A stretch of 36,771 nt of DNA from Methanobacteriota archaeon (GTDB taxonomy: Archaea > Thermoplasmatota > Poseidoniia > Poseidoniales > Thalassarchaeaceae): assembly GCA_002725315.1 (NCBI GenBank), contig PBOL01000039.1:1-36771 (forward strand). Reading direction: 5' to 3'. The position numbers were made by a program, and so were the translations under genes. Shown piece after piece: positions 1 to 36,771 of the stretch (position 1 is its first letter; the number at the start of each line of letters is the position of its first letter). The notes below the pieces were generated by a model. It saw only the letters and a list, made by a program, of their open reading frames with translations. It did no database searches and was not told the DNA's origin.

Positions 1-782
1 CTTGGCATGGCAACGTGTACCAAGTCGCAGCCACTCCTCGCTGCTGCTAGGCCGGATAGGATGGGAGCCCCATGGTAAGGGCCTCCCCCGATAACTAGGA
101 GTCTGCCGCGGTCTCCCTTCCTTGCACCCTTGTCAATGGGCGGGTATCTGGTTGAGTCGCCCCTTCCGCAGTTCTGCACCTCTTCTGGCCATGGAAGGCC
201 CGACACCGAAATTTCCCCGCATTCGGAAGACCCCATTCCTTCCTTCAGAGAGTGGAAAGTTAGCGTCTTGTCCGCCACCAGACAGTCCGGGCCACCAAGT
301 CCAGTGGGGATGTCGCAAGCAAGGATTGGCTTCCCCTGGGAACTTGCCCACTCTGCGATTTCCGAGATGGGTTGTCTGAGGGATGAGCCCGGGCCCCCTC
401 CCCCTGCACCGAGTAGGCAATCCACGATCAGGGACCAATCGCCCTCTGGCACGGACGGCCACACATGGATTCCAACCGACTCGCTCGCTAGTCTCCGGGC
501 TTCCGAAGAGGCCTCAGACTTGGAATGGAGGTGGCTTGCTACAACGGCAGTCCTTCCAGAAAGTGAGTCGGAGCGGCAAGCGACGAAGCCGTCTCCGCCA
601 TTGTTTCCCGGGCCGCACAGGAACAGTACCCCTCCGCTTGGGTACATTGCAGATGCTTCTGCGGCAAGGCTATCGCCGGCGGCCTGCATTAGCTCGGACT
701 CCCCGATTCCCAAACTGAGGGCGTTGTCGTCGAAGACCGCGACCTCTTCCCAATGCATGGACCAGCGAGAGCGCCCCTTCAT
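1..782 (-). CDS. nnr: Bifunctional NAD(P)H-hydrate epimerase / dehydratase (C-terminus cut by window edge)
   Basis: Repairs hydrated NADH/NADPH (NADHX, NADPHX): the N-terminal YjeF domain epimerises the R/S hydrates and the C-terminal ribokinase-fold domain dehydrates the S form using ADP or ATP. About 260 residues are visible. They start MKGRSRWSMHWEE, contain the epimerase signature GPGNNGGDGFVACR near residues 57-70, and reach the start of the dehydratase domain (KGDRGRLLVIGGGPYHGAP). The reading frame stays open to position 1, so the gene continues outside the window. The ATG at 782 lies 14 bases after the stop of the symporter gene and is preceded by GGTGATC, a good ribosome binding site, so it is probably the last visible member of a peptidase-symporter-nnr operon. 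The longer open frames on the opposite strand here are shadows. The family call is secure; the missing C-terminal half cannot be checked. Confidence 0.9.
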   Translation of the reverse strand, partial: MKGRSRWSMHWEEVAVFDDNALSLGIGESELMQAAGDSLAAEASAMYPSGGVLFLCGPGNNGGDGFVACRSDSLSGRTAVVASHLHSKSEASSEARRLASESVGIHVWPSVPEGDWSLIVDCLLGAGGGGPGSSLRQPISEIAEWASSQGKPILACDIPTGLGGPDCLVADKTLTFHSLKEGMGSSECGEISVSGLPWPEEVQNCGRGDSTRYPPIDKGARKGDRGRLLVIGGGPYHGAPILSGLAAARSGCDLVHVAMP

Positions 783-796
783 GATCACCAACGTAC

Positions 797-2542
797 CTAG
801 GCGATCTCCGCTTCGATGGCTGTCCCGGTTCTCTTGCTTCCATCGCCATAGCCATCGTCCCACAGTCCATCCGGGATCTCTTCGCCTGCGATGAGTACGA
901 ACGGGTCATGTCCACCTGGTAGCATGTCGATTGGTACGTCGGCACCCTCCGGGACGTTCCTGAACACCGGCCTGGAAACCAGTAGCTTGTTGAAGCCGAT
1001 GAACAGTGACGCAGTAACCCCCCAGAAAAGCAGGATGATCGAAATTCCGTGTGGATTGGCAGGATTCCAAGGGTCGTCAACGTTGGCTAGCAAGTCTACG
1101 AAGTATGATAGCATCAGGACGGCGAACATTATCGGGAAGCCGAGGTACATCACAATGTCCCACCACCTCCCTATCCACCAGTCATTGTCCCCAGTATTGA
1201 TGAAGTCGTCACGGAATGCGGAGACTCCGTGGTCGAGGTATTCCCTGAAGTCAAAGCCCTCCACTCCGTTCTCTTCCTGCCAGAACTTGTACCTAGACCA
1301 ACCGTAGTTCCAAATCGTGTACGCCATGAACAGCCCGCTGAACATCAGACCGTATCCCCAAATATGATCCTGAACCTCCAGGAACTGCGGGAAGCGCACT
1401 CCAGTGGTTGGATCCATCTTGATCCAAAGGACCGCGCTAGGGAGTCCGAATAGGAAAATCGCAAATCCGGTTAGTGCCACTGACCTCGATCTCTCGAATC
1501 CATGGTCGACGAAGTTCCTTACGCACAGTTCCACGGTTGAAATCATCGAGGTTAGGGCGGCGAAAGATAGGGCCAGGAAGAAGACCGCGACCATAACGAG
1601 CTGTACAACCGGGCCTCCGGGAGCCTGTGCGAAAACCTCTGGCAGCACTAGGAAGGTGATGGCTGAGCTTCCTCCACTAACAGCCCCTAGGGGATCGGCT
1701 GAGACGGAGAAGACCGCCATCATTACCGTTAGGCCAGCGATGATGCTGATGCTGTTGTTTGCCAAGCACATGGTCGCCGCGTTCAGCGTGGTGTCCTCGT
1801 CCTTTCGCATGTAGACCGAGTAAGTGATTGCCATGCCCATACCGGCGGAGCATGACCATGCCGACTGGGAAAGGCCGTTAATCCACGTCTCTGGTTGAAC
1901 AAGGTACTCGGGTTGGATGCTGAACATGTAGATGAAGCCGTCAAGCGAACCGTCCTTCACGTCCATCACAAATGCTAGGAAGAGTGCAGTGAACAGTAGG
2001 ACGAAAAGCGATGTCATCAGCGTAACGTTTGCCTTCTCTATCGCCTTTGCTCCGCCCCAGATGGCTGCCAGAGTGATCAGTACTGTGATCCATTGGAAGA
2101 AGATAACCTGCATCGGGTTCTCTAGGAACGTGTTCCACACCTCGATTGTGTCAACACCCTCAGCAAGGCCCCCTCTGATTGCAATTTGGAAGTAGTTCAG
2201 ACACCACCCGGTTACCACTGCGTAGTAGAAACCGATTGCTACGTTTATCCAAGCAGTCCATAGCCCCATCCAAGCGAACCTCCTTCCTGCGAAGATTCGG
2301 AATGTGCCAACGGTGCCCACTCGACTCCTCTTCCCAAGAGCGAACTCTGCGATAATCAGAGGAACAGACCACAAGAAGAGGAAGATTAGCCAAGGAATGA
2401 GGAAGGACCCCCCTCCATTTGCACCGACCATCCTTGGGAACCGCCAAATGTTACCCGTTCCGATTGCCGCCCCTATGGTTGCAAATATTAGCCCCAGGCG
2501 TCCACTGAACTGATCGCTTGACTGCTCTGAACCGGATTCCAT
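797..2542 (-). CDS. Sodium-dependent neurotransmitter/amino-acid symporter (NSS family)
   Basis: Predicted inner membrane transporter coupling Na+ to uptake of an amino acid or related amine. The 581 residues contain the NSS signature at the N-terminus: the unwound first helix GAAIGTGNIWRFPRM, which supplies sodium and substrate ligands, followed by GANGGGSFLIPW. About twelve hydrophobic helices follow, and there is a longer soluble segment near residues 425-460. The C-terminal tail of roughly 70 residues is hydrophilic. The start ATG at 2542 follows GAGGCGATAGG, a variant of the GAGGTGAT site seen elsewhere in this window. The gene begins 9 bases after the stop of the secreted carboxypeptidase and ends 14 bases before nnr. 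The order suggests that amino acids released outside the cell by the peptidase are taken up by this carrier, which is an inference from neighbourhood. Substrate cannot be told from sequence alone. Confidence 0.9.
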   Translation of the reverse strand: MESGSEQSSDQFSGRLGLIFATIGAAIGTGNIWRFPRMVGANGGGSFLIPWLIFLFLWSVPLIIAEFALGKRSRVGTVGTFRIFAGRRFAWMGLWTAWINVAIGFYYAVVTGWCLNYFQIAIRGGLAEGVDTIEVWNTFLENPMQVIFFQWITVLITLAAIWGGAKAIEKANVTLMTSLFVLLFTALFLAFVMDVKDGSLDGFIYMFSIQPEYLVQPETWINGLSQSAWSCSAGMGMAITYSVYMRKDEDTTLNAATMCLANNSISIIAGLTVMMAVFSVSADPLGAVSGGSSAITFLVLPEVFAQAPGGPVVQLVMVAVFFLALSFAALTSMISTVELCVRNFVDHGFERSRSVALTGFAIFLFGLPSAVLWIKMDPTTGVRFPQFLEVQDHIWGYGLMFSGLFMAYTIWNYGWSRYKFWQEENGVEGFDFREYLDHGVSAFRDDFINTGDNDWWIGRWWDIVMYLGFPIMFAVLMLSYFVDLLANVDDPWNPANPHGISIILLFWGVTASLFIGFNKLLVSRPVFRNVPEGADVPIDMLPGGHDPFVLIAGEEIPDGLWDDGYGDGSKRTGTAIEAEIA

Positions 2543-2551
2543 CCTATCGCC

Positions 2552-4753
2552 TCAATTGCTCTTCCCGGGATTTTTCGGGGTGGGTTGCGGTTCATCTTCA
2601 ATCGGCATGCCAAGAACTCTGTCATCCTCTGAGAACATCTCCCTGAGGGAGAAGCCCAGACCTCCCCAAACGAAGCTAGCAATCACCAGAAACATCAGGA
2701 TGCTCAGAATTGCGTCCCCGAACCCTGCCCTGTAAGGAATTGACAACTCGTAGTAGTTTCCGCCCTCGTCAACGTTTGGATAGATGAACGGGAAAGCCCC
2801 GTTGGTAGTACCCAACATTGCCTTGTACTGGATTTTACCCACCGAGGTGTCTGGAAGCGGGACGTGGGCCTCGATCTGGGTTCCATTGGATCCATCCCTA
2901 AGAGAGCAATGGACGTTCGACTCGGGCTCGATGAATGGGGTCCTAGACCAAGGGACGTTCGACCACTCAGTTGGCCCGAAGTCGTCCTGCTGCCTTGTTG
3001 GCTCAACGAACCTCCACATCAGATGTGTCATGTTTATGTCTGTTGAGTAGGGGAATGTCACGTCTAGGCAGAAGCCTATCGGAATGTCTCCCTCGGATGG
3101 GACTGTGACGTTGTCGGGTCCCGATAGCCACTGCCGCGCCGTGGTGTTCTCGATTCCCACTATAGCCCGGTATCTTGGGTCGTCAGCTATCTCAGTCATG
3201 TAGAAGGCGATGCCGACATTCCTCACTGCAATATGGGCAATGTCCTCCGGGAGCTCGTGGAATGCGTTGCCTATCTCTATCGTGTAGCAATAGGAGTTGT
3301 GAACGCCGTAGTGCCAGTCGCAGAAATCTCCAGTGGTCGGGTATAGCTCCGATGACTGCATCGGGGCGTAATCTGTCATCTGGCCCATTACCTGGCCGTG
3401 GTACACGAGATACTCGTCATCCGGGGAGTAGCAGTTGGTGCAATGGCCCCAGGGCCAGAGAACCAGCTCAGAGAAGGAGTGCCATGTGAGGGTGGTCTTG
3501 AATTCTGAGGCTCCGTCCCCATCGTCGTCGTTCATCTCCGTCATGTCTTGGATGAACTTGGTCTCTGGTTCGCTGTTTCCCCCCATCCAGTCCTCGTCAA
3601 TCAGTTGGTCGGCATCATCGTCCTTTCCGTCGACGTGATCCTCGTTGAGTCTCCCGTCTCCGTCCTGATCCACTGTGTCAACTGGACCGTTGTACACGTC
3701 GTTATTGGGACCCCCTGCATAGCACATTCCCGGGAAAAGGGGCCCGGTTGCCCCAAGGGGAGCCCCCCACTCGAACTGGTAGTTGCGATTTAGATCGACT
3801 CCGTCGCAGCCCTCGTCTACTTCTTCGTCGATGTCGGGCAACGGGGTCACACCGGTTACGGTGTTGTCTCTGAGATTCTTCCTCCAGCCAGAAGTCCTGC
3901 AGTTCTCCCAAGCAGTCGGTCCGCAGAACTCCTCCCTGTCATACCTGTTACCATCGACGTTCAGCATTGGAATTAGGTAAATCTCCCTTGTGTTCACCAT
4001 ATCGGTGATGAACTGCTCTGAGAAGTCCTCGTCTACACCTAGGTCTCCTGGACCACATGGGTTTCCATCTCCGTTGCTGTCCTGGTTTGATGAGTTGAGG
4101 AGTGCGCAGTCCCCATCGTCGTCTATGCCGTTCCATGGGTCCTCATCGATCAACCCATCGCCATCGTTGTCAACTCCCGCCATTCCGTAGTAATGGGCTA
4201 CTATCTCAAGGAAGAACATCGGAACCTCGTAGGACATCCACTCCCTAGCATGGTGGTTGCCTACCAACATCACGTCGGGCCTGTCTGCGTAGTTTCCACA
4301 GTCACCTACGAAAACGTTGCAGTCTCCTCCTGAGGCATCCTTGGTGATCTTGATCCAGGGACTCCTATGGTTGTAGTACCATCCTTCGTAGTCAGTGGCC
4401 TTCATTTCGTCTCCCCGAGCGTTCAATCCCCCGATTAGCCCCTCATGGAAGGTCATGAATTCAGAATTCCTGTCTGCTAAGAACTGCATCCTGTTCTTCA
4501 TCGTGAAGTAGTCGTGGTACTCTCTGAACTGAGCCTTGCTGTCACCCCCCCATGGGAAGTTCTGGAAGACGTAGTCTTCTGACCATATATCGCCGGGGGC
4601 CAGTCCTTCCTCGGCCTCCTGGGCCTCGCTAACTGGAGCAAGTGCGATGGGAGAAAGAAATGAAAGTAGCATGGGCAGGAGCATCGCAACCACCGGGATT
4701 CGGGCATCGGAACGATGAGAGATGAAGGGTTTGGGGGAGGCCTCAGGGGACAT
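2552..4753 (-). CDS. Secreted, membrane-anchored M14 zinc carboxypeptidase with calcium-type loops
   Basis: Predicted extracellular metallocarboxypeptidase that removes C-terminal residues from peptides. Residues 19-45 form a signal peptide. Zinc ligands are visible as His168 and Glu171 (NHHAREW) and His425 (TWHSFSE). The substrate-binding DLNRNY lies near 320, and the likely catalytic glutamate is Glu493 (YTIEIG). A hydrophobic segment around 680-700 near the C-terminus should anchor the protein, leaving a short cytoplasmic tail. The catalytic domain is interrupted by acidic insertions with DxDGDG patterns (about 195-206, 210-217, 225-230, 363-372, 376-388, 409-414) that resemble thrombospondin type 3 or dockerin-like calcium loops. 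At 733 residues it is well above the roughly 300 of a bare M14 domain. It heads a run with the symporter and nnr. I saw no clear ribosome site at this start, so the transcript may be leaderless. Confidence 0.9.
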   Translation of the reverse strand: MSPEASPKPFISHRSDARIPVVAMLLPMLLSFLSPIALAPVSEAQEAEEGLAPGDIWSEDYVFQNFPWGGDSKAQFREYHDYFTMKNRMQFLADRNSEFMTFHEGLIGGLNARGDEMKATDYEGWYYNHRSPWIKITKDASGGDCNVFVGDCGNYADRPDVMLVGNHHAREWMSYEVPMFFLEIVAHYYGMAGVDNDGDGLIDEDPWNGIDDDGDCALLNSSNQDSNGDGNPCGPGDLGVDEDFSEQFITDMVNTREIYLIPMLNVDGNRYDREEFCGPTAWENCRTSGWRKNLRDNTVTGVTPLPDIDEEVDEGCDGVDLNRNYQFEWGAPLGATGPLFPGMCYAGGPNNDVYNGPVDTVDQDGDGRLNEDHVDGKDDDADQLIDEDWMGGNSEPETKFIQDMTEMNDDDGDGASEFKTTLTWHSFSELVLWPWGHCTNCYSPDDEYLVYHGQVMGQMTDYAPMQSSELYPTTGDFCDWHYGVHNSYCYTIEIGNAFHELPEDIAHIAVRNVGIAFYMTEIADDPRYRAIVGIENTTARQWLSGPDNVTVPSEGDIPIGFCLDVTFPYSTDINMTHLMWRFVEPTRQQDDFGPTEWSNVPWSRTPFIEPESNVHCSLRDGSNGTQIEAHVPLPDTSVGKIQYKAMLGTTNGAFPFIYPNVDEGGNYYELSIPYRAGFGDAILSILMFLVIASFVWGGLGFSLREMFSEDDRVLGMPIEDEPQPTPKNPGKSN

Positions 4754-4800
4754 GTGGATGGATTAGCGGGTCGACAGTCTGTATTGAATCGCTCGGAGTT

Positions 4801-4815
4801 CGGTCCGTAGGACCG
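4801..4815. promoter_or_regulatory. Perfect 6+6 inverted repeat in the divergent carboxypeptidase/mscS intergenic region
   Basis: CGGTCC and GGACCG flank the 3-base spacer GTA. The site lies in the short gap between two divergent genes and just upstream of both candidate mscS starts (TTG 4825, ATG 4852). It could be an operator for a dimeric regulator or a small hairpin in a leader. No regulator is identified, so the role is only suggested by placement. Confidence 0.3.
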
Positions 4816-4851
4816 TTTGACTTTTTGAGCAATGCCTTCTCGGAAGGAGCA

Positions 4852-5949
4852 ATGGTCGTAGCATCAATTGTGAATGATTCGTTTAGTGGAGATGAGCTGG
4901 CTTACGACTTCTCTGGAGGGGGTATTGCATGGTTTTTGATTCTTGTATTAGGTAGTGTGATCGCTGGATTCCTATCGAGAAAAGTGGTTTTCCCCCGTCT
5001 GATGGATTTACTGTCAAAGACGGATAGGATTGATGGAAAGACCCTCTTTGCACCCAGGTCTCTGGGATGGATGATCGGGCTTCTTGTGATGTGGCAAGCG
5101 GTTGATTGGCAATTGGCAAATATAGAGATTGGAGAGGGCGAGTACCTCTGGAATACAGGATTGATGGGGGATTTTGGCGCAATTTGTAGGGCGGGTTTCG
5201 TTATCCTGATGCTTCTAGCAGCCTACAGACTGGTCGATTATCTGGATGCATTCATCGTTGTGGAAGGCGATAATATCGCTGCTAGAAGATCCCTTGCTAG
5301 CGTCGCGGAAGCAATAGGGAGGCTTGCAGTAGTTGTAGTGGGGGCCTTCGTGATTGCAGGTCTGATTGGCTTGAACCTTAATGGGTTAATTGCCGGACTA
5401 GGTATTACCGGCCTTGCACTGGCTCTGGCAGCCAAGGATTCAGTGGCCAATATCTTTGGCGCGATTTCCATCATCATTGACCAACCTTTCAACGTAGGAG
5501 ACTGGATAATCGTCGATGGAGTAGAAGGCGAGGTGATCACAATTGGTCTGAGGACCACAATGATTAGAACAGGAAATGACACTATTGTCACGATGCCGAA
5601 CTCTAACATAACCAACTCAGCCGTGGAGAACTTCACTATGAGGAGGTTTAGGAGGATCAGGCCTTCCTTCGATTTCGAAGAGGACAGTGACGAAGGGGGC
5701 CTGAAGAAGTTCTGCGAGGCCCTCCTTGAACAGGTTCTAGCGGACCCAAGAGCGACAAAACCAGATGATTCATGGGTCAGAATAACGGATAGCCTTCCTT
5801 CGAAGATTACCGTATCTTGTAACTTCTATTGCGAGTCCAGTGCGAGGATTCAGAGGGAGCTCACGGAGGACATTCTCCTAATGGGCAGAGCAAGGGGGGC
5901 TGAATGCAACCTGAGTTTCCACGAGCCACGACAAAGGCGCCAACTCTAG
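4852..5949 (+). CDS. Small-conductance mechanosensitive ion channel (MscS family)
   Basis: Tension-gated membrane channel that releases solutes when osmolarity drops. Several hydrophobic helices occupy the first half. The pore-lining third helix is recognisable by its small-residue pattern (GLIAGLGITGLALALAAKDS) and leads into the conserved beta domain IDQPFNVGDWIIVDGVEGEV and the MPNSNITNSAVENF stretch. The C-terminal part matches the cytoplasmic cage domain. A TTG at 4825 would give 374 residues, but I prefer the ATG at 4852 (365 residues) because GGAAGGAG lies a few bases upstream of it. It is divergent from the carboxypeptidase gene. The phosphoglycerate mutase gene follows after 10 bases, so the two are probably co-transcribed. 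Which ions pass is unknown. Confidence 0.9.
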   Translation: MVVASIVNDSFSGDELAYDFSGGGIAWFLILVLGSVIAGFLSRKVVFPRLMDLLSKTDRIDGKTLFAPRSLGWMIGLLVMWQAVDWQLANIEIGEGEYLWNTGLMGDFGAICRAGFVILMLLAAYRLVDYLDAFIVVEGDNIAARRSLASVAEAIGRLAVVVVGAFVIAGLIGLNLNGLIAGLGITGLALALAAKDSVANIFGAISIIIDQPFNVGDWIIVDGVEGEVITIGLRTTMIRTGNDTIVTMPNSNITNSAVENFTMRRFRRIRPSFDFEEDSDEGGLKKFCEALLEQVLADPRATKPDDSWVRITDSLPSKITVSCNFYCESSARIQRELTEDILLMGRARGAECNLSFHEPRQRRQL

Positions 5950-5959
5950 GTGGGGCTGA

Positions 5960-6559
5960 ATGGCGGATCTCATTCTTATTCGTCACGGACAGTCGATTTG
6001 GAACGCAGCCAACCGCTTCACAGGGTGGACTGATGTCGACCTATCCGAGAAAGGAGTCCTAGAGGCAGAGCAGGCCGGACGGGACCTCAGCGAACGGAGG
6101 ATTGACGTCGTGCATACAAGCGATCTGATCAGGTCGCAGAGAACTGCTGATATCATCATGGAGCTAAACGAGTGCTCAGATGGGGCCGAAACTAGGCGTG
6201 ACTGGAGGCTTAATGAGAGAAACTACGGTTCTCTCCAAGGGCTAAACAAAGCAGAGACGGCCGAAAAGCACGGTGCTGAACAAGTGCAAATATGGAGGAG
6301 GTCATACGATGTCGCTCCGCCAGACGGAGAAAGCCTAGAGATGACCGCTAGAAGGACTATCCCGTACTTCATCGAGGAGATACTGCCTGATCTAGAGGCT
6401 GGCAAGAACGTCCTAGTCTCGGCACATGGAAACTCTCTGAGATCGATAGTCATGCACATTGAAGGAATTAGTGCAGAGGAAATAGTAAGTTTGGAAATTC
6501 CTACAGGAGTCCCTATGCCCTACATTTTTGAGGATGGGGAAATCAAGAGATCAGATTGA
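5960..6559 (+). CDS. gpmA: 2,3-bisphosphoglycerate-dependent phosphoglycerate mutase, short form
   Basis: Interconverts 3- and 2-phosphoglycerate in glycolysis and gluconeogenesis. The catalytic phosphohistidine is His9 in IRHGQS. Other dPGM marks are NRFTGWTDVDLSEKG, LNERNYGSLQGLNKAE, WRRSYDVAPP and SAHGNSLR with the second active-site histidine. It is 199 residues rather than about 230-250. The missing length is mainly the loop that normally follows the WRRSYD..PP motif, since here PPDGESL comes almost immediately. The ATG at 5960 follows GGTGGGGCTGA. The 3' end overlaps the convergent gene by 17 bases. Many archaea use the unrelated cofactor-independent enzyme, so presence of this form is informative. 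A broader phosphatase of the same superfamily is less likely given how well the dPGM-specific motifs match. Confidence 0.88.
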   Translation: MADLILIRHGQSIWNAANRFTGWTDVDLSEKGVLEAEQAGRDLSERRIDVVHTSDLIRSQRTADIIMELNECSDGAETRRDWRLNERNYGSLQGLNKAETAEKHGAEQVQIWRRSYDVAPPDGESLEMTARRTIPYFIEEILPDLEAGKNVLVSAHGNSLRSIVMHIEGISAEEIVSLEIPTGVPMPYIFEDGEIKRSD

Positions 6560-7790
6560 ATGGAATCTCTGGACGCGGAGATAGAGACCAGTAGAACCTC
6601 AATAGAATGTAGCTGCCTGAGATGAATAAGGCTGGGATTGCGAGTCCTTCGATTGAAGTAGGGACGTCTCGAATAATCGTGATGGCTCCCAATGCACCGA
6701 ACATCATCGATAGAGTTGCGAAAATACGACTGTTGAACATCTTCATCTGGTATTTCTTGACATAGCGGATTAGTCCGGTTGCTGGCTCGGGTGCCCCAGA
6801 TTGATCGGAAACCGCCTCCAACACATCGAGGAGGCATTGTTCGTATTCCCATATCGCCAGACCTCCACGATGCGTGTAGAAAACGCTGGCAGAGCACCAT
6901 TTCTCTGGTGCTCGGCTCATCCATCCCTGTATCATGGAGGTTCTGAGTTCTACTATGTCAAATTCAGAGTTAAGTTCGTGATGGAGGCGAGAAAGATCAT
7001 GCGAAATAGAGGCCAGATCCCTAATGGCCGGAAACTCGCAATCTGAGGGAACTAGTGCATCGGCCCTCCTAGGCCTCCGAATCCTAACCTTGCCCTCGAG
7101 GAAATCACTGAGTCTAACATCTCCAAGACTGAGCATGCACTCTGAATCCCTCGAATGGGGAGCACGCCAAATTAGGTCTGCCCTAAGTCTCTCTTCCATC
7201 ACCGATAGTCGTGCATTCCACCTTCTCGGATCAGGGGGGGTAGTGCGGGAATCCTTAACCTCTCTATGGTACAATGCTAGGGATTCGCCACAGGACCAAA
7301 GGAGTTGCTTTGTCAAATTTAGATCTCCGGATTTCATCGAGTCTGAAATCGTATTCCTTGAGTCCACGGCGTCTTCCATGGATTTCCACAGGATTGCCAC
7401 ATCGGTACCATTCCATGAGTAGCCGCCGCTGGGAGAAATCAGCGTCGAATCAGCCGAAGTCGATCTCTTTCTGATCAGCCCGTCGGATCCCCATGGTAGG
7501 AACTCGACGAGCCAGTCACAATCTCCTCTTATGACTGCTCTTGGGCCCCTTTCATCCTCGCTAAGAGAGGATACCTCGATAGACTCGGGGTTTGGAACGT
7601 CACCCCAACTAGTCAATTCAGATACTATCAATTCCCAGTCCGAAGGGCTAGAAAGAGATGCGGGCTCAATCATCTTACACGACAAACCGATTCCTGCGAA
7701 AGCAACACCCTTGAATCCGGCGGGTACCGGTTCGTTATTGTCAACCTCGGCCATTGCCGCAGGCCTCCACTTACCTTCCCATCCAGACAT
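6543..7790 (-). CDS. Uncharacterised membrane-anchored protein, possibly a degenerate APH-type kinase fold
   Basis: Not a family I recognise with certainty. The 415 residues form a soluble part (1 to about 350) and two hydrophobic helices (about 355-375 and 380-400). Three stretches resemble the layout of the aminoglycoside phosphotransferase/choline kinase fold: LLWSCGESLALYHREV near 163-178 (like the helix before the catalytic loop), SLGDVRLSDFLEGKVRI near 221-237 (like HGDxxxxN of the catalytic loop), and FPAIRDLASISHDL near 253-266 (like the region ending in DPxxDLA). The key Asn and the metal-binding Asp-Phe/Trp are not evident, so any such fold would be a pseudokinase. The first ATG at 7790 is used here; an ATG at 7754 is an alternative. 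The 3' end overlaps gpmA by 17 bases tail-to-tail. Confidence 0.6.
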   Translation of the reverse strand: MSGWEGKWRPAAMAEVDNNEPVPAGFKGVAFAGIGLSCKMIEPASLSSPSDWELIVSELTSWGDVPNPESIEVSSLSEDERGPRAVIRGDCDWLVEFLPWGSDGLIRKRSTSADSTLISPSGGYSWNGTDVAILWKSMEDAVDSRNTISDSMKSGDLNLTKQLLWSCGESLALYHREVKDSRTTPPDPRRWNARLSVMEERLRADLIWRAPHSRDSECMLSLGDVRLSDFLEGKVRIRRPRRADALVPSDCEFPAIRDLASISHDLSRLHHELNSEFDIVELRTSMIQGWMSRAPEKWCSASVFYTHRGGLAIWEYEQCLLDVLEAVSDQSGAPEPATGLIRYVKKYQMKMFNSRIFATLSMMFGALGAITIIRDVPTSIEGLAIPALFISGSYILLRFYWSLSPRPEIPFNLIS

Positions 7791-7871
7791 CTTGCGATTG
7801 GTAGGAAGAGGTGCAGGGCTTCATTCAATCGGTCTGCGAAGGCTTGAATCATAAATGCCCTAGCGAGGGGC

Positions 7872-8417
7872 GTGGAAGATGGCTCACCGGGACTGCCGCT
7901 TGCAGTGGACATGGATGGAACCCTGATACTAACCGACATGAGTTGGGTTAGCTTCAGGAGGGTCATAATTAGGAGGCCGTGGATGCTGCCGGGGATGATA
8001 CTCAAGGAATTCTCAGGGAGGAGGGCAGAGTGGAAGAGGGACCTAGCAGAGAGGCTGAATTTTTCCCCATCTGAGCTAGAGTACCATGCTGGTTTTCTCG
8101 ACTGGCTAACTGGCGAGCATGCCAAGGGAAGAGAGTTGGTTCTGGCTACTGCCTCGGACAGACTTGTTGCTGAACAAGTAGCTGGTCACGTTGGACTGTT
8201 CTCCGATGTAATGGCATCCGACATGTCATACAACCTCAGAGGAAGCAAGAAGGCAGAGGCCCTCGTTTCCAGATATGGGGAAGGAGGTTTCGCATATGCA
8301 GGAAACAGCAAGCACGACATAGACGTATGGAAGCATTCTGGAGAGGTGATAGTAGTGAATCCTGAAAGGGGCCTTCTAGCAAAGGTCGGAGACGATGCCG
8401 ACATAGTTTTCGAATAA
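7872..8417 (+). CDS. HAD-superfamily phosphatase of the UbiA-associated type
   Basis: Predicted phosphohydrolase. The nucleophile motif DMDGT (Asp13, Asp15) is near the N-terminus, motif II is LVLATASDR, and the C-terminal motif is FAYAGNSKHDIDVW, with GNS instead of the usual GDS. That exact pattern, and the stretch after the first motif (ILTDMSWVSFRRVI), are what I recall from the HAD domain found fused to UbiA prenyltransferases in bacteria. Here it stands alone. The start is a GTG preceded by GCGAGGGGC; an in-frame stop a little upstream rules out a longer form. The gene for a cis-prenyltransferase follows 47 bases downstream, so a role on a polyprenyl phosphate or related lipid intermediate is attractive, but it rests only on context. 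Confidence 0.8.
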   Translation: MEDGSPGLPLAVDMDGTLILTDMSWVSFRRVIIRRPWMLPGMILKEFSGRRAEWKRDLAERLNFSPSELEYHAGFLDWLTGEHAKGRELVLATASDRLVAEQVAGHVGLFSDVMASDMSYNLRGSKKAEALVSRYGEGGFAYAGNSKHDIDVWKHSGEVIVVNPERGLLAKVGDDADIVFE

Positions 8418-8464
8418 ATCGCGTCGACTCAGTTGTCATAACGTGTGAGTGCCCCGGAGACAAC

Positions 8465-9346
8465 ATGGGAGAGCGAGAGAAGGGCTTGGGAAATTTCCTC
8501 GACAGCCTAGCTAAGTGGCTTCTTCGATTCCGAGTCTTCGCTATCCCGGCTAGAATGTTCTCCAATTCCAGAATTGCGTGGAGCATGATATCCAGAGTTG
8601 ATCGAGTCAGGGTCAGGAGGCAGAAAGACAGGCTTCTGTCATTTGAACTACCTAACCACATATCGATCATAATGGATGGGAACCGCAGGTTTGCATGGAA
8701 TAGAAGGCTGGGGGCAGAAATTGGACACAGACACGGGAAGGAGAAGCTCAAGCAGGTAATGGATTGGGTTCTGGACCTAGGTATTCCTTACCTCACGGTT
8801 TACGCTCTTTCTACTGAGAACATTTCAGGAAGAGAGGATGGTGAGTTAGGGACGCTGTACGACCTCTATGTCACGGGGCTCGATGAAATAGCAGAGGACC
8901 CGAGAATTCACGAAAAGAAGGTCAGAGTTCGAGTCGCAGGGAGGATCGAGATGCTTCCACAGAGAGTTCAGGATGCCATTGACCGAGCAGAAGAGAGGAC
9001 TCGGGATTACTCTGACTTCACCTTTACGGTATGTCTTGCATATGGGGGAAGGGAAGAGATAGTTGATGCAGTAAAAGGAGTAGCCGAGGACCATTCGGCC
9101 GGAAGGTTGTCTCTAGATGAAATAGACACCGAAGAGATTTCCAAGAGGCTGTATGATGCACACATCCCCGATCCCGACCTGGTTATCAGAACCAGTGGAG
9201 AGGAGAGGGTCTCCAACTTCCTCCTCTGGCAGATTGCATATTCAGAACTATATTTCACAGATGTGCACTGGCCTTCATTCAGCAAGGCTGATCTCTACGA
9301 AGCGCTTGAGTCCTATCAGTTGAGGAGGAGGCGCTATGGAGAGTGA
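8465..9346 (+). CDS. uppS: Cis-prenyltransferase (polyprenyl diphosphate synthase)
   Basis: Condenses isopentenyl diphosphate units in cis to make the long polyprenyl diphosphate that becomes the lipid carrier (dolichol-type in archaea) for glycan transfer. The catalytic aspartate is Asp71 in IIMDGNRRFAW, followed by GHRHGKEKL, YALSTEN and the C-terminal RTSGEERVSNFLLWQ, whose arginines and serine bind the allylic and homoallylic diphosphates. Relative to bacterial UppS, the N-terminus is about 45 residues longer, basic and amphipathic, which may help membrane attachment. It overlaps the next gene (Nudix) by 11 bases and follows the HAD gene by 47 bases. Chain length cannot be told by eye. 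The family assignment is firm. Confidence 0.95.
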   Translation: MGEREKGLGNFLDSLAKWLLRFRVFAIPARMFSNSRIAWSMISRVDRVRVRRQKDRLLSFELPNHISIIMDGNRRFAWNRRLGAEIGHRHGKEKLKQVMDWVLDLGIPYLTVYALSTENISGREDGELGTLYDLYVTGLDEIAEDPRIHEKKVRVRVAGRIEMLPQRVQDAIDRAEERTRDYSDFTFTVCLAYGGREEIVDAVKGVAEDHSAGRLSLDEIDTEEISKRLYDAHIPDPDLVIRTSGEERVSNFLLWQIAYSELYFTDVHWPSFSKADLYEALESYQLRRRRYGE

Positions 9347-9788
9347 TCAGTACGGTGTCTGTGATTGCGGTGGTTACAAGAATCCCGCAGTAGCGGTTGA
9401 TGCCGTAGCCCTGAGAGAAGTAGAAGGGGATACTGAGGCCCTACTGATTCGTAGAGGTGGTGAGCCTGAGGTCTGGAAGGATAGATGGGCGTTCCCAGGT
9501 GGATTCGTCGACTATGGAGAGGATCCCGAGCAAGCAGTTCTACGTGAACTTGTGGAGGAGACGGGGGTGGTTGGTCACAACCCGAAAGCACTAGCGATAC
9601 ATGGGGATCCCAACAGAGATCCTAGGAAGCACATCATAGCTCTGTTCTATCTTGTAGATGTAGCCCCTGAATCAATACCCATAGGAGGTGATGATGCAGA
9701 GGAAGCATCTTGGGTTCCCATATCCACACTTAGTGCAAGTCAAGTGGCAGGAAGTCACATGGAAATTATCGAACAATTACGCAAGTAA
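9336..9788 (+). CDS. Nudix hydrolase
   Basis: Cleaves a nucleoside diphosphate linked to another group, using Mg2+ or Mn2+. The intact Nudix box is present: GGFVDYGED then AVLRELVEETGV, with the REXXEE metal-binding glutamates. The surrounding pattern (RWAFPGGFVDYGE, DPRKHIIALFYLVDV, ASWVP) resembles ADP-ribose pyrophosphatases, which is a family resemblance and not proof of substrate. A short N-terminal segment with two cysteines (YGVCDCGGYKNP) precedes the fold. The start overlaps the 3' end of uppS by 11 bases, implying translational coupling. The 150-residue length is normal. Confidence 0.9.
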   Translation: MESDQYGVCDCGGYKNPAVAVDAVALREVEGDTEALLIRRGGEPEVWKDRWAFPGGFVDYGEDPEQAVLRELVEETGVVGHNPKALAIHGDPNRDPRKHIIALFYLVDVAPESIPIGGDDAEEASWVPISTLSASQVAGSHMEIIEQLRK

Positions 9789-9817
9789 CCCTATACCGAG
9801 AATCGCCTCGCGGTTCC

Positions 9818-10234
9818 ATGAGCGAAAAACTGAAGATTGACACTGGTGGAACTAAATTGGGACCCTACAGCCCGGGAATAAATGTGAAGGATCACATCTG
9901 GCTTTCTGGGCAAATTGACGTGGATGCAGGCGATGACGTCGAATCGCAGACAAAGGGGACACTGGAAAAAATAGACGATCTTCTTGCAGCAGCGAATAGT
10001 TCCAAGGCAGACTTGGTCAAGGTTACGGTGCTAATGACTGACATAGAATTCTATTCGAAGATTAACGAGATATACGCGGAATGGCTTGGTGATACGATGG
10101 CTCCTTCTAGAGCGGCATACGAAGTCTGTAGGCTTCCGGGAGGGGCACTGGTGGAGATAGTATGCGAGGCCTTCAGGAATTCTGGAGAATACAGAACTGA
10201 TCTACCCGCAGAGCTAGAGGAGGCCCTGGTATAG
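9818..10234 (+). CDS. RidA/YjgF family enamine-imine deaminase
   Basis: Predicted small trimeric enzyme that hydrolyses reactive enamine/imine intermediates, such as those from serine or threonine dehydratases. Family marks are the N-terminal GPYSPGINVKDHIWLSGQ and the C-terminal PSRAAYEVCRLPGGALVEI, which contains the conserved arginine that binds the carboxylate of the substrate. The sequence extends about 15 residues beyond the usual RidA end with an acidic tail. The stop codon TAG shares one base with the GTG start of the cupin gene, so the two are tightly coupled. The RidA superfamily has several subgroups; I cannot decide whether this one has the archetypal activity. Confidence 0.88.
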   Translation: MSEKLKIDTGGTKLGPYSPGINVKDHIWLSGQIDVDAGDDVESQTKGTLEKIDDLLAAANSSKADLVKVTVLMTDIEFYSKINEIYAEWLGDTMAPSRAAYEVCRLPGGALVEIVCEAFRNSGEYRTDLPAELEEALV

Positions 10235-10599
10235 TGGATAATCGGGACAATATCATCCTAAAGAGGTTCGAAGAGCCAGATGAGGTCAGGAGTTTCGAAA
10301 AGGGCAAATTTGAGTTGGTGCATTTCGAGGGAATGACGATTGGGCGGGCAACATATCACCCTGGTTGGAAATGGTCTTCCGATGTATCTCCAATATCTGG
10401 GACTGATTATTGTGAGATTGAGCATCTCGGGATGGTGATTTCCGGAGTTGCTACATGTGCATTCAAGGACGGCGATGTTCACGAATTGCGTGCTGGTGAT
10501 CTATTCTATGTTGGCCCGGAGCCGCATGACAGCTGGGTAGTTGGAGACGAGGATTATGTTTCCCTGCACTTCCTCGGCGCAGATAAGTACGCTAACTGA
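10234..10599 (+). CDS. Small cupin-domain protein
   Basis: Single-domain beta-barrel protein of 121 residues. The second cupin motif is visible near the C-terminus (LRAGDLFYVGPEPHDSWVVGDEDYVSLHF). The first is weaker: Cys, Glu and His occur in DYCEIEHLGMVISG, a place where metal ligands are normally found. It starts at GTG within the stop of the RidA gene. It is not recognisable beyond fold: it may bind a metal and a small ligand, or be a non-enzymatic sensor domain. Its tight coupling to RidA suggests a shared process such as removal of reactive metabolites, but this is inference. Confidence 0.8.
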   Translation: MDNRDNIILKRFEEPDEVRSFEKGKFELVHFEGMTIGRATYHPGWKWSSDVSPISGTDYCEIEHLGMVISGVATCAFKDGDVHELRAGDLFYVGPEPHDSWVVGDEDYVSLHFLGADKYAN

Positions 10600-10647
10600 A
10601 AGACTCCAACCAAGAAGATTAGGTATTGGCTACTGAGGTGACGAAGC

Positions 10648-12033
10648 ATGGGCGTATTCAAGGCATATGACATCAGAGGGATTGCTGGAACTGAGTTAGA
10701 CTCGGATTTTGCCGAGCGCCTAGGAAAAGCATTGGCTACTCACTATGATGCAGGATGCGTCTCAGTGGTTAGGGACATCAGAGAATCTAGTCCCGAATAT
10801 CATGAAGCGTTCGTGAGGGGTCTGTTGTCCGCGGGCGCAGATGTTCTTGATCTGGGGATCTCTACAACGGGTGTCCTATATCGTTCAACAGTTGATCTTC
10901 CCGTAGATGTGTCAGTTGTAATCACAGCAAGCCACAATCCTCCGGAGTATAATGGATTCAAGATTTGTCATGGGAAAATGCCTGTGGGGGGAGAAGAGTT
11001 GCAAGATATCAGAAGGACTTTCGAATCTGGAGAATTTAGAGTCGGGAATGGCAGCTACAAATCAATGGAAGAATACGAAGAAGAATACACCGAGTCGATC
11101 ATAGAGAGTATTGGAAGCCTATCAAGAGACATCAGAGTTGTTCTTGATTGCGGAAATGCAGTTCCGGGACCACTAGCCGTGAGAGTTCTTGAAAGGCTGG
11201 GTGTTGATGTAATCCCACTATATTGCGATTGGGACAGTACTTTCCCAAATCACCCCCCAGACCCCACTAGACAGGAAAACATGTCTGATCTGAGCAGGGC
11301 CGTTCTAGAGCACGGTGCTGAGTTTGGAATCGGAATGGACGGAGATGGAGACCGTCTAGGGGTCGTGGATGAGAATGGGAGTTTCATTCACCCTGATCGG
11401 CTAATGGGGATTTTCGTTCATGACATTCTTTCGGGCCTTCCAGAAGACGCCTCAGAAGAACAGCGAACGATTTTCTTCGATGTTAAATGCAGCATGGCAT
11501 TGGAGGAGGCGATTGAGGATTTGGGGGGGGTTCCTCGAATGGTTAGGACCGGTCATACTTTCATGAAGTTAGAGCTAAGAGATCACCCAACTTCCTCCCT
11601 GGCAGGTGAAATGTCTGGTCATTTCTTCATGAATGATCAATGGGATGGTTTTGACGATGCGATTTACTGTGCTGCTAGGCTATTGGGAATCGTTGGAATG
11701 GATCCTTCTCCAGAACAGGGGGGTCCAAAATTTTCCGAAAGGTTCGGTTTCATGCCTGAATACCCGACTACTGACGAAGGAAAAATCCCATTGGTAGGGG
11801 ACAGAGATGAAGTGATGGAGGGGGTGGCCAACGCGTTTTCTGACATGCCAGTATCGACTGTGGATGGAATTAGAGCCAGGTACAAGGACGGTTGGTTCCT
11901 ATGCCGTCCAAGCAACACCGAGCCGATACTAGTGATGAGGGCAGAGGGGAGGGACCAGGATGCGTTGGATTCCATACTTTCCGACATTAGTTCCCGAATA
12001 GGGCATATTGTAGATATTGAGAAACTAAAGTAG
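10648..12033 (+). CDS. manB: Phosphomannomutase/phosphoglucomutase (alpha-D-phosphohexomutase family)
   Basis: Interconverts hexose 6- and 1-phosphates, feeding sugar nucleotide synthesis for surface glycans. The catalytic phosphoserine is Ser96 in ITASHNPPEYNGFK. The Mg2+ loop is DGDGDR (Asp231, 233, 235). The sugar-binding loop is GEMSGHFF and the phosphate-binding loop is CRPSNTEPILVMRAE near the C-terminus. The start is supported by GAGGTGA six bases upstream of the ATG. It ends about 50 bases before tRNA-Thr. The 461-residue length is typical. Substrate preference between mannose, glucose and glucosamine phosphates is not determined by these motifs. Confidence 0.92.
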   Translation: MGVFKAYDIRGIAGTELDSDFAERLGKALATHYDAGCVSVVRDIRESSPEYHEAFVRGLLSAGADVLDLGISTTGVLYRSTVDLPVDVSVVITASHNPPEYNGFKICHGKMPVGGEELQDIRRTFESGEFRVGNGSYKSMEEYEEEYTESIIESIGSLSRDIRVVLDCGNAVPGPLAVRVLERLGVDVIPLYCDWDSTFPNHPPDPTRQENMSDLSRAVLEHGAEFGIGMDGDGDRLGVVDENGSFIHPDRLMGIFVHDILSGLPEDASEEQRTIFFDVKCSMALEEAIEDLGGVPRMVRTGHTFMKLELRDHPTSSLAGEMSGHFFMNDQWDGFDDAIYCAARLLGIVGMDPSPEQGGPKFSERFGFMPEYPTTDEGKIPLVGDRDEVMEGVANAFSDMPVSTVDGIRARYKDGWFLCRPSNTEPILVMRAEGRDQDALDSILSDISSRIGHIVDIEKLK

Positions 12034-12051
12034 TGAGTGGTCACCGATTCT

Positions 12052-12058
12052 CTTATGC
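12052..12058 (+). promoter_or_regulatory. Possible TATA-type promoter element for tRNA-Thr
   Basis: CTTATGC sits about 29 bases before the first base of the tRNA, close to the usual distance of archaeal box A from the transcription start, in the short gap after manB. The match is modest. Confidence 0.3.
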
Positions 12059-12083
12059 CAGCCTCCAAAGTGGCCGCGTCGCT

Positions 12084-12160
12084 GCCACTGTAGCTTAGCC
12101 TGGTAGAGCGTCTGATTCGTAATCAGAAGGCCGGGAGTTCGAATCTCCCCAGTGGCTCCA
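12084..12160 (+). tRNA. tRNA-Thr (anticodon CGT)
   Basis: A complete cloverleaf can be drawn. The acceptor stem is GCCACTG paired with CAGTGGC and there is a T discriminator. The D arm is GCTT...GAGC, the anticodon stem TCTGA/TCAGA holds loop TTCGTAA (anticodon CGT at 12118-12120), and the T arm is GGGAG/CTCCC with loop TTCGAAT. The 3' CCA is encoded in the DNA. No intron is present in the anticodon loop. CGT decodes ACG threonine codons. The CCA end directly abuts the stop codon of the convergent pgk gene. Confidence 0.96.
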
Positions 12161-13438
12161 TCAATCTGTCAAGCCCAATTCCAACAGTTTTTCTCGGAAA
12201 ATGGTACAGGATTCCTTGAGTGAGCCGATTACTGGCATGGGCTCTCCAGAAAGGAAACTCATTGTTGACCCTCCTCCGGTGCTATTGTGGGTGACTTCAC
12301 CAGCGGCACCCCTGCTGTTAACGAGTGCGCTTGTGTGACCGCCCCCAATTATTGTCATGGCTTCGGTCTCTATGCACATGTTGAGGATCTCAATAGTCCC
12401 AAATGCAAACTCTGGTATCTCAAAGTACGAGGCTGGTCCATTCCAAAGTACGCAACGAGAATCCTTTACAATCGGACTGAGATTTCGCAGAGTCTCGATT
12501 CCTACGTCGTAAATTGGGTTCTCAGTAGGTAGATCATCCAAGGAAAGAGGCTGTCTTTTTCCTTCGACCTCCACGGCTAGATCAAGAGGTAGGAACAGGA
12601 TTTCGTGATTCTTGGAAAACAGTTCCTCTGCCATTTCCCAAGTCGATTCGAAATCCACTCCCATAGTTTTCCTAATGAAGTCCCTATTCCTTTCTCCGAT
12701 GTCTTTCCCCGAAACCCAGAGCATCAGATTTCCAGCCACTCCGACGAATGCTATCCTGTCCACACTTCCTCTTTCTATCAGGTTTCGCGCCACTCTCATT
12801 GAATCGTCGCACTTGGCTCCACCTAGTATGGCCAGATATGGTCTGGGTGGTTCTCTAATTGCAGTCCTCAGGCTCTCAATCTCGTTCTCCATTAAACATC
12901 CCGCTATGCATGGAAGAGAACTGGTGAAACCGGTGAGTGTTGGGGATCTCCTGTGGGCTGCAGCAAAGGCGTCAGTAACATATGCATCGGCCACAGATGC
13001 CAGTTGTGAAACAAGTTCTGTAGATTCAGTGTCCTCATTTGACTCATATTTCTTACCGTACTCCTCTTCATTAGTTCTAACGTTGTCTAGGAAAATGACT
13101 TCTCCGTTAGCCATGGATTCGATTGCCTGTATCGCCTTCTCTCCACAAATATCCTCCACAAATTCAATTTCTCGGCCGCTGATCTCCTGCAGGATTCTAC
13201 AATGGGCTTCAGTATTGGTGAAATCTGATTTTCCCGGTCTGGACTGGTGAGCAAGGACTACTACTTTTGATTTCGAAAGTCGTTGTAGAGTCGGTAAGAT
13301 CGCCCTCATTCTCCCATCGTCAAGTATCCTACCTGATGCAGGTTCCAATGGGGAGTTTACGTCCACGCGGTAGAGAACAGTACGTCCACTAAGGTCGACG
13401 TCGTCCAGCGACAGTACGCCTTCCACGGTATGGCCCAC
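12161..13438 (-). CDS. pgk: Phosphoglycerate kinase
   Basis: Transfers phosphate between 1,3-bisphosphoglycerate and ADP in glycolysis and gluconeogenesis. N-terminal substrate-binding features are seen: YRVDVNSPLE (the family RVDxN), the basic stretch LAHQSRPG, and LDNVRTNEEE. The C-terminal nucleotide domain has AILGGAKCDDS, LWNGPASYFE, IIGGGHTSA and a glycine-rich STGGGSTMSFL. It is 425 residues, in the archaeal range. The stop codon begins at the base next to the CCA end of tRNA-Thr, so the 3' untranslated part of its mRNA would be antisense to the tRNA. The 5' end is divergent from the M24 peptidase gene and a regulatory region of only about 50 bases separates their probable starts. Confidence 0.95.
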   Translation of the reverse strand: MGHTVEGVLSLDDVDLSGRTVLYRVDVNSPLEPASGRILDDGRMRAILPTLQRLSKSKVVVLAHQSRPGKSDFTNTEAHCRILQEISGREIEFVEDICGEKAIQAIESMANGEVIFLDNVRTNEEEYGKKYESNEDTESTELVSQLASVADAYVTDAFAAAHRRSPTLTGFTSSLPCIAGCLMENEIESLRTAIREPPRPYLAILGGAKCDDSMRVARNLIERGSVDRIAFVGVAGNLMLWVSGKDIGERNRDFIRKTMGVDFESTWEMAEELFSKNHEILFLPLDLAVEVEGKRQPLSLDDLPTENPIYDVGIETLRNLSPIVKDSRCVLWNGPASYFEIPEFAFGTIEILNMCIETEAMTIIGGGHTSALVNSRGAAGEVTHNSTGGGSTMSFLSGEPMPVIGSLKESCTIFREKLLELGLTD

Positions 13439-13492
13439 CGAGATTCCCCCTTTGGCCGTTGTGGAAGCAATTTGGGAGTCATGGGAGCCAAA

Positions 13493-14779
13493 ATGCCTTT
13501 CCCGGATGACGAGCCAAGGGGTGATATGGAATGGGCCACATCCCGACTAACTGGCCCCGAAGGAGAGGACTGGCGAGTACCGGTGTCCGAATTGGAGGAC
13601 AGGCAAGCTAGGCTAGCATCTAGACTGGCAGAATTGGAGATTAACTCTGCATTAATCGACGATCCAGTAGAGCTATACTGGCTTACAGGAGGAAGACAGA
13701 ACTCTTCCCTAATTATTGGAGCGGATGGTTCCGGTATCCAAACAAAGCATTGGGTTAGAAGATCTTTGGAAAGAGCTAGGTTCGAAGCAGGCGGTGATGA
13801 TTGCCCTCACGAAATAGAGTTGCATCCCCGGATGTCGTCTCTTGGACAAGAACTGATGAGTTCTGGATGCACCGAAAAGCCAGCACTATTATCAGGAAAG
13901 ATTCCCCATGATAGATGGGCATTTCTATCATCAAAAATGAGTGTAATGTCAGGAGGATCCTTGGATTGCACTAGGGTCCTGTATGAACTCAGGGAGGAGA
14001 AATCCGAATGGGAGGTCGCAATGATTCGGGAAAGCGGAGAGGTGAACAGGATGATGTTCGAAGCGGTCCTCGAAAATGGAGGATTGGGCAAAAGCGAGTT
14101 GGAGATGGCTGGTGCAGCAGATGAGGTTAGCCGAAGGGCAGGTTTCGGGGGGAGAATAAGGATGAGGAAATGGCCTATGGATTGTGACAGAGTGGTAATC
14201 GCTGCTGGCAGGTCCGGTGCAGTTCCAACATACTTTGATTCAGCGGTGGGAGGTACGGGAGGGAGCCCAATATCCTCACTTGGTGCTGGCTTCAGCGTAG
14301 TAAAAGAAGGTCAGCCGGTATTAGTAGACATTGTACATGTTCACAGGGGGTACGTTTCGGATTGTACTAGGATGTTCTCAGCAGGTAAACTACCATCCGA
14401 GTGGGGTTCTAGGTTGGAGGACATGGGTGAGATTAGTTCCGAGATAGTCAGATCCCTTGGAAGGGGGGAAGATTGTTCGCAAGCATGGGAAAATGGCGTA
14501 AATATTGCTTCTGAAATGGGACACTCGGAGAACCTGATGGGAATAATGCCACATCAGGCAAGTTTCCTGGGGCACTCGGTTGGCCTTGAGTTGGACGAGA
14601 CCCCTGTTGTCGCGAGTGGCTTTGATCGTCCTCTTCCCAGAGGCGGTACAATGGCAATTGAGCCTAAGGTCATCCATCCTGAGGGCGCAATTGGTATCGA
14701 GGACACCTGGGTCAGACTCGATGACGGGATGGTATGCCTCACTGCAGGAGATGATTTCCCCATGATATCGGAGTGGTGA
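13493..14779 (+). CDS. M24 family metallopeptidase (Xaa-Pro aminopeptidase/prolidase-like)
   Basis: Predicted cytosolic dimetal peptidase acting on X-Pro peptide bonds. All five metal ligands of the pita-bread fold are present (numbered from the ATG at 13493): Asp279 (VDIVHVH), Asp290 (YVSDCTR), His361 (FLGHSVGLE), Glu390 (MAIEPKV) and Glu403 (IGIEDTW). The His usually found after GLE is Asp here (GLELDET). The N-terminal third matches a creatinase-type domain. An ATG at 13430 would overlap the divergent pgk start by 9 bases; the ATG at 13493 has GGGAG six bases upstream and leaves room for a promoter, so I prefer it. The following small gene starts one base after the stop. Confidence 0.85.
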   Translation: MPFPDDEPRGDMEWATSRLTGPEGEDWRVPVSELEDRQARLASRLAELEINSALIDDPVELYWLTGGRQNSSLIIGADGSGIQTKHWVRRSLERARFEAGGDDCPHEIELHPRMSSLGQELMSSGCTEKPALLSGKIPHDRWAFLSSKMSVMSGGSLDCTRVLYELREEKSEWEVAMIRESGEVNRMMFEAVLENGGLGKSELEMAGAADEVSRRAGFGGRIRMRKWPMDCDRVVIAAGRSGAVPTYFDSAVGGTGGSPISSLGAGFSVVKEGQPVLVDIVHVHRGYVSDCTRMFSAGKLPSEWGSRLEDMGEISSEIVRSLGRGEDCSQAWENGVNIASEMGHSENLMGIMPHQASFLGHSVGLELDETPVVASGFDRPLPRGGTMAIEPKVIHPEGAIGIEDTWVRLDDGMVCLTAGDDFPMISEW

Positions 14780-14780
14780 G

Positions 14781-15089
14781 ATGTCAAGAAAGGCCAAGGG
14801 GAATAGATCAGAGGCACAGAGAAGACTGGCAAGGATTCTGAGGAAAAGGGTCGAACCCCATGGAACCCCAATTACTGATCCCTCAATTCTGAAGGGGGTC
14901 GAGGTTGACGAATCTGGCATTGTTGAGATATGGATCAGACCTCCTCATCCACACTGTCCGTGCTGCTTGGGCGACCTGATTGATCTCAGAGGTGAGATAT
15001 TGAATCAGAAGGGCGTTCTAGCATGTCACTTGGAGATTGTTGGAGTTCCGCAGCCAGAAAGATGGACTGCCGCCATAAACGAGGATTGA
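14781..15089 (+). CDS. Small protein resembling the DUF59/MIP18 family
   Basis: A 102-residue basic-headed protein. After about 28 residues, the sequence GTPITDPSILKGVEVDE, then a beta-like GIVEIWIRP, a HPHCPCCLGDL cysteine cluster, and a closing VPQPERW follow the outline of DUF59 (MIP18/PaaD-like) domains, which help load iron-sulfur clusters: a DP motif, a CP motif and a C-terminal tryptophan. The central part has three cysteines (CPCC) where most members have one. The assignment is by pattern and distant. It is tightly coupled to the M24 peptidase, starting one base after its stop. Confidence 0.55.
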   Translation: MSRKAKGNRSEAQRRLARILRKRVEPHGTPITDPSILKGVEVDESGIVEIWIRPPHPHCPCCLGDLIDLRGEILNQKGVLACHLEIVGVPQPERWTAAINED

Positions 15090-15095
15090 AAACGC

Positions 15096-15260
15096 TCATT
15101 CATTTTCTTCCGAGAGCTTGCTCATGGACCAATTGTTACGTTCCTCTACTTCCCTCAACTTGATTGATATCCTTGTGTATAGCCACCATGACATTACCGA
15201 GATTCCGAATGTGGAAATTGCGAGAGAGGCGAGAAAATCGGGTTCGGTGAAATACGTCAA
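15096..15260 (-). CDS. 54-residue single-pass membrane protein (unrecognised)
   Basis: A short open frame read from TTG at 15260 to TGA at 15096. One hydrophobic helix (FLASLAISTFGISVMSWWLY) is followed by a basic then acidic charged helix (TRISIKLREVEERN). The upstream GGCGATC resembles the extended ribosome site used in this genome. The frame begins 8 bases beyond the ferredoxin stop and shares its strand, so it may be the third member of that run. The helix-plus-charged-tail layout superficially resembles CcmD-type or other small accessory membrane proteins, but I assign no function. An internal ATG exists but would cut the helix. Confidence 0.6.
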   Translation of the reverse strand: MTYFTEPDFLASLAISTFGISVMSWWLYTRISIKLREVEERNNWSMSKLSEENE

Positions 15261-15268
15261 TTGATCGC

Positions 15269-15568
15269 CTACAAAGGTGGAATTACATCAATGTCACAAT
15301 CCCCATTAGGAGTAATGCAGCAGGTCAAAATCCCACCCTCCGATACTAGGTCTTCGTCTAGACCGGGAGGTAGAACTGATGGCATCTCTACCTCTCCGCT
15401 GATTAGCCTGACTAGGCAAGTGCCGCAGTTTCCCGAAGTGCAGTTCGTGGGGATATCGACTCCTGCCATTTCCGCGACGTCGACCAGTGGATCACCGGGA
15501 TTGGCCGTGACTGAACCGATTATCTCAGTGCCGCGGAAGAATCTGACTATGGGCAGACCGTTCGGCAT
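15269..15568 (-). CDS. [2Fe-2S] ferredoxin
   Basis: Small plant-type ferredoxin, an electron carrier. Cluster ligands are Cys43, Cys48 and Cys51 in CTSGNCGTC and a fourth at Cys83 or Cys84 (LTCC). The surrounding beta-grasp fold (IPTNCTSGNCGTCLVRL and the acidic stretch after it) is typical. It is 99 residues. The start ATG follows GGTGAATTCC, and this site overlaps the stop codon of the upstream HhH/zinc protein. The redox partner is not evident from the neighbours. Confidence 0.9.
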   Translation of the reverse strand: MPNGLPIVRFFRGTEIIGSVTANPGDPLVDVAEMAGVDIPTNCTSGNCGTCLVRLISGEVEMPSVLPPGLDEDLVSEGGILTCCITPNGDCDIDVIPPL

Positions 15569-15575
15569 CCGGAAT

Positions 15576-16664
15576 TCACCGGTCCTCCCAGCGAGTCCAT
15601 CGGCCAGTCTGCTTGTTGAATCTCAGTCCTGCCTTCTTCATCCACTTGTTGAACTTTGTAGCACCGGCCCCGGTTGCTATGATGAACTCCTCCCTATCCT
15701 CTTGGGCTTGTATGTACCCCTTAGCAGCAATAGTCTGATCTATCCATTCGTCAATACTCATCAACACTCCCGACAAGGTACTAGACTCAAGTGCAGCCTC
15801 TAACTCATCGGCAGATGCCCCGGCTGATTCGAGGTCTCTCTTCATCAGGTCTGCTATGGACTTTGATCTGTCCTTTCTGGGAGGCCGGACAACCTTCAAT
15901 CGGGGCTTTATTTTCGGGTCTATCTTGATTCGGGAGCCGTTATTCAGCCTACCCTCGACAGCCTGGGCCATTGGTGCATGGAACTCCTCTTCGCAATCCC
16001 AGCAAATGAATGAGAAGTCCCTTGAATCTTCCATGATATTGCTTCCTCTGGGATCCATTTCTTCCCCACAGCTAGGGCAGGCATGTAGGCAAAGAACCGG
16101 GGCTATCTTTCGTCTGAAGTCTACAATGTCCTGGGGAGTCCCTGCAAGTTCGAGCATCTCATGATCTCTAGCCGCTTCCAGTCCTCTTGTTTCCAATTGG
16201 TCCCTCAGTTTCGACCTCTGCTCGTCCTTTGACTCGTCATCGAGATTATTTTCGAGCTTGACAATCAGTTCAATCGTCTTCCCTAATCGGTTCATTACTA
16301 GTTTCTGGTTCCTGAACGCTTCTACTCTCGCAAGTCTAAGTTGCTCCTTCTTTTCCTGGAGTTCTGCGTAGATATCCTTCTGCTCCCTCTTGAACCTGGT
16401 CTCTTCAATCTTGTCTACTTTCTTCTTATCATCGGATAGGACGTCTGCAAGGAATCTCTGTCTGCTGGATGACCTTGGTCCTGACTTTACTGCATCAAGG
16501 ACGGAGTTTGCAACTTCTTGTTTTATTCCGTAGTTGTTTACTAGCGTCTCTGAGTCAAGTTTCTTCAGATCGCCGATCTTTATTCCGCCGTCAGACAGTA
16601 TCTGAGCGGTTGTCTCATCTATCCCTCTTCGTAGAAGAGCGAGATAGGTGTCCTTCTTCGCCAT
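15576..16664 (-). CDS. Uncharacterised protein: helix-hairpin-helix, coiled coil, zinc ribbon
   Basis: I do not recognise a family. Four parts can be seen in the 362 residues. Residues 1-60 form helical repeats with LLRRGIDETTAQILSDGGI and NNYGIKQEVANSVLDAV, like tandem helix-hairpin-helix units. Residues about 75-165 are highly charged with a heptad-like pattern and probably form a coiled coil. Cys196/199 (CPSC) and Cys221/224 (CWDC) should bind one zinc ion. The C-terminal portion (about 255-362) is basic with a small globular tail. Such a layout suggests contact with nucleic acid or a large complex. The start has AAGGAAGGGA upstream. The ferredoxin gene follows 7 bases after the stop, so the two are likely co-expressed. 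Confidence 0.75.
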   Translation of the reverse strand: MAKKDTYLALLRRGIDETTAQILSDGGIKIGDLKKLDSETLVNNYGIKQEVANSVLDAVKSGPRSSSRQRFLADVLSDDKKKVDKIEETRFKREQKDIYAELQEKKEQLRLARVEAFRNQKLVMNRLGKTIELIVKLENNLDDESKDEQRSKLRDQLETRGLEAARDHEMLELAGTPQDIVDFRRKIAPVLCLHACPSCGEEMDPRGSNIMEDSRDFSFICWDCEEEFHAPMAQAVEGRLNNGSRIKIDPKIKPRLKVVRPPRKDRSKSIADLMKRDLESAGASADELEAALESSTLSGVLMSIDEWIDQTIAAKGYIQAQEDREEFIIATGAGATKFNKWMKKAGLRFNKQTGRWTRWEDR

Positions 16665-16765
16665 AGCATCCCTTCCTTCAGCCAGGGTCTCCTATCGGCC
16701 CGGCCTCATGCTGTGGGAGAGGGGGGGCCTCTATCAAGTCGATGTCAAATTGAGCTGATTTCCAT

Positions 16766-17674
16766 CTAATCTGCAGAGATTGCTCTGACTAGAGAAACCC
16801 ATTGAGGTGGATCCAGCATCTCGGGCCTTAGATCTGGCCAGCCTTCTTCCAACCCGTCCAGCTCAGTTTCAATAACTCGATTTATCGTGGTTTGCCATCT
16901 CTCCTTATGCCAGCCAGAAATTCGTGAAATCCGAGCGGGGTTCTGGGATAGCAAGTTCCTCAATTTCCTCCTTCGATTTGAGAAGCAATGCTTAGTTACC
17001 AACCTAAACATTGGCTTATCCAGCCCCTCTAACTCAGGCCTATAGGTGGGAAGCAGCGATACTATTCTGGAATTTACCTTTGGGGAGGGACTGAAAGAAC
17101 TGGGTGGGACCTTCATGTCCAAATTAATTTCGAAGTCGAGCCACAAATTTAGGCCCAAAGGGCCAATGTCATATGGCATTGAAGACATCGCCATTCTGTC
17201 TGCGAATTCTTCCTGCACTAGTAGGATTGCTGCCTGGATTGGGCTTTTCGAGTTGTAATCCCTTATTCGTTCGATAATTGGGCTCGATATTTGGTAGGGT
17301 AGGTTGGATATGACGTGAGTAATCCCCGGGGGCCACTTCGACGAGACTGCATCTTGAAGAGTCACTTCAAAATTGCAGTCTCTATCCCCAAACACCCTCT
17401 TGAGGTGTTCAACAGACTCCTGATCAACTTCCATTGTTGTGACTCTTGCCTTAGTACCCAACAGAGAGAGGGTGAGAGAACCCGGTCCAGGGCCGATCTC
17501 AAAGACGTGTGATCTTTCCCCTAATGGGGTTTGTATTTCTGAAGCCAGTGAGACTGGTCTGCCTATCGCCATTTCTTCTATCAAAAAGTGCTGACCTAGT
17601 GATTTCTTAGGCCTAGATCTGTCTCGAAGAATATCGACGAGCAGCCGGGCATCGAGGCCTTCCAGCGTCTTCAT
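16766..17674 (-). CDS. ksgA: 16S rRNA dimethyladenosine transferase (KsgA/Dim1)
   Basis: Dimethylates the two adjacent adenines in the terminal hairpin of 16S rRNA during late small-subunit assembly, using S-adenosylmethionine. Visible marks are SLGQHFL near the N-terminus, the SAM loop FEIGPGPGSLT near 58-68, an acidic MEVD for the ribose, and catalytic motif NLPYQISS near 124. The C-terminal basic helical domain matches the family. The ATG at 17674 starts one base after the stop of the DUF655 gene and gives 302 residues; an upstream in-frame ATG at 17758 would only add residues within the overlapping gene. It closes the L21e-RpoF-DUF655-KsgA series known from many archaea. Confidence 0.93.
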   Translation of the reverse strand: MKTLEGLDARLLVDILRDRSRPKKSLGQHFLIEEMAIGRPVSLASEIQTPLGERSHVFEIGPGPGSLTLSLLGTKARVTTMEVDQESVEHLKRVFGDRDCNFEVTLQDAVSSKWPPGITHVISNLPYQISSPIIERIRDYNSKSPIQAAILLVQEEFADRMAMSSMPYDIGPLGLNLWLDFEINLDMKVPPSSFSPSPKVNSRIVSLLPTYRPELEGLDKPMFRLVTKHCFSNRRRKLRNLLSQNPARISRISGWHKERWQTTINRVIETELDGLEEGWPDLRPEMLDPPQWVSLVRAISAD

Positions 17675-17675
17675 G

Positions 17676-18308
17676 TCAGTTCTCTGAGCGAACCAGCAAA
17701 TCAAGTAAGCGGGGAGTCTGGGCCACATCTTCCATCTCCTTGACATATCTCTCTGCAAGGAGTCGGACTGACTCTATCCCACAAGATTCGTCGATTTCCT
17801 CGAACTCGTGCCACCCTGAAGAGCCTCGAAGACTGACCATCTGCATTGCCTTGGAGTTCCCAATTCCTGGAAGGAGCTGGAAAGAGTGGAACTTGAGAGA
17901 CATAGGTCCTGCGCTATTGTAGAATGACAGGTGCCTTTCTTTGTCTGCAGAAATCGAGGCGCTTAACGCACTAACCAATTCCTGTTGAGCGGTTCCGCTA
18001 AGATCCTTGAGTCTGACCTCCGACATTGGGCCGACCACTTCCGATGGTAGGTCAATGCAGTCACCTGTTGAAATGGCGTCCGAATCTATTATTCTCGATC
18101 TCACAATATGCAGCGAGGGTTCGGTGATGCACTGGATTTCGTGTCCAATAGGTCTCCTGTCTTGAATGTCGAGAATCCGGATTCGTACCTCTCTATCGTA
18201 AGGACTTCCTGCGTCCCCGTCCGAGTCGTTAACATCTCCTGGCATCGTGTCCTCGGTCCTCCCAGAAAGGTTCTCCCTCATGAAGTGAGTTGTTCGAAAG
18301 TTTTCCAA
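17676..18308 (-). CDS. DUF655 archaeal protein
   Basis: A 210-residue protein matching the archaeal DUF655 family by position and sequence: an N-terminal beta region (VRIRILDI) and a C-terminal helix-hairpin-helix type stretch (FHSFQLLPGIGNSKAMQMV). The family is found between rpoF and ksgA in archaea, and nucleic acid binding has been proposed because of the HhH motif. The start appears to be TTG at 18308, 8 bases after the rpoF stop. An ATG nine codons further is possible. The first 35 residues are poorly conserved and acidic. Confidence 0.87.
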   Translation of the reverse strand: MENFRTTHFMRENLSGRTEDTMPGDVNDSDGDAGSPYDREVRIRILDIQDRRPIGHEIQCITEPSLHIVRSRIIDSDAISTGDCIDLPSEVVGPMSEVRLKDLSGTAQQELVSALSASISADKERHLSFYNSAGPMSLKFHSFQLLPGIGNSKAMQMVSLRGSSGWHEFEEIDESCGIESVRLLAERYVKEMEDVAQTPRLLDLLVRSEN

Positions 18309-18316
18309 GCGTCCCC

Positions 18317-18679
18317 CTAAAGGACGTGTTGACGGATTATGGTGATTATTTCCTCAACTTCTGAGGTATCCATGGCCACTCTCTTGCTAGCAATTACTAC
18401 CCTAACATCGGCAACAGTGAGAGGTGCGAGTTCGGCTATCTTCGAGCATACTTCCGGGTGCTGTTGTAGCTTTTCATTCTGCATAAGGGCCCCAAATAGG
18501 CCTGCGTAAACTGCAGGATCGGTCTTGATGTCGCCACTGGGATGACCACTTGCACTGGCCTTCCACTGCGCATGCTGAAGAGCCATCGTCTGTTCATAGG
18601 ATATCTCCCCTCTTCTTTCGATGGCCTCCAGTAACTTGTCTCGGACAGTAGCGTAGTCTACAAATTCTCTTTCCGCCAA
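18317..18679 (-). CDS. rpoF: RNA polymerase subunit F (Rpo4/Rpb4)
   Basis: Forms the stalk of archaeal RNA polymerase with subunit E (Rpo7), where it helps open the promoter and binds the transcript. The 120 residues are all-helical and match the family: SYEQTMALQHAQW in the first half and ELAPLTVADVRVVIASKR, then EVEEIITIIRQHV at the end. The start is TTG at 18679, preceded by AGGTGAGAA and 8 bases after the L21e stop, so initiation at a non-ATG codon is well supported by the ribosome site. Confidence 0.92.
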   Translation of the reverse strand: MAEREFVDYATVRDKLLEAIERRGEISYEQTMALQHAQWKASASGHPSGDIKTDPAVYAGLFGALMQNEKLQQHPEVCSKIAELAPLTVADVRVVIASKRVAMDTSEVEEIITIIRQHVL

Positions 18680-18687
18680 ATTCTCAC

Positions 18688-18981
18688 CTACTCTATGGGC
18701 TTCAGATGCTCTGGTCTTGCGACGACCGTCTTCATCATGTTTCCATCAGCGACACGGACGATATATGCCCTTCCCTGTGAGCCTGAAATGACTCCTGTTT
18801 TTCCCTGGAAACGTCGATGCGGCATGCCCCTCTGCTGGGCCCCATCCAATACAATGGCCACCTTGTCGCCTTCTTCATATGAGTGCATTACTCTCCCAAT
18901 GAATAGCCTCCGCCTGTCTCTCTTGCCCTTTCTCAGGATGCTTCTAGTGCCCCTTCTGGACCCTTTTGTTCGAGTGACCAT
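18688..18981 (-). CDS. rpl21e: Large-subunit ribosomal protein eL21 (L21e)
   Basis: 97 residues, a standard archaeal length for eL21. Recognised from the strongly basic N-terminus (TKGSRRGTRSILRKGKRDRR), the SH3-like core YEEGDKVAIVLDGAQQRGMP, FQGKTGVISGSQGRAYIV, and the final RPEHLKP. It binds rRNA in the large subunit. It leads the L21e-rpoF-DUF655-ksgA run and lies 75 bases downstream of pus10 on the same strand. Confidence 0.96.
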   Translation of the reverse strand: MVTRTKGSRRGTRSILRKGKRDRRRLFIGRVMHSYEEGDKVAIVLDGAQQRGMPHRRFQGKTGVISGSQGRAYIVRVADGNMMKTVVARPEHLKPIE

Positions 18982-19056
18982 GCTACCAATACTCCATTAT
19001 AGCGAAAGCGGGCGACCTGTGGGGCGTTCTTAAGGACTCGGATTTGATTTGGAGCC

Positions 19057-20478
19057 TCATTCCGCATGTATCTCCTCGACGTCCAGCCATATCACTTCAC
19101 AATCAGAACCTATTGCTTCCTGAATCGAAGGGTTGGTTCTCCCTTCATCTGAGTGGACTAGTTCCTTGACATAAGTGCCAGCCTCGCATCTCATCGTAAC
19201 CTGTACCTCGTCCCCCTCTACCCTAACATCATCGATGGAAACTAGCTTCCTCTTCCTGACCTTGGCAGCCCTTCTGTGGGAAACTCTCTTCGGTGTTTCC
19301 TGCTCAATTATCTGACCAGACAAACCCTGAATTGCTTCAATGACTTCTTCTTCAGCACCCAATTGTTCGACTCTGAACCTGATTGTGTATGACTTCTCGG
19401 ACCTCGACTGCTTGACTTCGTTTACTCTAGACTTGGCACACCATTCCAAAGAGTCGACCTCCACCTTTGTCTCGGCATTGTTGTTTACCAACTTCACGAG
19501 TTCAGGAACTGAGTGGATTCTCTTTCGAGGCTTCTTAACTTCAAGAACAAAGGGCCTCCCCGAGCCTAGGCACCTCACATCGATATCCTCTCTCCCCATC
19601 CCATGGAAAGAAGTATCATCTGCCTGGAGGGCTTCCTTTACTGGCTCACCGATTAGATCCTGGACTGAGTCGATATATTGCAATCCGGAGCCTTCGCACG
19701 CCTCACAACCCTCTGCCCTTCCGCGGCAGGCTCTGCATGGCCATCGGGTTTGTGGAATTTCCCGGGATAGTTTTCTATATCTGCCATATAGGAAAACTGG
19801 CCTTACATCAACATCTACTCTGAGAGTTAGCCCGTCTACGAGCACCATCACATCTGGCCTCTCTTTTACGAAATCGACGTTCCTCCCCTGTTCCCTGATA
19901 TTGTCATGAATGGCCTCTACGATTGAGCCTTTGAGAGGATTCGAGCCAGGAGCTCCAAACTTTGTCCTGATTCTGTCTTCCTCTTGCATCAGATCCTTTG
20001 GAAGGTGAATTCCGAATTGCATGGTGGAGAATTGCGTCCCATGTAGGGACTCGAATACTCGATCTGTTATGTTTCCTACATCCTCGAATAGGTTCTCGCA
20101 AAGGGGGCATAGATCCTGAAGAGCCTTGGAAGATAGTTCGGGATCTCTCTCGTATGCCTGAGACCTGATTTCTGAACCGGAAGTTGTTTCTGAGATTCTG
20201 GTCCCCGCAATCCTGCTAAGGCAGTGATCGCAAACTCCGAGTTTTATTACGTGCGCAATTCCCAGAGGAGCGGGGCAGGGAGGGGCATCCCAGTTCAGAG
20301 AATTGGCCTCAACGTCAAAATCGTCACCATCGAACCAAGCTTCCTCCGTGTTTTCTTCTTCATCCGATTCGTCTTCGAAAGATGGCTCGATGGTCGCATA
20401 ACCTGCCGAAGCATATAGTTGCCACTCATCTTCTTCGTCAATCTCAACGGGCCCAGCCTCCGGTTCGTCCAACGCCAT
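19057..20478 (-). CDS. pus10: tRNA pseudouridine synthase Pus10
   Basis: Converts U54 and U55 of archaeal tRNA to pseudouridine. The catalytic region is GREDIDVRCLGSGRPFVLEV, with the catalytic aspartate at about 298. The C-terminus has the family hallmark AGTYVKELVHSDEGRTNPS. The N-terminal part has cysteine pairs that should bind zinc (CDHCLSRI and CPLCENLF near 83 and 124); a further cysteine-rich insertion (CRACRGRAEGCEACEGSG near 248-265) looks like an additional zinc knuckle. The first 60 residues are very acidic. The gene starts with ATG after GGGGATATAC and is preceded by a 12-bp hairpin. Pus10 next to L21e is a known archaeal arrangement. Confidence 0.93.
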   Translation of the reverse strand: MALDEPEAGPVEIDEEDEWQLYASAGYATIEPSFEDESDEEENTEEAWFDGDDFDVEANSLNWDAPPCPAPLGIAHVIKLGVCDHCLSRIAGTRISETTSGSEIRSQAYERDPELSSKALQDLCPLCENLFEDVGNITDRVFESLHGTQFSTMQFGIHLPKDLMQEEDRIRTKFGAPGSNPLKGSIVEAIHDNIREQGRNVDFVKERPDVMVLVDGLTLRVDVDVRPVFLYGRYRKLSREIPQTRWPCRACRGRAEGCEACEGSGLQYIDSVQDLIGEPVKEALQADDTSFHGMGREDIDVRCLGSGRPFVLEVKKPRKRIHSVPELVKLVNNNAETKVEVDSLEWCAKSRVNEVKQSRSEKSYTIRFRVEQLGAEEEVIEAIQGLSGQIIEQETPKRVSHRRAAKVRKRKLVSIDDVRVEGDEVQVTMRCEAGTYVKELVHSDEGRTNPSIQEAIGSDCEVIWLDVEEIHAE

Positions 20479-20490
20479 GTATATCCCCGA

Positions 20491-20519
20491 CGTAGCATCG
20501 GAGGAATCCGATTGCTACG
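20491..20519 (-). promoter_or_regulatory. Hairpin in the pus10 leader
   Basis: CGTAGCATCGGA and TCCGATTGCTACG pair over 12 bp with one bulged base and a 4-base loop. On the coding strand the hairpin ends 12 bases before the pus10 start codon and lies in the 94-base gap after the DUF971 gene. No T-tract follows, so a terminator is less likely than a leader structure. Confidence 0.5.
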
Positions 20520-20572
20520 ACAAGATTGGGAGGAAGGAGGGGGATTTGACTCCTTCGCAATATAGAATTGTT

Positions 20573-20893
20573 TCAAATTGGAGTCCCAAATCCTTCGCAG
20601 ACTTCTCTAAGATGGGCAAATGAGTGGATTCCACTCGAACACCCAGTAGGCCACTCCAGTTGGATCCCATATCTTCCAACGGGGTTTACCCGGGGCTTCT
20701 CCAATCTCAATCTAGCAATTTCCTCCTCTAACTCAATTCTGCGTTGCTCGTTCTCCTGACGAGGTTTGCAATTTGCACACTGGCAGTGAGATCGTATTGT
20801 CAAATAGGACAGTCTGAAAGAGGCCCCGTCGGCAAATCTGAGAATGGCCTCCTCGTAATCCCTCTCAAAATCAGTTAGAGTTTCTCTTGACAT
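20573..20893 (-). CDS. DUF971 (gamma-butyrobetaine hydroxylase-like N-terminal) domain protein
   Basis: A 106-residue stand-alone DUF971 domain. The pattern LRFADGASFRLSYLTIRSHC, then CQCANCK, NPVGRYGIQLEW and SGIHSFAHLREVC follows the family outline, in which a beta-rich fold binds a metal through conserved cysteine and histidine residues in the version fused to butyrobetaine hydroxylases. Small stand-alone DUF971 proteins are often linked with iron-sulfur cluster assembly, which is a family association and not shown here. It lies upstream of pus10 on the same strand. Confidence 0.8.
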   Translation of the reverse strand: MSRETLTDFERDYEEAILRFADGASFRLSYLTIRSHCQCANCKPRQENEQRRIELEEEIARLRLEKPRVNPVGRYGIQLEWPTGCSSGIHSFAHLREVCEGFGTPI

Positions 20894-20982
20894 GCGGCCC
20901 TTCTCACTTCATTCGCTATGTTCCCCGCGCTTGATTATTACGAAAGAGAGCAAGAAAGAAATTGAACCACCTGACTTTCGGG

Positions 20983-21567
20983 ATGAGCATGGATAGGGGG
21001 TTTTTTGGGGAGTTTTTCTTCTTTGACAGGCCTGAATTCAGACCCAATTTGAGCCCGAGGGAGATGTTCCTTGAGGGAAGTTTTGGAGGAACTTACTGGA
21101 AACCAATTTTCTCTTCGGTAACAGGGGAGAATCTTGCATGTCAGCACCTAGAGTTCGCAGAATGGTGGGGAGGAATCCCTGATGAGAACCTAGTAAGCGA
21201 AAAATATGCCAAAAAGAGGAACCGCTATGGGGTTCGGAGTGGTACAGATTTGGCAATGTGGGAGTCGAAGGGATGGATCAGAGAACAGGATCCATATGGC
21301 TGGGTTCAGTGGTACTGCAGATTCTTCTCTGGTAGGAGGAGCCCAGATGACGATAGGCAAATCAAGAGATGGCTAGCATTCGCGGGCCCTAAGGGGAGAT
21401 TCAGGAACCAATTGATCAATAAGGTCATCTCAAAGGATTCGCAGCACGATGACGAAGAGATAAGTCCAGTTATCAGGCAGTCTCTTCACCATTGGGCATA
21501 TAGGCTAACTATCGAAGATTTTGAAGCCGGTTCAATTGAAAGATGGAAGAAGCATGTTATTGGTTGA
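20983..21567 (+). CDS. Conserved Trp-rich protein, function unknown
   Basis: 194 residues from the ATG at 20983 (a second ATG is two codons later; an upstream TTG at 20962 has no clear advantage). The sequence is rich in Trp, Phe, Tyr and charged residues and has short highly distinctive blocks: FFDRPEFRPNLSPREMF, GSFGGTYWKPI, WESKGWI, DPYGWVQWYCRFFSGRRS, RQIKRW and SPVIRQSLHHWAY. I recall very similar blocks in uncharacterised proteins of plants, algae and fungi; I cannot confirm this without a search. No signal peptide or membrane helix is seen, and no catalytic motif is recognisable. The gene stands apart from its plus-strand neighbour by 70 bases. Confidence 0.8.
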   Translation: MSMDRGFFGEFFFFDRPEFRPNLSPREMFLEGSFGGTYWKPIFSSVTGENLACQHLEFAEWWGGIPDENLVSEKYAKKRNRYGVRSGTDLAMWESKGWIREQDPYGWVQWYCRFFSGRRSPDDDRQIKRWLAFAGPKGRFRNQLINKVISKDSQHDDEEISPVIRQSLHHWAYRLTIEDFEAGSIERWKKHVIG

Positions 21568-21637
21568 TTGATACTGCTGATTATGAATACTCAAATAGGG
21601 TAATTTTTGCCCGGCACATAGAATTCAGGGGTCTCGT

Positions 21638-23026
21638 ATGTACAAATACAAGCACGAAACAGAAGTTGAAGCAGATGTGGAATCTACTTTCGCTTGGTTC
21701 GAGCATGAGGGTTCTTTCAGAAGACTAATGCCGCCTTGGGAAGTCGCCGAAGAAGTAAGGGCAGATGACTCTCTTGAGGTTGGTTCTCAGAGAGTGTTTA
21801 GATTTCCGATGGGTCCCGTAAAAATGACTTGGGTGGCAGAGCATACTGCTTACGATCCCCCAAATTTTTTCGCTGACAAGATGGTTAAGGGACCGTTTTG
21901 GTCGTGGAATCATGAGCATAACCTCTCCCAGTCTGGAGGAGTAACTAAGGTCGTTGACGATGTTTCCTACCAAGTCCCTTTTGGGCCTCTTGGAAACCTC
22001 GTAGACAAGATTCTCGGTGGAATGCTAGTTAGAGGCAGAATTTCAAGGATGTTTACTGCAAGAGAGTTACGACTAAAGAGAGATTTGAAGAGGCATTCAG
22101 ATTTCTCTGAACAAGAGAGGAAGAGGATTCTTGTTGCAGGATCTTCTGGCATGATTGGTACTCAACTAGTGGCCTTCTTGGACACGGGTGGACACGAAGT
22201 CTGGAGGTTGGTAAGGAGAGTCCCCGCAGAAGGTAGAAACGAGATTTTCTGGGATCCGGAGAATGGTGAGCTTGATCGAGGAAGTATAGAGGGTTTCGAT
22301 GCAATAATACACCTCGGAGGGGAAGGCATTGGAGACAGGCGCTGGAATAAAAAAAGGAAGAGGAATATCAAAGATTCCAGGGTTGAAAGCACCAAGCTTC
22401 TTTCAGAGGCAATTTGCTCAATGGACACCAAGCCGGAATGTTTCATCCTTGCTAGTGCAATAGGATGGTATGGAGACAGAGGGGATGAGGAGCTTGACGA
22501 GGAGAGTCAAATTGGCGAGGGTTTTCTCCCTGAAGTTTGCAAAGAATGGGAGGGTGCCGCGTCTAAAGTAGAAGAGTCGGGAGTTAGGACTGTATATTTG
22601 AGGAGCGGGATTGTTCTAGCTGCAACTGGTGGGGCTCTAGGAAAGATGCTACTACCATTCAAGTTTGGTGCAGGGGGACCGATGGGTGGCGGGAAGCAGT
22701 GGATGTCTTGGATATCTCTGGACGATGAGATTTACGCCATCCATCATCTCTTGATGAGTCAAAACTCGAAAGGCAAATACAACCTGTCTGCCCCACGGCC
22801 GGTCAGGCAGAAGCTCTTTGCTAGAACCCTCGGAAGAGTATTGAGGAGACCCGCCTTTGCACCATTACCAGGATTTGTAATCAAGATTATCTTTGGTGAG
22901 ATGGGGGAGAAGTTGACTCTAGATAGTCAGAGAGTACTCCCCTCCCGACTGGTCGATGAGGGATACGAATTTCTTCACAGGGACCTGGAGCCTGCTCTTA
23001 GGGACTCACTGGGAATCTGGAAATAG
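21638..23026 (+). CDS. SRPBCC domain fused to a TIGR01777-type NAD-dependent epimerase (SDR39U1/YfcH-like)
   Basis: 462 residues in two domains. Residues 1-150 form an SRPBCC (START-like) ligand-binding domain recognised by TEVEADVESTFAWF at the start and the FPMGPVKMTWVAEH strand. From about 165 there is a Rossmann domain of the TIGR01777 family: nucleotide loop ILVAGSSGMIGTQLV, HLGGEGI with the active-site region SAIGWYGDRGDEELDE, and a C-terminal DUF1731-like end (RPAFAPLPGFVIKIIFGEMG). The fusion is known in this family. The substrate is unknown. It is convergent with the small membrane-protein gene, whose stop is only 4 bases away. Confidence 0.88.
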   Translation: MYKYKHETEVEADVESTFAWFEHEGSFRRLMPPWEVAEEVRADDSLEVGSQRVFRFPMGPVKMTWVAEHTAYDPPNFFADKMVKGPFWSWNHEHNLSQSGGVTKVVDDVSYQVPFGPLGNLVDKILGGMLVRGRISRMFTARELRLKRDLKRHSDFSEQERKRILVAGSSGMIGTQLVAFLDTGGHEVWRLVRRVPAEGRNEIFWDPENGELDRGSIEGFDAIIHLGGEGIGDRRWNKKRKRNIKDSRVESTKLLSEAICSMDTKPECFILASAIGWYGDRGDEELDEESQIGEGFLPEVCKEWEGAASKVEESGVRTVYLRSGIVLAATGGALGKMLLPFKFGAGGPMGGGKQWMSWISLDDEIYAIHHLLMSQNSKGKYNLSAPRPVRQKLFARTLGRVLRRPAFAPLPGFVIKIIFGEMGEKLTLDSQRVLPSRLVDEGYEFLHRDLEPALRDSLGIWK

Positions 23027-23030
23027 CGAA

Positions 23031-23264
23031 TCACAACGAAGTCCTGAATCCCAAGGCACGGACTACGCACCAGCCCATTCTGGCTTCGAAAATAGAAAAC
23101 AAGCCGCCGCTGATTATTCCAATTGGAACCAACCAAGCGTATTTGATATCGATGATTCCAGAAATTACTATGCCCAACAAAACTATTCCTATCGCAAGTG
23201 CAATGATCCCTATCCTAAGACGAAAGGCCTTTCCTCTAGAGTCGATGTTGCACTCAAAAGCCAT
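23031..23264 (-). CDS. Small two-helix membrane protein (DUF2892-like)
   Basis: A small protein of 77 residues from the ATG at 23264 (82 residues if the ATG at 23279 is used). It has two hydrophobic helices separated by a short loop, preceded by CNIDSRGKAFRLRIG and closed by GWCVVRALGFRTSL. The pattern of a charged RxxR before helix 1 and a Cys-containing tail is reminiscent of DUF2892/YgaP-type inner-membrane domains. A TATA-like element about 26 bases upstream of 23264 supports the shorter form as a leaderless message. The function is unknown. Confidence 0.65.
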   Translation of the reverse strand: MAFECNIDSRGKAFRLRIGIIALAIGIVLLGIVISGIIDIKYAWLVPIGIISGGLFSIFEARMGWCVVRALGFRTSL

Positions 23265-23285
23265 GATTTTCTGGGTCATTAATCA

Positions 23286-23294
23286 GATAAAATA
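23286..23294 (-). promoter_or_regulatory. Candidate box A promoter for the small membrane protein
   Basis: TATTTTATC on the minus strand is centred about 26 bases before the ATG at 23264, the distance expected for a leaderless archaeal transcript. It lies in the 70-base gap after the RND exporter gene. Confidence 0.45.
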
Positions 23295-23349
23295 CCTATG
23301 TCGGTAACACTTGGAAATCCTCTGACTTTTCCAAGAAGATTTGAATATT

Positions 23350-26300
23350 CTACGTAGAGAACGGATTTTTATTTTCTCTATGAATTAGACCAAGAATCGC
23401 AGGAGCAAGGATCATGCTCGCAATTAGAGATAGCCCAATCATCACTGCACAGAATAGTCCGAAGGTAGAGAAGAAGCCCATTTTCGATTGCTTGATTACC
23501 CAAAAACCGGCAAAATCTGATACTGAAGAGCCGAACAAGGCTAGTCCGGAGGCCCCGCCAACTGCTCCTATTGATTCAATTGGTGATGAGCCCCCATCCA
23601 TCTCCTCTCGGAATCTCTCAACTAGGTGGATGACATAGTCAATTCCTACCCCGAGAGAAATTGCGGCAATTGAAACAGTAACCATATTGAGTCCGAAACC
23701 TGCGATTCCGACCATCGCATATAGCCACATTATTACCATGAATATGGGAATGGTTGCAACCGCGGCAAGAGTGAATGCTGAAGACCCCCAAATTATGGTT
23801 AGTATCATCGAGATTGGAGCCACGAGAATTGCCGTCTTTGTACCCAATAGTAGGTAAACTACAGAGGAGAGTAGGGCGGAGTTGAAGACGGCCCTAGAAA
23901 CGACACTTTTCGGGTTCTGCTTGAGTTGCGAAATCCTTTCTGCGATTGGGGCATCTTCCCTGAACCCCCACCAAAGAGTAGTGAAGCAAAGTACGACTCC
24001 CAGTATTATAGTGGACTGGAGATCATCCTGCATCGAGTCTGCAGCGACGAATCTCACCACTGGTTCTCCTGTCGTAATTGCCCAAGTAATTGGAAAATTC
24101 TCGTCCTGAAATCCAGATGATATTTCAGCTCGATGCCTGAGAGATGTGGTTGAGATATTCTGGAGCGGTGCCATGTCTTCAACGAGTTTCTCCAATGCGG
24201 GTTCAACGAGTGCGAATTGCTCCGGACTGGATATTCCATAGCGAAGGGATGCCCTGGGGAATATTGGCTCATTTCCCGACTCTGTAAGCCATGGCCTTTG
24301 GTAGTCCAGATTTCCCTCTACCTGGATGAATTCCCCAACGATGCTGGTGGATAGGGCTGGATATCCGCCACTAGCAGGAACGCCCCTAGTAAGAATGAAC
24401 CCGTATAGGAAGTTCAGGCACTTGCTGTCTTCGGTCGAGGGGATGAAGATGTAGTCGCCCTCTCTGTTCGGAATCAAAATCGTCTCGCACCCTATGCCGC
24501 CGTCCCGATTTTCAAAATCCCATCCTGCCTCCTCAAAGGGGGACTGGTTCCATGCCATGGCAGCCCTTGTGTACCAAAGCATCTGATCTATCGCAAGAAG
24601 TTCGACATCGCCTCCAGGAGTCCGGGATATCTGATCCGGCTCACCCGGTCCGTGAGTGTTCATATTTTCTCGAAGTTCACCGATTGCGTCTAGGACTCGG
24701 GGATTGGAAATATTCCCCTCTATCAGAATGAAAGCTGGCTCTCCCTCGTCACTGAATCTCTCATTTATCAGCCCGACCCCAACAGCAAGATCAGATTCCT
24801 CCTCTATGAAGTCCTCAACCTGGAAGTCGCCATCCAAGGAGAGCATGATTGGTGTTGCTAATGCTGTAATTAGAAGAGCGAAAACGAGAACGAAGGGGGA
24901 AAGGCGCGCAGAGGTTACTGTCACTTTGGAAAGCCATGTTTTCGGTACCATGTGAACAACATCGTCTCGATCCCCATGGAGCCTCCCCCTGGAGTCAAGC
25001 CATTGATCCATATCCAACCTTAGTAGGGGAACCCAGAGTCCTGTCAGGAAGAATGCACAAAGGACACCAAGGCCCGCCTCAATTCCAAACGAACGAATTG
25101 CGGCGATACTGGATGTCATGTTGGCCATGAAAGCCACAATTGTGGTTACGGATGTGAGCATGATCGCAAGACCGACCTTGCTGATGGAAGTGTGTGCAGC
25201 TTGAACCGTATCATTTCCATTTCGACGTTCTTCCTTGTACCTGTGCAGACTATGCAGGCTATCGTCTATCTCGAGTGCTAGAATTAGTATCGGCAGGAGG
25301 TTGGAGAACTGGGACCTGAAAATTACCTCGAATCCGGTCTTGTTTCCCAATATTATTGCCCAGCCAATGAGACCGTACATCCAGAACATAGAGACGACTA
25401 GGCTAGTGGCTACGATTGCAACGTCGGATGCGCGCCTTAGATTGACCCAGAGGAGGATCAAGATCATTACTGACATCAGCAAAATTAGGTATGCACTGGA
25501 GAGTAATTCGCGGTTTATCTCAACGTTGATGCTCTCTGCAAACATCAGTGTCACGATTTCCTGATCGGTTTCTCTGAGGTCTTCTTCGAGCACCAGATAC
25601 AGCCATTCCACGGAGCATAATTTCTCTCCGGCGGATTCTCTAGCCCTGCATTCAGAAACTGAGTTTCTTACTGGATCAGTAATCAGAGTAAGGCCATCCA
25701 CTTTGTAGCCGAAATCGGCACTTGCATTCTTCCAAGAGAATGTCCAACCATTCGATTGCATTTCGTCCCTGTTGAAATTCACAATTAGCCAGGCCGCAGA
25801 TGCGGACCACCTACCATTCACCCACTCATCAGAAGAAAGTGAGCCATTATCAGAAACACTATGATTTATCGGCCCAATTATGTCGCTCTCTGGGTCTGGA
25901 ATGAATGCGCGATCATTGGATAGGAAACGAAGAAACGCCCCATTGCTGTTGTTCGCCATCCTGTGAGCTGCAAGATCTATGTGTGACTGGGTGACTCTTG
26001 GATCATCGAATTGTAGACAAGCCAATTCGCCGCAATCTGTCCAATTTGTAGGGGCGGGGTCGGTTGAGGCCTCGATGTCCAAAGTCGCTGCAAGTTTGTA
26101 TGGGTTTATTCTCGGTTGTGTTAGCGAAGAGTTCCCTGACATAAATGACCGGAATTCGCTTGCCAGATCTAGAAGGCCAATTACTGGATCTCCAGAAATC
26201 TCTGAAGCCAGTGGCAGGGAGAACTCTGAAATCTCGTGATTTCTGAGTATTTCGGCATTTGTGTCTATCTCTCGAAGTATGGAAAGGTTCAGTATCCCAC

Positions 26301-26616
26301 CTATTGGGACTTCGAGGCCCGAGTTTTTTCCGGGATATTGAGCGATCATCGAAACGTCCGAGTCATTTTCTCCAAAGAAGCCTGGTTCTCTGACGAAGAC
26401 TCCGAAACCCCAGATATTTCCTGCGGCAGTAAATTCTTCCCTCAGAACATAGTTTGCGTCTAATTCTGGAGATTCCATATCGTATGATTCAATGTCAATG
26501 GGTTCGAAAGTGGCCAAGATGCCCGGGAGCATAAGCAGAGTAACCAAAACCACTAGAGCGTGAACTTTCTTTCTCCTTGGAATGAGATAATCCGCAACTC
26601 TGGAGAAATCCCTCAT
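23350..26616 (-). CDS. Large RND/MMPL-superfamily membrane exporter
   Basis: 1088 residues with the two-fold repeated RND topology: one N-terminal helix, a large extracellular loop, a block of helices, then the same again. The first helix block has LEIDDSLHSLHRYKEERRNG (RND TM4 type aspartates) and TSVTTIVAFMANMTSS. The second has LGVGIDYVIHLVERF and SDFAGFWVIKQSKMGF. These belong to the hydrophobe/MMPL-like branch, which moves lipids, lipid-linked compounds or hydrophobic molecules using ion gradients. No membrane fusion protein or outer-membrane factor is encoded nearby, as expected for an archaeon with a single membrane. It starts with ATG at 26616, 42 bases after the dnaJ-like gene. The substrate is unknown. 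Confidence 0.9.
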   Translation of the reverse strand: MRDFSRVADYLIPRRKKVHALVVLVTLLMLPGILATFEPIDIESYDMESPELDANYVLREEFTAAGNIWGFGVFVREPGFFGENDSDVSMIAQYPGKNSGLEVPIGGILNLSILREIDTNAEILRNHEISEFSLPLASEISGDPVIGLLDLASEFRSFMSGNSSLTQPRINPYKLAATLDIEASTDPAPTNWTDCGELACLQFDDPRVTQSHIDLAAHRMANNSNGAFLRFLSNDRAFIPDPESDIIGPINHSVSDNGSLSSDEWVNGRWSASAAWLIVNFNRDEMQSNGWTFSWKNASADFGYKVDGLTLITDPVRNSVSECRARESAGEKLCSVEWLYLVLEEDLRETDQEIVTLMFAESINVEINRELLSSAYLILLMSVMILILLWVNLRRASDVAIVATSLVVSMFWMYGLIGWAIILGNKTGFEVIFRSQFSNLLPILILALEIDDSLHSLHRYKEERRNGNDTVQAAHTSISKVGLAIMLTSVTTIVAFMANMTSSIAAIRSFGIEAGLGVLCAFFLTGLWVPLLRLDMDQWLDSRGRLHGDRDDVVHMVPKTWLSKVTVTSARLSPFVLVFALLITALATPIMLSLDGDFQVEDFIEEESDLAVGVGLINERFSDEGEPAFILIEGNISNPRVLDAIGELRENMNTHGPGEPDQISRTPGGDVELLAIDQMLWYTRAAMAWNQSPFEEAGWDFENRDGGIGCETILIPNREGDYIFIPSTEDSKCLNFLYGFILTRGVPASGGYPALSTSIVGEFIQVEGNLDYQRPWLTESGNEPIFPRASLRYGISSPEQFALVEPALEKLVEDMAPLQNISTTSLRHRAEISSGFQDENFPITWAITTGEPVVRFVAADSMQDDLQSTIILGVVLCFTTLWWGFREDAPIAERISQLKQNPKSVVSRAVFNSALLSSVVYLLLGTKTAILVAPISMILTIIWGSSAFTLAAVATIPIFMVIMWLYAMVGIAGFGLNMVTVSIAAISLGVGIDYVIHLVERFREEMDGGSSPIESIGAVGGASGLALFGSSVSDFAGFWVIKQSKMGFFSTFGLFCAVMIGLSLIASMILAPAILGLIHRENKNPFST

Positions 26617-26634
26617 GAGTCGATCACAACATTG

Positions 26635-26644
26635 GGCATATTTG
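26635..26644 (-). promoter_or_regulatory. Possible TATA element for the RND exporter
   Basis: CAAATATGCC on the minus strand lies about 24 bases before the start codon, in the 42-base gap after the DnaJ-like gene. It suggests a separate leaderless promoter, although read-through from the DnaJ-like gene is also possible. Confidence 0.3.
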
Positions 26645-26658
26645 ACTGGTTGCCTGCT

Positions 26659-27627
26659 TCAAAGTCCGCTTTCCTTCAGTTTTTCCAAAGATTCACGCTG
26701 AGTTTTAGTCAGTTTTTCTGGCTCAAGCAGACTGAATTCAATGTCTAGAGGACCTCCTGAATGGCCATGGCCTTTCAGTCTCCTACGGTCACCGATTCTG
26801 GTTCCTTCAGGGACCTCTACCTCTACTCTCTTTCCTGCTGGAGTGACAATCCTGATCTTTCCTCCAAGAATCAGCGTAGAATATTGCAGTCTAACCTCTT
26901 GTACCAATCTTCCGTCCTCCCAGCGACGCCCCTCCTTCGCATCGAGCCTCACAGTGACTAATAAGTCGCCAGATTCACCCTCCGGATGTTCATGCCCCAT
27001 TCCCTTTAGCCTTAGCAAGTGTCCATGCTCGGCACCTGCGGGAACTTTCACGGTTAGTGTGCTACCTTTGGTCTGAACACCGGTTCCGTTGCAAGATGAA
27101 CACGTACGAGAAGAGCCAAAACTGGATCCGTTACATCTTGAGCAACGTCTCATTCTTCGATGGTTGAATTTCGCCTCAGTTCCCGAGATTGCCTGCTCTA
27201 GTGATATATCCAATCCTGCTTCAATGTCGGCTCCTCTTGCTTTCTCCTTGTCTCGTGGGTTTCTTCCAGTCCTCTGCTGATCGAATCTAATATCAGAGCC
27301 GGAGAAAGGATTTGTCCTTCCACCCATGAACTGCGAGAAAATATCGCCGAGGTCAACACCACCGAATCCGCCGCCAAATGATGTTTGGCCTCCTCCACCC
27401 TGGAACATTTCTTCCATCCTCTTTCTTTGATCGTAATCACTTCTCGCGTCAGCTGAACCAATAGATTCGTACGCGGATTGTATTGACTTGAATCGCTCCT
27501 CTGCAGCATCGTCTCCGGGATTCCTGTCAGGGTGATACTGCCTAGCTAACTTGCGATACGCGCGTTTTATCTCGGCATCTGAGGCATCCCTTGAAACACC
27601 TAGAACGCGATATGGGTCCTCCGCCAT
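26659..27627 (-). CDS. dnaJ: DnaJ-like co-chaperone with a single zinc centre
   Basis: J-domain protein expected to stimulate Hsp70 (DnaK) ATPase and hand over unfolded proteins. From ATG 27627 (322 residues), the J domain covers residues 1-70 with the HPD tripeptide at about 32 (RQYHPDRN). A Gly/Phe-rich linker follows (GGGGQTSFGGGFGG), then substrate-binding beta domains. Canonical DnaJ has four CXXCXGXG repeats making two zinc centres; here only two remain, CSRCNGS and CSSCNGTG, 11 residues apart, enough for one zinc. It is about 50 residues shorter than usual. ATGs at 27642 and 27657 lie upstream and are possible. No dnaK or grpE is in the window. Confidence 0.88.
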   Translation of the reverse strand: MAEDPYRVLGVSRDASDAEIKRAYRKLARQYHPDRNPGDDAAEERFKSIQSAYESIGSADARSDYDQRKRMEEMFQGGGGQTSFGGGFGGVDLGDIFSQFMGGRTNPFSGSDIRFDQQRTGRNPRDKEKARGADIEAGLDISLEQAISGTEAKFNHRRMRRCSRCNGSSFGSSRTCSSCNGTGVQTKGSTLTVKVPAGAEHGHLLRLKGMGHEHPEGESGDLLVTVRLDAKEGRRWEDGRLVQEVRLQYSTLILGGKIRIVTPAGKRVEVEVPEGTRIGDRRRLKGHGHSGGPLDIEFSLLEPEKLTKTQRESLEKLKESGL

Positions 27628-27716
27628 AGTTACGTTCTGCATGAGGCGTCCCTTCAACCTGATGAATGAGAGCCTTCGACCGGTGCGCTAATGACTGGTT
27701 TCGTCTCGGTGGGGGC

Positions 27717-28316
27717 ATGGGAGTTGGCTGGGCTGTGTTCAGAAACTATAGAGGTCATGCGAAGGAGATACTGGGGGACGTTACCGACTACCCTCGTTTC
27801 TTCCTAATGCCTCCAAGTGCCATGATTGATGCTGATGGAGATGGTCTGAATATCGTGACCCTACTCGATCCCAGCGATCAGATAGATCACGAAGTAGAGA
27901 TGGTTTTCAAGATCGGAGAAGATATGACGCCAGAACAAATGTGCGTGGGAATTGACACCACTAACAGAACTCGGCAGACCCTAGCAAAGAAGAAAGGATG
28001 GCCCTGGTTGGAGGGAAAGGGGTTCAGAGGTTCGGGTGTTCTGGGAACTTGGACTGACTGGGACGAAAGGCCAGTCGAGATTGGACTATCTGTGAATGGA
28101 GAGACAAAACAGTTGGCTTCTACGGAACTAATGGTACATTCAGTAGAGTCCCTGATGGATCACCTTCTGCAGTGGTACGACCTAGAACCAGGAGACCTAG
28201 TTTGGACAGGGACCCCGAAAGGTGTTGGGCCAATGAATCCAGGAGACAAAATAGAGGCTTGGATGAAGAACTTGGATGGGAAGAAGACTAGTGTTCTGAG
28301 TGCTATCTGCAAATAG
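27717..28316 (+). CDS. Fumarylacetoacetate hydrolase family protein
   Basis: FAH-superfamily enzyme, a metal-dependent hydrolase, decarboxylase or isomerase of 2-oxo acids such as acylpyruvates. Recognised from WAVFRNYRGHAKE at the N-terminus (like GRNYxxHAxE), DHEVEMVFKIG with the acidic metal ligands, GIDTTNRTRQ, GWPWLEGKGF, and the C-terminal VWTGTPKGVGPMNPGD. The upstream ATG at 27666 adds 17 residues unlike the family; the ATG at 27717 has GGTGGGGGC directly upstream and fits the domain start, so I prefer it (199 residues). It precedes the amidohydrolase gene by 16 bases and is divergent from the DnaJ-like gene. Confidence 0.82.
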   Translation: MGVGWAVFRNYRGHAKEILGDVTDYPRFFLMPPSAMIDADGDGLNIVTLLDPSDQIDHEVEMVFKIGEDMTPEQMCVGIDTTNRTRQTLAKKKGWPWLEGKGFRGSGVLGTWTDWDERPVEIGLSVNGETKQLASTELMVHSVESLMDHLLQWYDLEPGDLVWTGTPKGVGPMNPGDKIEAWMKNLDGKKTSVLSAICK

Positions 28317-28332
28317 AAAGGAGCATTCAAAC

Positions 28333-29595
28333 ATGACCTCTGGGACTAGGAGAATTACCTCAACGTGGCTTGTCGAAGACGGCGGGGCAATCAGAAGAGG
28401 GGACTTTCTGCTACACGAAGATGGATCATTCAGTCTTAGCAAAGGAGACGAAGATGTGGTCGAGGAAATCGATGGTTCTTCTCGATTGGTAACTAGATCG
28501 TTTCAGAATTGGCACACTCACTTGGCCATGGTTCTGAACAGATCTATGGGAGAGGGGCTTCCCCTCATGGAGTGGCTTGAATCATCCATTTTCCCGGTAG
28601 AGAAGGGGTTGAATGCTGAATTCGTGGAAGTGGGCACTAGAGCTGCTGTATCCGAGATGATTGCGACGGGTACGACATTTGCATGCGACATGTACTACAA
28701 TCCCGATATAGTGGCTGGAGTTCTGTCTGAGTCGGGTGTGAGAGGAGTTGCTTGTGGCCCAATTACCGACTTTCCTACGCCTTCGTATCCTGCAGGGGGT
28801 ACTGAGGCACTGAAAAAGATGGATGGCTTGCTGCAGACTGGTGCTCCATCGAATAGAGTAGAGTATGGAATCGGGACTCACTCCGTATTCACATGCAGCG
28901 AGGAAACTCTGTTGAAGGCCTCTGAGATGGCATCAAAACACAATTGCATCCTTCACATACACACCAGTGAAACGCGCAATGAGGTTGCCGATTGTTACTC
29001 TGAGCATGGGATGTACCCGATCGAATATCTGGATTCAATAGGTTACTTCCAAAGCTCGGAGGATGGGGGGACGGTTTGTGCCCATTGCGGTTGGGTTACT
29101 AAGAAGGAGATGCGGATTCTTGCCGGTCATGGCGCCCATGCAGTCCACTGTCCAACAAGCAATCAAAAACTGGCCTGCGGGGGAACGATGTCATACCCTG
29201 CAATGAAAGAATCTGGAGTGGACGTGAGACTAGGGACTGATGGGGCGGCAAGCAACAATTCCCTGGATATGAGGGCTGAGTCGAAGGCAGCAAGTTTAGT
29301 GCAGAGGCATGATCACTGGGATGCTAGGATTCTCGGTCCAGAGGAGACCTGGTCTCTGGCGACCAAAGGTTCTCAGGACTGGATAACCTGGGACCTCGGT
29401 GACATCAGGATGAGGCCATGGGGAAGAGAGGGTAGACGTATGCTGCCCAACCTGATATACTCTGGAGCCCAAGTTATGGATGTGTTTGTAGATGGTGTCG
29501 CTATTCGCAGAAACGGAAAAACTCTGACTATTGACGAGGCCGAAGCATGTGATGAGCTTGAATCAGCCGTAGAAGAGTACTATCGTGACTTGTAG
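28333..29595 (+). CDS. Amidohydrolase of the MTA/SAH deaminase type
   Basis: Predicted zinc- or iron-dependent deaminase. Relative to the ATG at 28333, His61 and His63 (NWHTHL) begin the metal site. LHIHTSETRNEV gives the next His, AHCGWV the one after, and LGTDGAASNNSLDM the metal-binding Asp. This arrangement is that of the S-adenosylhomocysteine/methylthioadenosine/guanine deaminase group of amidohydrolases. Which base or nucleoside is deaminated is not clear. The start has GGAG upstream; the longer in-frame option at 28300 overlaps the FAH gene and adds no domain. It ends 2 bases before the convergent cax gene. Confidence 0.85.
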   Translation: MTSGTRRITSTWLVEDGGAIRRGDFLLHEDGSFSLSKGDEDVVEEIDGSSRLVTRSFQNWHTHLAMVLNRSMGEGLPLMEWLESSIFPVEKGLNAEFVEVGTRAAVSEMIATGTTFACDMYYNPDIVAGVLSESGVRGVACGPITDFPTPSYPAGGTEALKKMDGLLQTGAPSNRVEYGIGTHSVFTCSEETLLKASEMASKHNCILHIHTSETRNEVADCYSEHGMYPIEYLDSIGYFQSSEDGGTVCAHCGWVTKKEMRILAGHGAHAVHCPTSNQKLACGGTMSYPAMKESGVDVRLGTDGAASNNSLDMRAESKAASLVQRHDHWDARILGPEETWSLATKGSQDWITWDLGDIRMRPWGREGRRMLPNLIYSGAQVMDVFVDGVAIRRNGKTLTIDEAEACDELESAVEEYYRDL

Positions 29596-29597
29596 TT

Positions 29598-30755
29598 TCA
29601 AGGGTGGAATAGGAATGCTGCCCCCAAAACGGCATAAGATGCCAATAACATCGCACCCTCTAGCCAATTAGACTTGCCATCTGATGCAATCGAGTTTACA
29701 ATTAGTACCGCCATGAAAGCGGAAACTGTCTCCAGCATTCCAAACTCGAATGTTAGAGATACGCCCAGCGCCCATGCGAAAACCACCATCAGAGGGGCTA
29801 CAAAGACTGCAATCTGAGTCGAGGAGCCCATCGAAATTGCAAATGAAAGGTCCATCTTGTCCTTACCCGCAACAGTTACGGCAGTGAAATGCTCAGCAGC
29901 ATTTCCAAACAGAGGTAGAAGTATTACCCCAATGAATAGATGGGGTAGGCCCATTTCGTCGGCTGCTTCTTCTACAGAATGGACCAATATCTCGGCCATC
30001 CATGAGACCATCACAGTTGCAGCAATTAGGAGAATGATCGAGTCCCTCTGTGACATCTCTGGTTCCTCGTGATGTGTTCCATCCGTAGCAAAAAGATGCA
30101 CGTGTGTGCGGAACTGGAAGTATAGGAAGAGGGCATAAATTAGCAATAGAATAATGGCTGCTATGCGGCTAAGATTTTCTACCCCACTATCGCCAACCTC
30201 ACCTCCAACCGTGGAATGGAATACTGAAGGTATCACCAATACAATCATGGAAAGAAGTAGCAGGGATCCGTTTGAGCTAACCTGAGTCTCGGAGTATGTC
30301 TGCTCGTCATGGTGCATTCCTCCCCAAACAAAGGCTAGTCCCATTACGAGAAGCAGGTTTCCTAGGATGCTTCCAATCAGGCTGGCTTGTACAAGATGAA
30401 TCATAGTTGACTCGGTCTCAGTACCTGCACCGGCTTGGAAGGCCGAATATATGGCTAAAAGAGCAATTATCATTTCTGCTGCATTACCGAATGTTGCATT
30501 TAACAGACCGCCCAATGACTCGGATGTTCTTAGGGCAATCTCTTCTGTTGCCCTGCCCATCAGGAAAGCGAGGGGCATTATTGCTACCAGTGAAGAGAAG
30601 AATGCCATAGATGAGTCGTGCTCAAAGTAGTTGTAGTATACAGTAACGGGGATTGCCAGCAGAAGCACGTTGAGGTAATTCTCCCTTGGGTCCATGGCTC
30701 TAATCCAACTTACACTCTCTGACATTGTAGTTGCGGTAGTGCGGATAAAGGTCAA
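29598..30755 (-). CDS. cax: Ca2+/H+ antiporter (CaCA superfamily, Cax-like)
   Basis: Exports calcium in exchange for protons. The protein has 385 residues and eleven or so helices in two homologous halves, each with a signature alpha repeat: NATFGNAAEMIIALLAI and SLIGSILGNLLLVMGLA in the first, and LFGNAAEHFTAVTVAG and ISMGSSTQIAVFVAPLM in the second. The glutamates in GNAAE are the ion-binding acidic residues of the family. A His/Glu-rich loop in the middle (THVHLFATDGTHHEEPE) may be regulatory or metal-binding. ATGs at 30725 and 30698 are alternative starts; the first 20-odd residues are not conserved. Confidence 0.9.
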   Translation of the reverse strand: MTFIRTTATTMSESVSWIRAMDPRENYLNVLLLAIPVTVYYNYFEHDSSMAFFSSLVAIMPLAFLMGRATEEIALRTSESLGGLLNATFGNAAEMIIALLAIYSAFQAGAGTETESTMIHLVQASLIGSILGNLLLVMGLAFVWGGMHHDEQTYSETQVSSNGSLLLLSMIVLVIPSVFHSTVGGEVGDSGVENLSRIAAIILLLIYALFLYFQFRTHVHLFATDGTHHEEPEMSQRDSIILLIAATVMVSWMAEILVHSVEEAADEMGLPHLFIGVILLPLFGNAAEHFTAVTVAGKDKMDLSFAISMGSSTQIAVFVAPLMVVFAWALGVSLTFEFGMLETVSAFMAVLIVNSIASDGKSNWLEGAMLLASYAVLGAAFLFHP

Positions 30756-30808
30756 TGTTGCGCTTTGTCACGTAGTGTTCATGGCATCCAGTGTACTCGC
30801 TGGATTCA

Positions 30809-31351
30809 ATGGGGCAAGACTTCAGATTAGCATTGACTGGTTCTCCTGGCACTGGAAAGACAACGGTGGCTGAGAAGTTTGGTGGTACAGGACTCGTGGT
30901 TGATTCTGTTGTGAAGCTGGCCGAAATGCACGGTTGCTTGGGTGAATTAGATTCTGAGGATAATTCAAGACCGGTAGATTTGGATTCTCTTTGCTCTAAA
31001 CTTTCTAAGGAGTGGTTTGCGATGTCGGATGCTCCGACTGTGATAGAAGGCCACCTTTCCCACCATCTCCCCGTAGATGGGATTGTCCTCTTGAGATGCC
31101 CTCCTGATGTGTTAAGAAATAGGCTTTCTGAGAGAGGTTACTCTGAACAGAAGACTGTTGCAAATGTTGAATGGGAGTTATTGGGTAGTGCGTGGAATGA
31201 AATTGATCGGGACTTGCCAATAATTGAGTTCGATACCTCGCAATATTCCGCTGACACGATAGTTGGGCGAATTGTTGAGTGGATTTCAGATGGCTTCAAG
31301 CCTGAATGCCCGGACAACGTAATTGACTGGGTAGAAGGAGAGTGTGATTGA
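30809..31351 (+). CDS. Fap7/AK6-like NTPase (atypical adenylate kinase)
   Basis: Small P-loop protein, homologous to eukaryotic Fap7/hCINAP, which works with uS11 (Rps14) in final maturation of the small ribosomal subunit and also has adenylate kinase activity. The Walker A motif is GSPGTGKTT near the N-terminus. The LID-type element EGHLSHHLPVDGIVLLRC follows the family consensus, as does LSERGYSEQKTVANVEWE. From ATG 30809 it has 180 residues; a GTG at 30791 would add 6. It ends directly next to the GTG start of the CDP-alcohol phosphotransferase gene. Confidence 0.88.
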   Translation: MGQDFRLALTGSPGTGKTTVAEKFGGTGLVVDSVVKLAEMHGCLGELDSEDNSRPVDLDSLCSKLSKEWFAMSDAPTVIEGHLSHHLPVDGIVLLRCPPDVLRNRLSERGYSEQKTVANVEWELLGSAWNEIDRDLPIIEFDTSQYSADTIVGRIVEWISDGFKPECPDNVIDWVEGECD

Positions 31352-32029
31352 GTGTTCGAAAAAATGAGAGAAAGGTGGACAAAGGCCATTCACCCACTTG
31401 TACTCAGACTTGGTGGCTTGGACCCTAGTGTGCTGACATGGAGCAGCCTGGCACTCGCATTGATTGCGTTCTACTTGTTAATGGGCGCAGAAGAGGATTC
31501 GTCTGGTTCTTTGGCGATTGCAGGGGCAGTCGTCATCATCCTCATTGCTGCCATCCTTGATGGCTTGGATGGAGCGTTGGCCAGACATCAAGGAGTGGAT
31601 GGGGATTATGGCGACTTCCTAGATCACACCATTGATAGGATTGTGGATGTAGGGCTACTAGTTGCAATAGGGATGAATACCGCATTCATTGATGATCCTA
31701 GCAGCGGATATTTGGCTGCACTACTGACTCTATTCGGATCATACATGGGAACTCAGGCCCAATCAGTCGGATTGGGAAGGATCTATGGCGGATTTTCTCG
31801 AGCCGATAGGATGGTGATCACTCTTGTCTCATTATTGGTGGCTGCTTGGCAAGCCCAGGCAGGAGTGTCTGGACTCGATTTGAGCGAAATGAACAGATTT
31901 GTAGAGTTGGCAATGCTGGGGAACAACGAGTTGAATGGGATGTCTTTCGCTCTAGCCATCTCGGCATGGGGAGGGATGTACACATTCCTTGTTAGATTCG
32001 CAAAAACAAGGAGCGGCCTACTGAACTAA
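31352..32029 (+). CDS. CDP-alcohol phosphotransferase (archaetidylinositol-phosphate synthase type)
   Basis: Membrane enzyme that transfers a phosphoalcohol from a CDP-lipid to an acceptor alcohol in polar lipid synthesis. The complete motif DxxDGxxAR...GxxxDxxxD can be read: Asp70, Asp73, Gly74, Ala77, Arg78, Gly87, Asp91 and Asp95. Several hydrophobic helices follow. By size (225 residues) and archaeal context it resembles archaetidylinositol-phosphate synthase or archaetidylglycerolphosphate synthase; I cannot separate these. It begins with GTG immediately after the TGA of the Fap7-like gene, with an ATG four codons in as the alternative. Tight spacing implies an operon. Confidence 0.85.
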   Translation: MFEKMRERWTKAIHPLVLRLGGLDPSVLTWSSLALALIAFYLLMGAEEDSSGSLAIAGAVVIILIAAILDGLDGALARHQGVDGDYGDFLDHTIDRIVDVGLLVAIGMNTAFIDDPSSGYLAALLTLFGSYMGTQAQSVGLGRIYGGFSRADRMVITLVSLLVAAWQAQAGVSGLDLSEMNRFVELAMLGNNELNGMSFALAISAWGGMYTFLVRFAKTRSGLLN

Positions 32030-32116
32030 CCGCTTCCTCTTCCGTCTGCAAAAACCCGTCTTGTGTGGTATTGTTCGGGGGCAATAGTTATCCTCTATTC
32101 AACTCGCCTGAAAGAT

Positions 32117-33235
32117 GTGAAGCACCTGATCGATAGAGTCCTGGAACTTCAAGGCGATGAATCACAGGCACCTGTGATGACGGAAGTCGAAGATGCGCCG
32201 GACCTCGAGAACCTTCTGAAGTCACTACAGCCAAAAATCAGAGTCTTTGGTTGTGGAGGGTGTGGATCAAACACTGTAGCTAGGCTAGAGCATGAAGGGT
32301 TGTTCGACGGAGAATACGTCAAGGGGATGGCAGTCAACACCGATGCTCAGCACCTTCTGAGGGTCAACGTGGAGAACAAGGTCCTCATTGGTCGCTCCGC
32401 CCGAGGCAGGGGGGCAGGTGGCGACCCAGAGAAGGGAGAGCAGGCGGCATACGAGTCAGAGCGTGTGCTAAAAACAGAGGTGGAGGAATGCGATTTGGCA
32501 TTCATCACCGCGGGCCTCGGCGGCGGTACCGGCACTGGTAGTGCCCACGTCGTCGCCAGGCTCGCAAAGGCATCGGAGGCGCTGACTATTGCAGTCGTGA
32601 GCTATCCCTTCGTATCCGAGGGAGCGGTTCGAAGACAGAATGCAGAATGGGGCCTTGAGAGACTCAGAGAGGTCTGTGACACGGTGATTGTTCTGCCCAA
32701 CGAGAGGCTTCTGGAGGGTGATGGTGTCAGGGATCTTCCACTTGACGCAGCCTTCAGGGTCGCAGACGAGTTGCTGATGAGGAGTATCTCCGGGGTTTCG
32801 GAAATGATTGCGAAGGAAGGAGTGGTGAACCTTGACTTCCAAGATCTCAGGTCGGTAATGGAAAACGGAGGTGGAGTTGCAATGATCGGACTTGGCGAGG
32901 CTACAGCTGAAGAGGGTGCAGAGAAGGCAACCATGGAGGCCTTGCAATCTCCACTTCTTGACATTGACATCTCAGATGCCAGAGGTGCTCTGGTGAATGT
33001 TGTCGGAGGTCCGGGGTTAACTCTGGGAGAGGCCGAACAATGCGCCAAGACAATTAGAGAAAGCATCAATCCCTATGCAAGGATGATATGGGGAGTCACC
33101 ACTGACGAGTCAATGGGCAATGATATCAGAGTCCTACTAGTTCTTACAGGGGTGAAAAGCGAGCAGATACACGGCGCTACTCTCCACACTCAAATGAAGA
33201 ACCTAAGGAATCGCACGGTCGAATTTGTCAGTTAG
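32117..33235 (+). CDS. ftsZ: Cell division GTPase FtsZ
   Basis: Tubulin-family GTPase that forms the division ring. GTP-binding features: KIRVFGCGGCGSNTVARL, AVNTDAQHL, the signature GGGTGTGSAHVVA, and the synergy loop NLDFQDLRSVM with the catalytic NxDxxD. At 372 residues from GTG 32117 it has an N-terminal extension of about 50 residues before the GTPase fold, as in archaeal FtsZ. The longest open frame begins at GTG 32063, but its first residues (WYCSGAIVILYS) look like a translated leader, so a start at 32117 or later is preferred; this remains uncertain. It sits directly upstream of secE, spt5 and ribosomal stalk genes. Confidence 0.93.
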   Translation: MKHLIDRVLELQGDESQAPVMTEVEDAPDLENLLKSLQPKIRVFGCGGCGSNTVARLEHEGLFDGEYVKGMAVNTDAQHLLRVNVENKVLIGRSARGRGAGGDPEKGEQAAYESERVLKTEVEECDLAFITAGLGGGTGTGSAHVVARLAKASEALTIAVVSYPFVSEGAVRRQNAEWGLERLREVCDTVIVLPNERLLEGDGVRDLPLDAAFRVADELLMRSISGVSEMIAKEGVVNLDFQDLRSVMENGGGVAMIGLGEATAEEGAEKATMEALQSPLLDIDISDARGALVNVVGGPGLTLGEAEQCAKTIRESINPYARMIWGVTTDESMGNDIRVLLVLTGVKSEQIHGATLHTQMKNLRNRTVEFVS

Positions 33236-33275
33236 TCGGGCCTGACATGTTTCCACATTCTATATCCCCGTCGTC

Positions 33276-33283
33276 CTTAAATG
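33276..33283 (+). promoter_or_regulatory. Candidate TATA box for the secE-spt5-ribosomal protein operon
   Basis: CTTAAATG lies about 41 bases before the secE ATG at 33321, in the 85-base gap after ftsZ. A start about 26 bases downstream would leave a short leader that includes GGTGGTAGC, the secE ribosome site. An alternative element TTCTATATCC lies at 33257-33266. Confidence 0.35.
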
Positions 33284-33320
33284 GGGTCTGTAGGTCGCCG
33301 AGATGCTTCTTGGTGGTAGC

Positions 33321-33584
33321 ATGGCTGTTGAAAATTCCAATGTGGGACGCGTCGAGGAGCTCGCACAGTCGTGGCAAGACGAAATAGAAGGGCGCGTCAA
33401 GGGCCTTCAAACCGGTTCTTATGCAAGGATTCTGAAGATGGCAAAAAAGCCGTCTAAGCAAGAGTTCAGGCAAACTGTAATCGTCTGTGGAATTGGGATG
33501 TTCGTTCTTGGAGCGATAGGTTTCCTTATTCTTGCCCTCATGGTAAACGTCTTCCCATCATTCTTTGGATGGTTGACAGGATAG
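33321..33584 (+). CDS. secE: Preprotein translocase subunit SecE (Sec61-gamma)
   Basis: Small membrane subunit that clamps SecY in the protein-conducting channel. The C-terminal half shows the amphipathic surface helix and transmembrane helix of the family: KPSKQEFRQTVIVCGIGMFV followed by LGAIGFLILALMVNVFP. The N-terminal half is a hydrophilic extension of about 45 residues, longer than the minimal archaeal form. The ATG at 33321 has GGTGGTAGC upstream. It is followed by spt5, which begins 8 bases after the stop, the classic archaeal order. Confidence 0.9.
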   Translation: MAVENSNVGRVEELAQSWQDEIEGRVKGLQTGSYARILKMAKKPSKQEFRQTVIVCGIGMFVLGAIGFLILALMVNVFPSFFGWLTG

Positions 33585-33592
33585 GTGGGGTA

Positions 33593-34459
33593 ATGTCAGA
33601 GGCTTTCACGGTATACCTACGAAGCGGAGAGAAGGTCCTTCTAATGCAGAGGGCCGACGAGGTGGGTGACTTCCCAGGAGCATGGGATGGGATATATGGA
33701 ATAGGTGATCATGGCGACCTAGATTCAATAGTTGCTAGGATTACAGAATGCACAGGAATAGAGGCTGACAAACTGGAGATAGTTAGAACGGGAATGGCAA
33801 GAGGTTTGGCTTATGGAAACCGTTTGAATGACGTTACTCCGATATTGTTTGTCACAGAAGAGGTTGATGTGAATCCTGGTACTCTGTACAAGGGATTCGA
33901 GTGGGTAGACCCTGGGAGGATACATGAGAAGGAGTACGCAACCCCTCAACTAAAGGAGATGTACGGTGACGTTGCATCATACCTCTACATCCTGAAGACT
34001 TCAATAGGCCAAGAGCAGAACGTAGCAACTGAGATCAGAGCCAGACTCTCGGGGACCGGATCATTGAAGGACATACAAGACAAGATTTTCGGAGTCTTGA
34101 GTCCACACTTCATGAAAGGATACATCTTCGTTGAAGCAACTGCAATGCACCATGTTCAGAAGCTTATTGGCAGGGTAGGCGTCGGAGTGACGCCCCTCAA
34201 GAATTGTAGCAAGGTACTAGACGGAGAAAGCCCCTTGGAGGATGTTCTGCCCTACTTAGAGCCCAAGGCGGCAACCTCGGGAATAGAGGAGGGTTGCATT
34301 GTCGAAATATCTGGCGGAGCATTCCGTGGTCAGGCAGCTAGAGTGACAAGAGTGGCGGAATCTAAGGAGGAAGTAACCGTCGAATTGTTCGAGGCGGCGG
34401 TTCCAGTCGCCCTCACAGTTAGAGCCGATCAAGTCAGGGTTACCCAGAGGGTAGAGTAA
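33593..34459 (+). CDS. spt5: Transcription elongation factor Spt5 with an N-terminal Nudix-like domain
   Basis: Spt5 (NusG homologue) keeps RNA polymerase processive with Spt4. In 288 residues two parts can be seen. Residues 128-222 are the NGN domain (YILKTSIGQEQNVATEI, MKGYIFVEA) and 228-285 the KOW domain (SGIEEGCIVEISGGAFRGQ, then EVTVELFEAAVPVALTVRA), which is a full-length archaeal Spt5. Residues 3-125 are an extra domain with Nudix-fold marks: KVLLMQRADEVGDFPGAWDG, a box-like helix ending ITECTGIE, and KGFEWVDPGRI. The Nudix box is degenerate: of the RExxEE catalytic group only one Glu is seen, so it is probably not a hydrolase. The ATG at 33593 follows GGTGGGGTA. Confidence 0.9.
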   Translation: MSEAFTVYLRSGEKVLLMQRADEVGDFPGAWDGIYGIGDHGDLDSIVARITECTGIEADKLEIVRTGMARGLAYGNRLNDVTPILFVTEEVDVNPGTLYKGFEWVDPGRIHEKEYATPQLKEMYGDVASYLYILKTSIGQEQNVATEIRARLSGTGSLKDIQDKIFGVLSPHFMKGYIFVEATAMHHVQKLIGRVGVGVTPLKNCSKVLDGESPLEDVLPYLEPKAATSGIEEGCIVEISGGAFRGQAARVTRVAESKEEVTVELFEAAVPVALTVRADQVRVTQRVE

Positions 34460-34541
34460 GGAAAATGGTCAATATTTTGTCCATGCATCATCATCAAATA
34501 GGGAGAGCAGGTCGGCGGGTTCCGCGGAAAGAGGTGATTCC

Positions 34542-34820
34542 ATGTCAGCACGTAACGAGACCCCACACAAAGTCTTGCAGACTCTAGGGCAAAAGACGTG
34601 CAATGGTTCGTGGGATGCTTCAACTGAGAATTTGACTATGGACCAGGTCAAGAGCGTAGCAGAATCACAAAAGGATCGCTTGACCGGTAAGTCGCTTTAT
34701 GCGAGATGCAGAGAGGTGATGGGAACTTGTGTCTCTATGCGTGTTAGGGTAGAAGGGATGGAGCCGAAAGATGCTCTGAATGCAATGAGCGAGGGGGCAT
34801 TTAACGAGCATTTCAGTTAA
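34542..34820 (+). CDS. rpl11: Ribosomal protein uL11, C-terminal domain only
   Basis: uL11 sits at the base of the ribosomal stalk on the GTPase-associated region of 23S rRNA. This 92-residue product matches only the C-terminal RNA-binding domain: TENLTMDQVKSVAESQKDR and VMGTCVSMRVRVEGMEPKDAL correspond to the archaeal GNLTxEQV and LGTCxSMGVTVEGxDP segments. The N-terminal half (about 70 residues, with the flexible proline-rich hinge and factor-interacting surface) is absent. ATG 34542 is preceded by GAGGTGATTCC, a perfect extended ribosome site, so this is a designed start. Only 82 bases separate it from spt5, too few to encode the missing part. Gene order (spt5, L11, L1, L10, L12) agrees with the assignment. 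Confidence 0.85.
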   Translation: MSARNETPHKVLQTLGQKTCNGSWDASTENLTMDQVKSVAESQKDRLTGKSLYARCREVMGTCVSMRVRVEGMEPKDALNAMSEGAFNEHFS

Positions 34821-34831
34821 AGTTCACGAAT

Positions 34832-34860
34832 TGCGGGAGAGGTGAACCTCGCTTACCGCA
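34832..34860 (+). promoter_or_regulatory. Two-stem hairpin in the leader of the L1 gene
   Basis: TGCGG (34832-34836) pairs with CCGCA (34856-34860) and encloses GAGGT/ACCTC (34839-34850), leaving unequal internal loops of GA and GCTTA. It ends 12 bases before the L1 ATG, next to its ribosome site. L1 of methanogens is known to bind its own mRNA at a structure of this general kind, two helices and an asymmetric internal loop. The link here is inferred. Confidence 0.4.
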
Positions 34861-34872
34861 GAGGTGAGAAAA

Positions 34873-35517
34873 ATGAGAGAAAATCTGCAGGCAGCGATTC
34901 AAGAGGCGATTGACGGCGCACCCGAGAGGGGGTTCGTAGAATCAATTGAGATTTCCTTCACAATCAAGGACGTTGACCTGAAAATTCCAACAAATAGGAT
35001 TCAGGAAGAGGTTCGTCTTCCATCAGGAAGAGGTAAGCCAGTCAAAATAGCTATGTTTGCAGGTGGGGAAATGGCTGCCAAGGCAAAGGCTGCTGGGATA
35101 GACGTCATCGATCCTTCTACAATAGAAGACCTGGGGGGCAATAGGCAGAGAGCCAGAAAGGTGGCTAAGCAATTCGACTTCTTCCTCTCTGAAATTCCCC
35201 ACATGGGTACTGTTGGTAGGTTCCTCGGAGGCGTTCTCGGTCCCAGAGGTAAGATGCCCCGACCAGTTCCGCCAACTCTGGATCCATCGGCTTTGGCCTC
35301 TGGTCTGAAGGACACAGCGATTGTTCGTTCTAGAGACAAAGTCACGTTCCACACTGCACTGGGTTCTAGAGAACAGGGTATTGACGACCTGACTTCTAAT
35401 GCCGTAGCTATCTGGGATAGGGTCACTGGAAAGCTCGAGAGGGGCGCGGGAAATATTCGCTCTTGCTACGTCAAGACTTCAATGGGTCCCTCAATTAGGG
35501 TAGAGGTGATTCTTTGA
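34873..35517 (+). CDS. rpl1: Ribosomal protein uL1
   Basis: Forms the mobile L1 stalk of the large subunit that guides deacylated tRNA out of the E site; in archaea it also represses its own mRNA. Recognised from VDLKIPTNRIQEEVRLPSGR, KIAMFAGGEMAAKAKAAG, FLSEIPHMGTVGRFLGGVLGP and the rRNA-binding GPRGKMPRPVPP segment. From ATG 34873 it has 214 residues. The GTG at 34864 is part of the ribosome site GAGGTGAG and is probably not the start. It follows the L11 gene by 52 bases that form a hairpin, and its stop overlaps the TTG start of L10. Confidence 0.95.
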   Translation: MRENLQAAIQEAIDGAPERGFVESIEISFTIKDVDLKIPTNRIQEEVRLPSGRGKPVKIAMFAGGEMAAKAKAAGIDVIDPSTIEDLGGNRQRARKVAKQFDFFLSEIPHMGTVGRFLGGVLGPRGKMPRPVPPTLDPSALASGLKDTAIVRSRDKVTFHTALGSREQGIDDLTSNAVAIWDRVTGKLERGAGNIRSCYVKTSMGPSIRVEVIL

Positions 35518-36533
35518 TTCCCAAGGTTGCTGAGTGGAAAAAGGATCGAGTTTCGATGCTTGCAGAGATATTCAGTAGCGATGGCGTAGTTGCTGTTGTG
35601 GATGTTTCTGGGGTTCCTGCGAGCAATATGATAGATATGCGAAATACCCTTCGTGATAGGATGTCCATTACTATGGCCAAGAAGTCTCTCATGAGGATTG
35701 CCTGGACAGAGGCTGGGAGAACTCCTGAGGAGTTAGAGGTCCTTCTTGAAGGGGCAGAACAGCCATGCGTTGTGCACAGCAACTCGATGAACGCATTCGA
35801 AATATTCAGTGAGCTTGAGAAAACGCGTCAGGGACGTCCTGCAAAGGCTGGAGAAAGGTTTCCAGAACAAATCACCATTCCTGCGGGACCAACGGAATTT
35901 GGTCCTGGTCCAATAGTTGGTGAATTCAACGCAGTTGGTATTCCTGCTAAAATTGACAAAGGCAAGGTCGCAATACAAAGAGACACGACGTTTGAGCAGG
36001 GGGATGAGATTTCAGCCGATCTAGGAATCATGCTTGCAAAGCTTGGAGTGAACCCAATAGAAATTGGTCTGATTCTAACGGGAGCCGTAGAAGGCGGACA
36101 CATATTTTCATCTTCAGATCTTGACTTAGATACAGACGGCCTGCGAAATGACATCGTCAGAGCTACTTCTGGCTCATTCAATCTGGCTTGTAATATTGGT
36201 TGGTTCTCTGCAATCACTACTCCGACACTGATTTCCAAGGCTGCAAGCGAGGCTTTGTCAGTTGCCCTAGAGGCTGACATCGTTAACGATGCCACCGCAG
36301 CCTTCATCCTATCACGGGCTCAGTCTCGTGCACTGTCCCTAGCAGGACAATTAGATTCCAATGCTCTTGATGACGAGTTGCGCGCTAGTTTGGTGGGCGC
36401 CGCGTCAACGAGTACTGATGCCGTCCCCTCTGAGACGGCAACGGCAGAAGAGGCAGAAGATGCTGCTGCTGAGGAAGAAGAAGAGGTAGAAGAGGATGCC
36501 GGGTTCGGAGGACTCGGTGACCTATTCGGATGA
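35514..36533 (+). CDS. rpl10: Ribosomal protein uL10 (P0 stalk base)
   Basis: Anchors the L12 dimers that recruit translation factors. The N-terminal rRNA-binding domain has [20 protein letters not shown] and [11 protein letters not shown]. The middle holds the archaeal/eukaryotic insertion ([21 protein letters not shown]). The C-terminal helices serve as L12 docking sites, and an acidic tail ends in FGGLGDLFG, the factor-binding peptide shared with L12. At 339 residues it is standard. The start is TTG at 35514: GAGGTGAT lies just before it and the codon overlaps the L1 stop (TTGA), so both initiation and coupling are clear. The L12 gene follows after 16 bases. Confidence 0.94.
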
Positions 36534-36549
36534 AAAAAAGGTGAATGAA

Positions 36550-36771
36550 ATGGAATATGTATATGCTGCAATGTTGTTGCATTCTGCAGGAAAGGGCATC
36601 GATGACAAGGCCGTAAGCTCAGTGCTGAAGGCTGCCGGAGTCGAGGCGGACGGGGCCAGAGTAACGGCCCTAGTTGCCTCACTCAATGAGGTTGACATCG
36701 ATGAGGCCATGGCGACCGCGGTCGCCGCCCCGGTGGCCTCGGCTGCTCCGTCTGCTTCTTCCGGAGGAGCG
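36550..36771 (+). CDS. rpl12: Ribosomal protein P1/L12 (archaeal), cut by window edge
   Basis: The 74 visible residues show the archaeal P1/L12 pattern: [20 protein letters not shown], then a helical dimerisation domain ([20 protein letters not shown]) and the start of the Ala/Pro-rich hinge ([15 protein letters not shown]). The acidic C-terminal tail that should end in a GLxxLFG-like peptide lies outside the window. The ATG at 36550 follows GGTGAATGAA. It completes the L11-L1-L10-L12 order. Confidence 0.92.

Follow-up and report, generated by a model that had tools for sequence, protein, structure and literature searches.

An inactivated Nudix-type domain precedes NGN-KOW in the elongation factor Spt5 of Poseidoniales archaea

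The spt5 locus and its domain layout

The window analyzed here is the whole stretch of 36,771 nucleotides of a Poseidoniales contig, which comes from an archaeal assembly of 1.41 Mb. Toward its end, spt5 spans positions 33593 to 34459 of the forward strand and encodes 288 residues plus a stop codon in a single frame that is also open in relatives. The preliminary description had read this frame as a Nudix-like front continuous with a complete NGN-KOW Spt5, and both the coordinates and the continuity were reproduced. An alternative ATG at 33569 would add 8 residues; nevertheless, the start at 33593 was preferred, since it is conserved and is preceded in the sequence by a Shine-Dalgarno-like GGTG (33584 to 33587, forward strand). 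The gene sits between secE, its upstream neighbor on the same strand (33303 to 33584; PF00584, E = 1.4e-5), and the L11-L1-L10 ribosomal genes, and the order secE-spt5-L11-L1-L10 is the usual setting of spt5 in archaea.

As a separate observation on this neighborhood, the adjoining gene for ribosomal protein L11 (34542 to 34820) encodes the C-terminal RNA-binding domain only, approximately 92 residues. The N-terminal L11 domain (PF03946) was found in 0 of 60 Poseidoniales genomes and in 0 of the 39 Poseidoniales in a phylum sample. Among the other Thermoplasmatota, 104 of 107 possess this domain; these include the sister group, where L11 is full length. Half of this universal ribosomal protein thus appears to have been lost throughout the order.

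The C-terminal 160 residues of the Spt5 protein were identified by profile matches. The NGN domain, approximately residues 130 to 212 (33980 to 34228, forward strand), was recognized by the Spt5-NGN profile PF03439 at residues 131 to 194 (E = 5.2e-11), as in archaeal Spt5. By phmmer it matches the Spt5 of Thermococcus and Pyrococcus, and the Thermococcus Spt5 in the PDB was matched by the Poseidoniales protein with an E value of 3e-23. The KOW domain follows at approximately residues 229 to 288 (34277 to 34456, forward strand). Here the KOW profile itself (PF00467) gives a weak match at residues 236 to 264, with 14.5 bits, under its cut-off of 22.3. The Spt5 equivalog profile TIGR00405 covers residues 132 to 286 with an E value of 6.5e-32 and 110.5 bits, against a cut-off of 69.95, and so places the protein within Spt5. 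By these profiles, this part of the protein is a standard archaeal Spt5 with a complete NGN-KOW.

Ahead of the NGN domain lies the predicted Nudix-fold domain, residues 1 to 129 (33593 to 33979, forward strand). Its Nudix helix (residues 43 to 54; 33719 to 33754, forward strand) carries a degenerate box, ARITECTGI, defined by alignment to intact stand-alone relatives and by counts across the order. The final Nudix helix (residues 120 to 128; 33950 to 33976, forward strand) was assigned from the secondary structure of the model and from a by-eye alignment that pairs it with the C-terminal helix of the stand-alone relatives. The domain had earlier been placed at residues 3 to 125; its Nudix part stands, and its end was moved to approximately residue 129 because the last helix spans residues 120 to 128. 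This helix leads straight on to the first NGN strand without a linker, suggesting a rigid junction between the two domains.

We also weighed a reading in which translation of Spt5 would begin separately, at an internal start close to residue 123, and the Nudix part would be a product of its own. A methionine occupies this position (M123) in 111 of 130 loci, which would suit such a start. However, a usable start codon near residues 123 to 126 is absent in 11 of the 130, and no Shine-Dalgarno-like motif was found ahead of M123 in any of them (0/130), against 110 of 130 for the upstream start. Moreover, M123 falls within the last Nudix helix, the counterpart of the C-terminal helix of the stand-alone proteins, and the full-length frame is unbroken in nearly all relatives. 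Two separate proteins are therefore barely credible, and the earlier reading of a single protein was upheld in the 130 loci in which internal initiation was sought.

Nudix identity and loss of the catalytic box

On the single sequence, the NUDIX profile PF00293 gives a weak match to residues 4 to 122 (E = 0.02, under the cut-off), and 13 of 22 members of the order match it, with a best E value of 1.8e-4. A profile built from the domain reached canonical stand-alone Nudix proteins of other Thermoplasmatota with E values down to 1e-17. Many of these proteins are 133 to 154 residues long, and those scanned are plain NUDIX by Pfam (PF00293, E = 1e-15 to 6e-19). Profile-profile comparison of the fused domain with the stand-alone Nudix family gave an E value of 3.3e-18 over 116 columns. 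In the opposite direction, the stand-alone profile scored 22 of 22 real fused domains between 6e-16 and 2e-10, whereas the best of the shuffled and reversed controls (440 shuffled copies) reached only 0.85. A sequence search of the PDB with the domain profile yielded Nudix matches that were all below threshold. Overall, once the alignment is used, the homology of the fused domain to accepted Nudix members is well above chance by sequence comparison. The domain does not belong with the type 1 isopentenyl-diphosphate isomerases, as the TIGR02150 score was 17.5 bits against a cut-off of 105.8.

The fold was also examined by structure prediction and structure search, the check that had been proposed for the Nudix identity. 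The AlphaFold2 model of residues 1 to 129 (pLDDT 82.3, pTM 0.78) shows strands and helices in Nudix order, and the best 50 matches in the PDB structure search all belong to the Nudix superfamily. The matches include Ap4A hydrolases, RppH, IPP isomerase, NrtR, and the C-terminal domain of MutY; MutT of Methanosarcina mazei superposes on the model with a TM score of 0.75 and an rmsd of 2.8. Since the alignment that fed the model contained only fused domains, all from one Poseidoniales family, the model is independent of the stand-alone Nudix sequences. According to the model, then, residues 1 to 129 are a Nudix fold. The model of the whole protein (pLDDT 59), whose significant PDB matches are NusG/Spt5 proteins only, was left out of any judgment of domain orientation.

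The preliminary description had pointed out that most catalytic glutamates of the Nudix box are replaced, and this degeneracy extends over the whole order, as seen in the 105 distinct fused domains whose box could be read. The positions of the MutT metal ligands E53, E56, and E57 are occupied in the window by R49, E52, and C53 of the Nudix helix. Arg stands at the Glu53 position in 104 of the 105 domains, and the Glu57 position is Cys, Ser, Val, Ala, or Thr, never Glu, in all 105. The Glu56 position stays Glu in 98. All three positions are invariant Glu in the stand-alone relatives, and a DWEH segment conserved in the intact stand-alone proteins is gone from the fused domain. The hydrolase box GX5EX7REUXEEXGU with its metal-binding glutamates is thus lacking in the fused domain. 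Given the order-wide loss of glutamates and the missing DWEH segment, a classical metal-dependent Nudix reaction appears very unlikely.

The fused domain has been kept under purifying selection, with a dN/dS of approximately 0.07, an approximate ratio since dS is near saturation. Between the two Poseidoniales families the domain is approximately 40% identical, and 16 columns are invariant across both; the pocket-region residues R20, W31, G36, and P83 are conserved. Every one of 106 distinct fused domains is acidic, with net charges from -4 to -19 and medians of -9 (family f1) and -13 (family f2), and the NGN-KOW part is near neutral.

Distribution and origin of the fusion

A match to the protein was found in 58 of 60 relatives from both Poseidoniales families, nearly always over the whole protein, with a few of the 58 cut short by the end of a contig. 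In the two families, the listed Spt5 frames are nearly all approximately 290 to 320 residues long, the exception being one 197-residue frame (G233). Plotting the phyletic spread of the extension, as had been recommended, therefore places it in almost every genome sampled from either family. Raw Spt5 frames of the sister group f3, of the same class, are approximately 180 to 265 residues long, and in two cases just 16 and 23 residues precede the NGN domain from the likely starts. The sister group thus seems to have a plain Spt5 without the Nudix fusion.

A phylum-wide search with the domain profile returned only the fused copy in Poseidoniales, with no second copy, and outside the order matches lay only away from Spt5. 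A stand-alone Nudix gene is present in 2 of 3 sister-group genera, and when the stand-alone profile was used, the fused domain was the best match in most Poseidoniales genomes. In the tree, all 22 fused domains group together as a single clade with a long branch (support 100/100), separate from the genome's four other Nudix proteins. When 84,980 genomes were scanned, 191 relatives of the domain emerged, the best 80 of which are titled Marine Group II/Poseidoniales, Thermoplasmatota, or unspecified Euryarchaeota. A viral origin or spread was also considered and set aside, as a scan of viral contigs gave no relatives.

We conclude that Spt5 has here captured a Nudix domain, now inactivated, and that the closest kin of this domain are stand-alone thermoplasmatal Nudix proteins. 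In the simplest history suggested by these comparisons, a single fusion took place in the Poseidoniales ancestor and catalysis was lost afterward. A Nudix gene of the family that stands alone elsewhere in Thermoplasmatota would have come to lie directly before the single spt5, in frame and with no linker in between. The metal site of the captured enzyme would then have been lost after the fusion, and purifying selection would have retained the inactivated domain. The fused copy may be the original gene or a duplicate.

Two observations concern the stand-alone relatives themselves. In some genomes (L176, L180 to L184), a swivel domain of aconitase X (PF01989, E = 3.7e-27 in L180) carries a Nudix relative fused to its C terminus, and in L180 and L182 the adjoining gene resembles the aconitase X large subunit; this fusion and neighborhood suggest that the Nudix protein takes part in the mevalonate pathway of archaea. 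In several genomes (L168 to L171 and L175), the stand-alone Nudix gene forms a conserved pair with an adjoining gene resembling a PIN-domain/PilT-type ATPase.

The expectation that archaeal Spt5 consists of only NGN and KOW applies to the plain copies of approximately 150 to 180 residues, which many Thermoplasmatota have; however, it does not extend to the many Thermoplasmatota with unrelated N-terminal extensions. In several other families of the phylum (L146 to L157, L164, and L165), Spt5 carries a different extension of approximately 110 to 180 residues that, judged by eye, is probably beta-rich. These were considered as diverged Nudix copies and rejected, as none matched the Nudix profile and those scanned gave no Pfam Nudix. 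Families f7 and f28 have second Spt5 paralogues (L158, L159, and L161) with strongly basic N-terminal repeats, and L158, the only one of them scanned, matches the Pfam HNH_repeat (E = 7.7e-8). The variety of extensions suggests that different Thermoplasmatota lineages have repeatedly added modules at the front of NGN.

Possible roles of the captured domain and comparison with known systems

The NGN domain fixes Spt5 on the clamp of RNA polymerase, and for this reason the acidic Nudix domain would be carried with the elongation complex. There it could act not as an enzyme but as a fixed docking surface, either for another protein or for a rearranged part of the polymerase. We rank docking on RNA polymerase first among the functions, while holding that the chances for and against it are about equal. 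A protein partner or a specific ligand is favored over a general grip on RNA or DNA, since the domain is acidic in every sequence and the NGN-KOW part is near neutral. Nevertheless, the conserved pocket residues are equally compatible with the binding of a ligand, and the full-length model, of low confidence, gives no orientation of the domain on NGN or on the polymerase. Among particular partners, nucleosome-type ones are unlikely, since searches of 40 Poseidoniales genomes (this one and 39 relatives) found no archaeal histone fold (PF00808) and no HU (PF00216). A role as a substitute for Spt4 is ruled out by the presence of Spt4 (PF06093), which was found in the same genome (E = 1.3e-12), in 56 of 60 relatives, and in 22 of 22 near-complete genomes.

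Ranked second, and rather unlikely in our estimate, is that a nucleotide or phosphorylated metabolite binds uncleaved in the dead pocket and thereby changes the action of Spt5 on RNA polymerase. The Nudix domains of NrtR, which binds ADP-ribose, and of TRPM2 bind without cleavage and provide a model for such a sensor; the structure search also matched the ADP-ribose-bound form of NrtR. R20, W31, G36, and P83 lie on the pocket side, and the nearly invariant Arg that replaces a metal-binding Glu could hold a phosphate. The occasional fusion of stand-alone relatives to the aconitase X swivel domain hints at an ancestral metabolic ligand. The missing DWEH segment counts against a sensor, as it belongs to the intact relatives. 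A more general proposal, that the captured enzyme has become a regulatory part of Spt5 through which a ligand (a nucleotide or an isoprenoid phosphate) or a lineage-specific partner influences elongation, is one we put forward only tentatively.

The remaining possibilities fit the data less well. A domain that merely shields or stabilizes NGN as a spacer, with no specific partner, would agree with the continuity between the final Nudix helix and the first NGN strand and with the unrelated domains at the same place in other Thermoplasmatota, which suggest that the position tolerates additions; we consider it improbable, since invariant residues across two families with approximately 40% domain identity exceed what a spacer would be expected to need. 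Binding of nascent RNA or upstream DNA has a precedent in CFIm25, an inactive Nudix protein that binds RNA, and the RNA-processing enzyme RppH appears among the structural matches, but the acidity of all 106 distinct domains makes it quite improbable. An atypical reaction through the remaining residues is the least expected of these functions and would be surprising: the Glu kept at the E56 position and the unusual chemistry of some Nudix proteins speak for it, whereas two of the three metal ligands of the helix are lost order-wide, one of them swapped for a positive charge, along with DWEH. The preferred reading thus remains that of a docking surface, and in Poseidoniales a former metabolic enzyme is probably now carried on RNA polymerase and serves there as a module for binding.

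To our knowledge, Spt5/NusG is the only elongation factor common to all life, and its NGN-KOW core is usually regarded as invariant. An order-wide, folded, enzyme-derived addition to Spt5 in very abundant ocean archaea indicates that this core is able to gain new parts, and the fusion offers a clear test of how added modules affect RNA polymerase. Thermoplasmatota lend themselves to comparison, with a Nudix domain in Poseidoniales, probably a beta-rich domain or HNH-type repeats elsewhere, and plain Spt5 in others. The preliminary description had suspected that the fusion was undescribed; in agreement, no description was found in the open-licence literature on Spt5 in connection with Nudix domains, N-terminal extensions, Thermoplasmatota, or Poseidoniales (Marine Group II). 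The word Nudix is absent from both of two evolutionary surveys of NusG/Spt5 (PMC13289920 and PMC7593976).

Compared with known systems, the Nudix-Spt5 fusion is an order-wide variant of a known factor, Spt5. The Spt5 of Thermococcus and Pyrococcus (9bct and 3p8b) shares with it the complete NGN and KOW, the operon setting, and the Spt4 partner; however, the Poseidoniales protein adds approximately 129 residues of Nudix fold right before NGN. The stand-alone Nudix proteins of Thermoplasmatota (L167 to L172, L174, L175, L177 to L179, and L185) can be aligned with the fused domain over its whole length, but they retain the full box KEIEEETGL together with DWEH and are unjoined to Spt5. Non-catalytic Nudix domains are found in the MutY C-terminal domain, CFIm25, NrtR, and the NUDT9-H domain of TRPM2. 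As in Poseidoniales, the fold has been reused in these proteins for recognition and is often fused to another protein; in contrast, none of them is known to be part of an elongation factor, and the sequence kin of the Poseidoniales domain are thermoplasmatal enzymes. Finally, the N-terminal region of eukaryotic Spt5 is likewise acidic before NGN, but it is largely disordered, whereas its Poseidoniales counterpart is a folded, enzyme-derived domain.
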